A stretch of DNA of 64,000 nt from NCBI GenBank assembly GCA_004017535.1, contig SAJS01000010.1, positions 1 to 64,000 of the forward strand, read 5' to 3'. The notes below the pieces were generated by a model, which saw only the letters and a program-made list of their open reading frames with translations, was not told where the DNA came from and did no database searches. How positions within the stretch are numbered: position 1 is the stretch's first letter; the number at the start of each line of letters is the position of its first letter. The position numbers were made by a program, and so were the translations under genes. The stretch is from Mesorhizobium sp. GTDB lineage: Bacteria; Pseudomonadota; Alphaproteobacteria; Rhizobiales; Rhizobiaceae. Shown here piece after piece: positions 1 through 64,000 of this stretch.

Positions 1-6
1 CCGACA

Positions 7-474
7 ATGACATTCAGGATAGGCATCATCTCTGACACCCACGGCCTGCTGAGGCCCGAGGCGGAACGACGCCTGGCCGGGGTCGACCACATTATCCATG
101 GCGGGGACATCGGCAGTCCTGACGTTGTCGCCGCGCTTCAGCGGATCGCCCCAGTTACCGCGATCAGAGGCAACGTGGATACGGCCGGGTGGGGTTCGAC
201 CTACGCCGATACGGCGTTGGTGCGGCTGGCAGGCCGAACATTCTACGTCCTCCATGATCTGAAAACACTGCAGGTCTCACCAGCAGCACTCCGTGTCGAC
301 ATGGTCGTGTCGGGCCACTCTCACGTGCCGAGACTCAAAACCGTTGACGGTGTGCTCTACCTTAATCCGGGCAGCGCCGGTCACCGTCGTTTCAAGTTGC
401 CGATCACGCTTGCGACCGTCGATATCAGCCCTGATGGCCTGCAGCCGGTCATTCACGATCTAAGTAGCGGATAA
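7..474 (+). CDS. YfcE/MJ0936-type metallophosphoesterase
   Basis: This 155-residue protein carries the ordered metal-binding motifs of the small metallophosphoesterase family: SDTHG at residues 9-13, GGDIGS at 32-37, RGNVD near 54, and SGHSHVP near 102 (the GH-x-H block). Such enzymes hydrolyse phosphodiesters with a two-metal centre in the cytoplasm; the substrate cannot be told from sequence. Length fits the family (about 150-180 residues) and the motifs are complete. The start at base 7 gives a normal N-terminus, with the first beta strand leading straight into SDTHG, but the gene lies at the window edge so upstream context is unseen. It stands alone, followed by a 384-base gap before the convergent tetR gene. 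Confidence 0.85.
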   Translation: MTFRIGIISDTHGLLRPEAERRLAGVDHIIHGGDIGSPDVVAALQRIAPVTAIRGNVDTAGWGSTYADTALVRLAGRTFYVLHDLKTLQVSPAALRVDMVVSGHSHVPRLKTVDGVLYLNPGSAGHRRFKLPITLATVDISPDGLQPVIHDLSSG

Positions 475-858
475 GCCGCGAGCGCAAGGCGATGGCATGT
501 CGAGCGGGAGGGCCGACATCGGCTCAATGCAGGCCCGCAACGACCAGGCACCTGAAATTGACTTCTTGCATCGCCCGGAATGGAAGTTCGACAATGCCCT
601 TTATGCGACTTTCGAAGCACAAAAAGTGAATGTCGTTTCGGTTGATGCACGGCCTCAGGAAGAGCCTGTCTATGCAACGGCAAACAACTGAGGCTCCGGT
701 TGTATTGTTGCGTTTCACGAGTTCTGTGCGGTAGTCTGAAGAGGGGCCGACAGCGGACCGGCAACCTTCGGCCCGGGATAATCAATAGTCGACCTTCACG
801 CCGGAGGGCGAGCATCCTCGCGAGATCACCCAAGCATCCCCCGCTGCCGAGCGAACTC
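475..858. other. intergenic stretch carrying one copy of a long direct repeat
   Basis: No convincing gene was found between the phosphoesterase and the tetR gene. Small open frames exist on both strands (for example 497-691 on the plus strand), but none has a clear ribosome binding site or a recognisable product. The stretch holds the left copy of the 29-base repeat described at 595-623. Confidence 0.5.
595..623 (+). repeat. 29-bp direct repeat, left copy
   Basis: The 29 bases here recur exactly at 15111-15139 in the same orientation. With three further matching bases (one mismatch between) the match extends to 591-623 against 15107-15139. The core includes TTCGAA. No transposase or integrase gene touches either copy. 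The pair brackets about 14.5 kb of metabolic genes. It could be an attachment-site pair, a conserved intergenic element, or the scar of an older insertion. Confidence 0.8.
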
Positions 859-1452
859 CTACATCTCAGTACGCGCTTCGTGCTGACACAACTGAATCAG
901 CTTCCGCGTCGCATCCTTGCCAGCGGCAAGGACGCGATCCGACAATTCGGTTCCTTCGACCGCCCGAGACAGCTGAAGTGCGCCAATCAGGATCGAAAAG
1001 ATGCCGAACGCGACCTTCTCCGGATCCTCGATAGAAGGCGGCAGTTCTGCCGCCACCTGACGCACCTGGGCCAACAGACGCTCGGTATAGAATTGACGAG
1101 TTTCCGACGACTCACGAGCGATTTCCGGTAACAAGGCAGCGGAAGCGCAGCCGTGCCCGGGATTGTCCCGGTGCTCAGCCGACAGGTAGGCATCTATGGC
1201 CATTGTTAGTCCGCCCGAGGCCAATGCTTCTCGAATCTGTTCGGACTGATGCTCCAGCGCGGCCGCCACGGTTTCACGCACGAGTGCCGCCTTGGACTCA
1301 AAGTGCGGATAGAAGGCCCCGTTCGTCAGCCCCGCCTCGCTCATGATTTTGGCAATGCCGGACGCCGCGATTCCATCGCTTCGGAAGCGGTCGGCCGCCA
1401 CTTCCATGATCCGGCCGCGAGAGGCGTCCTTCCGGCCCTTGTCGTAGCGCAT
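859..1452 (-). CDS. TetR-family repressor
   Basis: This is a 197-residue TetR-type regulator with an N-terminal helix-turn-helix (RGRIMEVAADRFRSDG, then IMSEAGLTNGAFYPHFESKAAL) and a helical C-terminal ligand domain (HGCASAALLPEIARES) of the kind seen in repressors of oxidoreductase genes. I chose the ATG at 1452 because an AAAGGA site lies eight bases upstream; the longer frame to 1506 would run through the operator. It is divergent from the SDR gene at 1535 with only about 80 bases between, and a perfect palindrome lies in that gap, so it probably represses itself and the SDR gene. The inducer is unknown. Confidence 0.85.
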   Translation of the reverse strand: MRYDKGRKDASRGRIMEVAADRFRSDGIAASGIAKIMSEAGLTNGAFYPHFESKAALVRETVAAALEHQSEQIREALASGGLTMAIDAYLSAEHRDNPGHGCASAALLPEIARESSETRQFYTERLLAQVRQVAAELPPSIEDPEKVAFGIFSILIGALQLSRAVEGTELSDRVLAAGKDATRKLIQLCQHEARTEM

Positions 1453-1495
1453 GACGTCATTCCTTTCACCTATTGCATTACGTTCATAATTTGAT

Positions 1496-1509
1496 ATTAT
1501 GATCATAAT
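1496..1509. promoter_or_regulatory. 14-bp palindromic operator between tetR and SDR genes
   Basis: ATTATGATCATAAT is a perfect palindrome in the tetR/SDR divergent gap. The heptamer CATAATT occurs at 1485-1491 and again at 1504-1510. This AT-rich, dyad-symmetric site is the most likely TetR binding site; binding is inferred from position. Confidence 0.55.
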
Positions 1510-1534
1510 TCAAATCTTGGAAGAAAGCTAGCCC

Positions 1535-2368
1535 ATGACCTCGCAACATCAACTGAGCGGATCTTTGAAGAAGACCGCGATTGTAACCGGAGCCTCCTCA
1601 GGCATCGGTCGCGCTAGCGCCGAGGCCTTGGTGCGGGCAGGATTTACCGTCTTTGGCACAAGCCGACGCGCGGCCAGCAACGGCCCGCCCGGAGTAACCA
1701 TGCTGGCTTGCGACGTGACGGATGGCGAGGCCGTCGCCGCGCTGGTTTCAACCGTGCTTTCACACACTGGCCGCATCGACCTGCTGGTCAACAATGCCGG
1801 TGTCGGTCTCCTCGGCGGCGCAGAGGAGTTCTCGCTAGAACAGGTCCATGCCCTGTTCGACGTCAATCTGTTTGGCGTCATCCGCATGACGAATGCGGTA
1901 TTGCCGTCGATGCGGCAGCAAGGCGAAGGGCGCATCGTCAATATCGGCTCGATCCTGGGAGTGGTACCGGCGCCGTATTCAGCTCATTACTCGGCGGTCA
2001 AGCACGCGCTTGAAGGTTATTCGGAATCGCTTGATCACGAGGTTCGAGCCTTCAACATTCGCGTCTCGGTCATCGAGCCTGCATTCGTGCGCACCGTCTT
2101 CGACCAGAACGGCATCGAGCCAGATTCTGTCTTGAACGAATATGATCAGGCGCGAGCCGGGCTCAAGGCGCTGCTTGCCGATGTGATGCCCAAGGCCGAT
2201 CGACCGGAAGTGGTGGCGCATGTGGTCGTCAAGGCGGCAACCGATGCTCGTCCGAGCCGTCGCTATACCGCCGGGAAGGCGGCGCGCCAGGTCAGTCTGC
2301 TTCGACGCTTCGCCCCTGCCGAGATGTTCGACAAGACCTTGCGCAAGCAATTCCGTTTGCCGGTCTGA
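1535..2368 (+). CDS. SDR-family oxidoreductase (classical type)
   Basis: This 277-residue short-chain dehydrogenase/reductase has the cofactor motif TGASSGIG at residues 18-25, NNAG at 86-89, the catalytic Ser139 in NIGS, and YSAVK (Tyr152, Lys156). The arginines in TSRRA just after the second beta strand suggest NADP(H). Function is NAD(P)-dependent reduction or oxidation of a carbonyl or alcohol in the cytoplasm; the substrate is not determinable. A GGAAGAAAG site precedes the ATG. It is divergent from the TetR gene and is followed by an MDR oxidoreductase, which fits a small TetR-controlled detoxification locus. All catalytic residues are present. Confidence 0.88.
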   Translation: MTSQHQLSGSLKKTAIVTGASSGIGRASAEALVRAGFTVFGTSRRAASNGPPGVTMLACDVTDGEAVAALVSTVLSHTGRIDLLVNNAGVGLLGGAEEFSLEQVHALFDVNLFGVIRMTNAVLPSMRQQGEGRIVNIGSILGVVPAPYSAHYSAVKHALEGYSESLDHEVRAFNIRVSVIEPAFVRTVFDQNGIEPDSVLNEYDQARAGLKALLADVMPKADRPEVVAHVVVKAATDARPSRRYTAGKAARQVSLLRRFAPAEMFDKTLRKQFRLPV

Positions 2369-2520
2369 ATTCCAGCGAGGCGAAGGAGCTCACGCAGATG
2401 AGACTGGCAACCACAACACATTTGGTCGGGCACCACAGCGCGCAGATGTCAAATTTGGCCCGCGCATCCCACGTGCACGGCGCCTCGTCCCGGAACACAT
2501 CAATCTCGAAAGTCACCACC

Positions 2521-3522
2521 ATGAAGGCATTCGTTGTCGACAAATATAACAAGAAGGGCATTTTGCGGCTGGCCGAGATGCCGGAACCGAAACTCCAGGA
2601 TAGCGACGTCCTGATCGAGATCCATGCTGCAGCGGTGAACCTACTGGATTCCAAGGTGAAGACCGGAGAGTTCAGGCTCCTCTTGCCCTATAGTCGGCCC
2701 TTCATCCTGGGTCACGACGTGGCTGGCACCGTTGTCAGGGTGGGCCCAAAAGTTCGCAAATTCAAACCTGGCGACGATGTTTATTCGCGACCTCGCGATG
2801 GCCGGATCGGGGCGTTCGCCGAATTCATTGCCATCGATGAAGCCGACGTGGCCTTGAAGCCCAAGAACCTCAGCATGGAAGAGGCGGCCTCCATCCCGCT
2901 GGTCGGTCTGACCGCCTGGCAGGCGCTTTTCGAAAGAGCAAATCTGAGAAAAGGACAGAAGGTCTTCATTCAGGCTGGATCCGGCGGCGTCGGGACGTTT
3001 GCCATTCAACTTGCAAAGCACCTGGGCGCGAGCGTCGCGACAACGGCAAGCGCAGCGAGTGCCGAACTGGTCAAGGGTCTCGGGGCTGATGTTGTCGTCG
3101 ACTACAGGAAAGATGACTTCGAGAAAATCCTGTCGGGCTACGACGTCGTACTGAACAGTCAGGACGCCAAGACGCTTGAAAAATCTCTCGACGTGCTGAA
3201 ACCGGGCGGGAAGCTCGTTTCCATCTCGGGTCCACCCGATCCCGACTTTGCCAGGGAAAAGGGACTGAACGTGGTTCTGAGGATCGTGCTGCGCCTTTTA
3301 AGCCGCGCCATCCGATCCAAAGCCAGGCGCCGTGGCGTGAGCTTTTCGTTCCTGTTCATGTGGGCGCAAGGTGATCAGCTGAGCAAGATCACCTCGCTAA
3401 TCGAATCGGGAGCGATCCGCCCGGTTATTGATCGCGTATTCCCGTTTGAGGCGACCAATGAGGCTCTGGCCTACGTCGAGACAGGTCGAGCCAAGGGCAA
3501 GGTAGTCATCAAGGTAAGATAG
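2521..3522 (+). CDS. MDR-family NAD(P)-dependent alcohol dehydrogenase / quinone oxidoreductase
   Basis: This 333-residue medium-chain dehydrogenase/reductase opens with MKAFVVDKYN, the usual family start, so I start it at 2521 rather than at the longer frame from 2398, whose first 41 residues look non-coding. It has a GroES-like N-terminal half (GHDVAGTVVRVG near residue 64) and a Rossmann half with GSGGVGTFA at 153-161. The zinc-binding cysteines of true alcohol dehydrogenases are absent, which points to the zinc-free quinone-oxidoreductase (zeta-crystallin) branch. It lies 152 bases after the SDR gene on the same strand and may share its TetR-controlled transcript. Confidence 0.82.
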   Translation: MKAFVVDKYNKKGILRLAEMPEPKLQDSDVLIEIHAAAVNLLDSKVKTGEFRLLLPYSRPFILGHDVAGTVVRVGPKVRKFKPGDDVYSRPRDGRIGAFAEFIAIDEADVALKPKNLSMEEAASIPLVGLTAWQALFERANLRKGQKVFIQAGSGGVGTFAIQLAKHLGASVATTASAASAELVKGLGADVVVDYRKDDFEKILSGYDVVLNSQDAKTLEKSLDVLKPGGKLVSISGPPDPDFAREKGLNVVLRIVLRLLSRAIRSKARRRGVSFSFLFMWAQGDQLSKITSLIESGAIRPVIDRVFPFEATNEALAYVETGRAKGKVVIKVR

Positions 3523-3768
3523 TGACTCTCCGATTTTGGTGGGAAAACTTCGGTGATGAGCAAGGCTTGCTCCGGCAGCTCCAACGTCGCAGGCCAGATC
3601 GCGACGGTGTCCGGCCCCTTTCGAATATAGCACCTGCCTTTGCGTGCGCCGAAGGGTGCCTGCGCTAGAAGCGGACAAACCAGATGAGAAAGCAGCGGGT
3701 TAGCTCAACGAAACATGTTTCGAGCGCTGAACTCGACGTTGGGCATCAGCGTCTGATGTCGAACCTTA

Positions 3769-4644
3769 CTAACGATTTAAGCGGCGCAGCTCAAGGATTG
3801 CTGCACTGTGGTCCAGATCCCCACCGCCATGCTCAACAAGCCCGCGAAATATCCTGTCCACCTCGGTTGCGACCGGCAAGGTCAACCCGAGGGAGGCGGC
3901 AAGCGCAAGCGCCGTTCCGGTATCCTTGATCTGGTATTTCGCCGGACCGCCGGGCACGAAATTGCCCTCGATCATGCGTTGGCCGTGCTGGCGAAACACC
4001 GTCGAGTCGGCGAAGCCGCCGAGCAGCGCCTCGCGCACGCGCGCCGGATCCGCGCCACCTCGTTCCGCCAGCAGGAGCGCTTCGGCAACCGCGCAAATGC
4101 TGCTGGCGACGATCAACTGGTTGGCGAGTTTTGCCAGGTTGCCGGCGCCAGCCGGGCCGACATGCGTGACACGCCCCAGCTCGGCAAAGACAGGCCTCAG
4201 CGTGTCTATGGTGTCGGCTTCACCGCCCGCCATGATGGCAAGCATCCCTTCATCCGCGCCCTTCTCACCGCCGGAAACCGGAGCATCGACGTAGCGGATG
4301 CCCTTTTGCGCCGCCAGCTCTGCTTGCCGGCGCGCGGTATCGACCGGGATCGAGCTCATCACCGCAAGCGTCGACTCCGGCGACATCGCGTCGGCCACGG
4401 CATTTGCGCCGAACAGCACCTCGTCGCAGACCGGCCCCGAGCTCAGCATCGCGATCACGACATCCGCATACCGCGCCGCCTCTGTTGCCTCGGCGGCAAC
4501 AGCGACGCCGAAGCGCTCGAGCGCTTCGGCTTTGCCCGGACTGCGGTTCCACGCGCTCACGGCAAAGCCGGCCTGCGCCAGCCGGCGGGCCATGTGGCCG
4601 CCCATGATGCCCGTTCCGATGAAGCCGATCCTGGTGGCGCTCAT
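3769..4644 (-). CDS. NAD(P)-dependent oxidoreductase, 3-hydroxyisobutyrate dehydrogenase family
   Basis: The 291-residue protein has the family signature GFIGTGIMG at residues 7-15, the substrate-binding block DAPVSGG at 120-126, and the catalytic Lys172 in GNLAKLANQ. Such beta-hydroxyacid dehydrogenases oxidise 3-hydroxyisobutyrate, tartronate semialdehyde, L-threonate or related acids. It is the last gene of a leftward group with the ABM protein (19 bases upstream) and the SAF-domain oxidoreductase, so its substrate is probably an intermediate of the same sugar-acid pathway. Full length and intact. Confidence 0.86.
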   Translation of the reverse strand: MSATRIGFIGTGIMGGHMARRLAQAGFAVSAWNRSPGKAEALERFGVAVAAEATEAARYADVVIAMLSSGPVCDEVLFGANAVADAMSPESTLAVMSSIPVDTARRQAELAAQKGIRYVDAPVSGGEKGADEGMLAIMAGGEADTIDTLRPVFAELGRVTHVGPAGAGNLAKLANQLIVASSICAVAEALLLAERGGADPARVREALLGGFADSTVFRQHGQRMIEGNFVPGGPAKYQIKDTGTALALAASLGLTLPVATEVDRIFRGLVEHGGGDLDHSAAILELRRLNR

Positions 4645-4663
4645 TGTGGCGACCGGTGCCTGA

Positions 4664-4978
4664 TCAGCCGTTTTCGAGAGCGGCGAAGCGAACGACCGTC
4701 TCTTCGACCTCGAGCGCCTTCATAGCCGCCTGGAAGCGCTTCAGATGCGTGGTTTGCAAATGCGCGTCGAATGCGGCGCGATCGTCGTACACCTCGTAGA
4801 ACAACACTGTGTCCTTGGCCTCCTCGGGGCAGACGACATCGAAGCGGCGGCAGCCCGACTCGTCGGCGAGCGAATGGTGGGCGTCGTCCAGGGCAGCATC
4901 GAGAAATGCAGTCCTGACCTGCGGCCTGACGCAAAATTCGGGGATCACCACGAAGGATGGCGCACTGCGCTTGCTCAT
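4664..4978 (-). CDS. ABM-fold protein, putative quinol monooxygenase
   Basis: This is a 104-residue single-domain protein of the antibiotic-biosynthesis-monooxygenase (dimeric alpha-beta barrel) type. The visible family features are the opening strand SFVVIPEFCVRP, ESGCRRFDVV in the middle, and YEVYDDRAAFDAHLQTTHLKRF near the end. Members are small cofactor-free monooxygenases or dimer-forming stress proteins such as YgiN. It lies 19 bases from each neighbour, inside a probable operon with the SAF-domain oxidoreductase upstream and the HIBADH-family gene downstream. Its role in that pathway is unclear. Confidence 0.8.
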   Translation of the reverse strand: MSKRSAPSFVVIPEFCVRPQVRTAFLDAALDDAHHSLADESGCRRFDVVCPEEAKDTVLFYEVYDDRAAFDAHLQTTHLKRFQAAMKALEVEETVVRFAALENG

Positions 4979-4997
4979 GACTTTTCTTCCCGGGCGA

Positions 4998-6356
4998 TCA
5001 GGCGGCGACGCTCGGCGTCGGGCGGAAGCGCTCTTCCATCTCGCGGCGCAGCTTCACGACGTCGAGGTCGTTGACCAATTCGACATCGTTGAAGCTGACG
5101 ATCTGGTCCTTTCTGACGGCGCGCTTGAGCCGCACATTGTGCGCCAGCCCGATCGGAAGCGCCGCGTGCTCCAGGCTGATTGAAGCCGGGATGGCCTTTG
5201 CCCAGACGGCGTAGCCACCCTCGCCGTCCAGCATCTCGCCGGGCTGCATATCCTTCTTGGCTGTCGCCACGGCATCGCCGCGGAATTCCTTCGACGAGCC
5301 GGTCGGCTCGCCGCGCAGAACGGCCGACAACACGCTGATCGAGGTTTCCAGCCCAATGATATGGAAGGGCCGCCACATCGAGCCATACCAGCCCGACGGA
5401 TCGGTCAAAAGGCCGTACTGCTTGAAGCAGGCGCGCGAATACTCGTTGTGCGCCTTGAAGGTGACGAACACGCCGTAGCGGATGTTGTTGAACACCTCGC
5501 GGCCGTCCGGTTCCTGGCTGGCGGCGATGTCGACGAGGGCCGAGCGCGCCATGCGCCCGCCGTCGGCCGCGGGGCGGAACACCTTGGCAAGGTCGTGCAG
5601 GCCGCAGGGCGGGAAGCCTAGCCCTTCATCGGGACAGTCGAGGCCGGTGCCGTTGGCAACCGCCGCCATCTCAATCGCCGCCTTGGTGCCGTCGGTAAAG
5701 GAGTTGTACATTTTCGGATTGAAGTCGCCCTTGGCCACCTCTTCCTCGCTCCATCCGAAGAAGCCCCAGACCGTGTCGGGCGTGGAATAGCGATAGCGCG
5801 GCTCGAAATTCATCCCCTTGCCGGCTGCCGTCACCTCGAAGCCAGTCGCACGCGCCCAATCCACCAGCTCGCAGATCAGCGCCGGCTGGTCGCCATAGGC
5901 CATCGAATACATGACACCCTTCTGGCGCGCCTTTTCGGCCAGGATCGGTCCTACCATAACGTCCGCCTCGACATTGACCATGACGACATGCTTGCCGGCT
6001 TCGATCGCGGCGAGCGCATGACGGGTTCCGGCAATCGGATGACCGGTCGCCTCGATCACACATTCGATCTCCTCGCAGGCCAGCAGGGCGGCAACGTCGT
6101 CGGTAACGAAGGTCGTGCCGTGCTTCACCGCCTCACCGGCATTCTTCGCCTGATACCGCTCTGCCGGCCAGCCGACGCGCTGCAGCGATTCCCGCGCCTT
6201 GGAAACATTCAGATCGGCCACCGCGACCATATGGTATCCGGCGACGCGTTGCGCCTGCGACAGCACCATCGAGCCGAATTTGCCGGCACCGATCAGGCCT
6301 ACCCGCACCGGGCGTCCACGCTCCGCACGCGCGGCAAGCAGGGTATAAAGGTTCAT
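4998..6356 (-). CDS. SAF-domain, homoserine-dehydrogenase-like NAD(P) oxidoreductase
   Basis: The 452-residue protein starts at MNLYTLLAAR; the frame runs further upstream but without family-like sequence. Residues 17-30 (VRVGLIGAGKFGSM) form a Rossmann NAD(P) site, followed by CVIEATGHPIAG as in homoserine-dehydrogenase-like enzymes. The C-terminal part (KKDMQPGEMLDGEGGYAVWAKAIP) resembles a SAF domain, a substrate-acid binding module. Such proteins occur in rhizobial sugar-acid loci, but a defined reaction cannot be assigned. It is the first gene of the leftward three-gene group with the ABM and HIBADH-type proteins. Confidence 0.8.
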   Translation of the reverse strand: MNLYTLLAARAERGRPVRVGLIGAGKFGSMVLSQAQRVAGYHMVAVADLNVSKARESLQRVGWPAERYQAKNAGEAVKHGTTFVTDDVAALLACEEIECVIEATGHPIAGTRHALAAIEAGKHVVMVNVEADVMVGPILAEKARQKGVMYSMAYGDQPALICELVDWARATGFEVTAAGKGMNFEPRYRYSTPDTVWGFFGWSEEEVAKGDFNPKMYNSFTDGTKAAIEMAAVANGTGLDCPDEGLGFPPCGLHDLAKVFRPAADGGRMARSALVDIAASQEPDGREVFNNIRYGVFVTFKAHNEYSRACFKQYGLLTDPSGWYGSMWRPFHIIGLETSISVLSAVLRGEPTGSSKEFRGDAVATAKKDMQPGEMLDGEGGYAVWAKAIPASISLEHAALPIGLAHNVRLKRAVRKDQIVSFNDVELVNDLDVVKLRREMEERFRPTPSVAA

Positions 6357-6630
6357 GTCCGTATCCTTCGCATCACCGAATTCGGCACGCCTCAAGCTTC
6401 GGCGAGACGCGTGAAAGCCTTCGTGTCCCGGTCTACCGCGGACACGCTGCGAAGGCGCTCGACACCTCCCGCAATGGCGCAATTGCCTCCCCGGCAAGCC
6501 GTGCTGCCGATGTCCGGCCTGTTTGCCGAACCGCTACATTCGTATTGCGGGAGAGCTGTTAGCTCAATTTAGAAGGTGAGCTTGATCGTTTAGCTGCACT
6601 AAAGATTTGATATGCGTAGGCCGCATGCCG

Positions 6631-7500
6631 TCAGGTCGAGACGTGCCTGGCGGCGGCCTGGTTGGCGAGATCGAGACACACCGCGAAAGTGCTGCCGGCG
6701 GCAAGGGCCGCCGCAAAGGTTCCGGCGAAGACATCGCCGGCGCCGTGCGTGCTGATCAATCGCACAGGAATGGCGGGCACCACGACCGGCTCTCGGCCGC
6801 GCTGCAAGCCGACCACGCCGTCTCCGCCCGCCGTCACCACCACGGTGGCAAAACGGTTGGAGAGCAGCCTGGCCGCGCCGCCCGCCGAAGCGATATCCCC
6901 GACCGGGCAGCCGCAGAACTGCTCGGCCTCGATCGCGTTGACCATCATGATGTCAACGAGCGCGATGAATTCGTCCGTCAGCGACCGGTGCGGCGCGGCG
7001 TTGAGGCACACCGGCACGCCCGCCCGTTTCGCGGCCTTCGCGGCGGCGAGGTTTACGGCATCCGGCATCTCGTTCTGCAAGATGAGCACGCCCGCGCCTC
7101 GCCAAAGCGAGGCGTCGTCGAGGATTCCGGGATCGAGGGCGGTGTTGGCGCCGGAGACGATCACGGCGCCATAATCCCCACCGCTGTCGGATATGGCGAC
7201 GCTCATGCCCGAGCCGCGACCGGCCACGTGGGCGATGCGGGAAGCGTCGACGCCGGCGGCGGTGAGGTTTGCGAGAAGAAACCGGCCGAAATCATCGTCG
7301 CCTATGGCACCCGCCATGCGCACATTGGCGCCGGCTCTCGCCGCCGCGATGGCTTGATTGCCGCCCTTGCCGCCGAATTTCGGCCGCCAGCCGAAGCCGG
7401 TCACCGTCTCGCCCTTGCGCGGACGGTCGGGCGCGTCGACCATGATGTCGTAGTGAAGACTGCCGACCGCGACGACGACAGGACGCGGCTTGGTATTCAT
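6631..7500 (-). CDS. PfkB-family carbohydrate kinase (ribokinase-like)
   Basis: This 289-residue kinase has the PfkB N-terminal signature GGKGGNQA at residues 43-50 and the C-terminal signature with HGAGDVFAGTF, containing the catalytic Asp and the anion-hole glycines. It phosphorylates a sugar or sugar acid with ATP; overall it looks most like ribokinase. The ATG at 7500 overlaps the stop of the RpiR gene by four bases, indicating translational coupling, so I reject the longer frame to 7671. It belongs to the leftward group isomerase, RpiR regulator, kinase, and probably acts on the sugar imported by the RbsBAC-like transporter at 10.6-14.2 kb. Confidence 0.85.
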   Translation of the reverse strand: MNTKPRPVVVAVGSLHYDIMVDAPDRPRKGETVTGFGWRPKFGGKGGNQAIAAARAGANVRMAGAIGDDDFGRFLLANLTAAGVDASRIAHVAGRGSGMSVAISDSGGDYGAVIVSGANTALDPGILDDASLWRGAGVLILQNEMPDAVNLAAAKAAKRAGVPVCLNAAPHRSLTDEFIALVDIMMVNAIEAEQFCGCPVGDIASAGGAARLLSNRFATVVVTAGGDGVVGLQRGREPVVVPAIPVRLISTHGAGDVFAGTFAAALAAGSTFAVCLDLANQAAARHVST

Positions 7501-8366
7501 GCGCCGCGCCGCTTGCCTGCGACCGCGCCCATAGTCGCGGCGAGGTTGCGTTCGGCCGCCTTGAGGTCGCGCCGCGCGACGGCGGCAAAGACCGCGTCGA
7601 ATATGATCAACTGCGCAATGCGCGCTGCGGCATTCTCGCCCAGGAGCGGCGAGCCCTGAGCCGTCGAGCACAACACCACGTCGGCGGCCGAAGCGAGCGG
7701 CGACGTCGCATAGTTGGTGAGCGCGATCGTGCGCGCGCCGCGCCGGCGCGCCAGTTCGACGGGCTCGATCACGGCCGTACTGGTTCCCGAATGGGAGATC
7801 GCGATGGCGACATCGCCTTCTCCCAGCAACGAAGCCGACATCAGCATCATATGCGCGTCGTCGAAGACGTTGGTGCGCACGCCGATGCGCAAGAGCTTGT
7901 GGGCGACGTCGCGCGCGATCTGCGCCGAGCCGCCGACGCCGTAGAGGTCACGTTGGCGCGCGCCGAAGATAAGGTCGGCCGCCCGCTCCAGCGCCCGCGG
8001 ATCGAGAATGGCGAGCGTCTCCTCCAGCGCATGCACGGAGGTGCGGAACACCTTGCGCGCGATCTCGGCGTCGGTGTCGTCGGGCGAGAGTTCTTCATGC
8101 AGTTCGGCCGTCGGCAACCGGTTGTAGCCAGCGAGACCGGCGCGGAAATCCTTGAAGCCGTCGAAGCCGAGTTTCTTGGCTATCTTGACGATCATGGCCT
8201 CCGACACGCCGGCGTCTTCGGCCACGGTCTTCAGCGACGTGTTTTCGCCGAAATCGCGCCGGCCGAGGATCATGTCGACCACCCGCCCCTCCAGCGGCGT
8301 CAGATGCGGCATCATCATACGGATGCGCGGGCCGATGGTTCTCGGATCGCCAAGCGGCAGGCTCAT
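7497..8366 (-). CDS. RpiR-family transcriptional regulator (HTH-SIS)
   Basis: The 289-residue protein has an N-terminal RpiR helix-turn-helix (residues 1-80, with KTVAEDAGVSEAMIVKIAKKLGFDGFKDF) and a SIS sugar-phosphate-binding domain from about 120 to 250 (YGVGGSAQIARDVAHKL and AISHSGTSTAVIEPVELARRRGA). RpiR regulators sense phosphorylated sugars and control catabolic operons. It lies between the isomerase and kinase genes and overlaps the kinase start by four bases, so it probably senses the product of that kinase. Confidence 0.88.
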   Translation of the reverse strand: MSLPLGDPRTIGPRIRMMMPHLTPLEGRVVDMILGRRDFGENTSLKTVAEDAGVSEAMIVKIAKKLGFDGFKDFRAGLAGYNRLPTAELHEELSPDDTDAEIARKVFRTSVHALEETLAILDPRALERAADLIFGARQRDLYGVGGSAQIARDVAHKLLRIGVRTNVFDDAHMMLMSASLLGEGDVAIAISHSGTSTAVIEPVELARRRGARTIALTNYATSPLASAADVVLCSTAQGSPLLGENAAARIAQLIIFDAVFAAVARRDLKAAERNLAATMGAVAGKRRGA

Positions 8367-8397
8367 GCGTCTTCCCCCGGCATCATCGCCTTTCCCG

Positions 8398-9378
8398 CTA
8401 CGCGCCGATCAAGGCCCTGTTGACGATCCTCTGGCTGGCGACGGCGTCCTGGCGGGCCAGTGCGTCGGCAAGGCCATTGTCGCCGGCCAGCCCGTCGGCA
8501 ATCTCCAGCAATCGTCGCACCGTGGCGATGTTGGCCTCGCATTCGGCGACGGGATCGAGCCCGCTCAGGTCCGGAAAGGTGTCGAAGTAGAGCGCGCCGT
8601 CGAAGCCGTCGCGGCGGATCTGGTGAAGCAGTTCCAACGTCGAGCGCAGATGCACCGCGCCGACCATCAGCCCGTCGTCGCGCTTGCCGTATCCGTCATT
8701 GAGATGCACGCCGAGCAGCCGGCTGCGGCGGTTGATCAGATGCGCGGCAAGCGCCGGCTGCTCGCCCGCGTAAAGCGCGTGCGCGAAATCGATGGTGACG
8801 CCGAGATTGGTCGAGCCGGCCTCGGCGATCGCCAGCAGCGTCGTCGCCGCGTCCCGCAGCAGCGATTGGGCGCGCGGCTCGTCGGGCTTGTACTCGATGC
8901 TGACGCGGCAGTCCGGATCGTGCTCCGCCACCTCCCGGATGCCGGCCACCTCCCAGTCCCAAGCCTGTGCGTAATCGAGCTGGAAGTTGCAGTCGAACCC
9001 GTCCTGGCCGAGCCAGATCGTCATCAGATCCGCGCCCATGGCGCGCGCCGCGTCGATGCCGCGCTTGGTCAGGTCGACGGCCTCGCGCCTCACCGCCGCG
9101 TCCGGATTAGTGAAGGCGCCGCGCTTGAAGGCCGGGTTGGTGTAGTAGCGCATCGCAAGGCCGTTGATCGACAGGCCGAGGCCGCCGATGCGCCGGGCGA
9201 TCTCCGCCGGCTCGCCGGATATGTGGTCGGGAAAGTTCAGGTCCACATCGGTCAGGCCGCGCACGGTGGCGGCGCGCTCGGCCATCTGCATCATGCTCGG
9301 CTTGCCGGAGAGGTCCGGCCATCGCAGCTGCGGCGCGGAGCCGAAGGAGTTCAATCGGGTTGCGAAACGGGACAGCAT
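8398..9378 (-). CDS. sugar phosphate isomerase/epimerase (xylose-isomerase-like TIM barrel)
   Basis: This 326-residue TIM-barrel protein (AP-endonuclease-2 family) shows the expected metal-ligand segments in order: SIEYKPDEPRAQS (Glu), TIDFAHALYAGEQ (Asp and His) and GVHLNDGYGKRDD (His and Asp). The fourth position, usually a Glu near the end, appears as YFDTFPDL. Such enzymes interconvert ketoses and aldoses or epimerise sugars. It is the first gene of the leftward group that continues with the RpiR regulator (31 bases) and the PfkB kinase. The exact sugar is unknown. Confidence 0.82.
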   Translation of the reverse strand: MLSRFATRLNSFGSAPQLRWPDLSGKPSMMQMAERAATVRGLTDVDLNFPDHISGEPAEIARRIGGLGLSINGLAMRYYTNPAFKRGAFTNPDAAVRREAVDLTKRGIDAARAMGADLMTIWLGQDGFDCNFQLDYAQAWDWEVAGIREVAEHDPDCRVSIEYKPDEPRAQSLLRDAATTLLAIAEAGSTNLGVTIDFAHALYAGEQPALAAHLINRRSRLLGVHLNDGYGKRDDGLMVGAVHLRSTLELLHQIRRDGFDGALYFDTFPDLSGLDPVAECEANIATVRRLLEIADGLAGDNGLADALARQDAVASQRIVNRALIGA

Positions 9379-9500
9379 GCGAACCTTCGGTCTTCGAGTT
9401 TTTCACACAAATACAGAAAGCCGTGAAGTTATCAAGTGTGAGATCGATGCACGGCACCCGGCGATGTTTGAAGGTCCGACCCGCTTGGCGGCTTTTGTCT

Positions 9501-10394
9501 TCAGGCAGGCAGGCCGGGCGTCCCGTCGCGCTCGGCGCGCAGCCAATCGAGGAACAGCCGCACCTTCTTGTGCCGCAGATGGTCACGCGGACACACGATC
9601 CACTGCGTGACGATGCGCAGCGAAGGAGGATCAGGGACGGGACAGACGAGCCGGCCCTCGCGCAGCTCGCGCTCCATCATCATGCTGCTCTCCAGTGCAA
9701 TCCCCATGCCGTCCAGCGCCGCGTCTATGGCCATATGGGATCGGTCGAACAGGATGCGGCGCCATCTTTGCACCGGCTGCGTGCCGGCCTGCTTGAACCA
9801 GGCCGGCCATTGCGCCTGCGACTTCACGGAATGGATCAGCCGGTGCCGCGTCAGATCCTCGGCGCTAAGGCTGCCCGCCGCCGCGAGAGCCGGGGCACAG
9901 GCCGGGATGAAGCTCTCCTCGGCCATGCCTTCGACGAACAGGCCCGGCCAGCGGCCATCGCCATGCCGTATTTCCAGATCGACGAGCTCGCGGTTGAAGT
10001 CCGTCGGCTCATTCGTGCCGTCGAGGCGGATTTCCAGTTCCGGATTCTGGTCGAGGAAGGAGGCAAGGCGCGGCAGCAGCCATTTGTTGGAAAGCGTAGG
10101 CGTTGCCCGCACCGTCAGCATCGTCACCGAGCGATAGCCGCGGATCGTGCTGGTGGCCTCGGATATGCGCTCGATCTCGTCGGTGATGGTGGCGAAATAG
10201 CGTTCGCCGGCTTCCGTCAGCACGACGCGACGCCCCATTTTGGTCAAGAGGCTGACGCCGAGCTGGACCTCGAGCGCCTGGATCTGCTGGGTGACCGCCG
10301 ACGGCGTCACGCCGAACTCCTCGGCGGCGCGCGAGATGCTGCCCGCCTGGGCCGCGGCATGAAAGACCCAAATGGCCTTGACCGGGATCTGCAT
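9501..10394 (-). CDS. LysR-family regulator (GcvA/AmpR-like)
   Basis: The 297-residue LysR protein has an N-terminal winged HTH (AWVFHAAAQAGSISRAAEEFGVTPSAVTQQI) and a substrate-binding co-inducer domain. I take the ATG at 10394, which has GAGGAGG five bases upstream; the frame also contains an ATG at 10412 that would precede this site. It is divergent from the sugar-binding protein gene at 10636, the usual LysR arrangement, and probably activates the transporter operon in response to a pathway metabolite. Confidence 0.87.
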   Translation of the reverse strand: MQIPVKAIWVFHAAAQAGSISRAAEEFGVTPSAVTQQIQALEVQLGVSLLTKMGRRVVLTEAGERYFATITDEIERISEATSTIRGYRSVTMLTVRATPTLSNKWLLPRLASFLDQNPELEIRLDGTNEPTDFNRELVDLEIRHGDGRWPGLFVEGMAEESFIPACAPALAAAGSLSAEDLTRHRLIHSVKSQAQWPAWFKQAGTQPVQRWRRILFDRSHMAIDAALDGMGIALESSMMMERELREGRLVCPVPDPPSLRIVTQWIVCPRDHLRHKKVRLFLDWLRAERDGTPGLPA

Positions 10395-10435
10395 CTTTCC
10401 TCCTCGCGGCAAGCGTTCAAGCCATACCAGTTTTC

Positions 10436-10502
10436 TTTAAGCCTGGCTAAAAAATCGGATAGGGCTTCTAATTTGAATCTAACAGATCGAATGCTCTAAT
10501 TT
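10436..10502. promoter_or_regulatory. candidate LysR/transport operon control region
   Basis: The 241-base divergent gap holds an imperfect dyad at 10436-10451 (TTTAAGCC followed by TGGCTAAA) and two copies of TCTAATTT at 10467-10474 and 10495-10502. The region is AT-rich compared with its surroundings. These are the best candidate LysR and promoter sites seen; the assignment rests on position only. Confidence 0.35.
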
Positions 10503-10635
10503 CCAACTTGCTGCAACACGGTGAAGTCGTGAACAGTCGGAGCGCTTAAAGGCGAGAGGTGAAGGCCGTAGCGTCCGGGTCTACAGGGAAGAGAATGCTC
10601 CGGACATGATCCGGTAGCCAATGGGAGGAAATTCG

Positions 10636-11664
10636 ATGAAGTTACGGATAAGCGGCGTACTCGCCGCCTCGACGGCGCTCGCCCTTCTCGGCGCGGCCCC
10701 CGCTTTCGCCGACGACAGCTGCCCGGCCTATCCAACGGCCAAGATGGACAAGATCGAGTCGACTTCTGTCGAAGCGGAGTTCGGCGCCGTGCCGGCGCCC
10801 AAGAAGGAGCTGCGTTTTGCCTATGTGACGAAGACGCTGATCAACGAATTCTGGCAGGACGTCGCGGCCGGTGCAAAGGCCGAGGCGGCGAAGTACAAGA
10901 TCAACGTCGACGTGCAGGCGGCCAAGGACGAAAGCTCGATGATCGAGCAGCTCAACCTTGCCCAGACCGTGCTGTCGCAGAAGCCGGACGCGTTGCTGCT
11001 TTCGCCGCAGTCCGACTCCAACCTGGCGCCGGTGATCGAAGCAGCCCGCGCCGCCAACATCCCCACGATCATCATCGACGACGCGCGCACCGAAGGCGCG
11101 AGCACCTATATCGGCACCGACCAAGTCGCCATCGGCGCCAAGGCTGCAGCCTTCCTGCATGAGACCTATCCGACCGGCGGCAAGGTCGCACAGATCGAGG
11201 GCGCCGCGGGCTCCCCCAATGCCCGCCTGCGCATCCAGGGCTTCAAGGAAGAGCTCAAGAAGTATCCCAACCTCGAGCTTGTCGCGAGCCAGCCCGGCAA
11301 CTGGGATCGGCTGACGGCATTGAACGCGACCTCGAACATCCTGCGCCAGACCCCGGACCTTGCCGGCATCTATGCCAACAATGACGGCATGGCGCTCGGC
11401 GTGGTCGAGGCTGTCACCAGCGGCAGCAGCCTCGAGAAGGTCGCCGTGGTCGGCACCGACGGTATCCGTGAGGCCAAGAAGTCGGTCGGCGCCGGCGAGA
11501 TGCGCGCGACAGTCGCGGAATTCCCGTTCGAGGAAGGTCAGCTTGGCGTGCAGATGGCGCTGCGTCTTCTCGGCTGCCAGGCCATTCCGCAATGGATCCT
11601 GTCGCCTCAGGCGGTCATCACCAAGGACAACGTCAAGGACTTTCCCGATCCCAAGACCAACTGA
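10636..11664 (+). CDS. sugar ABC transporter substrate-binding protein (RbsB-like)
   Basis: The 342-residue protein begins with a secretion signal (MKLRISGVLAASTALALLGAAPAFA, cleaved probably after AFA) and continues as a type-I periplasmic sugar-binding protein (ELRFAYVTKTLINEFWQDVAAGAKAEA, LLLSPQSDSNLAP, IYANNDGMALGVVEA). GGAGGA lies a few bases before the ATG at 10636. It delivers a sugar to the ATPase and permease encoded immediately downstream. The ligand is unknown; the family (RbsB/XylF/LsrB) covers pentoses, hexoses, polyols and furanose sugars. Confidence 0.88.
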   Translation: MKLRISGVLAASTALALLGAAPAFADDSCPAYPTAKMDKIESTSVEAEFGAVPAPKKELRFAYVTKTLINEFWQDVAAGAKAEAAKYKINVDVQAAKDESSMIEQLNLAQTVLSQKPDALLLSPQSDSNLAPVIEAARAANIPTIIIDDARTEGASTYIGTDQVAIGAKAAAFLHETYPTGGKVAQIEGAAGSPNARLRIQGFKEELKKYPNLELVASQPGNWDRLTALNATSNILRQTPDLAGIYANNDGMALGVVEAVTSGSSLEKVAVVGTDGIREAKKSVGAGEMRATVAEFPFEEGQLGVQMALRLLGCQAIPQWILSPQAVITKDNVKDFPDPKTN

Positions 11665-11674
11665 GACAGTTCTT

Positions 11675-13210
11675 GTGACCAGCGCAATCTCCCAAGCGGA
11701 GGACGGCGAAAGCCGTCCTCCCGCACTTCGGATGACCGGCATCGCCAAGCGCTTCTCCGGCGTCCAGGCGCTGAAAGGGGTCGATCTCGACCTGCGCGGC
11801 GGCGAGGTCCACGCTCTTCTGGGCGAGAACGGCGCCGGCAAGTCCACCCTGATGAAGGTGATGTTCGGCATCGTGCAGCCGGACCAGGGCGAAATCGCGC
11901 TCGATCCGCTCGGCCGTGTGCAGATCGATGGGCCGCGCAGCGCACTGGCCATGGGCATCGGCCTCGTCAGTCAGGAACTCAGCCTGGTGCCGCAGCTCGA
12001 CGTAACCCAGAACATCTTCCTCGGCCGCGCGCGTGGCCTCAGCGTCGTCCCGCGCGCCGGATATCGGCGCGAGGCGCGCGCGATCCTCGACGATCTGGCT
12101 CCCCATCTCGACACCGACTCGCCGGTATCCGCACTCGGCATGGCCGACAGGCAACTGGTCGAGATCAGCCGCACGCTTGCCCGCGGCGGCCGCATCATCG
12201 CTTTTGACGAGCCGACATCCAGCCTGACGCCGGCCGAGCAGGACAGCTTGTTCGCCGTCATCCGGCGCCTCAAGGCGGCAGGCAAGGCGATTGTCTATAT
12301 CTCGCACCGGATGAAGGAAATCCGGGCCATAGCCGATCGGGTGACGATCCTGCGCGACGGTGAAGTCGTCGCCTCAGGTCCTATCGACGATTACTCCGAG
12401 GCGAGGCTAAACGAGTTGATCGCCGGCCGCGAATTGTCGCGCGAAATGAGCTCCGAAAAGCCGGTCCAGGTCCAAACCGGTTCGCTGCTGGAATTGCGCG
12501 GCGTTTCGAGCTCCCGCGTGCGCGACGTCAACCTGTCCGTCAAAGCAGGAGAGATCGTCGGGTTGTCGGGCCTCGTCGGCTCCGGACGCTCCGCTATTCT
12601 GCGCGCCTGCTTCGGCATCGATGCATTGTCGGGTGGCGAAATCCACGTCGCTGGCGGACGCGTCACGCTTGCCAAGCCCGCAGATGCAATGCGGTCTGGC
12701 ATCGCCTTGATCCCCGAGGACCGACGCGGTCATGCGATCGTTCCCATGACGGATGTAGAGCGCAATTTCGGCCTTGGCAACCATGACCGCTTCACGTCCC
12801 TTGGCGTGATCAAGGGTTCGCAACGAAGGCGCGCGGTCAAGCGCTATGTCGATGAGCTTCACATCCGTCCGGCCTCGATCAGCACCGAGATGCGCAACCT
12901 TTCGGGTGGCAACCAGCAGAAGGTTGTCATTGCCCGCTGGCTGGCGACCGGCGCGCGTGTCTTCCTGTTCGATGAGCCGACGCGCGGCATAGATGTCGGC
13001 GCCAAGGCGGAAATCTATGCATTGCTGCGTCGCCTGGCGGCCGATGGCGCGGCACTGCTCGTTGTGTCTTCGGAATTGCCGGAACTTCTGCTCATCTGCC
13101 ATCGCATCGGCATCGTGAGCGGAGGGCGCGTGCGCAAGATCGTCGCCAACGACGCCGGACTGACCGAGGAGCGGCTGATCGCGCTCGCCGCCAGAGAGGA
13201 CATTTCGTGA
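11675..13210 (+). CDS. sugar ABC transporter ATP-binding protein (RbsA-like, two ABC domains)
   Basis: The 511-residue ATPase carries two fused ABC domains. The first has a full Walker A (GENGAGKST, residues 50-58) and Walker B (IIAFDEPTSSLTP). The second has the usual degenerate Walker A (LVGSGRSAIL), signature LSGGNQQKV and FLFDEPTRGIDVGAK. This matches RbsA/MglA/XylG. I choose the GTG at 11675, ten bases after the binding-protein stop, to give normal family length; an ATG at 11732 is the alternative. It overlaps the permease start by four bases. Confidence 0.88.
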   Translation: MTSAISQAEDGESRPPALRMTGIAKRFSGVQALKGVDLDLRGGEVHALLGENGAGKSTLMKVMFGIVQPDQGEIALDPLGRVQIDGPRSALAMGIGLVSQELSLVPQLDVTQNIFLGRARGLSVVPRAGYRREARAILDDLAPHLDTDSPVSALGMADRQLVEISRTLARGGRIIAFDEPTSSLTPAEQDSLFAVIRRLKAAGKAIVYISHRMKEIRAIADRVTILRDGEVVASGPIDDYSEARLNELIAGRELSREMSSEKPVQVQTGSLLELRGVSSSRVRDVNLSVKAGEIVGLSGLVGSGRSAILRACFGIDALSGGEIHVAGGRVTLAKPADAMRSGIALIPEDRRGHAIVPMTDVERNFGLGNHDRFTSLGVIKGSQRRRAVKRYVDELHIRPASISTEMRNLSGGNQQKVVIARWLATGARVFLFDEPTRGIDVGAKAEIYALLRRLAADGAALLVVSSELPELLLICHRIGIVSGGRVRKIVANDAGLTEERLIALAAREDIS

Positions 13211-14193
13211 CCGAACTCAGTTCCCTGCCCCGAACGGATGCTGGCGAGAAAAAATCCCCCACGAGACCGAGGCGCGCCGACGCGCTGCGCAAGGCCAGCG
13301 TGGCGATCGGCTGCGTGACGCTTTTCGCGGTGTTCTCGGTGCTGAACGCCACCTTCTACCAGCCTTCAAATCTCATCGACATCATGCTTCAGTCATCGAT
13401 CAACGCGGTGATCGCGGTTGGCATGACGCTCGTCATTATGACCAAGGGCATCGATCTGTCCGTGGGCTCGGTGGTCGGCCTGTCCAGCATGGTGGCGGCG
13501 GACATGCTCTCGCATGGGCTTCTGGCCGGCGTCGGCGCTGGACTTCTCGTCGGACTGCTGTGCGGGCTGCTGAACGGCCTGCTGATCGCCAGGCTGAAGC
13601 TGCCCGACTTCATCGTATCGCTCGGCACGCTCAGCATTTTCAGAGGCGCCGCCCTGATCTACACCGATGGCCAGCCGATCTATGGACTGTCCAAGGAGTT
13701 CCGCGCCATCTTCGCCGGACGGCTGCTCGATATCCCGACCCCGGTGCTGCTCGCGCTGGCGATTGCCGCGCTGGCTTTTTTGCTGGTTCGCTACACCGCG
13801 CTCGGCGAACAGATCATCGCCATCGGCGGCAACGAGGAGGCGGCGAGACTGTCGGGCGTCAACGTCGAACGGGTGAAGGTCACGGTCTATACGATCTCCG
13901 GAGTGCTTTCGAGCCTCGCCGGCTTCGTGCTGATCGCGCGCATCGGAGCCGCCGAGCCGATCGGCGGCAGCGGCTTCGAATTGCAGGCGATCGGATCGGC
14001 GGTCATCGGCGGGGCGAGCCTGTTCGGCGGCGTCGGAAATCCGCTAGGATCGCTTATCGGTGCGCTGACGCTCGGCGCCTTACAGAATGGGCTGACGCTG
14101 ATGAACGTGCCGTCCTTCTGGCAATATGTGGCGTCGGGCGCGGTCGTCATTCTCGCCGTCTTCGCCGACCAGTGGACAAGAAAGCGCGGATGA
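13207..14193 (+). CDS. sugar ABC transporter permease (RbsC-like)
   Basis: The 328-residue integral membrane protein belongs to the BPD_transp_2 permease family. It has about eight to ten hydrophobic segments and the EAA-like loop GGNEEAARLSGVNVERVKV near residue 215. It starts at GTG 13207, overlapping the ATPase stop (GTGA), and its own stop overlaps the amidohydrolase start (ATGA), so binding protein, ATPase, permease and hydrolase are one tightly coupled operon. It forms the homodimeric membrane channel of the sugar importer. Confidence 0.88.
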   Translation: MTELSSLPRTDAGEKKSPTRPRRADALRKASVAIGCVTLFAVFSVLNATFYQPSNLIDIMLQSSINAVIAVGMTLVIMTKGIDLSVGSVVGLSSMVAADMLSHGLLAGVGAGLLVGLLCGLLNGLLIARLKLPDFIVSLGTLSIFRGAALIYTDGQPIYGLSKEFRAIFAGRLLDIPTPVLLALAIAALAFLLVRYTALGEQIIAIGGNEEAARLSGVNVERVKVTVYTISGVLSSLAGFVLIARIGAAEPIGGSGFELQAIGSAVIGGASLFGGVGNPLGSLIGALTLGALQNGLTLMNVPSFWQYVASGAVVILAVFADQWTRKRG

Positions 14194-15098
14194 AGCCCGG
14201 CGACGAAAGCTGGGCGATCGTCGACACGCACCAGCATTTCCAGAGCCTCTCCGATGCCTCCTATCCGTGGCTCGACCCCGAGCGGCCCGAGCCATTGGAA
14301 GGCGACCTCGGGCCTATCCGTCGCGATTACCTTCCAGCGGACTACCGTCGCGACATGGAAGGGCTTGGCGTCGTCAAGACGGTGCACGTCCAGAACGGCC
14401 GCAATCCGCATGATCCGGTCGATGAGACGCGCTGGCTGAGCGCATTGGCAAGACAGGAGGGCATGCCGGACGCGATCGTCGCCTATGCGGATCTCGCCGC
14501 TCCAGATGTCGAACGCAAGCTGGAAGCCCATGCCGGCTTTCCGCGCGTGCGCGGCATCCGCCAGATCCTCAACTGGCACGACGACCCCCGCCTGCGCAGC
14601 GCGCCGAGCCCCGATTTGATGGAAAACCCGCAATGGCGACGAGGCTTTGCCCGCTTAGCGCCGCTTGGGCTGAGCTTCGATCTTCAGCTCTACTGGCCGC
14701 AGATGGACATGGCTCTGGCGCTGGCCCGCGCCTTTCCCGGCACATCGATCGTGCTTGAGCATTTCGGCATGGTGGGCGACCGCAGTCCCCAGGGTCTCTC
14801 GGCATGGCGGGCGGCGATCAGTCGCCTTGCACAGGCGCCGAATGTCAGCGTGAAACTCTGCGGCTTTGGCCTTGGCGCACCGGCGTGGACGATTGAGAAT
14901 ACAGTTCCGCTGCTCTGTCATGTGCTTGACGCCTTTGGCACCGAGCGGACCATGGTGGGAACCAACATGCCGGTGGATTTGCTTTTCGGCTCTCCAGCGA
15001 AAATCGTTTCGACGATCCATGCCATTGTTATGGGCTTATCCATAGACGAGCGCGCCGCGCTGCTCCGCTCAAACGCGGAGAAGGTCTATCGAATCTGA
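14190..15098 (+). CDS. amidohydrolase-2 family protein, sugar-lactonase-like
   Basis: The 302-residue TIM-barrel hydrolase starts with AIVDTHQHFQSLSDASYPWL, the HxH metal motif and the W/P spacing typical of L-fuconolactonase and L-rhamnono-lactonase (COG3618 type). Further barrel-end motifs are SIVLEHFGM and MVGTNMPVDLLF with the last Asp. It starts at ATG 14190, overlapping the permease stop; the longer upstream frame is the permease in another frame. As the last gene of the transporter operon it probably hydrolyses a sugar lactone made from the imported sugar, which would require an NAD-linked sugar dehydrogenase such as those at 3.8-6.4 kb. The substrate is an inference. Confidence 0.83.
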   Translation: MKPGDESWAIVDTHQHFQSLSDASYPWLDPERPEPLEGDLGPIRRDYLPADYRRDMEGLGVVKTVHVQNGRNPHDPVDETRWLSALARQEGMPDAIVAYADLAAPDVERKLEAHAGFPRVRGIRQILNWHDDPRLRSAPSPDLMENPQWRRGFARLAPLGLSFDLQLYWPQMDMALALARAFPGTSIVLEHFGMVGDRSPQGLSAWRAAISRLAQAPNVSVKLCGFGLGAPAWTIENTVPLLCHVLDAFGTERTMVGTNMPVDLLFGSPAKIVSTIHAIVMGLSIDERAALLRSNAEKVYRI

Positions 15099-15110
15099 GC
15101 ACTTCCACAT

Positions 15111-15139
15111 TGCCCTTTATGCGACTTTCGAAGCACAAA
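15111..15139 (+). repeat. 29-bp direct repeat, right copy
   Basis: This exact copy of 595-623 lies 12 bases after the amidohydrolase stop and about 70 bases before the HNH gene end. It therefore marks the boundary between the metabolic block and the defence island. Sequence beyond the repeat is not shared, so it is a short element rather than a segmental duplication. Confidence 0.8.
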
Positions 15140-15212
15140 GACGAACATCAACAGTTAACCCGTGGATGGAAAGGTTAAGCACCTTCGGAGAGGAGATCTG
15201 AGCAGCCTGGGC

Positions 15213-16133
15213 TCATCCCAAGAACCTGTTTTCACGGTGCCATTGCAGTGCAGCCGGTGACGGAAGCGCTGCCGGACTTCTGGGATCACGGAGGGCATCG
15301 CCATGCAAATCATAGTAGTGCTTGCCGTTGTCGAAATCCGCCTTCAGCCGGCCGCTAACGACAAATCGCCGCTTCTCGTCGATCGTCACGTAACCAAGAT
15401 CGAACAGTTTGTGGATGTCGGTCCGCAGTAGCACACCATTGGCAGCCTCGTGCATCCCTCCGTCAGCATAGGAGCGGATGTGCGCCGCATCGAGAATTGG
15501 AAGTGTCCTTTCTCCGCTGACGGCGCAGCGCCGCTCATAGGCGTCAGTCACGATGACGCGAAATGCACCCTGCCCGAGCCGCGGCTCCACCAGCGTAGGA
15601 GCTCCGTATTTCGCTGGTTGTTCCCAGTCGTCCGGAGATATGGCACTTGCAGTACGCGAAAACACTGCGTCCCAAAGCGCTCGACCCTCGTCTTCGTTGG
15701 CGTCAAAGCCACGACCGGCCACGATATTGGATTTCCAGCTGGCGGGGATGGGAAGCCAGAGATCACGAGGCCAAAAGAAAGGGGACGTGAGAATCCGACA
15801 TCCGATTACCGGATCGACGCGGGAACTAAGCGGATCATCTGAACGATACCGACGAATGCGCTCACGCATTTCAAGAAGACTGCGGACGCCGTTCTTCATG
15901 CCGAACGCCTCCCAAGCAAGCGAAAGCGGGAGACTCGAAGAAGTCGAGAAGATACCTCCGCCAACGATGAAGTTGAGCGGTGCATGGAGTTTGAAGAGGA
16001 AGAGCTCTCCCGGCCTTAGGGCGCGGAAATTCGTCCGCCCACTTGGGGCCCAAAAATTCACCTCGTCCGGTTGACTACCGGACAGGAAATCGAACCAGTC
16101 CTTGTCGGTGACAGCGACGAAAATCTTGAGCAC
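15213..16133 (-). CDS. HNH endonuclease with N-terminal PUA/EVE-like domain
   Basis: The 306-residue protein has a C-terminal HNH nuclease: DAAHI (His218), an Asn in ANGVLL (Asn232) and DIHKLFDLGYV (His241), with Cys203 in the AVSGER turn. The first 110 residues (GELFLFKLHAPLNFIVGGGIF and a WEAFG motif) look like a PUA/EVE-type fold used elsewhere to read modified bases; this part is inferred from pattern only. Such HNH proteins occur in restriction and defence loci, often as modification-dependent nucleases. It sits 120 bases downstream of the one-polypeptide restriction-methylation gene on the same strand. Confidence 0.78.
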   Translation of the reverse strand: MLKIFVAVTDKDWFDFLSGSQPDEVNFWAPSGRTNFRALRPGELFLFKLHAPLNFIVGGGIFSTSSSLPLSLAWEAFGMKNGVRSLLEMRERIRRYRSDDPLSSRVDPVIGCRILTSPFFWPRDLWLPIPASWKSNIVAGRGFDANEDEGRALWDAVFSRTASAISPDDWEQPAKYGAPTLVEPRLGQGAFRVIVTDAYERRCAVSGERTLPILDAAHIRSYADGGMHEAANGVLLRTDIHKLFDLGYVTIDEKRRFVVSGRLKADFDNGKHYYDLHGDALRDPRSPAALPSPAALQWHRENRFLG

Positions 16134-16253
16134 GCGGTATCATGTGATAGAGACGAGACTGAAGCAATATAAGGCAACTACCGTGATGGTGATCGCCTCC
16201 GCGCACGCAGTGTGGAGAAATCATCAACGAGCGCTTGTCCAAAATTTAGTGAT

Positions 16254-19200
16254 CTACTCAGCAGCCTGAATAGAGGGTATCTCATTGCCGAAGATCAACG
16301 CATCTTCGGAAGCGGCCGAATACAACTCGTCCATCTGCGCTTCTAGAGCCGAAAGGGCGGTTAGCCGAAGAACCATGTTCCGAAGCCAGCGCTGCTCCTC
16401 CAACGTCATCGGCCTCCCCTCGAGGCGAGTGACATGACGGTAGCCAAGCCATTTCCGGATCGTTTGATAGCCCCCAAGTTCATATCGCCATGCCATCATG
16501 GGAACATTGGCTAGATATACATCATTGTTGATCCAAAGCTCTCCGCTAACATCGTCGTTTGGCACGAAACGTCCCGGGGCCGCCCCAAAGTAGGAAATGG
16601 TGACGCGAAGGTCATTGGCGCTTATGGATTGACCGTCTGATCGCCGGATTGCCGCAATGCTGGCCACCTTATCACGGCCGAGTATTTCACGAAGTACGGA
16701 CGATGCGTCGGTCGAACAGTCCATCAGCGCCGCGACAAGACGACCCAATTCACCCACCTGTCGAGCTAGTGCCGGATTTTGTGGTACTGGCACCCGAGCC
16801 CAGTCGGCCGCCAAAGCGCTCGCATGCTCCATGCGGTAAGCGGGCGAGTTCATGATCGCCAAACAAATGTGGACCAACTCGTTTGCACAGAGATGGGCAT
16901 CGGGGGCTTCGAGTCCCCCCGCCTTGTCCCAAGCTTCGCGAAGCGAAGCCCAAATTTCTGGCGACATATTGGCCAAACGGCCTCCAGTAAGGGCGTCAAT
17001 CCTAACGACAGCCGGAATGGCGACCGATCCGCGGTCATGAACATGCAGATCTAGAAGCGTCCGGGAAAAGAGTGGTCTTGCTTCCGAGACTTTGCGCGGT
17101 TCAGGCACCGCGATCAGGAAGCACTCACAGTCAACATTGGCCCCGAGCGTCTCCCGGGGCTCATTTAATAGTTTGAGTCTGTCCTCATAGTAGATCCACC
17201 GCTGGTCGAACGGGAACAGAAGATAAGGCTTAACGCGACTCTCGTCGAAGCCCAGCTTCCGGAGGCTGTTCCAGACCTTCTCCGGGGCGTAACGGGCGCG
17301 CGGAATCGCCAGCCCGGGACAGGCGCTCGACGCGTTTACGAAACTTTCGGCTTTGACATATGCGGCAATGCGATCCGTTAGAGCCTTCTCACTAACGTCA
17401 ATGAGACTGCCGGTAATGCCCCTATTGGGATTTATTCCCTGCATGCGAATTGGAAAAAGCTCTTCTAGACTTGGCCACGCCTCATAACCGGCAGCATGTG
17501 CGTGCGGCGCTAACCGCCAACGGTTCTGCCTCGTGGGCGTTAGCCGACGATATGGCGCTGCGCTTTCCGGAGAGAGCAATTGCCGACGTTTTGAGGCCGC
17601 CTTCCCCCAGAAATCTCGATATTGAACAATGGTCTCTTCCGGTTTGGTGCGTTCGGCGCCTCTCTTGAGGAACGTTGCGATGGCAACGCCCGTCTGGATA
17701 CCTCTTGGGTCATTCTCGGTGGTGAAAACGCTTTGATCGGCAGTGCCTGCACCAGCGATTCCCGCGGGGATGACTTTGCCGGTTCGGTATTTGTCACCGT
17801 TCAGGTTGTCGATCCAGATTTCGTGAAAGTTACAAAGCAGGGACTCCCGCATGATTGGGTGAGAACGCCCAGTTAGCCAGGACGAATTTGTGATCAGAGA
17901 TACCAGCCCGAAGTCGCGCTCCTCAGCGATCTCCCGTTCTGCCAGTCTGTAAAACCTGACGTAGAGGTCATTGAGCAGTTGTTTGCGCACGCCCCAGTGG
18001 CGAAACAACAATGTCGTTCGATCTTGCACCAGCTCTGTGATGCCGTCGCGTCGCCTTCGTTCAATATAGGTAACCCCTTTATAGTGATCGATCAGCCCGG
18101 CCTCCTCCTCCATCTTGACTGCGGCCTGCCGGTCGTAGGGTGGATTGCCTAATATAACAACGATATCAGCGTCTTGCTTGATCGATTGCGCAGCTTCGAA
18201 TTCTTGCTGAAGCTCCGGAAAGTTGAGGTGAAGCTGACGTCGGTCGTTCCATCCGGTGAGAGCGTTGGTAAGAAAGATGCCAAGCCGCTGATCGTTTGGC
18301 GGCGGTGCTCTTAGATCACTGAGCATCACGTAGAGCTGAAGTTGTGCGATCGCGAACGGCGCGGTGAGAACCTCAAAGCCAAAAATTCGGGTTGTTAGAG
18401 CCTTGAGCAGCGAGAGGCCGACGAGTCCTTCTTCGCCTGTCGTTCGGAGTTCCTGGGCAATGCAACGTGCTGCTTCGAGAATATAGGCTCCAGTCCCACA
18501 ACACGGATCGAGGAGAACTACGTTTTCATCTGCCAAACCGAGCGGACAGCCAAGTTCCTGCTTAAGGAGTTCGTGGGCTCGCCGGACCTGGTACCGAACT
18601 ATCTCGGGGGGCGTGTACCACACTCCCATGGTCTTCTTGAGCGCCGGATCGAAAGCTTCTAGAAACGGTTCATAGAAGTAGGTCATCGCCGCGCTGGCGA
18701 CGTCTCCGTCTGACAAAGACGGAAAGGTCATCTGCTGACGGAAGACTTCGAGCTCCACCCGATTCAATGTGTCAGTTGCACGGTCAAGGTGACGTTCCAG
18801 ATCGAGATGCCTTAAGCGGCTCGGGTTTCGGAATTCGTGAAACAGGCCCGCCAAGAACGGAATCCTGAGATATCGGTTTATCCGGTCCCAACCAAAACTG
18901 GTGCCGTCCTGCTCGCGCTGCCATAGCGCCCAAGCCGCGAACAGACCGTAGAAGGCCGTCTGAATTAACGTCGATCTGAAAAACTCACGACCTTCCTCGT
19001 CATCCAGGTCGAAGCTAAGCCCCAATGCGTCTTTGTAGTCCTCAAGGAGGGTCTCGAGACCGCGGAGATCTCTTGGCAGAGCTGCCTTCGCTGCTTTGGC
19101 CTGCAGCGCCAATACACGGGCAAGGGTGGCCGGCTCTCCAATTGGCACGCTATCCAGCAGAGTAGTTTGAAGCAATTCTACCAGGTCGTTTGTTTCGCGA

Positions 19201-19712
19201 CCGGCTCGTCCGGCCGGCCACAAACAAGCTGTTCGGACCAGCTCCCGGTCGCCGGGCTTCACACGATCCGACCCAGCACGACTATGGCCCGCGCGGCATA
19301 ACACCAAGCCGATTTCGCCAACGTTGCAGACAAGAACTACGCCCGTACGGGCGAGATATCGGCCGATCTGATCGTTTCTATCTGTCGAGAAAGCGAGTTC
19401 TTGAATACTAGTGCTTGGAGTTTTTGCTTCGCCGTATGCGGCGATCAATGCTCCGTCAGCGAGGACGAAGTCGGGCCGATCTCGCCCCCTATCTGGACGA
19501 AGCTCACTGGTGCCGGTGCGAACTTCGAATGGAAGTTTCAGATGTGATAGTGCCGTCGAAAGAAGCTGTCGGATCCAAGGATAATAGCTTTCTTCTGTGA
19601 CGCCGGGTTGTGCAGCGAGCGCACGCGTTTGACGCTCATAGTCCTCAAGCGCTACGCGAAGGTCCTGCACTCTTTGTCTCCACCCAGTCCCGGGGCAGAG
19701 ATTTGACCACAA
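16254..19712 (-). CDS. single-polypeptide restriction-modification enzyme (PD-(D/E)xK nuclease plus N6-adenine methyltransferase, type IIG/ISP-like)
   Basis: The 1152-residue protein combines an N-terminal PD-(D/E)xK-type nuclease (RPDF with Asp81, then GEAK with Glu95 and Lys97) with a gamma-type N6-adenine methyltransferase. The methyltransferase has the entry motif GVWYTPPEIVRYQV at 363-376, motif I LLDPCCGTGAY at about 400-410 and motif IV GNPPY at 522-526. The C-terminal third resembles the target-recognition region of type ISP enzymes (FDQRWIYYEDR, ANVPMMAWRYELGGYQTIRKWLGYR). Unlike type ISP enzymes it has no helicase, so type IIG is the better class. It follows the metallopeptidase gene by 65 bases on the same strand. 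Base composition is visibly less GC-rich than the conjugation genes. Confidence 0.85.
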   Translation of the reverse strand: MWSNLCPGTGWRQRVQDLRVALEDYERQTRALAAQPGVTEESYYPWIRQLLSTALSHLKLPFEVRTGTSELRPDRGRDRPDFVLADGALIAAYGEAKTPSTSIQELAFSTDRNDQIGRYLARTGVVLVCNVGEIGLVLCRAGHSRAGSDRVKPGDRELVRTACLWPAGRAGRETNDLVELLQTTLLDSVPIGEPATLARVLALQAKAAKAALPRDLRGLETLLEDYKDALGLSFDLDDEEGREFFRSTLIQTAFYGLFAAWALWQREQDGTSFGWDRINRYLRIPFLAGLFHEFRNPSRLRHLDLERHLDRATDTLNRVELEVFRQQMTFPSLSDGDVASAAMTYFYEPFLEAFDPALKKTMGVWYTPPEIVRYQVRRAHELLKQELGCPLGLADENVVLLDPCCGTGAYILEAARCIAQELRTTGEEGLVGLSLLKALTTRIFGFEVLTAPFAIAQLQLYVMLSDLRAPPPNDQRLGIFLTNALTGWNDRRQLHLNFPELQQEFEAAQSIKQDADIVVILGNPPYDRQAAVKMEEEAGLIDHYKGVTYIERRRRDGITELVQDRTTLLFRHWGVRKQLLNDLYVRFYRLAEREIAEERDFGLVSLITNSSWLTGRSHPIMRESLLCNFHEIWIDNLNGDKYRTGKVIPAGIAGAGTADQSVFTTENDPRGIQTGVAIATFLKRGAERTKPEETIVQYRDFWGKAASKRRQLLSPESAAPYRRLTPTRQNRWRLAPHAHAAGYEAWPSLEELFPIRMQGINPNRGITGSLIDVSEKALTDRIAAYVKAESFVNASSACPGLAIPRARYAPEKVWNSLRKLGFDESRVKPYLLFPFDQRWIYYEDRLKLLNEPRETLGANVDCECFLIAVPEPRKVSEARPLFSRTLLDLHVHDRGSVAIPAVVRIDALTGGRLANMSPEIWASLREAWDKAGGLEAPDAHLCANELVHICLAIMNSPAYRMEHASALAADWARVPVPQNPALARQVGELGRLVAALMDCSTDASSVLREILGRDKVASIAAIRRSDGQSISANDLRVTISYFGAAPGRFVPNDDVSGELWINNDVYLANVPMMAWRYELGGYQTIRKWLGYRHVTRLEGRPMTLEEQRWLRNMVLRLTALSALEAQMDELYSAASEDALIFGNEIPSIQAAE

Positions 19713-19777
19713 TATTGGTAAACAAAGATTGATCCATCCGCAGCCTGACCAGCTTGTGGCCCGCTATTGGTCGCCAA

Positions 19778-20701
19778 TCACCGATATGGAAGCTGGCCAG
19801 CGGCAACGAATCTATCGAATGTATCTGGAGTTTCCTCTTCAGCTTGCTGTCGCGGCCCTTCGCCCTCAAAATGCAAAAGGGTGATTTCCTGGTCGTATCG
19901 ATCGGATCGAAAGCACATTTCATAGACCGGATCAGGGAACCAGACATTGGCAGGCTGCATCGTCCCGGTAATCGCAACATCCGAATAATCACCCCGAGCT
20001 GCAAAGGCCTTCTGTGGCAATGTGAAGACCGCGGTCTTCGTCCGAATGAAACACCCCGCCTGGAATGCCGGGCCACTCGACTTTGCCCAATGAGCGAAAC
20101 CTTCGTTGGAGACGACCATGATCGCCTTGGTCTCTGTATATTCGAGCCAACGCAAAATTGTCGCGGTCAACGACACGCCGTAGCGTTTTGCGAGGCGCCC
20201 TAGGATTTCGAAATCGGGGCGGTTCTTTGCAGGAAGCTGCCTGCGAAAGTCGTGGAGCGGCATCAGGAGCGCCGCAGCAAATTCGTCGGCCTCCTTCTCA
20301 ATGCCTGAGCCTTCGCGGCGAACGACGCTGTTCTCATCACAGAAGATGCCGTGATCGTATGCGTCATCCTCTTCAATCAGCTTTCTATGCAATACGTAGT
20401 GTCCAAGCTCGTGCCCGATCGTGAAAGCACGCCGACCGGACGACCGGTCGGTATTGTACAGTATCGCCCATTGGCGAGGCCTGACTTCACTATAAACAAG
20501 CGCACCAACGCAACCGGTCAGGTTCCGTGCTGAGACTTCATGAATGGGGCCATTGGGCTCGATCTGGGCTGAATACTCAAGCGCCAGTTGCCGAACGTCA
20601 ACGGGTCCGCGATCGAACCGGTCCGGACCCAGAACAAGATCGAGCATCTGGGTGATGCGAGTTGCCTCTCTCAACGGCCGCGGCCGGTTCGGCTCTGTCA
20701 T
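19778..20701 (-). CDS. ImmA/IrrE-family metallopeptidase, CapP-like
   Basis: The 307-residue protein has the zinc-peptidase motif TIGHELGHYVLH (His97, Glu98, His101) and the downstream EKEADEFAAALLMP helix with the third metal ligand. ImmA/IrrE peptidases cleave partner HTH repressors when DNA damage occurs; CapP does this for CapH in CBASS loci. Here its ATG overlaps the stop of an XRE/CapH-like repressor gene by four bases, and the pair faces a CBASS operon. The roughly 150-residue tail after the peptidase core may carry the sensor function. Role as CapP is an inference from gene pairing and neighbours. Confidence 0.82.
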   Translation of the reverse strand: MTEPNRPRPLREATRITQMLDLVLGPDRFDRGPVDVRQLALEYSAQIEPNGPIHEVSARNLTGCVGALVYSEVRPRQWAILYNTDRSSGRRAFTIGHELGHYVLHRKLIEEDDAYDHGIFCDENSVVRREGSGIEKEADEFAAALLMPLHDFRRQLPAKNRPDFEILGRLAKRYGVSLTATILRWLEYTETKAIMVVSNEGFAHWAKSSGPAFQAGCFIRTKTAVFTLPQKAFAARGDYSDVAITGTMQPANVWFPDPVYEMCFRSDRYDQEITLLHFEGEGPRQQAEEETPDTFDRFVAAGQLPYR

Positions 20702-21018
20702 TTGCCCTTCTTGGTTCCAAGGATCTTGGCCATTTCCCGAAGCTGACGTCGCGTCTCCTCGGGTAGACTACTGTATTCGCGGAAGAATGCCTTGTCCTCA
20801 GCCTTTTCCAGAGTCTGCTCGTCCGTGCCGATAAGGTAGTCGACCGTCACCCCCAATGCCGCGGCGATGGCAGCGAGTTTTTCGGCCGACGGGCGGGGCG
20901 GATTCTTGTTCTCCAGCTCCCAGATGTAGCTCTTCGACGAATTCGTCTCCTGGGCAAGCTGATCCAGCGTAAGCCCTCGCCTCGTCCGCAAGTCCTTGAT
21001 CCGAGTACCAAATTTCAT
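20698..21018 (-). CDS. XRE-family HTH repressor, CapH-like
   Basis: The 106-residue protein has an N-terminal XRE helix-turn-helix (IKDLRTRRGLTLDQLAQ, then SKSYIWELENK) and a short C-terminal helical tail (EDKAFFREYSSLPEETRRQLREMAKIL). This layout of HTH, linker and short dimerising tail is that of CapH and related repressors cleaved by ImmA-type peptidases. It is translationally coupled to the metallopeptidase gene (ATGA overlap) and divergent from the CBASS operon, with two 11-bp palindromes between. It probably represses CBASS and its own transcript, which reads on towards the restriction gene. Confidence 0.82.
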   Translation of the reverse strand: MKFGTRIKDLRTRRGLTLDQLAQETNSSKSYIWELENKNPPRPSAEKLAAIAAALGVTVDYLIGTDEQTLEKAEDKAFFREYSSLPEETRRQLREMAKILGTKKGK

Positions 21019-21076
21019 TTCAACTTCACCACCGTGGTTCTTCCCGCCTCCCCGTTACTCACAAGTTCGGAATAGG

Positions 21077-21163
21077 CATACTGTATGGCCCTTGACAGCG
21101 GCATTCAAGCTACCCATCTTTGTTCGGAGTAGCGGCATTTTGAATCAGTTCATAGTGACACTA
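21077..21163. promoter_or_regulatory. divergent CBASS/repressor control region with two palindromes
   Basis: CATAC-T-GTATG at 21077-21087 and TAGTG-A-CACTA at 21153-21163 are perfect odd palindromes, about 76 bases apart. TTGACA at 21092-21097 is a good -35 match for a promoter reading towards CBASS and begins five bases after the first palindrome; no strong -10 was seen. The layout suits an HTH-dimer repressor blocking the CBASS promoter. Binding is inferred. Confidence 0.45.
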
Positions 21164-21233
21164 CCGGCTTAGAGGGAGGACAACATGACGATCGACGATC
21201 AATCGGGACTGAGTCCCGGGATGGAGAAGAAAT

Positions 21234-22493
21234 TTGACTACGCAGTTTGCCTTTAACGGTCTCAATCCGTTTGACGATCCTCTCGACCGTATCCTCGCCG
21301 AAATCGCGCTAAGCATCCAGCTCCCGCCTTCGCTGCACGACAAGGCAGCGGGCCGCTACGAAGCGGTCAGGACCTTTCTTGAGCATACGGTGGCTTTCAG
21401 GGATCAGATCGAGCACTTTTATCCGCAAGGATCTATGGCGATCAACGCCACTATTTCTAATCGTGGCACCGACGACGAGTACGATCTCGATGTCGTGTCG
21501 CAGCTCGGCGGCCGTTTCTGCTCGATGACGCCCCTCGATATCCTGAAAGAGCTCGAGAAAGCGCTCGCCGACTATCCTGTCCAGCGTATCCGCAGGCAGA
21601 CCCGCTGTGTGACGCTCTACTATGCCGACAAGATGCATCTCGACGTGACGCCGGCATTGCGGAATTTCGGAACGCGCGAGCGTGAGAGCTTCATCACCCA
21701 TGCGAAAGGTCCGCAGCCGTCGGCCGATGACCGTTTTGTGGACATGAATGCCTATGGCTTCGGCGAGTGGTATCACGCCAGGACGCCGGTCGAAGCCCGG
21801 ATGGCAGGGGAGTTTCATCGTCGGTGGCGTGATCTCGATGGTTTGCGGTTTCGCGCCGAGGCCGAAGTGGCCGATGTTCCCGATCAAGCCGACTTTGTCG
21901 TCAAGAACACCGCCACACTTGCTCTTCAGCTGATCAAACGGTTCCGCAACATCATTTATGCCGGATATGCTGGGCGCATCCCACCCTCGGTGATGCTTTC
22001 CTTCTATGCCGGAAGGGCGGCCCAGCCGAACACGGCACTCTCAGCCATGGTGATCCGCATCTCAAAATGGATCATCGCAGACATTGAGAACGCGTCCCTC
22101 TACGGAAAGAAACTCCACGTCGCCAACCCTGTCTGCGACGATGACGTGTTCACGGACCGCTGGCCGGAGTCGGTCGATCAGCAAAACGAGTTCGCCCGTC
22201 ATCTTCGCGCGCTCGTCGACGGCCTGGAAAGGATGCGTCAGGGCGAGATGTTCCCAGACGACATGATGGATTGGCTGAGGGGCAATTTCGGAGACCGCGT
22301 CGTGACACGCGCGGCAGAAAATATCGCTGCCGAGGTCGGAGGCGCAATTCAGAAGTCGCAGCAGCTCTATGGCCGCCGGGGCGGGCTGATCCTTCCGAAA
22401 CCTTCGATCATCACCGGCACAGCCGCCACATCCGTCGCCGCCCCGGCCGTCGCGGCAGCAAAGCCACATACTTTCTTCGGAAAGAAAATCTGA
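21234..22493 (+). CDS. CBASS cyclic-oligonucleotide synthase (CD-NTase)
   Basis: The 419-residue nucleotidyltransferase shows PQGSMAINATI (Gly-Ser at 66-67), DEYDLDVV with the Asp84-x-Asp86 metal ligands, and the third Asp137 in MHLDVTP, so the active site is complete. CD-NTases make cyclic di- or trinucleotides on phage infection. I take the TTG at 21234, which has GGAGAAG upstream; no in-frame ATG lies nearby. A 23-codon frame from ATG 21185 overlaps this start and may couple translation. The next gene starts one base after its stop. The effector (patatin) suggests a cyclic dinucleotide product, as in CapV systems. Confidence 0.88.
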   Translation: MTTQFAFNGLNPFDDPLDRILAEIALSIQLPPSLHDKAAGRYEAVRTFLEHTVAFRDQIEHFYPQGSMAINATISNRGTDDEYDLDVVSQLGGRFCSMTPLDILKELEKALADYPVQRIRRQTRCVTLYYADKMHLDVTPALRNFGTRERESFITHAKGPQPSADDRFVDMNAYGFGEWYHARTPVEARMAGEFHRRWRDLDGLRFRAEAEVADVPDQADFVVKNTATLALQLIKRFRNIIYAGYAGRIPPSVMLSFYAGRAAQPNTALSAMVIRISKWIIADIENASLYGKKLHVANPVCDDDVFTDRWPESVDQQNEFARHLRALVDGLERMRQGEMFPDDMMDWLRGNFGDRVVTRAAENIAAEVGGAIQKSQQLYGRRGGLILPKPSIITGTAATSVAAPAVAAAKPHTFFGKKI

Positions 22494-22494
22494 C

Positions 22495-22944
22495 ATGGCG
22501 CAGCTCCTTCCTCTTGAGGAGCAGATCGCCGCGATGAAGGCGACCTGGCCCGAACTCGCTCCACGCAACATTGATCGCCGACTCCGGTCGGCACGATGGG
22601 TGGGGCGGGTTCGCGCGCAACACTGCTGGTACGCGATCGAGATTCGCTATCAAATCGGTTCGATGCCTCAGGTCAGGGTGCTCGCTCCGATTCTTGTTCG
22701 CCTACCAGGCAACGAGGAAGGAGAACTCCCCCATGTCTACCCACCGTCAAACGACCCGACGCTTTGCCTTTTCGATCCTCGGACAGGTGAATGGGACGCA
22801 TCCATGGCATTGGCGCACACCATCGTTCTTTGGACGCTCGATTGGCTAACTTGTTACGAGCTTTGGCTAATGACCGGCAAATGGACCGGTGGCGGCCGCC
22901 ACGCCGGTGATCCGGTGCCGATCTCAACGGAGAATGCACAATGA
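22495..22944 (+). CDS. CBASS E2-like conjugating protein (type II-short)
   Basis: The 149-residue protein matches the stand-alone E2-like proteins of short type II CBASS. It has the HVYPPS turn at 80-85, the putative catalytic Cys91 in NDPTLCLFDP, and the tail WTLDWLTCYELWLMTGKWTGGGRH. In this class E2 alone, without an E1-JAB fusion, is thought to attach the CD-NTase C-terminus to a target and prime it. The CD-NTase here ends in HTFFGKKI, a tail that could serve as the conjugated end. The gene begins one base after the CD-NTase stop and overlaps the patatin start by four bases. Confidence 0.85.
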   Translation: MAQLLPLEEQIAAMKATWPELAPRNIDRRLRSARWVGRVRAQHCWYAIEIRYQIGSMPQVRVLAPILVRLPGNEEGELPHVYPPSNDPTLCLFDPRTGEWDASMALAHTIVLWTLDWLTCYELWLMTGKWTGGGRHAGDPVPISTENAQ

Positions 22945-23987
22945 ACTACATGCCCCCTCGTCGGTCAGACGGGACAATTCAGCATGCGCGCAAAAAGCTC
23001 CCCTGGCCTAAGGACCGACTGTTCCGAATCCTGTCGATTGACGGTGGCGGAATTCGGGGGATCTTCCCAGCCGCCTACCTTGCAGAGATCGAGAAGCGGT
23101 TCCTTGGTGGATCGTCCATCGCAAATCATTTCGACATGATTGCCGGCACTTCCACGGGAGGCATCATTGCTCTTGCGCTCGGCCGCGGAATGACGGGCAG
23201 CCAAGCATTGGACATTTATTTCGAGCGAGGCGAGCGCATATTTCCTCCCCGTTCCGGCGTCAGCGGGTGGGCCCGCGCGGTCCGTTGGGTGTTCAAGCCC
23301 AAGCATGACCAGAATGTTCTGAAAGACGAATTGCTTCGCATCTTCGGCGACAAGGTGCTCGATTCTTCAACCAAGCGCTTGGTGATACCCAGCTTCGAAG
23401 GTCGCCACGGAGAGCCGTTCCTATATAAGACACCGCATCACCCGGACTATCAGAAGGATCGGCACAAGAAGTTCGCCCATGTCGCGCTGCACACGACCGC
23501 TGCGCCGTCCTACTATCCCGGAGTGGATGACGATGGGTACATCATGATCGATGGCGGAATCTGGGCGAACAATCCTGTCATGAATGCCGTCGTAGATGCG
23601 CTCGCCTGTTTTGACGTCCCGCGCGAGAATATCCGCGTCTTGAGCCTGGGCACCGGTGAAGCGACCTTCACCGTCGACGAGAAAGCGCGATCTGGAGGAG
23701 CCATGGAGTGGGCCTTCATGCGAAGCTTCAATGCTGCTGCTCGGGCACAGTCCAAGAACGCGCTCGGTCAGGCCTATCTGCTGCTGGGCAAGAATAACGT
23801 GGTCAGAATCGACGTCCCAGAAAGCGACAAGCCAATCGCCCTTGATGATGTTGCCCGTTCGGTGCGCGAGTTGCCTCTCGTTGCGCGCAGTCTCGTGGAA
23901 GGCTCAGGGCACCATGTCCAGAACCTCTTCCTGCAGGATGGCGTCGACATTTTTGAGACCTGCCCCGTCGTCCCGGCACAGGCTTGA
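22941..23987 (+). CDS. patatin-like phospholipase, CBASS effector CapV-like
   Basis: The 348-residue protein has all patatin elements: oxyanion loop GGGIRG at 35-40, nucleophile Ser71 in GTSTG, and the catalytic Asp204 in IDGGIWANNP. CapV effectors are activated by the cyclic dinucleotide and degrade the inner membrane, killing the infected cell. The gene overlaps the E2-like gene by four bases, closing the three-gene CBASS operon in the order synthase, E2, effector. Full length and apparently intact. Confidence 0.88.
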   Translation: MNYMPPRRSDGTIQHARKKLPWPKDRLFRILSIDGGGIRGIFPAAYLAEIEKRFLGGSSIANHFDMIAGTSTGGIIALALGRGMTGSQALDIYFERGERIFPPRSGVSGWARAVRWVFKPKHDQNVLKDELLRIFGDKVLDSSTKRLVIPSFEGRHGEPFLYKTPHHPDYQKDRHKKFAHVALHTTAAPSYYPGVDDDGYIMIDGGIWANNPVMNAVVDALACFDVPRENIRVLSLGTGEATFTVDEKARSGGAMEWAFMRSFNAAARAQSKNALGQAYLLLGKNNVVRIDVPESDKPIALDDVARSVRELPLVARSLVEGSGHHVQNLFLQDGVDIFETCPVVPAQA

Positions 23988-24231
23988 GGTTAGATGCGTT
24001 CCATTCTAGCTCAGTTGGTCCGTGGCTTCGCGGGCGCCCTTGACGGCATCCTGAAGTGATTTCGGACGGATGAGAATGCTATCGAACGGAAGAAAGCGTT
24101 CGTCGAATCATAGCGGCTCCTCCAGCCGTGCGTCGGATGCGACTAACAGCAATGTTCGCCGCCGCGCACTCTCACAACTGGCCCAGTCAGAGCCGTTAGC
24201 TGAGCCGGCACTCTTTACATGGCTTCAATCG

Positions 24232-24948
24232 TCAGTCGCCTTCGTTCACGCTTGGAAATCGCATTCGAAGAGCCTGATCGACACGCATTATGATGGGGTC
24301 GCTTTCCGGCAGCAGCTTGAGATCGAAATCGCGGGCTAGGATTATCTCGCAATCAGCCCGGGTCGGCTTTACGTACGGGATTGATGGAGCGTCTTCGTCC
24401 ATTCGCCCAAATTTGAACAACCGAATTGTCAGATACGACAACTCGGCAATGTCAGCGATCATAACGTCCAAGACATTGTGGGGCCGTTGTCTCCCCGGCG
24501 ACGCCAATCTCGATTCGAAGGTCTGCGCCTTCATGATGAGCTGCTGCATGCTCTTGAACGACGCATCATCAACATAGGCTGCTGCATCCATGATCACTTT
24601 CAGCGCCGCCGATGGGGGCCTAGGCCGGTCATCCGGCTTTTTCCGCTTCCATGCATCGAAGCATGTCACCAAGTATTCGTTTATCTCTGCCAGGGCGTGC
24701 GGGACCTGAATGAGCACTGCCCTCACCTTTTGCTGTTCAGCCTTATCCGACTGTGCCCGCTGATCCTGGATTTGCTTCCAAAGCAGAATTCCGGAGACCG
24801 TCGCTGCCAGCACAGCTAAGAGGCCAGTGATCAGCGTTTGCCAATCATAGAAAAACCCTGCTACTGCACCGCGTTCCTCGACGCAAATTGACAGGAAATA
24901 TCGCGCTGTTTCGCTGCTGCAAATCAGGTTCTCAAATCGCGTCGACAT
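24232..24948 (-). CDS. hypothetical membrane-anchored protein
   Basis: I do not recognise this 238-residue protein. One clear transmembrane segment lies near residues 38-58 (LITGLLAVLAATVSGILLW) and is followed by a charged, coiled-coil-prone stretch (KQIQDQRAQSDKAEQQKV) and a helical soluble domain. Single-TM proteins of this layout are common in defence islands and may be accessory or anti-phage factors. It is convergent with the CBASS operon (about 245 bases between the stops) and faces away from it, so it is probably not part of that operon. Confidence 0.6.
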   Translation of the reverse strand: MSTRFENLICSSETARYFLSICVEERGAVAGFFYDWQTLITGLLAVLAATVSGILLWKQIQDQRAQSDKAEQQKVRAVLIQVPHALAEINEYLVTCFDAWKRKKPDDRPRPPSAALKVIMDAAAYVDDASFKSMQQLIMKAQTFESRLASPGRQRPHNVLDVMIADIAELSYLTIRLFKFGRMDEDAPSIPYVKPTRADCEIILARDFDLKLLPESDPIIMRVDQALRMRFPSVNEGD

Positions 24949-25042
24949 CCCGCCACCATCGCCCCTTGATCATTCCTGGCTCGGGATAGCGCGCAAGATC
25001 CCGGTAAGGAAAGACACAAGCGACGCTTTCGTCGAGCGATTA

Positions 25043-25735
25043 CTATTCCTCGATATCGACTCCGGCGTCTTCATGCCGCCAGCCAACTGGGATGATGTCA
25101 CCAGCGAGCAGCTTTTCCTTCGACAGCAGCCCGGCGTCCTCGAGGGCCTCGAAATCCGGCAGCTGGCGCAGCGTGTCGAGCCCGAACTGCGACAGGAAGT
25201 TTTTGGTCGTCACATAGGTGTAGGGCGCGCCCGGCTGCGGGCTGCGCGGCCCCGAAGCGATGAGGTCCTGCGCGCGCAGCACGCCGATCAGATCGCGCGA
25301 TATCTCCTTGCCGAAGAAGGAAGACAGCTCGCCACGGGTGATCGGCTGGAAATAGGCGATACACATCAAGACAAGCGTCTCCGACTGCGACAGGTCTTTT
25401 GCACCCTGTCCCGGAGCCGTGCCGAAGGCGGCGTGGATGGCGTCGCCAAAGACCTTTTTGGTGCGGTGCTGCCAGCCGCCAGCGACTGACACCAGTTCGT
25501 AGGGACGGCCGGCGAGCTCGGCGCGGATGTCGTCGATGACGAGGTCGAGATTGCAGTTTCTTCCCACCACCCGCGCCAGCACCCCGCGCGGCACCGGTTC
25601 GCTGGCTGCAAAGATCACCGCTTCGACGCGGCCCATCCACTCGCGCCAGCGCAGTTCCGGCGGCAGATGCTCGAGCTCGGTGTCCAGCAGCGCTGGCTGA
25701 TCGTCAGGCTTGCGGCGGACGGAGGCTTGGCTCAT
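25043..25735 (-). CDS. scpB: ScpB-family protein (SMC-ScpAB subunit), accessory copy
   Basis: The 230-residue protein has the tandem winged-helix layout of ScpB: ELRWREWMGRVEAVIFAASEPVPRGVLARVVG opens the first and SQSETLVLMCIAYFQPITRGELSSFFGKEISRDLIGVLRAQDLIASG covers the second, followed by TYVTTKNFLSQFGLDTLRQLPDFE. ScpB normally pairs with ScpA and SMC in chromosome organisation. No scpA or smc gene is nearby; instead it follows a DUF1403 gene, an arrangement common in rhizobial plasmids and islands. It may act in maintenance of the mobile element. Confidence 0.82.
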   Translation of the reverse strand: MSQASVRRKPDDQPALLDTELEHLPPELRWREWMGRVEAVIFAASEPVPRGVLARVVGRNCNLDLVIDDIRAELAGRPYELVSVAGGWQHRTKKVFGDAIHAAFGTAPGQGAKDLSQSETLVLMCIAYFQPITRGELSSFFGKEISRDLIGVLRAQDLIASGPRSPQPGAPYTYVTTKNFLSQFGLDTLRQLPDFEALEDAGLLSKEKLLAGDIIPVGWRHEDAGVDIEE

Positions 25736-26690
25736 CGCTAAAGCCCAAACAGCCGAGAGCTGGTGCGGCCCGACAGCTCGCGCACGGCCTCGAGCTGCTG
25801 CAGCCGGTCGAACAGGCGCCGCGCCGCAAGCGCGACAGGTTTTTCGTCGTCAGTGATCCGGCGACGGCGTCTTCATTGAGCAGCAAAAAAATCACGTCGC
25901 CGGCGCCCTTGGCGCGCAGTTTTGGCGCCACCGCCAGGAGTTTTTCGGCGCGGCGCGACAGCTCGGCGGCCAGCCGGCAGGCCTCGGCCGCTGCTTGAAC
26001 CAGCGCAACGCAGACCGCGCGCTCAAAATCTCTTTCGCCGGGTCGAATGCGTCGGTCGCCGGCCTTGCTGCGAAAAGCCGGGCCAAAAGCCTGCGCCATC
26101 AGCAGCGGCAGCGGCCGCGGCCAGCGCCGGCTTTGCGCCAGCACCAGGTCGGCGAGCCACCAGCCAAAAAGCTCGGCATCGGGGCGCATGGCGACGACGC
26201 GGGCGGCGATCGCCGCGGCGGCGAATGGCGCCGGCCGCTGCGACCCGGCCACGTCCTCGATCTCAATGCACAGGTCGGCGAGCGCCGCGTCGTCCCAGGC
26301 GAGCCCGAGCATCTCGGTCCCTTTTGCCAGCCGATCGGCGCTGACCGCCGGCGGCTGCAGCGCCAACTGGCGCCAGGCGCCAAAAATGGCGCCGGCGGGA
26401 CCGGGATCGGCGCCGGCCGGGCAAAGCTGCCAGACATCGCGCAAACCTGCCTCGTCCTCGGCGCGGCCGGCGAGCCGCATGCTGGCGGCGGCGGATTTGA
26501 GCGCCAGCCGCTGGCGCCATGCGCCGGCCCAGGCGGGCTGCGCGCGGGCGAGGCTGTCGAGCGATGCCAGGGCCGCGCCGGCCTGGAAGGCAGCGTCGGC
26601 GTCGCTGGGCGTGCCGGCGCTTGCGTGCGCCCAGCGCGGAACGGTCGGCGGCGCGGACGGATTGGCGGTCGCGGGATCGAGGCGAATCAT
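25704..26690 (-). CDS. DUF1403 family protein with frameshifted C-terminus
   Basis: The frame opens at ATG 26690 (MIRLDPATANPSAPPTVPRW) and encodes a largely helical, alanine-rich protein of the DUF1403 family, function unknown. Near 25828 the frame departs from a plausible tail. Reading on the neighbouring frame gives AARRLFDRLQQLEAVRELSG and a stop at 25738, two bases before the scpB start. The present frame instead runs 32 bases into scpB with a cysteine- and serine-rich tail. From 26690 to 25738 the length is one base short of a whole number of codons, so one base is missing (probably an A in the CAAG run, minus-strand TTG). Either recent decay or sequence error. Confidence 0.75.
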   Translation of the reverse strand: MIRLDPATANPSAPPTVPRWAHASAGTPSDADAAFQAGAALASLDSLARAQPAWAGAWRQRLALKSAAASMRLAGRAEDEAGLRDVWQLCPAGADPGPAGAIFGAWRQLALQPPAVSADRLAKGTEMLGLAWDDAALADLCIEIEDVAGSQRPAPFAAAAIAARVVAMRPDAELFGWWLADLVLAQSRRWPRPLPLLMAQAFGPAFRSKAGDRRIRPGERDFERAVCVALVQAAAEACRLAAELSRRAEKLLAVAPKLRAKGAGDVIFLLLNEDAVAGSLTTKNLSRLRRGACSTGCSSSRPCASCRAAPALGCLGFSDEPSLRPPQA

Positions 26691-26849
26691 GATTTTGAGG
26701 GTAGAGTGCCCGTGCGCTTTGCGCCACGATTTTCGCGCCAAAACGCACAGCCTGTCGGGCGATTAAAACGAATGATAATGTTGCCATATCAATCGTTTGT
26801 GAAGCTAACCTATCATCGCGTTCCAGCTTCTCACGACGCGCATAACCTG

Positions 26850-28247
26850 TCAGCAAAGGGCCCACTCGTCATCGGCGGCACTGATCATGCCTCTCTCCAA
26901 TCGTCGATGAAGCTCAAGCCACGATGGGTCGGTAGCGAAGCTTTTCAAACCGCCACATGCCTCAGCCAAGGGAGTGGCGCCAAGGCGCTCCGCAGCCTCA
27001 TGAGCGCCGCTGGTCGCCCCAATCAAAAATCGCCACGGTTCATCGCTGCACTCGATAACCCGATGTCCCCAAGCCCCCGAAACGTCGTCGGTCGCGAGAG
27101 CTTGCCGAAGGTCGGGAGCGGCGCCTGTAACATCGAGTGCCCGGTGAACCACATGGCGCATCAATGGGTAGAAGACCGGTTGGTGGCTGCCTCCCAGAAC
27201 TCGCACCCCGGGCAGCATGGACACGACCAACATAGCCGTGAAAAAGTTTGGAATCAGGGTCCGGTCCGACAAACGTGCCACTATGTCTGAAGGGTTGAAG
27301 CCGGCGACCTTCACGCCGCTCGAGGGATCGATCAAATCTCCCGCGGCAAGGCGCAGCGGAAGACGCTTGCCATTCTGGTAGAACCAGAAGAAATCTGTTG
27401 ACCGCGTGAGCCATCCATTCCAGGAGCCGGTGGCCAGCCTGTCGATTTTCGCAAGGATATTCAAGGCAAGCGCCGGCTCTTCCAGCAGCGACATGCGAAG
27501 CCATGAATCTGGGTCTGACAGATGGTCCGCCACCAGGTCTGCAATATCCTCGTCATCGATCTGCAGAAATGCGAAACGGCTTCCGAACAGTTTTGGCCAA
27601 ATCGCCTGATTGGCGGCCTTGATCGCATGCGCAGGCCGCTGAAATGGCATGCCCGGCAGGAGATCGCGCAGTTGCGCCAACACATCGCCTCGCGCGTTGG
27701 CATCCGCAGGCACCAGCTCAAATCGGTAGGATCCAGGCCCGCTCAAGAGATTGTAGCCGACCATCTGGCTTCGGCTGAGGCCGAAGACGTTGGCGGGCTT
27801 GCCGTCAACGGTGAGCCAGCCTGGTCCTTTGCGTGATCTCTCAGCGAGGCTGACCGTTGACACCGCATAGGACACATAGGTGGAGCAGCCGTGCGCAGCG
27901 AGACCGAGCATACTGAAGACGTGCGTGTAGTATGCTTCGGGGTCGACGAGCAGAAGCAAATGCGGCCCTGTCTGCAGCACGCGCCGCCGTTCCAGATCGC
28001 GGCAGATTTCCGCGGCCGTGTCGGCGGAGAGCCCCGAGCGCACCGCCGCTTTCCTGATCATGCCAAGTAGCTTATTGAGGGCCTGACTTCGGATCTCGGG
28101 TTTTGACCCCGAAGCTGGTGCCTCGAAAAGGCGGGACGCGTAGTCGCGAACCGGCCGGAAGCGAAATGGCTTCATCCAGGGATAGAGCGCTTCCAACGCC
28201 TCCAGGACTGCCCGTTTCGTATCTATCTCTGTTGTTAACTCGTCCAC
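26850..28247 (-). CDS. unrecognised 465-residue protein
   Basis: I cannot place this protein in a family. It is a well-formed coding frame starting MDELTTEIDTKRAVLEALEA, soluble, without transmembrane segments or a signal peptide. Recognisable stretches are RLFEAPASGSKPEIRSQALN, LLLLVDPEAYYTHVFSMLGL, TDFFWFYQNGKRLPLRLAAG and the C-terminal RFLIGATSGAHEAAERLG. It lies between an AraC regulator (155 bases upstream, same strand) and the DUF1403/scpB pair (about 160 bases downstream). It does not resemble RepC, which I considered because DUF1403 and scpB often lie near plasmid replication genes. Confidence 0.6.
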   Translation of the reverse strand: MDELTTEIDTKRAVLEALEALYPWMKPFRFRPVRDYASRLFEAPASGSKPEIRSQALNKLLGMIRKAAVRSGLSADTAAEICRDLERRRVLQTGPHLLLLVDPEAYYTHVFSMLGLAAHGCSTYVSYAVSTVSLAERSRKGPGWLTVDGKPANVFGLSRSQMVGYNLLSGPGSYRFELVPADANARGDVLAQLRDLLPGMPFQRPAHAIKAANQAIWPKLFGSRFAFLQIDDEDIADLVADHLSDPDSWLRMSLLEEPALALNILAKIDRLATGSWNGWLTRSTDFFWFYQNGKRLPLRLAAGDLIDPSSGVKVAGFNPSDIVARLSDRTLIPNFFTAMLVVSMLPGVRVLGGSHQPVFYPLMRHVVHRALDVTGAAPDLRQALATDDVSGAWGHRVIECSDEPWRFLIGATSGAHEAAERLGATPLAEACGGLKSFATDPSWLELHRRLERGMISAADDEWALC

Positions 28248-28402
28248 CTCACGATCCGCCCTCTTCTTCCGTTGCCATTACCGACCCGAGGTTGATGTCA
28301 GCGCCTCGTCAATGCCGATCGGCCTAATATTATCCGATGCCAAACATGCTTTGCGGCCGCGTTGCGATTTTCAAATACTTGCTGCCAACGGATATCGTCG
28401 GC

Positions 28403-29260
28403 CTAGATTCTGCATCTGCGGCGAAATTCCGTGGGTGACACGCCGAACGCCTGGCGAAAGGCAATCGCGAAGTGACTTGAGCTTCCGAACCCACACTCCA
28501 ACGCGATTTCGGTTGCCGACATATTGGTCGATCGCAACATGCCGGAGGACTTCTCCAGGCGCCGCTCGGCGATGAATGCATGCGGCGTCTTGCCTGTCGA
28601 CTGCTTGAACGCCCTGCAGAAGTGGAACCGGCTGACACCAAGTTCCTGCGCCAAGGCAGAAAGCGTAAGGGAATCGCCCGACAGCGAGCCTATCATCTCT
28701 ATAGCACGCTTGAGATCGAACGAAGACAGACCGCCTTTCATAGGTTCACGATAGGCGCCATTCAGCCTGACCATCTGCACGAGCAGTTGCTTCGCCTGGC
28801 TCTCAACCATCGCTGCGCTGAACGGATCGGGTTGCCTGAGCTCTATCGCGATCCTCTGCAGCGCCATTTCGACAAGACCGTCTCGAAATCCGATCGAAGG
28901 CGGCAAAACCGTTCGGCGATGTCGCGCCGCTTCCACGAACATCTCCTCCGCGAACTCCTGTTCAATCGAGACCAGCAGGAAGGAAGCTGTCTCGTCGCCC
29001 TCGTCCCAACCTGTCCAGCCGTTGCCGGCGGGCACAAAGACCACAGAGCCGGCGCGGCGCGGCGAAAAGGAGATCCGGCGCCCGTCGACAAAGTCCTCGC
29101 CGTTGCGCGCCGCGCCGTGGAGGTTCATCAGGAACACGTGGCCGGGACAAAAGATCTTTGTCTCCTGCCGCTTGAGGCCGGTCCTTTTGACCATGTCGAC
29201 CCGCACCGGGCCCCAGCATTCATACTGATGCGCAAGCGTCCGGTGCTGCGAACGACGCAT
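28403..29260 (-). CDS. AraC-family transcriptional regulator
   Basis: The protein of about 285 residues has a C-terminal pair of AraC HTH motifs (LTLSALAQELGVSRFHFCRAFKQSTGKTPHAF and MSATEIALECGFGSSSHFAIAFRQAFGVSPTEFRR) and an N-terminal cupin-like sensor (GHVFLMNLHGAARNGEDF, SVVFVPAGNGWTGWDE). I take the ATG at 29260; a GTG at 29290 is an alternative. No clear ribosome binding site settles it. It may control the 465-residue gene downstream and, from the divergent gap with repeated TTGCCAAAC, the methyltransferase gene at 29597. Confidence 0.85.
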   Translation of the reverse strand: MRRSQHRTLAHQYECWGPVRVDMVKRTGLKRQETKIFCPGHVFLMNLHGAARNGEDFVDGRRISFSPRRAGSVVFVPAGNGWTGWDEGDETASFLLVSIEQEFAEEMFVEAARHRRTVLPPSIGFRDGLVEMALQRIAIELRQPDPFSAAMVESQAKQLLVQMVRLNGAYREPMKGGLSSFDLKRAIEMIGSLSGDSLTLSALAQELGVSRFHFCRAFKQSTGKTPHAFIAERRLEKSSGMLRSTNMSATEIALECGFGSSSHFAIAFRQAFGVSPTEFRRRCRI

Positions 29261-29333
29261 GTCGTTAGGATCAAAGCCAAGACTACACACGGCCCAAAGC
29301 GATTCCCGTACTTACGTCACGTCAGTTCTGTTG

Positions 29334-29359
29334 GTTTGCCAAACCTTCGGTTGCCAAAC
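29334..29359. promoter_or_regulatory. candidate AraC sites: TTGCCAAAC repeated at 15-base spacing
   Basis: In the roughly 335-base gap between the AraC gene and the methyltransferase gene, TTGCCAAAC occurs at 29336-29344 and 29351-29359. The first copy lies within a small dyad, GGTTT-GCC-AAACC (29334-29346). Direct repeats of half-sites are typical of AraC operators. Apart from these repeats and the expected promoters, I see no gene in the gap. Confidence 0.4.
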
Positions 29360-29596
29360 AAATCACAAATAACTCAGGATTGGTAGAAGATGTGGCTTTA
29401 TCGAAAAAACCGCAATCAATGGAAAGCCGCCAGTACCTAGCCTTCCTACGACTTGCCTCAGCCAATGCCCGTCCGGCCGAATATTAGACTATTCTTAAAC
29501 TCTGCCGGCTTCGTTCCCCAGGCGCATTGGCACCTCACCATCTCGATGGGTGCAGAGGCATACTGCGATGCGCGGACTTGATGACTTCCTGGCTGA

Positions 29597-30541
29597 ATGC
29601 GACCACGCCCACGCATCAACCAACTTGCCGGCTTCTTTGCCGCGACAGCCTCGGGCAAGAACGGGGTTCCTCTACGCAAACCGGTGGCCGACAACCGCCT
29701 GCTGCCGCGTGACGAACTTCTGCGCGACCTGGTCAGCCTGCACGCGGCGCGACAAGGCTTTTTCGACCAGCATTACCACGGCAGCATTCCTTACAGATTG
29801 GAGGAAGAATGCCGGATGGCCTATGCGGTTCTAAAGTATGCTCGCCATCGCGGCCAACCGCTCTCGCTGTACAGCCTTGGAACGGCGGAAGGCACAATGG
29901 CAAGGACACTGTCGGAGCTGTCCGAGGGGCAGATACGCACCTTGTCGTGCAGCCCAAATCCGGAGAACTACGACTGCTTTATGGCGTATGGCGAGCCGCC
30001 CCATGCCGACTTCTTCATCGGCCCCTTTCACAGGCTGACCAAGGACGTTTTCGCCTCCACTCCGCGGCTGGAGGATTTCACCGCCGGCTTCGATATCATC
30101 CTGGAGGATACCACTTTTCAGATGTACTCGCCGAACCGCCCAGACCAGGTCGAGTTCGTGAGCCAGCACCTCAAGCGCGACGGGATCTTTGTCTTCGTCG
30201 AGAAGTTCCGGGCGGCCGACGAGACGGACTACAGGCTACGTGAGTACCAGAAGGATTTCGGCTTCAAGGCGCGCTATTTCCCTCCCGAGGAGATCGAGAA
30301 GAAGAAGGCCGCCGTGCTGAATACGATGTTCGGCAACGAGGTGACCGTGGCGGACATGGGCGAGGCCATACACCGGCATTTCGGCCACTGCGCGCTGACA
30401 TGGAACAGCGGGAATTTCTACTGCCTTGCAGCGAGCAACAGCGAGGAAAACCTGAACCGCTATGTTTCCCAGATGGCCGCCCCGGCCATTCCACACGAAT
30501 ATGTTTACGAAACCAGCGTGCATGGCGGCCCGGCGGATTGA
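29597..30541 (+). CDS. SAM-dependent methyltransferase-like protein
   Basis: This 314-residue protein looks like a class I methyltransferase. YSLGTAEGTMARTLSEL near residue 91 matches motif I in a diverged form (usual GxGxG replaced by GTAEG), IRTLSCSPNPENYD follows as the second strand, and GFDIILEDTTFQMYSP and RDGIFVFVEKFRAADETDYRLREYQKDFG give the later strands. It resembles the CmoA-type fold in which a small molecule or tRNA is modified. The start ATG has no strong ribosome binding site. It is divergent from the AraC gene and followed by a LysR gene 60 bases on. Confidence 0.65.
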   Translation: MRPRPRINQLAGFFAATASGKNGVPLRKPVADNRLLPRDELLRDLVSLHAARQGFFDQHYHGSIPYRLEEECRMAYAVLKYARHRGQPLSLYSLGTAEGTMARTLSELSEGQIRTLSCSPNPENYDCFMAYGEPPHADFFIGPFHRLTKDVFASTPRLEDFTAGFDIILEDTTFQMYSPNRPDQVEFVSQHLKRDGIFVFVEKFRAADETDYRLREYQKDFGFKARYFPPEEIEKKKAAVLNTMFGNEVTVADMGEAIHRHFGHCALTWNSGNFYCLAASNSEENLNRYVSQMAAPAIPHEYVYETSVHGGPAD

Positions 30542-30601
30542 CGCTGCCTCAGCGTCGAGCCGGCTGGCCCACGGAAACTCTGTCCACGAGTTGTCCGAGT
30601 C

Positions 30602-31552
30602 TTGAGACAGGCCAGCAACACTTTGCGCCGCCTGGACCATGTGTTCGCAGCTGTCGACCATGGCAGCCTCAGGCAGGCGGCAAAAGCTCTCAGGGTGCGG
30701 GAATCCTCCGTCAGCCGTAACATCGTCGCCATGGAGCAGGTGCTCGACATGCAGCTGTTCGATCGCGACGTGCATGGCGTGCGGTTGACGGAAGCAGGCC
30801 GCGCCTGGACGGACCTCGTGCGGGTTCACTATGAAGGCTTGCAGGATGCGCTGGCCGGCGGCGATCGCGGCAATCAGGACGCCAGGACGATCCGGATCGG
30901 ATTGTGCGCCCAGATGGGGCGCGCATTCGTGGCTCGCCTCGTGGAGCGCTTCCACCATCTGCATCCGGACATCACCGTCGCAATCGAGGACGTTGGACAT
31001 GAACAGAGCCTGGCGGCGATACGCCGGCGGCGCCTCGACATCGTCTTTGCGCACGGGCTTCAGAACACCGCCTCATGCCGAAGCGAAATATTCGCGCAGG
31101 AGCGGTTGTTCGTTCTCCTTCCTCGCGGCCATCCGCTCGCGGACAGGCCTGTGGTGAGATGGCAAGATCTTGCAGGGACCAGTCTGCTGGTTTCGGTTCA
31201 ATCGCAGGAGGACCTCACCTCCCCGGAGCAGGTCGCTGCCAATGGCGGGCCTGCCATTGAGATATGTCGAGCCAGCGAAGCGACGGTCATCCTCAAGGTC
31301 CAGCTCGGTCACGGTGTGACCCTGGCGGGCGAAGGCTTCGCCAGAGCGGTGGCCATAGAGTCTGCCATCTGGAAACCCATGGCGGGACCTTACAGCAGCA
31401 GATCTATACAGGCGATGTGGTTGGAATCGAACCCGAAGCGCGCTCTGCTGCGGCTGGTGGGCGCTGCACGGAACATGGCCGCTGCCAAGCCGCTCGAGCC
31501 TGCCGTCGACGGGAGGGTGAAACCTGGGCTATCGGTCGCCGATCAGACATGA
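30602..31552 (+). CDS. LysR-family transcriptional regulator
   Basis: The 316-residue LysR protein has an N-terminal HTH (LRRLDHVFAAVDHGSLRQAAKALRVRESSVSRNI) and a co-inducer domain (IRIGLCAQMGRAFVARLVERF, RLDIVFAHG). The best start is TTG 30602. It lies 60 bases after the methyltransferase gene on the same strand, so the two may be co-transcribed, and is convergent with the DUF2274 gene that ends the trb operon. This is the boundary of the conjugation block. Confidence 0.82.
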   Translation: MRQASNTLRRLDHVFAAVDHGSLRQAAKALRVRESSVSRNIVAMEQVLDMQLFDRDVHGVRLTEAGRAWTDLVRVHYEGLQDALAGGDRGNQDARTIRIGLCAQMGRAFVARLVERFHHLHPDITVAIEDVGHEQSLAAIRRRRLDIVFAHGLQNTASCRSEIFAQERLFVLLPRGHPLADRPVVRWQDLAGTSLLVSVQSQEDLTSPEQVAANGGPAIEICRASEATVILKVQLGHGVTLAGEGFARAVAIESAIWKPMAGPYSSRSIQAMWLESNPKRALLRLVGAARNMAAAKPLEPAVDGRVKPGLSVADQT

Positions 31553-31567
31553 TTGGTGCCGAGACGC

Positions 31568-31792
31568 TCATCCGCTCGCGGACCGCCTCGCGCTGGCAAA
31601 GCCACGATCCGTCGCAATAAACCGCTCCAGCATTGCAACGATGAGCCGCGGCGCCTCGGCAGGCGCTTGTCCCGCTTCGCGGCCGAGGATCTCGGCATAG
31701 GCGGTGAGATCGCGATGCAGTGCGGCCGGCAGCTCCACCGTGACCTTGACGGGCTTGTCGTCGGCGATCGGCCCGAGTTTCAGCTTGGCCAT
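31568..31792 (-). CDS. DUF2274 protein, last gene of the trb operon
   Basis: This 74-residue protein (MAKLKLGPIADDKPVKVTVELPAALHRDLTAYAEILGRE) is a DUF2274 protein, regularly found directly after trbI in rhizobial and sphingomonad conjugative elements; it has a ribbon-helix-helix-like character. I take the ATG at 31792, which has GGAGG seven bases upstream, one base from the trbI stop. Function is unknown; a role in regulating or plasmid-partner control of transfer is plausible. Confidence 0.8.
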   Translation of the reverse strand: MAKLKLGPIADDKPVKVTVELPAALHRDLTAYAEILGREAGQAPAEAPRLIVAMLERFIATDRGFASARRSASG

Positions 31793-31793
31793 T

Positions 31794-33052
31794 TCAGCCT
31801 CCATAAGGTTCGAGCACGAGATCGCGCGTGACGATGACCCGCACGGGAAAACCAGGCCGAATGGTGAGCGTCGGCGCTATGTTGAGCTGCCGCTGGACGA
31901 TCTGCTGGCCGGTCTGGCTGATGCTGTCGGAGGCGCCTTGGCGCAGCGCGCGCACGATATCGCTTTCCTCGCGCGAGGAGCCTGCCTGAGCGCCGATACT
32001 CAAAACCGTGGAGAGCGCTGCCGCCTTGAACAGCTCGCCCCAATGGTAGTTCACGCCATCCTCCAGACCGGCATAGCCTTCGGCGTCGGCACCCGGCTCG
32101 CGTTCCAGAACGATCGAGCGCCCGTCCGGAAAGATCATCCTGGTCCAGACCAGCAAGACGCGTCGCTGGCCGAAGCCGACGCCGTTATCGTACTGGCCTA
32201 TGAGCCGCGCCCCCTGCGGAACAAGGAGGATCCGTCCGGTCGGGCTGTCATAGACGTTCTCTGTCACTTGCGCGGTGATCTGCCCTGGCAGGTCGGAGCG
32301 GATGCCCGTAATGAGAGCGGCTGCGATCACGGCACCGGCCTGAAGGACGTTTTTCGACGCCGGCAATTCCACGCGATCGGGCGAGACGGTGCGCCTGTCG
32401 GACGGCTGATCGAGGAAGGCGCGCTGCCGATCCTGCGCCAATGGCGTCGCGGGCTGCGGCGCGAGGCCAAGGCTGGCGAGATCGGGCTGAGGCGTTGGGT
32501 CCGCACTGTTTTCAGCGGCAACAGGGCCGCTGGCAGGCCGGGTTTGGGTGGATGCAAAAAGCCGCGCGGTCCTGGCTGCCTCAGCTCCTGCTGCCTTCGT
32601 TGCTCCTCCGGGTCGGGCCCGACGGCTTGCGGTGAAGGTCCAGGGCCGACATTTTGCGCGTTGAGGATCGGCCGGCCGAGGTCGCCAGGAAGCGGCGGAC
32701 CGAGTTTGGGAACGCCCGCGTAGTCCTTTGGAAGGGTGGCGAGCCCGTCCGGGGTCTGGCGATTGTCCGTCGAATAGAGTTCCTGGCCGGCGCTCTGCTG
32801 TCGGTTCTGAAGCGCGTAGATCAGCGCCCCGCCGACAGCGAGGCTGGCGCCAAGGCCCAGTCCTGCCAGCACCTTACGTGACAGGCGCGTCACGCGCGGC
32901 GGCTCGGCGCGCAGCCGCATGGCCGCGGCCGGCTCGTCCGTCAAAGGCCGGCCGTCATCCTGGCCTGGCGAATCTGGCCATTCGTTCCCATCGGCGGGGC
33001 GTTTCGAGCGGGCATCGTTCTGATCACTGAAGGGATCAAATTGGTCGGTCAC
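31794..33052 (-). pseudogene. trbI: trbI, broken by a one-base deletion
   Basis: TrbI (VirB10-type inner-to-outer-membrane scaffold) should be one gene here, starting at GTG 33052 (VTDQFDPFSDQND), overlapping the trbG stop, with one TM segment (KVLAGLGLGASLAVGGALIYAL). After PEEQRRQQEL the frame is lost near 32579-32583. The neighbouring frame then supplies ARTARLFASTQTRP and continues through ENVYDSPTGRILLVPQGARL to the stop at 31794, all normal TrbI sequence. The span is one base short of whole codons; the family's usual CTGGAG(GCA) appears here as CTGAG(GCA). As written only an N-terminal half or a C-terminal fragment could be made, and transfer would fail without TrbI from elsewhere. Confidence 0.85.
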
Positions 33053-34185
33053 GATGCCGGCCCTCCGCCCTCGTCCTCGGTGCTGGTCGAACGCCAGGAT
33101 TCGCCAGGACGTCGCATCCACGACAATGCGCGGGTGCGTTTCCCATCGGTTCGAGAGACACGGACCCGAGTCTGGTTCTTGCCGGCGCCGAAGCGCAGCT
33201 CGGCGGCGGCAAACAGCCGATCGACGATCATGTAGTTGCCGCGCACGCGATAGTTCACCAGCTCGGACGTGTCGCCTTGCGGTCCGACTACGAAGAGCGG
33301 CGGCATCTCGCCCTGACCGATGCCGCGCGGGAACTCGATGAACACCTGCCTGCCATCGTCGAAGGCGCGAAGCGGGCGCCATGGCGCGCGATCGCCGGTC
33401 ACCTCGTAGCGGAAGTTGACGCGGGACAGGTCGACACCGGTGGCGACCGGCTGCGCGGCCTCGGCCTGTTGGTTCTGGCGACGCAGGGCGACGAGCTGGT
33501 CCTGCGGATACTGCCAGGAGACCGAGGCCATATAGGTCGAGGGCGTCGAGCGCAGTTCCATGTGATAGGTGCGCCGGTCGGTATTGATGACCAGGTTGGT
33601 GAGAAGGTCGGCGCGGGTCGGCTTCACCAGGATGTGGACCTGCTTGGTCGCCCCGGTGCCGCTCTCCGTATCGCCGATGATCCAGCGCACGGTGTCGCCT
33701 GCGGCGACCGGGCCGGAGCCGACGAGCTGCTCGCCGGCTTGAAGCGCGATGTCGGTGATCTGCCCCGGCGAGGCATAGACCTGGTAGAGCGCGCCATCGA
33801 CGAACGGGTAGGCCTGCATCGAGTTGATGAACCCGTCGCGGACGGGCTGGACGCGCGCGGCCTGGTTGGCAAGATTCACGCGGGCTGCGGGATCGCTTGC
33901 CTCCGCCTCTGGCTTCCCGCTCTTGCCTACCGGCTTCAATTGGCCGGGAAGCGGCAATGGCTTCGCAAGCTCCACCACCTTGACTGGCGATGGGGGATCG
34001 ACCGCTCGCACGGCGGGGATCGGATCGTCATAGGAGATCTCCGGCGGCTTCTGCGGGCTGGCGCATCCCACGAGCGCCGAAGTGCCGAGAAGAAACACCG
34101 GCAACGCTATCTTGCTCAAAGCCGGCATCGCGCGGAGGAAGGGCGGGCGCGCCGCGGGGGCGGACTTGCATTGTGCGGGCGTCAT
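33049..34185 (-). CDS. trbG: TrbG, VirB9-like outer-membrane pore component
   Basis: The 378-residue protein matches TrbG/VirB9/CagX: a secretion signal with a lipobox-like end (FLLGTSALVGCAS), AYPFVDGALYQVYASPGQITDIALQAGE, RWIIGDTESGTG, VLVKPTRADLLTNLVINTDRRTYHMELRS and the C-terminal RFGAGKNQTRVRV. It forms the periplasmic and outer-membrane collar of the mating pore. AAGGAGC precedes the ATG 34185, which overlaps the trbF stop by four bases. Confidence 0.9.
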   Translation of the reverse strand: MTPAQCKSAPAARPPFLRAMPALSKIALPVFLLGTSALVGCASPQKPPEISYDDPIPAVRAVDPPSPVKVVELAKPLPLPGQLKPVGKSGKPEAEASDPAARVNLANQAARVQPVRDGFINSMQAYPFVDGALYQVYASPGQITDIALQAGEQLVGSGPVAAGDTVRWIIGDTESGTGATKQVHILVKPTRADLLTNLVINTDRRTYHMELRSTPSTYMASVSWQYPQDQLVALRRQNQQAEAAQPVATGVDLSRVNFRYEVTGDRAPWRPLRAFDDGRQVFIEFPRGIGQGEMPPLFVVGPQGDTSELVNYRVRGNYMIVDRLFAAAELRFGAGKNQTRVRVSRTDGKRTRALSWMRRPGESWRSTSTEDEGGGPAS

Positions 34186-34865
34186 TGGCCAAGCTCCTTC
34201 GACCAGTTGATGGCGGTGATGTAGATGCCGAGCGGGTTCTTCCGCAGCGTGTCGGCGTCGCGCGGGGACTGCACGACGATGGTGACGATGGCGGACCATC
34301 GCTCGGTGGAAGCGAGCGAGCCGTCCTGATAGCGGCGCTCGATCCAGGCGATGCGGAAGCTTGCCGGGGAGGCGCGGATGACCGACGATACCTCGACGGC
34401 GACCTGCTGCTTGCCGATCCTGGTGAACGGGTCGTTGGCGCGCGCATAGTCGTTGAGCGCGAGCGCGCCGCCCTGCGTCGTGAAATCATAGGCGCGCAGC
34501 CAGTTCTGCCGCAGGATGACCGGATCGGCGGGGATGGACCTCACCTGTTCAATGAGACGGGCGAGGTAGAAAGCGATCTGCGGATCGCTCGGCTGATAAT
34601 CGGCGGTCGCCGGCTCAACGGCCTGCGCTTGGCCGAGCCGGTCGACCTGCACCACCCAGGGTACGATCGAGCCGCTGGCCGATTGCCAGACCAGCGCGCC
34701 GGACACGCCCGCGGCCAGCGCCAGCGAGCCGAAGGCCATGTAGCGCCAGTTGCGGGCCTGCTGGCGGGCGGAGCCGATGCGCTCGTCCCAGACCTGGGCA
34801 GCGCGCTGGTATGGCGTCTCCAGTCGGGGGGATTTTCCGTAGTGCGTTGAGGGTCGCTTGAACAT
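34182..34865 (-). CDS. trbF: TrbF, VirB8-like inner-membrane component
   Basis: The 227-residue protein has a cytoplasmic tail, one TM segment (YMAFGSLALAAGVSGALVW) and a periplasmic VirB8-type domain (NDYARANDPFTRIGKQQVAVEVSSVIRASPASFRIAWIE). It anchors the assembly of the mating channel. It begins two bases after the trbL stop and overlaps trbG. Confidence 0.9.
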   Translation of the reverse strand: MFKRPSTHYGKSPRLETPYQRAAQVWDERIGSARQQARNWRYMAFGSLALAAGVSGALVWQSASGSIVPWVVQVDRLGQAQAVEPATADYQPSDPQIAFYLARLIEQVRSIPADPVILRQNWLRAYDFTTQGGALALNDYARANDPFTRIGKQQVAVEVSSVIRASPASFRIAWIERRYQDGSLASTERWSAIVTIVVQSPRDADTLRKNPLGIYITAINWSKELGQ

Positions 34866-34867
34866 GC

Positions 34868-36232
34868 TCAGTCGCTTTCAGACAGGTTGATCGAGGAGCC
34901 GCCGCCATGGCTGTCGCCACTGCGAACGGCGTGAGCGGCGGCCTGGACGCCATGGGTCATCTGTTGCGATCGCTTCATGCGCTTTGCCCAGGCGGGCTGG
35001 CTTTCGGCCGCACGGGACGCCACGCCAGCAGCGCCGCCGCTGCCTGCGGCATTCCCGCCGATCGTGCCGGCGCTGGATGATCCCCCGGTGATCTCGAAGG
35101 CGGCGCGAGTGCCGGCGCGGTGGCTCTCCTTCGTTGCGCCAGCGGCATGATTGGCCGCGCGCTTTAGAGGCGAGACGACCGCCTCAGCACCGGCGGCAGC
35201 GACGCCACGCAATCCGGCTGCCATGCCGGAGAAGCCGGACTCTCCGGCCGCGCCGAGCTGGTAGGCAGTGAATGCCCCGCCCGCGGCCGCGGCGCCACCA
35301 CGCGCCGCCGCGCCAGCGGCGCTTGAGAGGGCTGCCCCGCCCGCCGCTGCGGCGCCGCCGGCCGCAGTCCCTGCCGCGATCATGCCGCCGGCGGCGAGGC
35401 CCGCGCCGACTGCCGCGCCGGCGCCGAGCTGCGGTCCGCCAGAGACAAGACCGTTGGCGATGCCCGGGCCGAATATGCCGAGACCAAGCAGCGACAGCGC
35501 GGCGAGCACGATCGCCATGGCGTCGTCGATCGACGGCGTGTTGCCATTGAACCCCGAAGTGAATTCGGAAAAGAGCGTCGAGCCGATGCCGATGACCACC
35601 GCGAGCACCAGAACCTTGATGCCGGAGGCGATGACGTTGCCGAGCACGCGCTCGGCCATGAAGGCGGATTTGCCGAACAGACCGAACGGGATCAGCACAA
35701 AACCGGCAAGTGTCGTCAGCTTGAACTCGATCAGCGTGACGAAAAGCTGCACCGCGAGGATGAAGAAGGCGAGCAGCACCAGCGCCCAGGCGAAGAACAT
35801 GCAGGCGATCTGGATGAAATTCTCGAAGAAGGACCAGTAGCCCATCAGATCGGAGATCGAGTCCAGCAGCGGCCGACCGGCATCGAGCCCGGTCTGCGCC
35901 ACCTTGCCCGGGCGCATCAGATCGCCGACGGCAAAACCGGTGCCCGACGCCTTCAGGCCAAGCCCCGCGAAGCTTTCGAAGACGATGCGGGCGAGGTTGT
36001 TCCAGTTGGAGATGAGATAGGCGAAGACGCCGACGAACAGCGTCTTCTTGACGAGGCGCGCCAGGATGTCGTCATCGGCGCCCCAGGACCAGAAGAGCGC
36101 CGCGAGCGTCACGTCGATGACGATCAGGGTTGAGGCGATGAAGCCCACCTCACCGCCAAGCAGGCCGAAGCCGCCGTCGATGTATCGCGTGAAGACTTCG
36201 AGGAAATGGTCGATGACGCCGGTGCCGCCCAT
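34868..36232 (-). CDS. trbL: TrbL, VirB6-like polytopic membrane protein
   Basis: The 454-residue protein has several TM segments in its first 250 residues (for example FIASTLIVIDVTLAALFWSW, FFAWALVLLAFFILAVQLFV) and an alanine- and glycine-rich C-terminal half (low complexity). This is the layout of TrbL, the membrane channel component. The start at 36232 (MGGTGVIDHFLEVF) is two bases from the trbK stop; the longer frame upstream is trbK in another frame. Confidence 0.88.
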   Translation of the reverse strand: MGGTGVIDHFLEVFTRYIDGGFGLLGGEVGFIASTLIVIDVTLAALFWSWGADDDILARLVKKTLFVGVFAYLISNWNNLARIVFESFAGLGLKASGTGFAVGDLMRPGKVAQTGLDAGRPLLDSISDLMGYWSFFENFIQIACMFFAWALVLLAFFILAVQLFVTLIEFKLTTLAGFVLIPFGLFGKSAFMAERVLGNVIASGIKVLVLAVVIGIGSTLFSEFTSGFNGNTPSIDDAMAIVLAALSLLGLGIFGPGIANGLVSGGPQLGAGAAVGAGLAAGGMIAAGTAAGGAAAAGGAALSSAAGAAARGGAAAAGGAFTAYQLGAAGESGFSGMAAGLRGVAAAGAEAVVSPLKRAANHAAGATKESHRAGTRAAFEITGGSSSAGTIGGNAAGSGGAAGVASRAAESQPAWAKRMKRSQQMTHGVQAAAHAVRSGDSHGGGSSINLSESD

Positions 36233-36234
36233 TG

Positions 36235-36630
36235 TCAGCGAACCTTTGGCCCGGAGGGCGCCGCCTGCATTGGCGCGACGCTCGGCCCCTGCCCTTTCTT
36301 CCGGTCCGGATCGGCCGATGCCGGTACGTTCGGGAATAGCGTTGCCGGCTGAGCGCGAGCGGGCGTGATGGCCCCTTCCCGCTGGCGCAGAAACCGGCGC
36401 CGGCTTTCGGCCCACGCCCTCAGACAGCCGGGATCGCGGGGGCCGGTCTCGCCGATCCCTGAGCAGCGCAGCAATTCGGCCGCGAGCGGATCTCGTGATG
36501 CGATGGTACGGTCGCGTAGCGCGAGGGGCTCGGACTGCCTGTGGGCGCTCCTCGTTGCAATCAAGGCCGCCGCGACAGAGGTTGCAACGAAAACCACCGC
36601 AGCGAGGCGGGCGAATATCCTGGTGTCCAT
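36235..36630 (-). CDS. trbK: TrbK-alt, putative entry-exclusion protein
   Basis: This 131-residue protein has one N-terminal hydrophobic anchor (FARLAAVVFVATSVAAALIA) followed by a short domain with the two cysteines of the TrbK-alt family (LLRCSGIG and PGCLRAWAESRRRFL). It sits in the usual place between trbJ and trbL and is thought to block redundant entry of an identical element. Gaps are eight and two bases. Confidence 0.85.
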   Translation of the reverse strand: MDTRIFARLAAVVFVATSVAAALIATRSAHRQSEPLALRDRTIASRDPLAAELLRCSGIGETGPRDPGCLRAWAESRRRFLRQREGAITPARAQPATLFPNVPASADPDRKKGQGPSVAPMQAAPSGPKVR

Positions 36631-36638
36631 CGCAGGCC

Positions 36639-37397
36639 TCAGTTCTTGCCGTAAAACATCTGCGCGTTGCCGGGCTGATAACCCGCGCCCTGCGTCAGGA
36701 AACGACGGCGCTGCTCCCTGCCCTGGTCGGCGGCCGTGGCCTGCTCGGCGGCCTGCAACGCCTGCGCCCGGCCGTTGGCGGCGACCACCGCGGTGAGATC
36801 GGCAAGTTGCTGCGCCTGCAGTGCGAGGAGCTGGTTGCCGGCCTGCGTTGCCTGGAGCGCGCCCGTCGCGCCCTGGCTTTGGCCGACCAGCGCCGACATT
36901 GCTGAGCGATTGGCGTCGATATTGCCGACGACGCCGGCCTGCACGCGCATGGCGTCCTGAAGGCCACCGACCGTGTTTTGCCAGCGCGAGCGCGCGTCGC
37001 TGACGAGTTGCTGATCCGACGCCGATAGAGCGACCGCGCCGTATTTCTGCTGAAAGGCCTGATCGATCTGCTGGACGTCATAGGCAATGTTATGCGCCTG
37101 GCCGAGCAACTGCTGGGTGCGCTGCACCGACTGCTGGAGTTGCTGCAGCGATGAGAACGGCAGGCTGGCGAGATTGCGAGCCTGGTTGATCAGCATCTGC
37201 GCCTGGTTCTGAAGCGACGTGATCTGGTTGGTGATCTGCTGAAGCGAGCGCGCCGCCGTCAGGACGTTCTGTGAATAGTTGGAGGGATCGAAAACGATGA
37301 AGGCGTGCGCCGGGACCGCCGCCATCGGCACGAGGCTGACGGGAGCGAGAGCCAGTGCGGCGGCGAAGCGCATGGCAACGGAACGATGCACTTTCAT
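36639..37397 (-). CDS. trbJ: TrbJ, VirB5-like secreted protein
   Basis: The 252-residue protein has a signal peptide (AMRFAAALALAPVSLVPMAAVPAHA) and a long helical, glutamine-rich domain (VLTAARSLQQITNQITSLQNQAQMLINQ) as in TrbJ/VirB5 pilus-associated proteins. AAGGAGAAG precedes ATG 37397, which overlaps the trbE stop by four bases. Confidence 0.9.
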   Translation of the reverse strand: MKVHRSVAMRFAAALALAPVSLVPMAAVPAHAFIVFDPSNYSQNVLTAARSLQQITNQITSLQNQAQMLINQARNLASLPFSSLQQLQQSVQRTQQLLGQAHNIAYDVQQIDQAFQQKYGAVALSASDQQLVSDARSRWQNTVGGLQDAMRVQAGVVGNIDANRSAMSALVGQSQGATGALQATQAGNQLLALQAQQLADLTAVVAANGRAQALQAAEQATAADQGREQRRRFLTQGAGYQPGNAQMFYGKN

Positions 37398-39892
37398 GAG
37401 GACTTCTCCTTGCTGCTGAAGGCGGGGCTGGTGAAGGCGGGGCTGGTTAATGCTGGGCCCGCGGCGGCGGAACTGGCCAGGCTGGGGACGAGCTCGGCAG
37501 CCCAGCCGAGGCCGCGATGGCTGAGCCAGGCCGCGAGGAAGGCGTCGCGGCCGTGCTCGGAGACGATGTGGGCGATCGCGGCCTGATCGGTTCTTGCGGA
37601 TGCGGCGCAGAGGGAGAGGCCGACATCCGACAGTCCGAGCTCGAACAGCCGGTTTCCACGGCGCGACTGGCAGTAGTAATCACGCTTGGGCATTGCCCGC
37701 GCGAGGATCTCGATCTGCCTATCGTTGAGGCCGAAGCGGCGGTATATCGCGGTGATCTGCGGCTCGATGGCGCGCTCGTTCGGCAGAAGAATCCGGGTCA
37801 GGCAGCTCTCGATGATCGCCGGCGCGATCGACGAGCCATCGATGTCGCTGAGCGACTGCGTTGCGAAGACGACGCTGGCATTTTTCTTGCGCAGCGTCTT
37901 CAGCCATTCCCGCAGCTGGCCGGCAAAACCCTCATTGTCCAGCGCAAGCCAGCCTTCGTCGATGATGAGCAGGGCTGGTGAGCCGTCAAGGCGTTGCTCG
38001 ATGCGGTGGAAGAGATAGGAAAGGACCGCCGGCGCGGCGCCTGTTCCGATCAGCCCTTCGGTCTCGTATGCCTGGACCCGGGCGGAGCCGAGCCGTTCGC
38101 GCTCGGCATCGAGCAACCGGCCGTGGGAACCGCCGACACAGTAGGGACGGAGCGCCTGCTTGAGGTCGTTCGATTGCAGCAGCACGACGAGACCGGTGAT
38201 CGTGCGCTCCCCGACAGGCGCGGAGGCCAGCGAGGTGAGCGCCGTCCAGACATGCTCCTTCACCTCGGGCGTGATCGCCACACCCTCGCGGGTGAGAAGC
38301 GCCACGATCCAGTCTGCCGCCCAGGCACGCTCTGGAACATCGTGGATGCGAGCGAAAGGCTGCAGGCTGACGCTGTCGGTCGCCCCTTCGCTGAGATCGC
38401 CGCCGAGATCGTGCCAGTCGCCGCCCATGGCGAGCGCCGCCGCGCGGATCGAGCCGCCGAAATCGAAGGCGAAGACCTGCGAGCCGGCATAGCGGCGGAA
38501 CTGCAGGGCCATCAGCGCCAGGAGCACGGACTTGCCGGCGCCCGTCGGCCCGACGACCAGCGTGTGGCCGACGTCGCCGACGTGAAGGGAAAACCGGAAC
38601 GGGGTCGAGCCTTCGGTCTTGCCGAACAGCAGGGGAGGCGCTGCCAGATGCTCGTCCCGTTCCGGCCCCGCCCACACCGCGGACAGCGGAATGATGTGGG
38701 CGAGATTGAGAGTGGAGATTGGTGGTTGACGGACATTCGCGTAAACGTGGCCCGGCAGGCTGCCGAGCCAGGCGTCGACGGCGTTGATGGTTTCGATGAT
38801 CGCGGTGAAGTCCCGTCCCTGGATGACCTTCTCAACCAGGCGCAGTTTTTCATCGGCGGCGGCCGCATCATCGTCGCACACGGTCACCGTGGCGGTGACG
38901 TAGGCCATGCCGGCATAGTCGGCGCCGAGTTCCTGCAGCGCCAGGTCGGCATCGGCGGCCTTGTTGGCGGCATCGGTGTCGACAAGGACGGATGCCTCGT
39001 TGGTCATCACCTCCTTCAGGATCGCGGCAATGGACTTGCGCTTAGCGAACCACTGACGCCGGATTTTGGTGAGGAGCCTGGTCGCATCCGTCTTGTCGAG
39101 CAGGATCGCGCGCGTCGACCACCGGTACGGGAAGGCCAGCCGGTTTAGTTCGTCGAGCAAACCAAGCGTCGTCGCGGTGGGAAAGCCGGTGATTGTCAGA
39201 ATACGCAGATGCAATGCGCCCAGCCGCGGCTCGAGGCCGCCGGTGAGCGGCTGGTCGGCAAGCACCGCGTCGAGATACATAGGCGTCTCTGGAACGCGCA
39301 CACGATGGCGATTGGTCGAGACACAGCCATGCAGATAAGTCAGCGTCTCGGCGTCATCGAGCCAGCGGCATTCCGGCATGAAGGCTTCGATGAGGCGAAG
39401 AACACGATCGCTGCGGTCCGCGAAGCCGGTCAGGGCTTCATGGGCGTCAAGCCCCTTCTTCTGGCGCCCTTCGTATAGCCAGCTCTCCGCACGTGCCGCG
39501 TCCTCGGGGGGCGCAAGGTAGGTGAAGGTCAGGAAGTAGCTCGACTCGAAATGCGCGCCGATCTCCTCAAAGCCCGCCTTGCGCTCGGCGTCGACCAGCG
39601 CGGAGGCCGCATCCGGAAAATTGCTATCTGGATAGCGGGTCGACGGGTGACGTTGCGCCTCGGCGAAGATTGCCCAGCCGGAACCGAGGCGGCGCAAGGC
39701 ATTGTTGATCCGGCCGGCCACCGCGACGAGTTCGGCGGGGACGGCGCTGTCGAGATCGGGACCGCGAAAACGCGCGGTCCGCTGGAAGCTGCCGTCCTTG
39801 TTGAGGACAATGCCTTCTCCGACCAGGGCCGCCCAAGGCAGGAAGTCGGCAAGCCGGCTGTTTCGATTTTGGTATTCCGCAAGGTTCATCAT
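37394..39892 (-). CDS. trbE: TrbE, VirB4-like ATPase
   Basis: The 832-residue protein matches VirB4/CagE ATPases, with Walker A GPTGAGKS at 448-455, Walker B LLIIDEGWLAL and the preceding AFDFGGSIRAAALAMGGDW block. It powers assembly of the mating apparatus at the inner membrane. Two adjacent ATGs mark the start. It follows trbD by 12 bases and overlaps trbJ by four. Confidence 0.92.
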   Translation of the reverse strand: MMNLAEYQNRNSRLADFLPWAALVGEGIVLNKDGSFQRTARFRGPDLDSAVPAELVAVAGRINNALRRLGSGWAIFAEAQRHPSTRYPDSNFPDAASALVDAERKAGFEEIGAHFESSYFLTFTYLAPPEDAARAESWLYEGRQKKGLDAHEALTGFADRSDRVLRLIEAFMPECRWLDDAETLTYLHGCVSTNRHRVRVPETPMYLDAVLADQPLTGGLEPRLGALHLRILTITGFPTATTLGLLDELNRLAFPYRWSTRAILLDKTDATRLLTKIRRQWFAKRKSIAAILKEVMTNEASVLVDTDAANKAADADLALQELGADYAGMAYVTATVTVCDDDAAAADEKLRLVEKVIQGRDFTAIIETINAVDAWLGSLPGHVYANVRQPPISTLNLAHIIPLSAVWAGPERDEHLAAPPLLFGKTEGSTPFRFSLHVGDVGHTLVVGPTGAGKSVLLALMALQFRRYAGSQVFAFDFGGSIRAAALAMGGDWHDLGGDLSEGATDSVSLQPFARIHDVPERAWAADWIVALLTREGVAITPEVKEHVWTALTSLASAPVGERTITGLVVLLQSNDLKQALRPYCVGGSHGRLLDAERERLGSARVQAYETEGLIGTGAAPAVLSYLFHRIEQRLDGSPALLIIDEGWLALDNEGFAGQLREWLKTLRKKNASVVFATQSLSDIDGSSIAPAIIESCLTRILLPNERAIEPQITAIYRRFGLNDRQIEILARAMPKRDYYCQSRRGNRLFELGLSDVGLSLCAASARTDQAAIAHIVSEHGRDAFLAAWLSHRGLGWAAELVPSLASSAAAGPALTSPAFTSPAFSSKEKSS

Positions 39893-39904
39893 CGGGGCGA
39901 CCCT

Positions 39905-40201
39905 TCAAACGGTGAGATGCGCCGGGATGCGCAGATGTCGGCGCACGACATCGACGAAGAGCGGGTCGCGCCTGGCAGCCCATGCGGCGGCAAGATGGCC
40001 GATCGCCCAGATCGCGATTCCGGCAAGCCAAAGCCGCAGCCCCAACCCGACGGCTCCGGCGAGCGTCCCGTTCATGATGGCAATGGCGCGCGGCGCGCCG
40101 CCGAGGAGGATCGGCTCGGTCAGGGCGCGATGAACAGGGACCGCGTATCCCGGTACTGCATCCTCCGGGATCGACCCGCTTAGCTGGACAGTGTTCGCCA
40201 T
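39905..40201 (-). CDS. trbD: TrbD, VirB3-like membrane protein
   Basis: The 98-residue protein has a VirB3-type N-terminus (YAVPVHRALTEPILLGGAPR) and a hydrophobic hairpin (MNGTLAGAVGLGLRLWLAGIAIWAIGHLAAAW). ATG 40201 overlaps the trbC stop codon; the longer frame upstream is trbC in another frame. Confidence 0.9.
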   Translation of the reverse strand: MANTVQLSGSIPEDAVPGYAVPVHRALTEPILLGGAPRAIAIMNGTLAGAVGLGLRLWLAGIAIWAIGHLAAAWAARRDPLFVDVVRRHLRIPAHLTV

Positions 40202-40530
40202 CAGACCAGCGCTCCGCCGGAAAACGAGAAGAAGGACAGGAAGAAGCTCGAGGCCGCGAAGGCGATCGAGAGGCCGAACACGATCTGGATGAGCCGGCGG
40301 AATCCGCCCGAGGTATCGCCGAAGGCGAGTGTCAGGCCGGTGACGATGATGATGATCACAGCCATGATCTTGGCGACCGGGCCCTCGACCGACTGCAATA
40401 TCTGTTGCAGCGGATGTTCCCACGGCATTGAAGACCCGGAGGCAAAAGCGGGGGCGGCCGCCACCAGCGGAAGCGTTGCGGCCGAAATGGCCATGGCGAG
40501 ACGGCTTGCGAGGCGCAGGCGTTGGATCAC
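40201..40530 (-). CDS. trbC: TrbC, VirB2-like pilin subunit
   Basis: The 109-residue pilin has a signal sequence (LAMAISAATLPLVAAAPAFA) and two TM segments (AKIMAVIIIIVTGLTLAFG, LIQIVFGLSIAFAASSFFLSFFSFSGG). It starts at GTG 40530, overlapping the trbB stop. It forms the conjugative pilus; in this family the mature subunit can be cyclised by the TraF peptidase, which is encoded at 49413-49958. Confidence 0.9.
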   Translation of the reverse strand: MIQRLRLASRLAMAISAATLPLVAAAPAFASGSSMPWEHPLQQILQSVEGPVAKIMAVIIIIVTGLTLAFGDTSGGFRRLIQIVFGLSIAFAASSFFLSFFSFSGGALV

Positions 40531-41543
40531 GGACGTACTCCTTCTGGGTCTTGGATGAGCGCAGTTTGCGTGCCGGTGCCCTCGAGGACAGCCGGGACGA
40601 CGCGGTAGTCGCCGTCCGGGCCGAGGCCCTCGATCCGGGCGATTTCGGTCAGGCGCCGCGCCGAGCCACGGCCGGAAAGGACGGCAACGAGGTGGATCGT
40701 CTCGGCGATCAGCGCGCGCGGCACTGTGACGACCGCTTCCTGGATGAGCTGCTCCATGCGTCGCAGCGCGCCAAGGGCGCTTCCGGCGTGGATCGTGCCG
40801 AGGCCCCCCGGGTGCCCCGTGCCCCAGGCCTTGAGCAGTTCGAGGGCCTCGGCTCCGCGCACCTCGCCGACCGGAATGCGATCGGGGCGCAGGCGCAGCG
40901 ATGAGCGGACGAGATCGGAGAGCGATGCGACGCCGTCCTTCGTGCGCATCGCCACGAGATTGCGCGCGGCGCACTGCAGTTCCCGCGTATCCTCGATAAT
41001 GACGACACGATCGTCGGTCTTGGCCACTTCAGCCAGCAGCGCGTTGACCAGCGTTGTCTTGCCGGTGGACGTGCCGCCGGCGACCAGGATGTTGGCGCGG
41101 GCGGCGACGCTCTGGCGCAGCACGTCTGCCTGGGGCGCCGACACGATCCCGGCCGCCACATAGTCGTCGAGTGTAAAGATGGCGACGGCCGGCTTGCGGA
41201 TAGCGAAGGCCGGCGCCGCCACCACCGGCGGAAGCAGCCCCTCGAACCGCTCCCCTGTCTCGGGCAGCTCGGCGGATACGCGCGGAGCGTAAGCGTGCAC
41301 CTCGGCGCTTACGTGGTGCGCAACCAGGCGGATTATGCGTTCGCCGTCGGCCGCCGAAAGACGCTCGCCGCTGTCGGCGAGGCCCTCGGACAGGCGATCG
41401 ATCCAAAGCCGCCCATCCGGGTTCAGCATCACCTCGACGATGCCCGCGTCGTCGAGATAGCGGGCGATCGCAGGTCCGAGCGCTGTTCGCAGCATGCGCG
41501 CGCCGCGCGCAAGTCCTTCCGAATTGTGAGGCGAAGCTGTCAT
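40527..41543 (-). CDS. trbB: TrbB, VirB11-like secretion ATPase
   Basis: The 338-residue hexameric ATPase has Walker A GGTSTGKT at 156-163, the Asp box [12 protein letters not shown], and the His box [27 protein letters not shown] take ATG 41543 (MTASPHN) because the following [17 protein letters not shown] matches the usual family N-terminus; ATG 41570 is possible. It is the first gene of the leftward trb operon, whose promoter lies in the 41544-41914 gap. Confidence 0.9.
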
Positions 41544-41790
41544 GCCGGTCCCCATTCGATCCGGGGACATGGATTGGCCCCGGGACGGGGATGATTAAAA
41601 GGACCCGATCTCGGCCGGATTCAACAGCTATGTCAGGGCGTAGTAGCCTGGCGTGCAATGACAGGCGATTGGCGGTGCCGTTGGGCGGCGAGGGCTGTCG
41701 ATGTCCCCTGCAAAACGGCGTGGTAGATTAAGCGCTTGCGATTCTTGCGGTCCCTTTGCCGCGCTTCGACCCTACCTTGCCGACGAGATG

Positions 41791-41901
41791 TGATATGTTA
41801 TGATATATCAAGCCAACCGGTTGATATGGTTTTATCGCGGTTTTTCCTCGCCTGCCTTGCGTTCGATATGTTTTAGCATATAATGGATGGGAGGTGATAT
41901 G
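41791..41901. promoter_or_regulatory. candidate hipB operator and promoter region
   Basis: The roughly 370-base gap between trbB and hipB holds several GATATG hexamers (41823, 41865, 41896) and the dyad TGATAT...ATATCA at 41791-41810. These sit in AT-rich sequence just before the antitoxin gene and are the most likely HipB operators, also positioned to affect trbB on the other strand. A strong GGGAGGTGAT ribosome site leads to a 20-codon frame from ATG 41899 that overlaps the hipB start; this leader could couple or attenuate hipB translation. Confidence 0.45.
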
Positions 41902-41914
41902 CAGAGACAGATCG

Positions 41915-42493
41915 ATGATCTATTCCACCGAAGGCATCCTGCAGACCTTGCGAAGCGCCCGTGAGCAGAGCGGGCTGAGCCAGCGCGACCTCAGCGCGCG
42001 CATCGGCGTTCCGCAAAGCCACATCTCGAAAATCGAAAGCGGGGCAACCGATCTCAGGCTATCGAGCCTGATCGAACTGGCGCGCGCGCTCGATCACGAA
42101 CTGGTTCTGGTGCCGCGCAAGGCGCTCGCCGCGGTCGAGGCCATCGTCAGCAACGCGACGCTGGGTGGCGAGAATCGCCGGCGCTCCGCGGCATTCAATC
42201 GCGCCGAGGCGGCACTTGCAAAGTTGCGCCGCGACAACGGCGACGCTTTCGACTTCACGCGACTTGACCAGACGTTGCGCGAACTTGCGAACTTCAGGCT
42301 GAGCAATGCCGATCTCGATACGCTCAGCGCCGTCACCGACAGGCTGATGAAGCTCCCGGCTGGCCCTGGCGCGCTTCCCGCCATCGAACGGGCATCGAAG
42401 ACGCTCAGGGCACTGCGCAACCGAATTGCCCATGCAACGCCCGAAGCGCCGCGACCTGCCTACGCGCTCGACGACGAGGACGACGATGCCTGA
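41915..42493 (+). CDS. hipB: HipB-like XRE antitoxin
   Basis: The 192-residue protein opens with an XRE HTH (IYSTEGILQTLRSAREQSGLSQRDLSARIGVPQSHISKIESG), followed by an extended helical tail that is longer than classical HipB (about 90 residues). It should bind and neutralise HipA and autoregulate the pair. Start ATG 41915 agrees with the HTH; GTG 41894 in the same frame lies in the ribosome binding site of the leader. It overlaps hipA by eight bases. Confidence 0.85.
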   Translation: MIYSTEGILQTLRSAREQSGLSQRDLSARIGVPQSHISKIESGATDLRLSSLIELARALDHELVLVPRKALAAVEAIVSNATLGGENRRRSAAFNRAEAALAKLRRDNGDAFDFTRLDQTLRELANFRLSNADLDTLSAVTDRLMKLPAGPGALPAIERASKTLRALRNRIAHATPEAPRPAYALDDEDDDA

Positions 42494-43718
42494 GGTTTCG
42501 GTCCTCGATGTCCGCCTTTATGGCGAGAAGATCGCTACGCTGTCGCTCATCCCGGGCGAGCGCACGCTGTTCGCCTTCGACAAGCCCTATATCGACAATC
42601 CCGAACGGCCGACGCTCAGCCTGTCGTTTGAGGATCAGTACGGGCAGCTCCTGACTGACTTCAGGCCGGTCAGCGTCAGGGTGCCGCCCTTCTTCGCCAA
42701 TCTGCTGCCGGAAGGGCCGCTCCGGACCTACCTTGCCGAACGGGCGGGGGTGAGCGACCGGCGCGAGTTCTTTCTGCTGTGGGTTCTGGGTCGCGATTTG
42801 CCCGGCGCGCTGACGATTGCCCCGGCGGACGGAGAGGCATGGCCCGACCTGAACGACGAGGACAACGAGGAAGCGCGCCGGAAGCGCCGGACCAACACCC
42901 TGCGATTTTCCCTCGCGGGCGTGCAGCTGAAATTCTCTGCGGTGAAGAATCCCGGAAAGGGTGGCGGGCTCACGATTCCCGCGGATGGGGTCGGCGGATC
43001 ATGGATCGTCAAGCTTCCTTCCCAGCTCTATGACGGCGTGCCCGAGAATGAATTCTCGATGATGAGCCTTGCAGCCAGGCTCGGCATGGACGTGCCTGAG
43101 CTCCAGTTGCTCGACATCGACGCGATCGACGGCCTCCCCGAGGGGATGCGGACCTTGAAGGGACAGGCGCTGGCTGTGAGGCGTTTCGACCGCGGCGACG
43201 ACGGCCCGGTGCACATCGAGGATTTCGCACAGGTGTTCGGCGTCTGGCCGGAGGACAAATACAAGCGCGGCAGCGCCCGCGCTATCGCGACCGTGCTCGG
43301 CGTCGAGGCCGGCGACGAGGGCGTGCGCGAGTTCATCCGCAGGCTCGTCTTCAACACGCTGATCGGCAATGCCGACATGCACCTCAAGAACTGGTCGGTG
43401 ATCTATCGCGACCGGCGCACCGCCACGCTTGCACCGGCCTATGATTTCGTGTCCACGATCGCCTATATCGACGATGAGTTCGCCGCGATTAAATATGCCC
43501 GCACCAAGCGCATGCGCGACTTTTCGCTGGACGAGCTTCGCTATCTGGCCGCGAAGGCGCATCTGCCTGAGAAGCCGGTCGTCGATACGGCGCGCGAAAC
43601 CGTGACGCGCTTCCGCGACGAATGGCCCGAGGCGAAAAAGACGCTTCCGATCGCGTCAGCCGTCGCCAGGGCAATCGACGCCCACCTCAAAAACCTCGCG
43701 CTTGTCTTGGTGGCTTAA
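42486..43718 (+). CDS. hipA: HipA-like serine/threonine kinase toxin
   Basis: The 410-residue kinase has the HipA N-terminal domain (LPPEG-like block NLLPEGPLRTYLAERAG), the autophosphorylation loop (FSLAGVQLKFS, about 141-151), the catalytic GNADMHLKN at 294-302 and the metal Asp320 in APAYDFV. HipA kinases phosphorylate glutamyl-tRNA synthetase and cause growth arrest. It overlaps hipB and sits, in reverse direction, between trbB and the CopG/traG group, so it may stabilise the element. Confidence 0.9.
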   Translation: MPEVSVLDVRLYGEKIATLSLIPGERTLFAFDKPYIDNPERPTLSLSFEDQYGQLLTDFRPVSVRVPPFFANLLPEGPLRTYLAERAGVSDRREFFLLWVLGRDLPGALTIAPADGEAWPDLNDEDNEEARRKRRTNTLRFSLAGVQLKFSAVKNPGKGGGLTIPADGVGGSWIVKLPSQLYDGVPENEFSMMSLAARLGMDVPELQLLDIDAIDGLPEGMRTLKGQALAVRRFDRGDDGPVHIEDFAQVFGVWPEDKYKRGSARAIATVLGVEAGDEGVREFIRRLVFNTLIGNADMHLKNWSVIYRDRRTATLAPAYDFVSTIAYIDDEFAAIKYARTKRMRDFSLDELRYLAAKAHLPEKPVVDTARETVTRFRDEWPEAKKTLPIASAVARAIDAHLKNLALVLVA

Positions 43719-43777
43719 CACTTGGCTTGCAGCCGAGTCCGCGGCCCCGCCCTGGCCGAGGTCTTGCTGTCCAATTG

Positions 43778-44230
43778 TTACCCAGGCACGCCGGAGTGAG
43801 TTGTGTCCGGACCGCTCTCCACGTCCTCACTGATCTCCTGCCGCAGCTTCGGCCCCTTCGCCAGACGACGGCCCAAGGCGCTGAGGAAGGAATCGTAGCG
43901 TTCGGCGGCCTTGGCGCGAGCGGCCTGCGCGGCGGGCTCGGGTAACGCAGGCGTCGTCGCTAGCCAGAATCGGACGAACACGGCAAGCGTCTCGACCGCG
44001 ATACCGACGTCGCGCTCCTGTCGGGCAAGGCGACGATCGACCTGGTCGAGGCGCTTGGCGATCGCCGCCTCGCGACGCTCGTCGGCGTCCGGCGACAGGA
44101 ACGAAGCGATCGCAGCCTCGGCGATCATGGACTGAGATTGATCGCGCCGCGCCGCGTAGTCGGCGAGCATCGCCAAGATCGCCTGATCGAGATAAACGGA
44201 AATCTGGGCCTTCTTCTTGCGGCTGGTCAT
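43778..44230 (-). CDS. CopG-like ribbon-helix-helix protein next to traG
   Basis: The 150-residue protein starts with a ribbon-helix-helix motif (AQISVYLDQAILAMLADYAARRDQSQSMIAEAAI), followed by a charged helical tail (RREAAIAKRLDQVDRRLARQERDVGIAVETLAVFVRFWLA) likely to oligomerise. Genes of this type stand between traG and trbB in related elements and probably regulate transfer genes or act at oriT. It begins five bases after the traG stop. Confidence 0.82.
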   Translation of the reverse strand: MTSRKKKAQISVYLDQAILAMLADYAARRDQSQSMIAEAAIASFLSPDADERREAAIAKRLDQVDRRLARQERDVGIAVETLAVFVRFWLATTPALPEPAAQAARAKAAERYDSFLSALGRRLAKGPKLRQEISEDVESGPDTTHSGVPG

Positions 44231-44235
44231 CGCGA

Positions 44236-46224
44236 CTATAACTCCATGCCATCGTCAGGGTCGAGCGATACCTGCCGCGCCACTCCCTGCATCAGCCGCG
44301 CCAACCGTCGGTTGCGGACCGCGTCATCGTCGTCGGCATCGTCGGCCGTGTTGATCTCGAACTCGTTCTCGATCGGGATCGTTTGCTCCATCGGCCGCAC
44401 GCGATTGAGCTCGGGTTGCAGGCGCCGCTCCGACTCGGTCGGATCGGTGTCGTCCTGGCGAGGCGCGCCTGAACCGGCGGCGGCCGTATGGCGAAGCGGG
44501 ACCGGCAGATGGGTCCAGTCGTCGGGACCGGCCTGTCCGGATGGAGTCAGTTCGGGTGGCGGCAGGATGCGATTGCGAAAGCGGGCATCCTCGTAGTAGC
44601 GCGCCTTCTTAGCCCTGATCGGCGGCGTCCCCGCAACCATAACGATCTCATCGGTCGGGGGAAGCTGCATGATCTCGCCAGGAGTCAGCAACTGCCGGGC
44701 CGTCTCTTGCCGGGACACCATGAGGTGCCCGAGCCAGGGCGAGAGCCGGTGCCCGGCATAGTTTTTCATCGCCCGCATCTCGGTCGCGGTGCCCAGCGCA
44801 TCGGACACGCGCTTGGCGGTCCTTTCGTCGTTGGTGGCGAAGCTGACGCGCACATGGCAATTATCGAGAATTGAGTTGTTCGGCCCGTAAGCCTTCTCGA
44901 TCTGGTTCAGCGATTGGGCGATGAGAAAGCTTTTCAGCCCGTAACCCGCCATGAAGGCGAGCGCGCTCTCGAAGAAATCGAGGCGGCCGAGCGCCGGAAA
45001 TTCGTCGAGCATCAGCAAGAGCCGATGGCGCTGCGTTTTTCTACGCAGATCCTCTGTCAGACGGCGGCCGATCTGGTTGAGGATGAGGCGGATGAGCGGC
45101 TTCGTCCTGTTGATGTCGGATGGAGGCACGACCAGGTAGAGCGTGGCTGGGCCCTTGCCGCCGACAATGTCGGCGATCCGCCAATCGCATCGGCTGGTGA
45201 CCTCAGCGACAACGGGATCGCGGTAAAGACCAAGGAAGGACATCGCGGTCGAGAGCACGCCCGATCGTTCGTTGTCGGATTTGTTGAGCAACTCTCGGGC
45301 CGCGCTTGCGATGACCGGATGCGGACCGGCATCTCCGAGATGGGCGGTTGTCATCATTGCGACCAATGTGGACTCGATCGGTCGCTTTGGATCGGACAGG
45401 AAGGCGGCGACGCCCGCCAGCGTCTTGTCTTTCTCGGCATAAAGGACATGCAGGATCGCACCGACCAGGAGCGCGTGGCTGGTCTTCTCCCAATGGTTGC
45501 GCTTCTCGAGGCTACCTTCCGGATCGACTAGGATGTCGGCGATGTTCTGCACGTCCCGCACCTCCCATTCGCCGCGGCGAACCTCGAGCAAGGGATTGTA
45601 GGCCGCCGATTTCGAATTGGTCGGATCGAAAAGCAGGACCCGACCGTGAAGCGCGCGGAAGCCAGCGGTCAGGTGCCAGTTCTCGCCCTTGATGTCGTGA
45701 ACGATCGCCGAGCCAGGCCAAGTCAGCAGCGAGGGCACCACCAGGCCGACGCCCTTGCCGGACCGCGTCGGAGCGAAGCACAGCACATGCTCGGGACCAT
45801 CGTGGCGCAGGTAATGGCGATCATAGCGCCCGAGCACCACGCCGTCGGCGCCGAGCAGGCCGGCAGCCTCCACCTCCCCCTTCCCGGCCCAACGCGCCGA
45901 ACCGTAGGTGTAGACGTTCCTGATTTCGCGCGCCCGCCAAACCGACATCCCTATCGCAACGACGATGGATAGGAAGCCGCCCGACACGGCGATCAGCCCG
46001 CCCTCCACGAAGATCGACGGGGCATAGGCGTCGTAGAAATACCACCACCAGAACAGTGCCGGCGGATAGTAGACGGGCAGCCCGGCGAGCTCGAACCAGT
46101 GCGGCCCGAGCTGTGGCTGAAAGCCAAGTCGCCATGCTGTCCATTGTGTCGCCATCCAGGTCGTCAACACAACGATGAGGAAGACGGTGAGGATCTGACC
46201 CCAGAGGATTTTCGTGGCGGACAT
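44236..46224 (-). CDS. traG: TraG, VirD4-type coupling ATPase
   Basis: The 662-residue protein has two N-terminal TM segments (ILTVFLIVVLTTWMA; GGFLSIVVAIGMSVW), Walker A APTRSGKG at 151-158, and the downstream blocks LMLDEFPALGRLDFFESALAFMAGYG and CHVRVSFATNDERTAKRVSDALG. It links the relaxase-DNA complex to the mating pore. It follows the relaxase by 23 bases. Confidence 0.92.
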   Translation of the reverse strand: MSATKILWGQILTVFLIVVLTTWMATQWTAWRLGFQPQLGPHWFELAGLPVYYPPALFWWWYFYDAYAPSIFVEGGLIAVSGGFLSIVVAIGMSVWRAREIRNVYTYGSARWAGKGEVEAAGLLGADGVVLGRYDRHYLRHDGPEHVLCFAPTRSGKGVGLVVPSLLTWPGSAIVHDIKGENWHLTAGFRALHGRVLLFDPTNSKSAAYNPLLEVRRGEWEVRDVQNIADILVDPEGSLEKRNHWEKTSHALLVGAILHVLYAEKDKTLAGVAAFLSDPKRPIESTLVAMMTTAHLGDAGPHPVIASAARELLNKSDNERSGVLSTAMSFLGLYRDPVVAEVTSRCDWRIADIVGGKGPATLYLVVPPSDINRTKPLIRLILNQIGRRLTEDLRRKTQRHRLLLMLDEFPALGRLDFFESALAFMAGYGLKSFLIAQSLNQIEKAYGPNNSILDNCHVRVSFATNDERTAKRVSDALGTATEMRAMKNYAGHRLSPWLGHLMVSRQETARQLLTPGEIMQLPPTDEIVMVAGTPPIRAKKARYYEDARFRNRILPPPELTPSGQAGPDDWTHLPVPLRHTAAAGSGAPRQDDTDPTESERRLQPELNRVRPMEQTIPIENEFEINTADDADDDDAVRNRRLARLMQGVARQVSLDPDDGMEL

Positions 46225-46247
46225 CGCCGGATCCTTTCTTTCTACGC

Positions 46248-47987
46248 CTAGAGGCCAAGGCCGCGCTTGCGGGCAAAGCTCCAGTCGACGCCGCCGTCCC
46301 CCCGAGCGATGCCGCTGACATGCTGGCCGAGATGGTTTTCGAGCGCTGGCGTCCAGGGAACGAGCTGGAAGCCCAGTCCGTCGTCGATCATGGCGAAACG
46401 TCCGGAAGCGAGAGACAGGCGCTGGCGATACCTCCCAGCGACATGCTCGCCGCTGGCGGTACGGGTGAAGGTCCGTCCGCTGTCGTCCGCGAGCTTGTCG
46501 CCAATCACCTCCAGCTCGCGACGGCGCAGCGTATCGAGCAGGTTCCTGGTGAATATGATGCGGTTGCCTCGCAGATCTGCGAGCCCTTGACCCAGAAGAT
46601 GTCGGGCGCGGCGATCCAAGGCGTCACGAACGTCGGCGCCGAAGCCCGATTCGGCCAGCTCCGCGGGCTTGCGGGCGATGGCTTGGCGATCAAGCCAGGT
46701 CGCACCTGGCGCCGCGACTTGCTCATCGACAGTGAGATCGGAGCGAACCGCGAGCGCAACGCGAGGACGGCCGCGCGCATCGTCGAATGTGCGCAGCTCG
46801 ACAATCGATCCGGGCGCGCCGTCGCCGGCTGCTTCAAGGCTGGGAAGCCGGATGTGGTGGGTGCGCCCATCTACGCCATCGACAACGGCATAGGCCGTGC
46901 CACCCAGCTCATCGTCGAGCCCGCGACCGATGAGCCGGCCGACGATGGGTGCATCGAGATTTTCGGAAGCCAGAACATAACTGCCCGAGCCACGCTCGAT
47001 GCCTTGCTCGGTCAATGCCCGATGCATGCGCTTGATGATGTCGCCGCGCTGGCCGAGCTCCCGCAATGTGGCTTCGGCCTTTTCGTCGATGATCCATTGG
47101 CCTGGACCGGGCTGACTGGCGAGACCAAGAACCTCAAGCTTGCGCAGGCGACCGATCTTCAGCGCGTGAAATTCATCGGGCTGGGTATGAGACCGCGGAG
47201 CCAGGTCGATGAAACCGGCGCTGCGGGAGTCTCGAAGCAACTGGCGATCGAGTTGCGTCCAGCGCTCGGACTGGACCTGGCTTTCGAGCGATCGCCGAAT
47301 GTCCCGGTCGGTTCGCGGCCCCAGCTCCTGGGTGATCAGGTCGCGAGCCCGGTCGCGCATCCCTTCCTTGACGTAGTCGCGCGAGATGACCAGATCCTCG
47401 CCGTCCTCGCGCACGCCGCGGACGATAAGGTGAACATGGGGATGCTGGGTGTTCCAGTGATCGACGGCCACCCAGTCGAGCCGTGTGCCAAGGTCCTTTT
47501 CCATCTGCAGGGTCAGGTCGCGGGTGAAAGATCTCAGATCCGCCATGTCGAGGGCATCGTCCGGCGAGACGATGAATCTGAAATGGTGCCGGTCATCCGC
47601 CGCGCGCGCCGCGAAAGCCGCGCCATCGGCCTCTTCCCTGCCCGGCCCGAACAACCTCGCCTTCTCGCCCTCGCGGGTGACCCCCTCTCGACGCAGATAG
47701 TTGAGATGGATCGCAAGCGGGGTGCCGCGCGCGGAATGACGCACGACCCGCACCTTGACGACGGCTCCGCGCGATCGCGAGTTGATCAGGCGATTGGCCT
47801 GGATGCTGGCCCGTTGACCGTGGCCGAAGCGCGAGCGGTTGCTGGAAAACACCTGTCCCGAGCGCGAGACGCCACCGCCTGCCTTTTTGGCCGCGGCCAG
47901 CGCCTGGGCGATGAAGGGTCGGGCCTGCTGCGCACGGACTGAGCGGATACGGCCCGGCCTAATGCGAAACTCGCGCTCATCGGCCAT
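46248..47987 (-). CDS. relaxase with DUF3363 domain (VirD2/MobP-like)
   Basis: The 579-residue protein has the N-terminal relaxase motifs: VVRHSARGTPLAIHLNYLRREGV with the candidate catalytic Tyr97, and the HUH triad HPHVHLIVRG at 182-190. A C-terminal DUF3363 region follows. Relaxases nick oriT and lead the strand into the recipient. The gene begins just after a 243-base gap holding an imperfect hairpin that is a likely oriT candidate, and is followed by traG. Confidence 0.9.
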   Translation of the reverse strand: MADEREFRIRPGRIRSVRAQQARPFIAQALAAAKKAGGGVSRSGQVFSSNRSRFGHGQRASIQANRLINSRSRGAVVKVRVVRHSARGTPLAIHLNYLRREGVTREGEKARLFGPGREEADGAAFAARAADDRHHFRFIVSPDDALDMADLRSFTRDLTLQMEKDLGTRLDWVAVDHWNTQHPHVHLIVRGVREDGEDLVISRDYVKEGMRDRARDLITQELGPRTDRDIRRSLESQVQSERWTQLDRQLLRDSRSAGFIDLAPRSHTQPDEFHALKIGRLRKLEVLGLASQPGPGQWIIDEKAEATLRELGQRGDIIKRMHRALTEQGIERGSGSYVLASENLDAPIVGRLIGRGLDDELGGTAYAVVDGVDGRTHHIRLPSLEAAGDGAPGSIVELRTFDDARGRPRVALAVRSDLTVDEQVAAPGATWLDRQAIARKPAELAESGFGADVRDALDRRARHLLGQGLADLRGNRIIFTRNLLDTLRRRELEVIGDKLADDSGRTFTRTASGEHVAGRYRQRLSLASGRFAMIDDGLGFQLVPWTPALENHLGQHVSGIARGDGGVDWSFARKRGLGL

Positions 47988-48046
47988 GGCATTGACCTGA
48001 AATGTGGAAAAGACGAAGCAAACTCAGAAGCTTAGGCCTCCTACCC

Positions 48047-48071
48047 ACATTGTGCCGGAGGACGGCAATGT
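48047..48071. other. candidate oriT hairpin upstream of the relaxase gene
   Basis: ACATT-(GT)-GCCG-GAGGA-CGGC-AATGT forms a nine-base-pair stem with a two-base bulge and a five-base loop, 60-84 bases upstream of the relaxase start. The 243-base gap between the relaxase and the transglycosylase is the only non-coding stretch in this part of the transfer operon. oriT of this relaxase class lies upstream of the relaxase gene. Function is inferred from position and dyad; no T-run follows on either strand, so it is a poor terminator. Confidence 0.45.
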
Positions 48072-48230
48072 GTGAAGCGACCCTGAAAGCCGTGCAAACG
48101 CTACCGCTCAACCGCGGCGCAATGTGCGCCCTTTTATCCTGCCATCTTCCGGTTGATCGGGGTGCCTCCCGCCTTCCCGCACTCCATCGTGCGCTGGAGC
48201 CGGCGATTGCGCGCAAAGCATGGCGCGTGC

Positions 48231-49004
48231 TCATGGTCTGGTGCTCTCGCCCCCGCTGACCACGAACAGGCCCGCCGACGACGGCACGATGCCGGAGACG
48301 TCGCGCACGGTTGTTGCAGAGCCAGCGCTACTCGGCGGGCGGCCGGCCATCGCGAAGCCGACCGCCGGCGTGCGATCCGGCCGGCGCACAAAGAGCGCGG
48401 CATCCTTCCAGGGAATTGCCGTGGCGGCGGCGAAGGCGAAAGGGCGAGCGGTCGCCAGACCTCGCGCGAGCGGAGCAAGCGCCGCGACATAGGCGCGGGT
48501 CTCGGCCGGCAGCGGACGTCCAGCGAGATAGGCTTCGTAGCGCGCGGGGCCCGCATTGTAAGCGGCCAGAAAGCCCGGCGAGCCGAAGCGATCATTGAGC
48601 TCGCGCAGATAGGCCGTGCCAGCCAGAATGTTGTCGCGCGGATCGAAGGGGTCGGCACCGAGAGACCAGCGGGCGCGCAGATCGTCCCATGTGCCGGGCA
48701 GGATCTGCATTAGCCCGCGGGCGCCTGCGCGGGATACGGCTCGCGCGTCGCCTGCGCTCTCCTGCCGCATGACGGCGCGGATCAGTGCGGCGGGAACGCC
48801 GAAGCGATGCGAGGCTTCGCTGATGTGCTCGGCAAACGGATCGTGTTGGGAAAGTGGCGCGATGGCCGGGTCCTGCGCCACCGCCACCGTCGGCAAGGCG
48901 GTTGCGACCGACAGACCGCAAAGCAAGGAGCAAGCGATGCGCCGGGCACCGCGAAGCGGCCCGGGCGCATTGTGACGGCTCGTCGGCTGACGGCGAGCGC
49001 GCAT
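48231..49004 (-). CDS. lytic transglycosylase (SLT family) for mating-pore assembly
   Basis: The 257-residue protein has a basic N-terminus and a hydrophobic signal (RRIACSLLCGLSVATALPTVAVAQ), then the SLT domain with the catalytic Glu82 in AVMRQESAGDARAVSRAGARGLMQILPGTW and the tail YLRELNDRFGSPGFLAAYNAGPARYEAYL. It opens peptidoglycan for the conjugation apparatus (VirB1 role). It starts three bases after the DUF736 stop. Confidence 0.9.
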   Translation of the reverse strand: MRARRQPTSRHNAPGPLRGARRIACSLLCGLSVATALPTVAVAQDPAIAPLSQHDPFAEHISEASHRFGVPAALIRAVMRQESAGDARAVSRAGARGLMQILPGTWDDLRARWSLGADPFDPRDNILAGTAYLRELNDRFGSPGFLAAYNAGPARYEAYLAGRPLPAETRAYVAALAPLARGLATARPFAFAAATAIPWKDAALFVRRPDRTPAVGFAMAGRPPSSAGSATTVRDVSGIVPSSAGLFVVSGGESTRP

Positions 49005-49007
49005 CCT

Positions 49008-49343
49008 TCACTCCTTCTCGCCGCGCTCGCGCGGGCGCGACCAGTGCAGCGACCAGGACGTCTTGTCTTCACCATTGCAAAAGAGGCTCGCGCGGATCGG
49101 CTGCGCCAGGATGGGATCGTCGAGTTGGATCGAGACGAACTCGCCGGCCTTCTCGCTGGAGCGTTTCCAGCCGGCGCCGATCTCGGGCCCATCCTCATTG
49201 CCGGCATGGACACGGTAGTCAGGCGCGTTCTCCGTGTCGCTTGTCTCTGCTGCCACGATGGCGACGTCGAGGTTGAGGCTGAGCGTATGGATGCGCCCGC
49301 AATAGCCGGTCTTGTGGCGTGTGAACTCTCCGATCTGCTGCAT
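49008..49343 (-). CDS. DUF736 family protein (first copy)
   Basis: This 111-residue protein (MQQIGEFTRHKTGYCGRIHTLSLNLDVAIVAAE; later RVHAGNEDGPEIGAGWKR and LDDPILAQPIRASLF) belongs to DUF736, a small beta-rich family found beside traF in rhizobial elements. Function is unknown. A second, diverged copy lies at 52348-52671. It is directly upstream of the transglycosylase gene. Confidence 0.85.
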   Translation of the reverse strand: MQQIGEFTRHKTGYCGRIHTLSLNLDVAIVAAETSDTENAPDYRVHAGNEDGPEIGAGWKRSSEKAGEFVSIQLDDPILAQPIRASLFCNGEDKTSWSLHWSRPRERGEKE

Positions 49344-49412
49344 GTCAGTCTCCTGTTTTTGTGACAGTGCGGTGATAGGGAGGCGACAAGAAGCGCCGCC
49401 TGTCGCGCGCGC

Positions 49413-49958
49413 TCACCGCATTGGCGCGCGCCATTCGAAACCGGCCCCGCCATTCCCATAGGTCCACAGCGGGAGGGCTCGGCCGATGATCCGATCGGCG
49501 GCGATCAGGCCGAAGTACCGGCCGTCAAGGCTGTCGAGCGCCTGCCGGTTCATAAGAAAGACTTCACCGGACGCGACACGTCGGCAGCCCTGCCAGACTG
49601 GCAAGGCACGGCCAGCCCGGTCGCGCTCGAGCGCCATTCCAGCGTCAGCGCCATCGACGGTTATGGTGAGACCCGAGCGGCAGACACTTTGCCCGGAAGC
49701 CGCAACGATGTGCTTCAAAAGCGGCACGCCCTTCGGCAGATAGCCGCGGTCCTCGAGGAATGCGGCGAGCGGCGCGGGCGCGTTCACGGCGACCAGATCG
49801 CCGACCGCAGGTGGCTCCTCGATGCCGATCCAATAGAGGCCGAGCGGCGCGCTGGCCGACGCGTTCCAGATCAATCTGACTGGCATCGGCACGAAAGCCG
49901 GACAGCCAACGGCCAGGCTTGCGAAAGCACCAGCCAGGATGGTGGCGGCGCGCTTCAT
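49413..49958 (-). CDS. traF: TraF, S26-family signal peptidase
   Basis: The 181-residue peptidase has an N-terminal membrane anchor (AATILAGAFASLAVGCPAFV), the catalytic Ser in NASASAPLGLYW and the Lys in VPLLKHIVAASGQ (about residue 82), and the closing strand SGEVFLMNRQALDSLDGRYFGLI. It matures the TrbC pilin. ATG 49958 overlaps the DUF2840 stop by four bases. Confidence 0.9.
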   Translation of the reverse strand: MKRAATILAGAFASLAVGCPAFVPMPVRLIWNASASAPLGLYWIGIEEPPAVGDLVAVNAPAPLAAFLEDRGYLPKGVPLLKHIVAASGQSVCRSGLTITVDGADAGMALERDRAGRALPVWQGCRRVASGEVFLMNRQALDSLDGRYFGLIAADRIIGRALPLWTYGNGGAGFEWRAPMR

Positions 49959-50476
49959 AGCCCCACCCTCCTGCGCAGCAAGGCTGCGCGATGCTGCTCG
50001 AGCGTATAGCTGCGCGGCGCCTGCCCGGCGGCTATGCGGTTGTGGATGTTGCGCCAATGATCGGGCGATACCGACTCGGGCTGTATTCCGAGGCGCTCGA
50101 TCCCGTCGACCGCCTCCAGAACGCGCTCGACCCTCGGCCAGCTCTCGAGCTTCAGCAGTAGCTCGCCACCTGGTCGCACAAAGGGAAGCGTCTGGTATGC
50201 TTCGCCGGGCGACATCGCCCGCACGATTGCGATGCGCGAGGCGACCGTTCCGAAGTCGTTTGCGGCCCAGCGCACGAAGGCGAATACCGCGCCGGGCCGG
50301 TAGGACAGGATGCGCCGGCGGCGATCGACGATCTGCTCGTGAGCGTGCGTGCCGAAGCGTATCCAGTTCTCCTGTCTCTTCTCCACCCAAATCAGTTCGA
50401 CATGAACGAGATGGGCAGAGAGCTGGGGCGCCGCTGGGAACGCGGCGCGCAGGCTGGTGGCAGCGATAGCCGTCAT
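49955..50476 (-). CDS. DUF2840 family protein
   Basis: This 173-residue protein (LVHVELIWVEKRQENWIRFG, RRILSYRPGAVFAFVRWAANDFGT, GGELLLKLESWPRVERVLEAVDGIERLGI) belongs to DUF2840, always close to traF in these elements; function is unknown. AGGAGC precedes ATG 50476. In related elements a ParA/RepA-type gene pair often precedes it; here only 118 bases separate it from the RdfS-like gene. Confidence 0.87.
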   Translation of the reverse strand: MTAIAATSLRAAFPAAPQLSAHLVHVELIWVEKRQENWIRFGTHAHEQIVDRRRRILSYRPGAVFAFVRWAANDFGTVASRIAIVRAMSPGEAYQTLPFVRPGGELLLKLESWPRVERVLEAVDGIERLGIQPESVSPDHWRNIHNRIAAGQAPRSYTLEQHRAALLRRRVGL

Positions 50477-50594
50477 GAAGGTGCTCCTGGTCCTGCAAGG
50501 CGTCGCGCGTATCTCGCGCTGGAATGGAGGAATGGCGAGGCCGCGCTGGACATCCGGCATGCGTCTGCGCGGCCACGGCGTCATCGACGCGCAG

Positions 50595-50876
50595 TCACCG
50601 TGAGTATCGCCCGACTTGCCCCCCAGGCGCGGGCGCGTGTCGCTTGGCCGGCAGAACCGAGCCGCGAGGATCCGATGTCGAGGTGACAGCGCCGCGCTCG
50701 GCCCAGGCTTGGAGATCATCGACCGCATAGACGACACGGCCGCCGAGCTTTTTGTAAGCAGGACCTGTCCCGTAGGTGCGGTGCTTTTCGAGGGTACGGG
50801 CGGACAGGCTGAGGAAATCAGCAGCTTCCTTGGTGCGCAGAAAGCGCGGCGGCAAAACGGTAATATCGGGTCGCAT
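50595..50876 (-). CDS. rdfS: RdfS-like excisionase (MerR/AlpA-type HTH)
   Basis: The 93-residue protein has the excisionase-type winged HTH at residues 10-60 (RFLRTKEAADFLSLSARTLEKHRTYGTGPAYKKLGGRVVYAVDDLQAW) and a basic tail. RdfS of ICEMlSymR7A is such a protein; it drives excision and is switched on by FseA. Here it lies 141 bases downstream of the fseA frame, matching that logic. ATG 50876 gives the family N-terminus. Identity as RdfS rests on fold and neighbourhood. Confidence 0.78.
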   Translation of the reverse strand: MRPDITVLPPRFLRTKEAADFLSLSARTLEKHRTYGTGPAYKKLGGRVVYAVDDLQAWAERGAVTSTSDPRGSVLPAKRHAPAPGGQVGRYSR

Positions 50877-51017
50877 TGGATCGCAGCTCCGTGGGTTTGG
50901 GGGGCCGCTGACGTCCAGCGGCGAGCGGTGACCACAGTGGCGGAGCATGGGCTTCGGAGGGGATGGGGAAGTTGCGGAGTGTCAAAAATCCCACCCCATT
51001 TGCCTGAGCCGGAAAGG

Positions 51018-51783
51018 CTACGCGCGGCGTCGATGGCGCAGTATCTGGAGATAGCCGCCGGCGATAAGCGCCGTGGCGCCTTCGACCAGGCCGATCACCG
51101 CATCGCGAAGCGCGGAAGTCTTCCAGGGATCGGCGGCGACCCGGCTGAGCCCATAGAGAGCGATGGCGATGTCGCGATAGCTGGCGCCTGTGGAACGGCC
51201 GTCAGCGGCCTGCATCATCAGGCGAAAGCGACGCCGCTGCTGCGATGTCATTCGCGTGTCCGGTGGTACCGGGCGGCCCTGCCAGGAACGCCAGAAGCGG
51301 GTAAGCGCCTCAATCCGGCCCAACGTCTGCGCGTCCAATGGGATCAACGCGGCCACGTGGCCGCGCGTGTCACTGCCAGGGAGGAGAAGAAGCTGCGTCA
51401 CCGCAGCGGCTTTGTGGATTGCGTGGCGTCCTTCCGGGCTGTTGTGCTCCTCGCCCAGGCCTGGCAACGGCGCGAGCGAGGCCGACGACAGGAACTCCGG
51501 CATCCGGACCAGTGGAACGACCGCGGGATCGACGTCAGGACACCACAGGACCTCTTGCGCCAATGCGGACAGGTCAGGCCTGGCCGGGAAATCGCAGCCC
51601 CCATTTCTGCTGCGCCTCGGGCGTCATCGGCGCCTTTTGGGCGCTTGTCGCCAGAAGCGCGCCATAGTGCCGTTGATAGGGTTTGTGACGCCGCAGGCAC
51701 TCCCAGGCGAGCCCTTCAATTGGCAAAGCATCGAAATAATCGTAGCTGTCATGGTCTCGCCAATGGGACGTATCCGGCCTCAT
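51018..51783 (-). CDS. fseA: FseA-like excision activator made by +1 frameshift (DUF6499-DUF2285)
   Basis: The zero frame from ATG 51783 encodes a DUF6499 domain (MRPDTSHWRDHDSYDYFDAL; LPIEGLAWECLRRHKPYQRHY) and ends at 51574, four codons after CTG CGA TTT CCC. Slipping from TTT to TTC joins it to the DUF2285 frame (ARPDLSALAQEVLWCPDVD) down to 51018, giving about 254 residues (65 plus 189). In ICEMlSymR7A FseA is produced this way by +1 slippage of tRNA-Phe from UUU to UUC in the msi172/msi171 pair and activates rdfS. GAGGAG lies upstream of the ATG. The DUF2285 frame alone could also start at TTG 51563. Confidence 0.82.
51574..51783 (-). CDS. zero-frame product of fseA (DUF6499 alone)
   Basis: Without slippage translation yields this 69-residue protein, which stops at 51574 after KWGLRFPGQA. 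It corresponds to Msi172 of ICEMlSymR7A. Because slippage is usually inefficient, this is expected to be the main product, with FseA as the rare extended form. Confidence 0.75.
   Translation of the reverse strand: MRPDTSHWRDHDSYDYFDALPIEGLAWECLRRHKPYQRHYGALLATSAQKAPMTPEAQQKWGLRFPGQA
51586..51591 (-). promoter_or_regulatory. +1 programmed frameshift site TTT-CCC
   Basis: Read on the minus strand the six bases are TTTCCC within CTG CGA TTT CCC GGC. The zero-frame TTT (51591-51589) can re-pair as TTC (51590-51588) after a +1 slip, with CCG next. The surrounding peptide is WGLRFP in zero frame and FPARPDL after the slip. The site matches the published UUU-to-UUC slip in ICEMlSymR7A. No stop codon follows at once, so any stimulator would be mRNA structure or the slow CCC codon. 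Confidence 0.75.
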
Positions 51784-51915
51784 CTGAAGAGCTCCTCGCA
51801 CCAGAGCGTAGCCCCGCCTCAGAGAATTTCGACTCGCGGCGAGTGACGGAAGCCCGTCAGCGGGCAACAGGTGATGCGGCTTCGGCATCACCTGGGACCG
51901 GTAGTGGCTGTCGGG

Positions 51916-52176
51916 CTAGCTGCCGCCTCGGCGCAGGAGATGGCGGTAGCCGGAGCGTGCCATCCAGCGCGCTCGCGCCAGATGACTGTCATGAATGCGC
52001 CGGGCGCGCTGCGGCTCTTTCGCCAAATCGATGCCGAACAGGATTTCGACCACCTCGCGCCAGTCCGCGCCGTCGTCGGCCGCATCCAACAGCCGGGCGT
52101 AGAGCTTGATGTGATCGCGATCGTATTCGGTAAGTTGGTCGGCGGCCGGCGCGGCCTCGTCAAACGGCTCGATCAT
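51916..52176 (-). CDS. short DUF2285 protein, QseM-like antiactivator
   Basis: The 86-residue protein (ADQLTEYDRDHIKLYARLLDAADDGADWREVVEILFGIDLAKEPQRARRIHDSHLARARWMARSGYRHLL) is a stand-alone DUF2285 protein of the size and pattern of QseM. In ICEMlSymR7A QseM binds TraR and FseA and holds transfer off. It lies about 130 bases upstream of fseA on the same strand. Its partner QseC and the TraR/TraI sensor are not in this window. Confidence 0.68.
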   Translation of the reverse strand: MIEPFDEAAPAADQLTEYDRDHIKLYARLLDAADDGADWREVVEILFGIDLAKEPQRARRIHDSHLARARWMARSGYRHLLRRGGS

Positions 52177-52347
52177 CTCTGGCCCTCATACCAACGGAGT
52201 GAGAGCGCATTTTACCGATGCGGCCTTTTCCAGGGAGCCCGGTCCAGAAGCATTGGGCGATGCGATCTCGGCATCGCTGCTCCGAAGCCGGCCTCACCGG
52301 TTGTCCATGTAAGAAGGCCCCGGCATTTCGGCCGGGGCCTGCTTGGG

Positions 52348-52671
52348 TTAGTCGCGCCGCACACTCGGCCGTGACCAGATGAGCGAGAAGCCTTCTCCTT
52401 CTTCGTCGTCGAAGAGGTTGGCGTAGATCGGGGCGTTGAAGCTAGGGTCGTCGAGCTTGAGGCCCAGATAGTCGCGGCCCTCGTTGGAGCGCTTCGACCA
52501 GGCGGCACCGATCTCGGCGCGGCCGACCACGACCCGATGGCTGGGGGCGTTCTCGCCGGTGGCGCGCTGGTCGGGGACGATGCGCACGTTCTTGGCCTGG
52601 ACGCTGAGGGTGACGATTTCGCCGGTGAACTCGTTGGAGCCGGTCTTCTTGAAAGTGCCGATGGTCGCCAT
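52348..52671 (-). CDS. DUF736 family protein (second copy)
   Basis: The 107-residue protein (MATIGTFKKTGSNEFTGEIVTLSVQAKNVRIVPD; RVVVGRAEIGAAWSKRSNEGRDYLGLKLDDPSFNAPIYANLF) is closer to the DUF736 consensus than the copy at 49008. It marks the right side of the excision-control group. Function unknown. Confidence 0.87.
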   Translation of the reverse strand: MATIGTFKKTGSNEFTGEIVTLSVQAKNVRIVPDQRATGENAPSHRVVVGRAEIGAAWSKRSNEGRDYLGLKLDDPSFNAPIYANLFDDEEGEGFSLIWSRPSVRRD

Positions 52672-53271
52672 TGTAAGTCTCCGTTTTCCGTTTCCCGAGC
52701 CCGCACCATTGCGGCCTCGATGGCGATCGGCAGGGCCGGAGGCGATCGGCGACGCACCTCCTCCCGGGGTCTCTGGCGCGCTTGCGCGCTGGGGTGGGAT
52801 GGGGCCTGACAGCCAAGGAGGGCTTTCTTGCCTCGCGAGGAATGTCGGCGCCTCGGGGACCCGCGCGACTTGTCGCGTGGGGTGAGGTCCGGCAGGGGAA
52901 GAAAGTTTGACGCGGCTGTTGCGTCATAGGCGATCGAGGCGCAGCCGGCCTTCGGCCAGATCAGGCCATTGAAGAGGGCGTTTGGAGCGGTCGACGTACG
53001 GTCAATAACGGAGAAGAGGCGGCCCTCACGCACCGGCAAACCGGCGTCACGGCATGCTCACCGGCTTCGTTTCCTCCCGCCATGCCGACGCTGTCGCATT
53101 GTCCTCGGCCGCCGCCACGGTGGTCGCCGCCGCGGACGTCCGACGACCGCTGAGACATGGTTCTGCCCATAGCGCTCCAGCAAGGTCCGCTTCTCCGGGC
53201 CTGCCATTGATCGGCGGCGCACACGCCCATCCCTCCGACATGAGACGGCGGGGCGACACCCTCACGGCTGC
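52672..53271. other. no convincing gene; probable decayed sequence
   Basis: I see no gene supported by motifs or start signals in this 600-base stretch. The frames that cross it have arginine- and serine-rich, low-complexity translations. It adjoins the broken membrane-protein gene at 53272-53737. Confidence 0.4.
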
Positions 53272-53737
53272 TCAGATCCTCCTGACGGCGATGACGAAGA
53301 TCAGGTCCGTGCAAGATCTCGGCCGAACCCCGGACCGACGCCCCCGCCATTCCGGCGACCCACACGAAGGCAGTCATCCCGACCGCCACCGCACCGATGA
53401 CAGAGAACGTTATCTGCCACGCCTCGAACGGCATGAGGTGCTTCACGATGCCATGCGTCGCATGGAAGCCGGTGGTCGCCGCCGGCGGCGAAGGCTGCGG
53501 CCACGATGAGCTTCAGCCACATGGGCCGGACGAAGGTGATGAGCAGATGGCCGACGGCGAGCGTGATCGCCCCCACGACGGCGCCGACCAGAACGGCGCC
53601 GGGGCTGCCGCACCGTGTGCGGCCAGGCCCGCGATCACGCCGACGCACGCCGGCAGCGCGAAGACGGCCAGCGTGAACAGCTGCCAGCAAAGCAGTCCGA
53701 TCGACGCGAGAGATGCAAATACGGCGCGCGGAAGTAT
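53272..53737 (-). pseudogene. small membrane protein gene broken by at least two indels
   Basis: Three frames on the minus strand together give a plausible multi-pass membrane protein: GLLCWQLFTLAVFALPACVG, then after a shift near 53600 GAVLVGAVVGAITLAVGHLL and MWLKLIVAAAFAA, and after a second shift near 53480 HLMPFEAWQITFSVIGAVAV and GMTAFVWVAGMAGASV. A possible end is LIFVIAVRRI with a stop at 53272, needing a third shift. No single frame gives a sensible protein, and the expected start codon reads ATA. It is either a decayed gene or an error-prone stretch. Confidence 0.5.
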
Positions 53738-53755
53738 GGCGCGAGAGCAACGGCG

Positions 53756-53791
53756 CCGGGAGCGGAAACCGTCGGCGATTTCCGCTCCCGG
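53756..53791. terminator. perfect 13-bp inverted repeat behind the 55-residue gene
   Basis: CCGGGAGCGGAAA at 53756-53768 and TTTCCGCTCCCGG at 53779-53791 form a perfect 13-base-pair stem with a ten-base loop. It begins ten bases after the stop of the 53801-53968 gene. It lacks a long T-run, so it may act with Rho or protect the mRNA end. Confidence 0.55.
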
Positions 53792-53800
53792 TCGAGCGTG

Positions 53801-53968
53801 TCACGGAGCGAAGGGATCGATCTCGTGGAGGATCGCGGCGGCATCGCCGTCATATTCGCTGGCGGGCATCACTGAGAGAGTGCCGTCGCCGGCCTGGAAG
53901 ATGATGATGGCAGCCATCAGAGTGGTAGCGAGGCTGAAGGCGTAGGCGTGGGCGTCGTTGAGAGACAT
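53801..53968 (-). CDS. small hypothetical protein (55 residues)
   Basis: The frame starts at ATG 53968 with AGGAGCC upstream and reads MSLNDAHAYAFSLATTLMAA, a hydrophobic first half that may insert in the membrane, then an acidic tail ending HEIDPFAP. I do not recognise a family. The good ribosome binding site and the strong hairpin just behind the stop support a real gene. Confidence 0.5.
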   Translation of the reverse strand: MSLNDAHAYAFSLATTLMAAIIIFQAGDGTLSVMPASEYDGDAAAILHEIDPFAP

Positions 53969-54679
53969 CGATCCGGCTCCTGGTTCGAGCGGAGGACCAT
54001 CCTCCGCTGACAGGCGCCCGTGTGTCGGACTCAGCGCTGCAATCACCGCGCAGGCGCAGCCGAAGCGGCGGCATGCTGGCATAGCCGACCCTTCACGGGT
54101 TGATGGCGTCAGGCGATCAGTCTGACCAAGGATCAGCGCAGATAAAGCGGAGAGATGGTGCCGCGCGGCGGTGCCGGGTTGATGCGGCGCATCGCACGGC
54201 GATCGAACAGAGCAGACGCAAAAGCCGTCGACGATGGCGCCTGTGCCTTCCCAAACTACGCGACGTCCCGGAGGCGCAGGCTGAATCCTCCGAGATCCGG
54301 CCGGTGGCGCGGCGTCAATCTGAAGGCAGCGGCGTTGTCGCGCCGGAGCCGATCTCAATCACCCAGCCGCCGCGCCTTAGCCAAGCGTGCAGTCCGCTGA
54401 CCTGACCACCGTCGGCTAACCCGAGGGGAGTTTCGTCTGCAGGCCTGCGGGACCAGCTACGCGCAATGGCGGTTCGGCACCCGGTCAGCCAGCGGCCGCC
54501 CAAGAGGCTGCGCAGCCGCGACCTCTTCATTCCCGGCCTTCTCATGGACAACATCAAAGTCAACACGCGCGTTGAGGCGAAATGCGGAATTTCTTGCGCG
54601 GCTTCGGATCGCAAGCCAAACCAGCGCGTTACAGCTCAAGCGATGTGCCGGCGCAGCTGTGGCACCAGGGGAGACGACG
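53969..54679. other. no convincing gene seen
   Basis: This stretch of about 700 bases holds overlapping short frames on both strands with no recognisable domains and no agreed direction. It is probably non-coding or eroded sequence between the conjugation module and the ligD cargo. Confidence 0.4.
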
Positions 54680-54864
54680 ATGGCAGACAACAAATCCAAG
54701 CGAGGCGCCGCCGACCGTCGGCAGGTCTCCGCCGGTGAAGGGTACGAGGTCGCCTACTCCGCCCGCAAGCAAGGTACAGGAGAGACCAGGCCGAGGCCCT
54801 GATCAAGCGGGTCGGCGATGACCGCGACAAGCTCGATGCGGCCGCGGAGAAACTGAAGAAATAG
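54680..54864 (+). pseudogene. DUF3606-like small protein gene with a one-base deletion
   Basis: AGGGGAG precedes ATG 54680. The frame gives MADNKSKRGAADRRQVSAGE and GYEVAYSARKQG, then fails and stops at 54802. Reading one base over restores DQAEALIKRVGDDRDKLDAA and EKLKK, ending at 54864. The total is one base short of whole codons, so a base was lost near 54775. The intact protein would be about 61 residues, of the DUF3606 type common in rhizobia and often near ligD. Confidence 0.65.
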
Positions 54865-54919
54865 GCTGCAGGTTGCGAATACGGCATCGGGGAATTCAGT
54901 TTCATACGAGCGAGGTCAA

Positions 54920-56812
54920 GTGAGCAAGTCAGCGTCGCGTCGGCCGACCAAAAAAGGGGCATCAGCCAGACCAGCCTCGGGCGGCATGGCCAATCTCGCA
55001 CCCCCGGCGTTCCGGCCCGTCCAGCTCGCAAAGCTGGTGGACACTGTCCCTGCCGGCGATCGCTGGATCCACGAGATGAAATACGATGGCTACCGCATTC
55101 TCGTCGCGGTGGGTGGCGGAGAGGCGCGTGCCTACACACGTTCCGGCCTGGACTGGTCCGGGCGCTTCCCCTCTATCCTTTCGGAAGCAGGCAAGCTTAA
55201 GATTCGATCCGCGCTCATCGATGGTGAGGCCGTTGTCATCGACGCCGAGGGGCGATCGAGTTTCCAGGCGCTCCAGAACGCCTTGAAGGGCGATCCCGCC
55301 AGCATCGATTTTTATGCCTTCGACCTGCTCCAACTCGGCGGCGAAGACCTGACGAGGCTTCCCCTCCTGGAGCGCAAGGCGAAACTGGAGGAAATTCTGC
55401 CGGCGAAGAACCCTATCCTTCGCTACTCCGACCATATCCAGGGCCGGGGCGAGGAATTGCTGAACCGCTTCTGCGACGCCGGGCTCGAGGGGGTAATCTC
55501 GAAACTAGCGGATTCGGACTATGTCGGCGCTCGCGACGGAAGCTGGCTGAAAATCAAGTGCATCAAACGCCAGGAATTCGTGCTCGTCGGCTGGACGCCG
55601 TCAGACAAGGACCGCGCGTTTCGATCGCTGATCCTCGGCGTCCATGACGGCGGAAAGCTGCGCTATGCCGGTAAGGTCGGAACCGGTTTCGATACCGCGG
55701 AGATGGCGCGGCTGATGAGGACCATGGCGCCGCTCGAGCAGAGCGCCGCCACGGTCGAAGCACCGCGCGCGGAGGTTCGCGGCGCGCACTGGATGCGTCC
55801 GAAGCTTGTCGTCGAGATAGCCTACACAGAGATGACCAACGAAGGGACACTGCGCCATCCAAGCTATCTCGGCCTGCGCGAGGACAAGAAGCCGGAAGCC
55901 GTTGCGCTTGAGACGGCGCAACGTACAGCAACCCTGCCGCCTCCGGCGACAAGCACGATCGCGATCAGCAATCGCGCCCGCGTGATTTACCCCGAAGCCA
56001 ACATCACCAAGGGTCAGCTTGCCGATCATTACGCCGACGTCGCCGCGATTATGCTTCCCTGGGCCGGAAACAGGCCGATCAGTCTTGTTCGCTGTCCGCA
56101 GGGCCGCGCCAAGAAATGCTTCTTCCAGAAGCATGACGCCGGCAGCTTCGGCGACAAAGTTCACCACGTCGGTATCGCGGAAAAGGACGGCCACGAGGAG
56201 CCGTACCTTTATGTCGACGATGCCGATGGGCTGATGACCTGCGTGCAGATGGGAACGATCGAGCTGCACGGGTGGGGCGCTCGGATCGAAGACGTCGAGA
56301 AGGCCGACCGCCTGGTGTTTGACCTCGACCCCGACGAGGGGCTGGATTTCGAGGCGGTGCGTGCCGCCGCGTTCCAGTTCCGGGACATTCTGAAATCGCT
56401 TGGGCTGACCACCTTCCCAATGTTGACGGGCGGCAAGGGCGTTCATGTGATCGCGCCGCTCACGCCCCGGGCCGAATGGCCCGAGGTGAAGGCCTTCGCC
56501 TCCGGGCTGGCGCAGGCGGTCGCCCAGACCGATCCCTCTCACTTCACGGCCGTATTGTCGAAGGCGAAACGGAAGGGGCGGATTTTTGTCGACTACCTGC
56601 GCAACCAGCGCGGCGCGACCGCGATCATGCCGTACAGCGCCAGGTCGCGGCCGGGGGCGCCGGTCGCAGCACCCATCACCTGGGCGGAAATGAAGACGAT
56701 TGATGCGCCCTCGCATTTCCACGTCGGCGATGCTCGTGAATTGAAGAAACGCGCAGCCAGCAAATCTCTGGCGGGGTGGGGTCGAGCCGACCAATTTTTG
56801 CCAGATCTGTAG
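54920..56812 (+). CDS. ligD: LigD-type ATP-dependent DNA ligase with polymerase domain
   Basis: The 630-residue protein has an N-terminal ATP-dependent ligase domain (EMKYDGYRI with the adenylated Lys54, GLEGVISKLADSDY, WLKIKC) and an OB-fold, then a C-terminal primase-polymerase domain (VIYPEANITKGQLADHYADV; LVFDLDPDEGLDF with the DxD; GGKGVHVIAPL). The N-terminal 3'-phosphoesterase domain of many LigD proteins is absent. It joins double-strand breaks by end joining, normally with Ku; no ku gene is in the window. Starts at GTG 54920. Confidence 0.9.
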   Translation: MSKSASRRPTKKGASARPASGGMANLAPPAFRPVQLAKLVDTVPAGDRWIHEMKYDGYRILVAVGGGEARAYTRSGLDWSGRFPSILSEAGKLKIRSALIDGEAVVIDAEGRSSFQALQNALKGDPASIDFYAFDLLQLGGEDLTRLPLLERKAKLEEILPAKNPILRYSDHIQGRGEELLNRFCDAGLEGVISKLADSDYVGARDGSWLKIKCIKRQEFVLVGWTPSDKDRAFRSLILGVHDGGKLRYAGKVGTGFDTAEMARLMRTMAPLEQSAATVEAPRAEVRGAHWMRPKLVVEIAYTEMTNEGTLRHPSYLGLREDKKPEAVALETAQRTATLPPPATSTIAISNRARVIYPEANITKGQLADHYADVAAIMLPWAGNRPISLVRCPQGRAKKCFFQKHDAGSFGDKVHHVGIAEKDGHEEPYLYVDDADGLMTCVQMGTIELHGWGARIEDVEKADRLVFDLDPDEGLDFEAVRAAAFQFRDILKSLGLTTFPMLTGGKGVHVIAPLTPRAEWPEVKAFASGLAQAVAQTDPSHFTAVLSKAKRKGRIFVDYLRNQRGATAIMPYSARSRPGAPVAAPITWAEMKTIDAPSHFHVGDARELKKRAASKSLAGWGRADQFLPDL

Positions 56813-56904
56813 CCCCGCTCCGCGATTGGCAGCAAGACTGGACTAGCGCTTCTCTACCTTGGCCTGAATGGAACCTGCCAAGATTGGCCCCGTTTGCCTG
56901 GACC

Positions 56905-58611
56905 ATGGCAAAAACCGATCCGCGGACAGTCGCCAGCCTGCTCAGGGAATACGCACATCGCACGTCGCTGCGCGGAGACAATCCCTATCGCACCAAGGCT
57001 TACCTGCGCGCTGCCGATAGCTTGGCTGTGTTGTCGCAACCACTTGATCGGATCATCGCCGCGGGCACCCTCACCAGAATCCCAGGCATCGGCGAAGCGA
57101 TCGCGGACATTGTGCGCAAGCTCTATGAAACGGGCACGCATCCAAGCCTTGAGAAGCTGCGCGAGGAAGTGCCGGCGGGGGTTCTGGAGCTGTTTGCCAT
57201 ACCGGGGCTCCGGCCCGACAAGATCCTGAAGCTTCATCAGGCGCTCGGCGTGAACTCGTTGGCTGACCTCGAAGCCGCAGCAAAGGCAGATCGCATCCGG
57301 CCAGTCAAAGGCCTCGGTGCTTCCCTTCAGACAAAGATCCTGCAGAACTTGGCCATCGCTCGAAGCGGCGAGACACAGCTTCACCTGCACAAGGCCGCGG
57401 CGCTCCTTGAGCATGCGGCCCTAGCCTTGAAGCAAGAGCATCCCGAGTTTTCGCGGGTGGAAATCGCCGGTGATTTCCGACGCGGTTGCGAACTTGTTGC
57501 TGACCTCGCACTGGTGGCACTGGGCAAGAAGCGGACCGAAACCGAGCAGTCCACGCTCAAGCTTGTCGTCACGGACAAGAAGCACTTTGGCGCCAGCCTC
57601 CTCGAAGCCACCGGTTCGGCGGCGCATCTTGACCAGTTGCGGATGTACGCGGCAGAGAGGGGGTTCGCTCTCAAACCCGACGGGCTCTACCGCGGGAGAA
57701 AGCTCGTCGCGTCAGCGACAGAGGCGGATATCTACGAAGCGTTGGACCTGCAGTTCATCGAACCTGAAATGCGTGAAGGCAGGGACGAGATTGAGCGGGC
57801 AGCGAGGCGGCAACTCCCTACCCTCATCCGGGACGAAGATCTGCATGGGATCCTGCATTCTCACACGACCGCATCCGACGGAACCGAGACGCTTGAGGCA
57901 ATGGCTGAAGCGACCCGTAGGCGCGGGTTCGAGTACTATGGCGTGGCAGACCATTCGCAGTCCGCCCACTACGCGGGTGGGCTCACATTCCAGGAGATTG
58001 CTGAACAACACCGCGAAGCCGATCGGCTGAATAAGAAGTATGGTGGAAAATTCCGCATCCTGAAGGGCATCGAGGCGGACATCCTGGTCGACGGTTCGCT
58101 CGATTATCCTGAGCACGTCTTGAGGCAGTTCGATTTCGTTGTAGCAAGCGTGCACAGCCGCTTCAGGTTGCCCGAGAAAGAGCAGACGGAACGTATCATT
58201 GCGGCAATCTCGAACCCCCTCACGACAATCCTCGGCCACATGACCGGTCGCCAGTTGCTGCGTCGCCCCGGCTACGGGCTCGACGTCGACAAGGTGCTCA
58301 AAGCGTGCGCGAAATATGGCGTCGCGGTCGAGATCAACGCGCATCCGTGGCGGCTCGACCTCGACTGGCGGTGGCATCAGAAGGCACTCGACTACGGATG
58401 CATCTTCAGCATCAATCCGGACGCGCATTCAATCCGCGAGCTCGACCACATGCATTGGGGAGTCGAGATGGCGCGAAAGGGAGGAATCCCCAGAGACCGA
58501 GTCCTGAACGCGATGGGTTTGGCGGCCCTCATTGCGCACTTTTCAAAGCGCAAGTCTACGTCGAGGACCCGCGGCAAGCGCCGCTGGCCTGCGCGGAAAG
58601 CTGTCGCATGA
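56905..58611 (+). CDS. polX: PolX-like DNA polymerase/PHP exonuclease with degenerate polymerase site
   Basis: The 568-residue protein has the PolX HhH region (RIPGIGEAIADIVRKLYETG), the nucleotidyltransferase palm (EIAGDFRRG at about 186-194) and a complete C-terminal PHP phosphoesterase domain (HSHTTASDGT at 318-327, VADHSQ, GIEADIL, ASVHSRF, NPDAHS). In the palm the usual Asp-x-Asp (GDIDIL) reads ADLALVA, with Ala202 for the second Asp, and the third carboxylate (usually D in DLRVV) reads LKLVV. Nucleotide addition is probably lost while the 3'-5' nuclease remains. Start ATG 56905 gives MAKTDPRTVASLLREYA. It lies 92 bases after ligD. Confidence 0.88.
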   Translation: MAKTDPRTVASLLREYAHRTSLRGDNPYRTKAYLRAADSLAVLSQPLDRIIAAGTLTRIPGIGEAIADIVRKLYETGTHPSLEKLREEVPAGVLELFAIPGLRPDKILKLHQALGVNSLADLEAAAKADRIRPVKGLGASLQTKILQNLAIARSGETQLHLHKAAALLEHAALALKQEHPEFSRVEIAGDFRRGCELVADLALVALGKKRTETEQSTLKLVVTDKKHFGASLLEATGSAAHLDQLRMYAAERGFALKPDGLYRGRKLVASATEADIYEALDLQFIEPEMREGRDEIERAARRQLPTLIRDEDLHGILHSHTTASDGTETLEAMAEATRRRGFEYYGVADHSQSAHYAGGLTFQEIAEQHREADRLNKKYGGKFRILKGIEADILVDGSLDYPEHVLRQFDFVVASVHSRFRLPEKEQTERIIAAISNPLTTILGHMTGRQLLRRPGYGLDVDKVLKACAKYGVAVEINAHPWRLDLDWRWHQKALDYGCIFSINPDAHSIRELDHMHWGVEMARKGGIPRDRVLNAMGLAALIAHFSKRKSTSRTRGKRRWPARKAVA

Positions 58612-58826
58612 GGCTCGAGTTCCTGTGGAAGAACCGATCTCGGACTAGGCGATGCCGGCGCCGCCAAGAGGGCGGCTGCAGCCATACGCGAGTGTCTTCA
58701 TGGCAGCCTGACTCTTGGAGGCTCCTGGTGCGGATATTCCAACACGGCAGTCAGTCCCGATGCGGATTTTCCCTTCTAAGGAAAGTCCGCGTCGCCAAGG
58801 TCCGACTGATGACTAACTATCGACAG

Positions 58827-59018
58827 TCAGGCTTTGTCGACGAGGTTCTTCACCGCGTCTTTGACCTGACCCTTCGCAACCTGCGCCTTGCCCTTGGTTT
58901 CCTGGACTTTGCCCTTGGCCTGTTCCTCGTGGTTGTCCACTGCCTTGCCCAGGGCCTGGCGCGCCTTTCCAGAGACCTCGTTGCCCTTACCTTTAACCTT
59001 GTCCGACGTGCTTCCCAT
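58827..59018 (-). CDS. CsbD family stress protein
   Basis: The 63-residue protein (MGSTSDKVKGKGNEVSGKAR; AKGKVQETKGKAQVAKGQVKDAVKNLVDKA) is a classic CsbD-type, lysine-rich, alanine- and glycine-rich helical protein induced by stress. AAGGAG lies before the ATG. It is convergent with polX, with about 215 bases between the stops. Confidence 0.85.
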   Translation of the reverse strand: MGSTSDKVKGKGNEVSGKARQALGKAVDNHEEQAKGKVQETKGKAQVAKGQVKDAVKNLVDKA

Positions 59019-59310
59019 AACGAGCTCCTTCTTGGATCCAGGCTTTCACTCCGCAAGAGAATCTACCAATCGACAATTGGTTCCAGTTCTAGAACACCGC
59101 GCCAAGGAAGGGCGGCGAGATGGGCGACGTAATCCTGACGGACGACGCGGCGTGGTCTGAGCCGCCGTGACATTGGGGCAATGCAGGGCGGCGGCAAATT
59201 TTTCCGGCCACGGAACATCCCGACCCATTGCAGGTTCGCATGGGGACGACTGAGGCCCATCCCGGCCTGTGCATTATGCAGGCAGAGCGCCTCGCCAACA
59301 GGAGACGGCC

Positions 59311-59775
59311 ATGAAACATCAGACAATCGAAGAACTGCATGAGGTCGCGGAAGTCGCGGCATCGCTTCCGGCTTTGACACGCCCTCAGCGCTTGGAACAT
59401 TGGGCAAGGCTGCTAGAGCGAAATCCCGAACAGTGCCTCGCCGCTTTCCCGGGCACGGAATACATGACGTTGGATGTGCGCGACAAAGCCCAGTCGCTGG
59501 GCTCCGCGCTCAGCATCGCTTTCGCCGATCCGGTGTTGCGCGCGGAAGGACTGAAAAACGACATGTATGGCGAAGCCAAGCGCTTCTTCGAGCTAACAGA
59601 TTGGCAGTTGCACGCTATTGTCTGCCATTGCCATGTCGGCGGGACGATGAAAGCCGGATGGACTGCTGTTCAAGTCCGCTCTGCAATCGGCGAGGAGGGC
59701 AAGCTCTTCAGCAAATTGCGCGAAGCGATCTCTCATTGGCCGGTATTCCGCATGTTGACCCATGCGAGGGAATAA
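59311..59775 (+). CDS. hypothetical protein (154 residues)
   Basis: I do not recognise this soluble protein. It starts at ATG 59311 after CAGGAGACGGCC and reads MKHQTIEELHEVAEVAASLP; a possible metal- or cofactor-binding block is WQLHAIVCHCHVGGTMKAGW with two cysteines and two histidines. It lies alone, divergent from csbD. It may be a cargo gene of the ligD region. Confidence 0.6.
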   Translation: MKHQTIEELHEVAEVAASLPALTRPQRLEHWARLLERNPEQCLAAFPGTEYMTLDVRDKAQSLGSALSIAFADPVLRAEGLKNDMYGEAKRFFELTDWQLHAIVCHCHVGGTMKAGWTAVQVRSAIGEEGKLFSKLREAISHWPVFRMLTHARE

Positions 59776-60158
59776 GACGCGCGCGAGCGAGCCAACTCTA
59801 ACGGTCAGTCGCTCGAACAGATATTTCGAACTTGACCGCGAATTTTAACAATAACGGGCGACTTGCGAACATGTCATCGCGTCACCCGTTTATCGCCCAC
59901 TGCCGAAGGCCGGCAGGCAGATTACGCCCGGACTTCTCGGATCTTGCCCCGCACAGGCGTCTCAAGACATGAGCTCACGGAATCGGCGTTCGTCAAAGGG
60001 ATGATTGGAATGTATCCGGTGCAGATCCTACTGCCTCGCTCAGACACATCGCACGGCGTTTGCGCGGCCAAAGTCAACGTCCAGGACGGGGCGCAAGCAA
60101 CTGGAAGCTGATAGGCAGCTAGCGCCACGGCTTCTGCGAAACTGAAGTCTGACGGCAC
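59776..60158. other. gene-poor stretch with a possible remnant
   Basis: No full gene was found. From 60001 a short plus-strand frame reads MIGMYPVQILLPRSD, which resembles the start of a small hypothetical family seen in rhizobia, but it loses similarity at once and ends at 60111. It may be a fragment. Confidence 0.3.
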
Positions 60159-61124
60159 TCATGTGCCGCCGGATTTCCAAACTGGGATGCCGAGCTTCCT
60201 GGCCTTGTCGGCGAGATTGTCATTGATGCCCGTACCCGGGAAGTGCATCACGCCTTTCGGCACGATCTGCAGCATCTCGTCGTTGCGTTTGAAGGGCGCT
60301 GCCCGGCCATGCTTCCGCCAGTCCGGCGCGAAGCCGATCTGCGGGACGTTGCGGTTCTTTGCCCAGAGCGAGGCAATCTTCTCGGCGCCTTTCGGCGACT
60401 TGCCGTGGACCAATACCATGTCGGGGTGCTTCTGATGCACTTGGTCGAGCTTGGCCCAGATCAGCCGATGGTCGTCATAATCGAGCCCGCCGGTGACGAC
60501 GATCTTCGGGCCGGGCGGCAGGAGCACCTCCTGGTCGGCGCGCTTCTTCGCCATCAGGAAATCGCGGCTGTCGATCATCGCCGCGGTCAGATTGCGATGG
60601 TTGACCTTCGATCCGCTGCGGGGAAGCCAGGGCTTACCGACATGGCGTTCGTAGTGCTCGGCGGCTTGGTCGCGCATCAGCTCGAAGGCGTTCTGGCGCT
60701 CGACGAGCGTCATGCCCTCGGAGATCAGGCGCTCCAGCTCGACCGATTTCACCTCGCTGCCGTCCTGTTCCCGCTGCGCCCGCTTCTGGGCTTGCTCATT
60801 GTCGTCGAGTTCCCGGCCGATCCGGTCGGTGGCGCGGTGGAAGACGTTGACGGTCGACCAGAGAAGATCGTCGAGGTCGGATTCGAGGCGCGTGTCCTCC
60901 AAGGTGCCGATCAGCGCGTCGAAGATGTCCGCGACAGCGCCCGCGACCTGGTTGCCGTCAGGCAGAAGCCGCCGGTCAGGCTCGTCAGCAAAGGGTCGGT
61001 AGCCGTGCAGCTGGAGTTCGTTGAGGACATGGTCGGCGGGCGAGGATTCGTGGTGTGGTTCGTAGTCGTCGTGATCGCGCACGGGATGCTCCGTCGGTTT
61101 GACCGCGACCGTCGCGGCCTTCAT
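60159..61124 (-). CDS. DUF2493 protein (SLOG-like) of the ICE backbone
   Basis: The 321-residue protein has the N-terminal block of these ICE proteins (HESSPADHVLNELQLHGYRPF; AVADIFDALIGTLEDTRLE) and a C-terminal DUF2493 domain with a SLOG/Rossmann nucleotide-binding pattern (KIVVTGGLDYDDHRLIW; VLVHGKSPKGAEKIASLWA; FPGTGINDNLADKARKLGIPV). It is a usual partner of the toprim and helicase genes upstream. Start ATG 61124 is probable; 61139 is possible. Confidence 0.85.
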   Translation of the reverse strand: MKAATVAVKPTEHPVRDHDDYEPHHESSPADHVLNELQLHGYRPFADEPDRRLLPDGNQVAGAVADIFDALIGTLEDTRLESDLDDLLWSTVNVFHRATDRIGRELDDNEQAQKRAQREQDGSEVKSVELERLISEGMTLVERQNAFELMRDQAAEHYERHVGKPWLPRSGSKVNHRNLTAAMIDSRDFLMAKKRADQEVLLPPGPKIVVTGGLDYDDHRLIWAKLDQVHQKHPDMVLVHGKSPKGAEKIASLWAKNRNVPQIGFAPDWRKHGRAAPFKRNDEMLQIVPKGVMHFPGTGINDNLADKARKLGIPVWKSGGT

Positions 61125-61371
61125 GGCGACGAAGCCCATGGGCCGGACGGCCAGGCACCCGGAGCGCAAGCGCAGGGCTCGATGGCTAAGGCCGGCTATT
61201 TTGGCTCGCGATGGAAAGCGGCCTTCAGGCCGCGCCGGAAAATAGTCGGCCGCCGCCATTGCCCGGCTGGCCGGCTTATGGGCCGATCGCCCCTCGAAGG
61301 TCGCGGCGCGGCCCCCTCCGGATTGCATCCGCCGAGCACGGCTGCGACCCGCTCGCCCGTTCTCCTGCCGG

Positions 61372-62409
61372 CTATGCCGCCAACGCCATGAAGCGAGCCA
61401 CGTCCTGCGGCGCGACCTGCAACCGTGCTTCCATGCGCAGCGCGCCCAGGCCGAGGGTGCGCAGATCCTCGTTGAAATCGTCCAGCTCCGGCGACATGAC
61501 GATCGCGTCGATTCCGGCTGCGCCCGCCCGTTCGATCAGCGTATCGCGCGCGCCGTCCCCGGCCGGGTCTCTATCCCGGACGATGTAGAGCCGCCGCAGT
61601 GTTCCGGGAAACAGGATGGCGGCGAGATGCGCAGCGGAGAGTGCCGCCAGCATCGGCATGTCGGGCAGGACCTGCCGGAGCGACAGGACGGTCTCGATGC
61701 CTTCGCCGGCTGCCATCACATCGCTTGCCGTTCCGAAGCGCACCGCGTTGCCGAGTAGACTGCCCATTGCCCTCCTCGGCGTGTCGATCGGCGCCTTGTC
61801 GCGGCGGCGGGGATCGAGCCAGGTGCGATGTGCCCCGGTGATCTTGCCATCGAGGTCGGTGACTTCCGCGATCATCGCCGGCCAGGTCTCGGTCGGCGAA
61901 TGCTCGTCGTGCCGATAGTAGCAGCGCGGGTGGTAATGCAGGCATCCGGTCCCGCGCAAATCCGTAATGCCGCGTTCTCCTAAGTACGCCTCCACGAGCG
62001 TGCCATAGATCGGAGGCGACATGCGAACCAGCCGTCGGGCAGCCTCGGGCGAACCATGCGGCGCCGGCTTCTGTCGCTGGTGCTCACCGGCTTCCGGCTC
62101 CGCCGGCGGGATCGAAAGGAAAGTCCGGGCCTCGTCGGCGACGTCTGTGAAGTCGCTGAGGCCGCAGCTTTCGCGGATGACGTCGAGCAGATCGCCATGC
62201 TCGCCGGTCGCAGCATCGGTCCATTTGCCGGCTGGACCTTTGGGCGTGTCTTTTAGCCGAACGTACATCGAGCGCCCCGGCGCGTTGCGCACATCTCCCA
62301 CCAGCCAGTAACCGCCCTCGCGTCGGCCGCTGGAGAGATAATGCCGGCACACCGCCTCGGCCTGCCGGCCGAGACTGTGCGCGAGATCGGAAGCGTCTTG
62401 ACGTGCCAT
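61372..62409 (-). CDS. toprim-domain protein (DUF7146-like) of the ICE backbone
   Basis: The 345-residue protein opens with a zinc-less primase-like region (GRREGGYWLVGDVRNAPGRSMYVRLKD; GKWTDAATGEHGDLLDVIR) and ends with a toprim domain (VMAAGEGIETVLSLRQVLP with the conserved Glu near 238; LYIVRDRDPAGDGARDT with the DxD). It may prime or process incoming single-stranded DNA. ATG 62409 shares one base with the stop of the helicase gene. Confidence 0.86.
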   Translation of the reverse strand: MARQDASDLAHSLGRQAEAVCRHYLSSGRREGGYWLVGDVRNAPGRSMYVRLKDTPKGPAGKWTDAATGEHGDLLDVIRESCGLSDFTDVADEARTFLSIPPAEPEAGEHQRQKPAPHGSPEAARRLVRMSPPIYGTLVEAYLGERGITDLRGTGCLHYHPRCYYRHDEHSPTETWPAMIAEVTDLDGKITGAHRTWLDPRRRDKAPIDTPRRAMGSLLGNAVRFGTASDVMAAGEGIETVLSLRQVLPDMPMLAALSAAHLAAILFPGTLRRLYIVRDRDPAGDGARDTLIERAGAAGIDAIVMSPELDDFNEDLRTLGLGALRMEARLQVAPQDVARFMALAA

Positions 62410-64000
62410 CACGCGGCTTCCCCCCGCTCGGAGATGCGCGCAACGGGGTAAGTGTCGAGCAGCTTGGCGAGGACGTTCGGACCCGTTGCGTCGACTGGTA
62501 CGAAGAAGCGGAGCTTCCACGAGATAATCTCGCTGAAGAGGCCATAGGCCCGCAGCCGATCCCGCATGGCGTCGGTGAAGCCGGTCAGCTCGAGTCGTTG
62601 GACGCCCATGACGCGCGCACGGCGAAGCTGCAGCCCATCGGCGAGATCGAGGATCGTGGTGCCGTCCATCAGGGCCGCGAAGGCCTGCTCCGGGTTCAGC
62701 GACGCGGCGACCGTGGTTACGGCGGTCGCCGCCCAGGCGGGCGAGACGCGGCGGCCGATGATGCGCTCGCCGGCATCGGTCTGGAGCCGGTAGACGCGGG
62801 TCGACTCGTTCGGCAGCCGCTTCCAGATCGGCAACAGCAGGCCGGCGACGATGTGGATCGTGCTGTCGGAGAACTCGGGCACATCGTTCAGCTCGGCCGA
62901 CCACGCGGCGACGAAGGCGGCGCGATCTACCTCCTCCCAATGGCTCTCGTCCATCATGCGCAGCGGCGCGTAGTGCCGCTCCATCGGCCGGATCAGGCAG
63001 ACGCGGCGCTCGATCTCGCCATCGTCGAGCATTGTCGAGGGCACTGGAACCTGCACGGCGGCCCGCCCGGAACGGCCGTTGACCAGCAGCCGCGCGCGTT
63101 GATCGGAGAGATGGTCTAGCGCGTCGGCGAGGCTCGTCGGCCAATTGCGCTCCCGACGGGTGATGGTGAGCAGCCGCGTTTCCGCTCCGGTGCCTGGGTG
63201 CGTGTGGATCACTCGGGCGTCTGTGATGACGAAGCTCTCGGCCTGCAGCGTCTCGAGCCCGATGTCATAGACGCCGCTGCGGACCGCGCCTTCAACCTTG
63301 GCGGTCAGCAGCTGCTCGAACGCCGTGAACAGCACGCCCTGCAGGTCAATGGTGAGCGCGAGCAGACGATTCAAGAAGGTGGTGATCGGGGGCAGCTCGT
63401 CCTTGATGCCGTTGTCGTCCATCAGCTTGATGCCTGTGGCTGACTCGAAGCGGTCGAGCGAGCAGCCCTCGACCTTGCCGCGGACAAGCAGCAGATAGAG
63501 CTGACGCAGCGCGTCTCGCGCGTATGGGCTTTCCAGATTGTCCTCGGGCCGAAACAGGCCCTGGCCGCCGGTTTGGCGCTGCCCGCGCGTGATGGCGCCG
63601 AGCGTGTCGAGCCGGCGCGCGATCGTCGAGAGGAAGCGCTTCTCGGCCTTCACGTCGCTGGCGATCGGCCGGAAGAGCGGCGGCTGCGCCTGGTTGGTGC
63701 GGTTGGTGCGGCCGAGCCCCTGGATCGCCGCGTCAGCCTTCCACCCCGGCTCCAGCAGATAGTGGATGCGCAGGCGGTGGTTCCGGGCGGCGAGATCGGC
63801 GTGATAGCTGCGCCCTGTGCCGCCGGCATCCGAGAAGATGAGGATGCGCTTCTGGTCGTCCATGAAGGCCGCGGCCTCGGCGAGATTGGCTGACGCTGCG
63901 CGGTTCTCGACAGCAAGGCGCTCGCCCTTGCGCACCACGCGACGCGACCGGCCGGTGACCTCCGCGACGACGTCGGTGCCGAAGCGCTGGACGATCTGGT
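62409..64000 (-). CDS. strawberry-notch-like helicase, C-terminal part (runs off the window)
   Basis: The frame is open through the right edge, so only the C-terminal 530 residues are seen. They include helicase motifs V and VI (RILIFSDAGGTGRSYHADL; WKADAAIQGLGRTNRTNQAQPPLF) and the strawberry-notch C domain (RFLSTIARRLDTLGAITRGQRQTGGQGLF; LYLLLVRGKV). These large SF2 helicase-methyltransferase proteins are typical backbone genes of rhizobial ICEs. The start lies beyond 64000. Confidence 0.87.
   Translation of the reverse strand, partial: QIVQRFGTDVVAEVTGRSRRVVRKGERLAVENRAASANLAEAAAFMDDQKRILIFSDAGGTGRSYHADLAARNHRLRIHYLLEPGWKADAAIQGLGRTNRTNQAQPPLFRPIASDVKAEKRFLSTIARRLDTLGAITRGQRQTGGQGLFRPEDNLESPYARDALRQLYLLLVRGKVEGCSLDRFESATGIKLMDDNGIKDELPPITTFLNRLLALTIDLQGVLFTAFEQLLTAKVEGAVRSGVYDIGLETLQAESFVITDARVIHTHPGTGAETRLLTITRRERNWPTSLADALDHLSDQRARLLVNGRSGRAAVQVPVPSTMLDDGEIERRVCLIRPMERHYAPLRMMDESHWEEVDRAAFVAAWSAELNDVPEFSDSTIHIVAGLLLPIWKRLPNESTRVYRLQTDAGERIIGRRVSPAWAATAVTTVAASLNPEQAFAALMDGTTILDLADGLQLRRARVMGVQRLELTGFTDAMRDRLRAYGLFSEIISWKLRFFVPVDATGPNVLAKLLDTYPVARISERGEAA

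What the first reader, a model, noticed from the sequence alone, without database searches (positions are those of the whole stretch)
51018..51783. FseA-like excision activator with a conserved +1 frameshift site
DUF6499 and DUF2285 lie in frames offset by +1, and the only join that keeps both domains passes through CTG CGA TTT CCC, the same TTT-to-TTC slip reported for msi172/msi171 of ICEMlSymR7A. The span 51783-51018 has one extra base, whereas the damaged genes in this window lack one. The RdfS-like gene follows directly. This suggests ribosomal control of excision here too.
Basis: partly seen in the sequence, partly recalled or inferred. Interest (0 to 1): 0.85.

Follow-up and report, generated by a model that had tools for sequence, protein, structure and literature searches.

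The report
FseA activator made by +1 frameshift
A bacterial mobile element appears to make its transfer-activating protein only when ribosomes slip forward by one base at a fixed spot, a trick already known in relatives, and the slip site proves nearly invariant among those compared.

Summary
On the minus strand, DUF6499 (51783-51574) and DUF2285 (to 51018) lie one base apart in frame and overlap at TGG GGG CTG CGA TTT CCC. It is not an assembly error or a decayed gene: a 97% identical copy in another genome shares the offset, and both halves are under purifying selection. Of 336 distinct homologues with both domains, 295 are +1; 289 of those have TTT followed by C or T exactly four codons after the conserved Trp. 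Joining at TTT restores the residue spacing of single-frame homologues. Neighbours match QseM (7uqt) and RdfS (8dgl). So this is a new member of the published FseA family, whose conserved +1 frameshift is in print. Added here: strong codon selection before the slip (GGG, TTR, CGA), no marked structure just downstream, a drifting zero-frame tail, and the same site in a genome I identify as Azorhizobium caulinodans ORS571, where a 2022 paper calls frameshifting absent. Excision is not shown: no tyrosine or serine recombinase and no LuxI hit lies on this 228-kb contig.

The parts
51574..51783 (-). DUF6499 half of fseA (zero frame; Msi172-like, 69 aa if the ribosome does not slip)
   Evidence: PF20109 E 7.9e-21; sequence
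51589..51603 (-). Frameshift site: TGG GGG CTG CGA TTT followed by C 51588; proposed slip UUU to UUC
   Evidence: TTT-C/T at this position in 289 of 295 +1 homologues
51574..51576 (-). Zero-frame stop TGA, five codons after the slip codon
   Evidence: among 108 cluster representatives stop positions fit synonymous recoding
51018..51587 (-). +1-frame half of fseA: middle region and DUF2285 DNA-binding domain (Msi171-like)
   Evidence: PF10074 E 1.5e-36
50595..50876 (-). RdfS-like excisionase/regulator, assumed start ATG 50876
   Evidence: HTH_17 E 5e-10 for the longer ORF 50595-50948; PDB 8dgl RdfS E 2.2e-9
50877..51017 (-). Probable rdfS promoter region with conserved blocks (CTTCCCCATCCC; CCGCTG-N5-CAGCGG); FseA box itself not assigned
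   Evidence: alignment of the window and its 14 nearest relatives
51916..52176 (-). Lone acidic DUF2285, QseM-like antiactivator candidate
   Evidence: PF10074 E 2.6e-9; PDB 7uqt QseM E 3.2e-18; net charge -2 against +11 for the FseA DUF2285
52348..52671 (-). DUF736 gene upstream of the module
   Evidence: PF05284 E 4.2e-34

Best explanation
51783-51018 is an intact fseA-type gene. Most ribosomes read DUF6499 and stop at 51576-51574. A minority slip +1 at TTT 51591-51589: the P-site tRNA-Phe (anticodon GAA, recalled) re-pairs from UUU to UUC, gaining a G-C wobble pair, and translation goes on with CCG into the DUF2285 frame, giving a 254-aa fused activator. Upstream features likely assist: the G-run UGGGGG six bases 5' of TTT, and the CGA codon just before it (poorly decoded, recalled). 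The fused protein probably activates the rdfS promoter just downstream, and the adjacent acidic QseM-like protein probably holds it off. SHOWN here: frames, slip sequence, its conservation, selection on both halves, synteny. INFERRED: the slip itself, its efficiency, the role of CGA and the G-run, activation of rdfS, excision.
For: Domains in frames offset by +1. 295 of 336 distinct homologues with both domains are +1, 38 in-frame, 3 +2; 289 of the 295 have TTT-C/T at Trp+4, two more within one codon; none of the 291 joined frames holds a stop. Trp-to-Pro spacing of 8 in 244 of 257 joined proteins with the motif (34 of 291 lacked it) and in 23 of 23 in-frame proteins with the motif (12 of 35 lacked it). 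Against six relatives at 78-81% identity dN/dS is 0.17-0.21 before and 0.11-0.15 after the slip. Codon bias at the site: GGG 192 of 283 Gly (background 13%), TTR 162 of 257 Leu (12%), CGA 164 of 177 Arg (10%); similar in 109 cluster representatives. RdfS-like gene downstream in 209 of 288 and lone DUF2285 upstream in 211 of 293 +1 loci with enough flank. Matches to 7uqt and 8dgl. Published family: ~61% of 4709 homologues with the +1 site (PMC10359603, passages).
Against: No peptide, ribosome-profiling or reporter data. Four of 295 lack a usable site: L043 and L359 have TGT-C, L264 CTT-C, L067 TTT-C but a second interruption. Three homologues have a +2 offset. The two nearest relatives give weak dN/dS for the short first half (L118 0.86, L108 0.51), at very low divergence. 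Single-frame homologues exist: the tree of 329 rows needs 10 changes between +1 and in-frame, and L172 reads WGLRF in one frame with TTC. Of the homologues outside the class 14 of 14 are in-frame, so the site is not universal. The FseA box could not be assigned with the published 15-16 base spacing. No recombinase or LuxI hit on the contig.
Confidence: 0.92

Rival explanations
1. The two halves are separate proteins (overlapping genes, reinitiation at a start codon in the +1 frame) that act together without being fused.
For: Seven of 11 fetched named plasmids carry two separate CDS; in the others DUF6499 is not listed (54, 55) or nothing is annotated (48, 49). The G-run could act as an internal ribosome-binding site. 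PMC9601964 (passages) states this for A. caulinodans.
Against: 57 of 291 have no ATG/GTG/TTG within 50 codons of the slip in the +1 frame, and start positions are scattered. The nearly invariant TTT-C/T and the restored residue spacing are unexplained. A conserved +1-frame Pro codon lies four codons after the slip codon, upstream of most possible starts. In PMC9601964 neither half alone restored transfer.
Confidence: 0.04
2. A frameshift mutation or an assembly error: a pseudogene.
For: trbI in the window may be interrupted; three +2 homologues suggest that decay occurs.
Against: The same offset in 295 of 336 homologues, including relatives at 97% and 90% identity in other genomes, and dN/dS of 0.11-0.21 at dS 0.55-1.0.
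Confidence: 0.02
3. Transcriptional slippage (RNA polymerase) rather than ribosomal frameshifting joins the frames.
For: A short T-run is present at the join.
Against: The run is only TTT in 269 of 291 (C next) and at least TTTT in 22; polymerase slippage usually needs a longer run, about nine or more A or T (recalled). CGA and GGG codon selection points to translation.
Confidence: 0.02
4. The regulator is real and frameshifted, but in this element it serves conjugation control of a plasmid-like or stranded element, not excision.
For: No PF00589 or PF00239 hit on C1 and no LuxI. The same module sits on plasmids, 18 of 43 of them typed conjugative.
Against: The window begins at base 1 of the contig, so a recombinase may lie on another contig; the rdfS-like gene is kept; the window lacks the RepA gene that follows the RdfS-like gene in six fetched plasmids.
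Confidence: 0.35

Closest known systems
FseA (Msi172-Msi171) of ICEMlSymR7A, Mesorhizobium japonicum R7A
   Same: DUF6499 then DUF2285, +1 offset, UGGGGG before the site, rdfS as target, lone DUF2285 antiactivator QseM (PMC10359603, passages). Sequence not aligned here
   Different: Here the RdfS-like gene follows fseA after 141 bases; in R7A msi172-msi171 follows traI2 (PMC5882170, passages). No LuxI hit on the contig. DUF2840 is kept, which ICESyms lack (PMC8627217, passages)
rihF1b/rihF1a of ICEAc, Azorhizobium caulinodans ORS571
   Same: 54% identity of the joined product to the window's; TTT CGC site, +1 offset, lone DUF2285 upstream
   Different: Published as two proteins without frameshift (PMC9601964, passages); zero-frame stop 60 codons after the slip; no RdfS-like hit within 700 bases downstream
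Single-frame DUF6499-DUF2285 proteins, the group with RovC of Yersinia
   Same: Same two domains; the in-frame homologues fetched here share the Trp-to-Pro spacing. RovC itself was not compared
   Different: One frame; CGA at Trp+3 in none of 31 scored in-frame genes (L248 and L261, which do have CGA-TTT, and five genes without the motif were left out)
+1 frameshift of influenza PA-X (UCC_UUU_CGU) and of prfB
   Same: PA-X uses UUU followed by C (title and abstract start in a listing); prfB is also a +1 slip (recalled)
   Different: No stop codon in the A site as in prfB (recalled); unrelated genes

Membership tests
FseA family (frameshifted excision activator) | DUF6499 followed by DUF2285 | tested here: met
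FseA family (frameshifted excision activator) | AWEFLRRN-like motif in DUF6499 | tested here: met
   LAWECLRRH in the translation; motif from PMC10359603
FseA family (frameshifted excision activator) | +1 offset with conserved slip site | tested here: met
FseA family (frameshifted excision activator) | Fused polypeptide is made | not testable with these tools
   needs peptide or reporter data
FseA family (frameshifted excision activator) | rdfS-like target gene nearby | tested here: met
   RdfS 8dgl, E 2.2e-9
FseA family (frameshifted excision activator) | FseA box: inverted hexamers 15-16 bases apart upstream of rdfS | tested here: inconclusive
   Weak positional enrichment in 206 promoters and conserved G-rich and CTTCCCC blocks, but no clean match with that spacing in the window
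FseA family (frameshifted excision activator) | Control by TraR/LuxI quorum sensing in the same element (a trait of the R7A element, not of the whole family) | tested here: not met
   No PF00765 hit on C1; hits on C6, C16, C11; tra box and TraR not tested
QseM antiactivator (52176-51916) | Lone DUF2285, acidic, no DUF6499 | tested here: met
QseM antiactivator (52176-51916) | Binds and blocks FseA | not testable with these tools
   needs two-hybrid or reporter data
Integrative and conjugative element | Integrase on the element | tested here: inconclusive
   No PF00589 or PF00239 hit on the 228-kb contig, but the contig may cut the element
Integrative and conjugative element | Attachment sites | not tested
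   no search made
Integrative and conjugative element | Relaxase, coupling protein, Trb system | tested here: met
   the RlxS model matches below its cut-off (578 of 850 bits)

The most novel reading that the evidence does not exclude
The FseA switch is set by a structure-free slip cassette, UGG-GG(G)-YUR-CGA-UUU-Y, in which weakly decoded codons and a G-run upstream, not a stop codon or a downstream RNA structure, fix the slip rate, while the unshifted tail is free to drift. It is more uniform than annotation suggests, includes A. caulinodans rihF1 where it was declared absent, and could make transfer respond to Phe- or Arg(ICG)-tRNA charging.
Probability: 0.55. Interest if true: 0.6.

Novelty: new member of a known kind. 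Interest (0 to 1): 0.42.

Why it matters
It supports by comparison that a one-base slip is kept in the regulator that switches on transfer of many alphaproteobacterial mobile elements, and gives a testable codon-level cassette (GGG, TTR, CGA before TTT-C). It predicts a frameshift in the Azorhizobium caulinodans ICEAc gene, against a published statement. It also helps explain why annotation splits or misses these genes.

Tried and rejected
Dual coding: in one paralogue clade (own copy on C16) the zero frame often stays open past the DUF2285 stop (14 of 291 genes in all). Over 103 of 153 pairs in that clade the zero frame across the DUF2285 part shows dN/dS 1.72, against 0.23 in the +1 frame, so I see no selection for a second protein. 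Selected zero-frame stop: positions in 108 representatives fit synonymous recoding (KS p 0.21; 0.36 with older sites). The same test on all 290 related genes gave p 0.024, which I discount because they are not independent. Downstream RNA stimulator: 45-base windows starting at the slip are less structured than average (residual +1.14 kcal/mol; +30 gives -0.73); windows starting at -45 and -15 are more structured (-2.43, -1.75), which I leave unexplained. FseA box: no clean assignment. Viral contigs: no relative found. NCBIfam gave no model for the two fseA halves, the RdfS-like or the lone DUF2285 protein. PDB sequence search with the DUF2285 half found nothing. Tree: 10 changes between +1 and in-frame in 329 rows; six in-frame rows are single tips (L261 with ambiguous bases, L248 with a second interruption, L172, L053, L169, L091), so I draw no history of gain and loss.

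Method slip: a relaxed rule mis-sited the slip in a few genes such as L003, seen; the counts given come from the corrected rule. The tree and the charge table used the older set; the contexts printed for the 14 nearest relatives look correct.

Full report
What is there. The minus strand from 51783 holds an ORF of 69 codons ending at TGA 51576-51574 that is DUF6499 (PF20109, E 7.9e-21), and in the +1 frame a longer stretch to TAG 51020-51018 that carries DUF2285 (PF10074, E 1.5e-36). The two frames overlap at TGG GGG CTG CGA TTT CCC GGC CAG GCC TGA. A +1 slip at TTT gives WGLRF-PARPDLSALA and a 254-residue product.

Not an error, not decay. L118 in another genome is 97% identical and has the same overlap; L108 is 90% identical. 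Against six relatives at 78-81% identity dN/dS is 0.17-0.21 for the part before the slip and 0.11-0.15 after it. The two nearest relatives give 0.86 and 0.51 for the short first half, at dS of 0.02 and 0.12, too little change to judge.

Census. Loci came from PF20109 searches (family: 45 of 151 genomes; class: 25 of 385; phylum: 43 of 398; genus: 89 of 99; the family of G607: 67 of 198; only part of the candidates was scored in some genomes), a scan of named genomes (80 loci kept of 528 relatives) and named plasmids (43 records; 11 fetched). Not every match was fetched. Of 377 DUF6499 hits in 377 loci, 34 duplicates and 7 without a DUF2285 were dropped; of the 336 left, 295 are +1, 38 in-frame and 3 +2. 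With the corrected rule 289 of 295 have TTT followed by C or T at Trp+4, one at +5 (L054) and one at +3 (L196); four have no usable site: TGT-C in L043 and L359, CTT-C in L264, and TTT-C with a second interruption in L067. Sampling leaned on DUF6499 and on near kin, so 295 of 336 is not a population frequency; the literature gives about 61% of 4709 (PMC10359603, passages). By kinship the unnamed set holds +1 genes only inside the class (28 beside 17 in-frame at class level), while 14 of 14 from elsewhere in the phylum are in-frame; PMC10359603 reports the site in gamma- and betaproteobacteria too. Of 77 distinct named loci, 73 are +1 with TTT-C/T; 55 of those bear a genus name, 33 genera.

Single-frame homologues. 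They occur in 13 maximal clades on a midpoint-rooted FastTree tree, with 10 changes of state in all. Two single tips are doubtful: L261 has one base fewer but its record holds ambiguous bases, and L248 carries TTT-C with a further interruption. L172 is a clean single-frame WGLRF protein with TTC. So the frame offset has been gained or lost several times.

Why joining at TTT is right. In-frame homologues put a Pro eight residues after the Trp (23 of 23 with the motif); joined +1 proteins do so in 244 of 257 with the motif. None of the 291 joined frames holds a stop. Start codons in the +1 frame are scattered, and 57 of 291 have none within 50 codons, which speaks against two separate proteins.

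Codon-level signature. Background codon use in the same genes is TTT 25% of Phe, GGG 13% of Gly, TTR 12% of Leu, CGA 10% of Arg. At the site TTT is all but fixed, GGG is 192 of 283, TTR 162 of 257 and CGA 164 of 177; 109 cluster representatives give 75 of 104, 57 of 92 and 55 of 59. The p-values in that call ignore shared ancestry. In the in-frame group CGA occurs at none of 31 scored sites and GGG at 6 of 31 (L248, L261 and five genes without the motif left out). A run of four to six G ends five to seven bases before TTT in 283 of 291. The base after TTT is C in 269 and T in 22. The zero-frame A-site codon is CGC or CCC in 220 of 291 and never a stop, so the prfB mode (recalled) does not apply. 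Windows starting at the slip show no excess structure. I cannot say whether the CGA and TTR preferences are in print: the PNAS 2015 paper is not held, I saw PMC10359603 only in passages and one section, and my searches showed nothing on them.

The unshifted product. Its tail runs 2 to 404 codons past the slip, and its stop lies where synonymous recoding would put it (108 representatives). So the slip is kept, not a particular short protein tail. The DUF6499 part itself is always encoded; by PMC10359603 it is the QseM-binding part, so a decoy role is possible but untested.

Neighbours. The lone DUF2285 at 52176-51916 matches QseM (7uqt, 3.2e-18) and is acidic (-2, against +11 for the FseA domain); the lone protein is the more acidic in 209 of 209 loci measured. 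The gene at 50876-50595 matches RdfS (8dgl, 2.2e-9). RdfS-like genes lie downstream in 209 of 288 +1 loci and lone DUF2285 upstream in 211 of 293, against 21 of 37 and 3 of 36 for in-frame loci. Of 11 fetched plasmids, six show DUF2285, DUF6499-DUF2285, HTH, RepA in that order (in 54 and 55 DUF6499 is not listed); three lack the HTH and RepA there and two have no annotation (48, 49). The window has trb, TraG and RlxS-like genes. DUF2840 is kept, and the short stretch between rdfS and it leaves no room for RepA.

Excision and quorum sensing. Contig C1 (228,121 bases) carries no hit for PF00589, PF00239 or LuxI PF00765. The same genome's C6 contig carries fseA, LuxI and recombinase hits, and a relaxase hit below cut-off. 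So 'excision' is borrowed from the R7A system (PMC10359603, PMC11963761 and PMC5882170, passages) and is not shown here.

Azorhizobium. PMC9601964 (passages) says rihF1b and rihF1a have their own start and end codons and that frameshifting is therefore absent. Genome G988 has one contig of 5,369,772 bases, the length reported for the ORS571 chromosome (PMC2443382, passage). Its gene reads TGG GGA CTT CGA TTT CGC with a +1 offset and a lone DUF2285 upstream. The paper's finding that neither half alone restores transfer fits a fused product. This is a prediction from sequence, not a demonstration.

Host. Not identified. Its GTDB-type family also holds G064, whose contig length equals that of Mesorhizobium sp. 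L-8-3, but under another genus code.

Verdict. The finding is right and the mechanism is the published one. The value lies in the tight comparative case, the codon cassette and the Azorhizobium prediction.

Noticed in passing
L358 5300-6900 (G988:C1, about 4.43 Mb): The genome identified as A. caulinodans ORS571 has the +1 TTT-C site in rihF1, although PMC9601964 states frameshifting is absent there.
   Followed up: yes
window 31794-33049: The TrbI domain (PF03743) sits in a 215-aa ORF and the overlapping 351-aa ORF upstream has no family match; trbI may be interrupted.
   Followed up: partly
window 21234-23987: SMODS-type nucleotide cyclase followed by a patatin-like phospholipase: a CBASS-like pair.
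   Followed up: no
window 16254-20701: Type ISP restriction enzyme with an IrrE-like peptidase gene beside it.
   Followed up: no
window 41894-43718: HTH plus HipA genes on the opposite strand, between trb and traG.
   Followed up: no
window 25043-26741: DUF1403 and ScpB-like genes next to each other.
   Followed up: no
window 50410-50595: No room for RepA between rdfS and DUF2840, whereas six fetched plasmids have RepA right after the RdfS-like gene.
   Followed up: partly
L003, L082, L225, L229, L234, L235, L237-L239: A paralogue clade whose unshifted frame stays open past the DUF2285 stop; no sign of protein-level selection there.
   Followed up: yes
L043, L359, L264: Natural variants of the slip codon (TGT-C twice, CTT-C once) that would make useful test cases.
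   Followed up: no
L172: A clean single-frame homologue reading WGLRF with TTC, a natural contrast to the TTT-C site.
   Followed up: no
window 50877-51017: Strongly conserved noncoding blocks before rdfS, including CCGCTG-N5-CAGCGG, of unknown role.
   Followed up: partly
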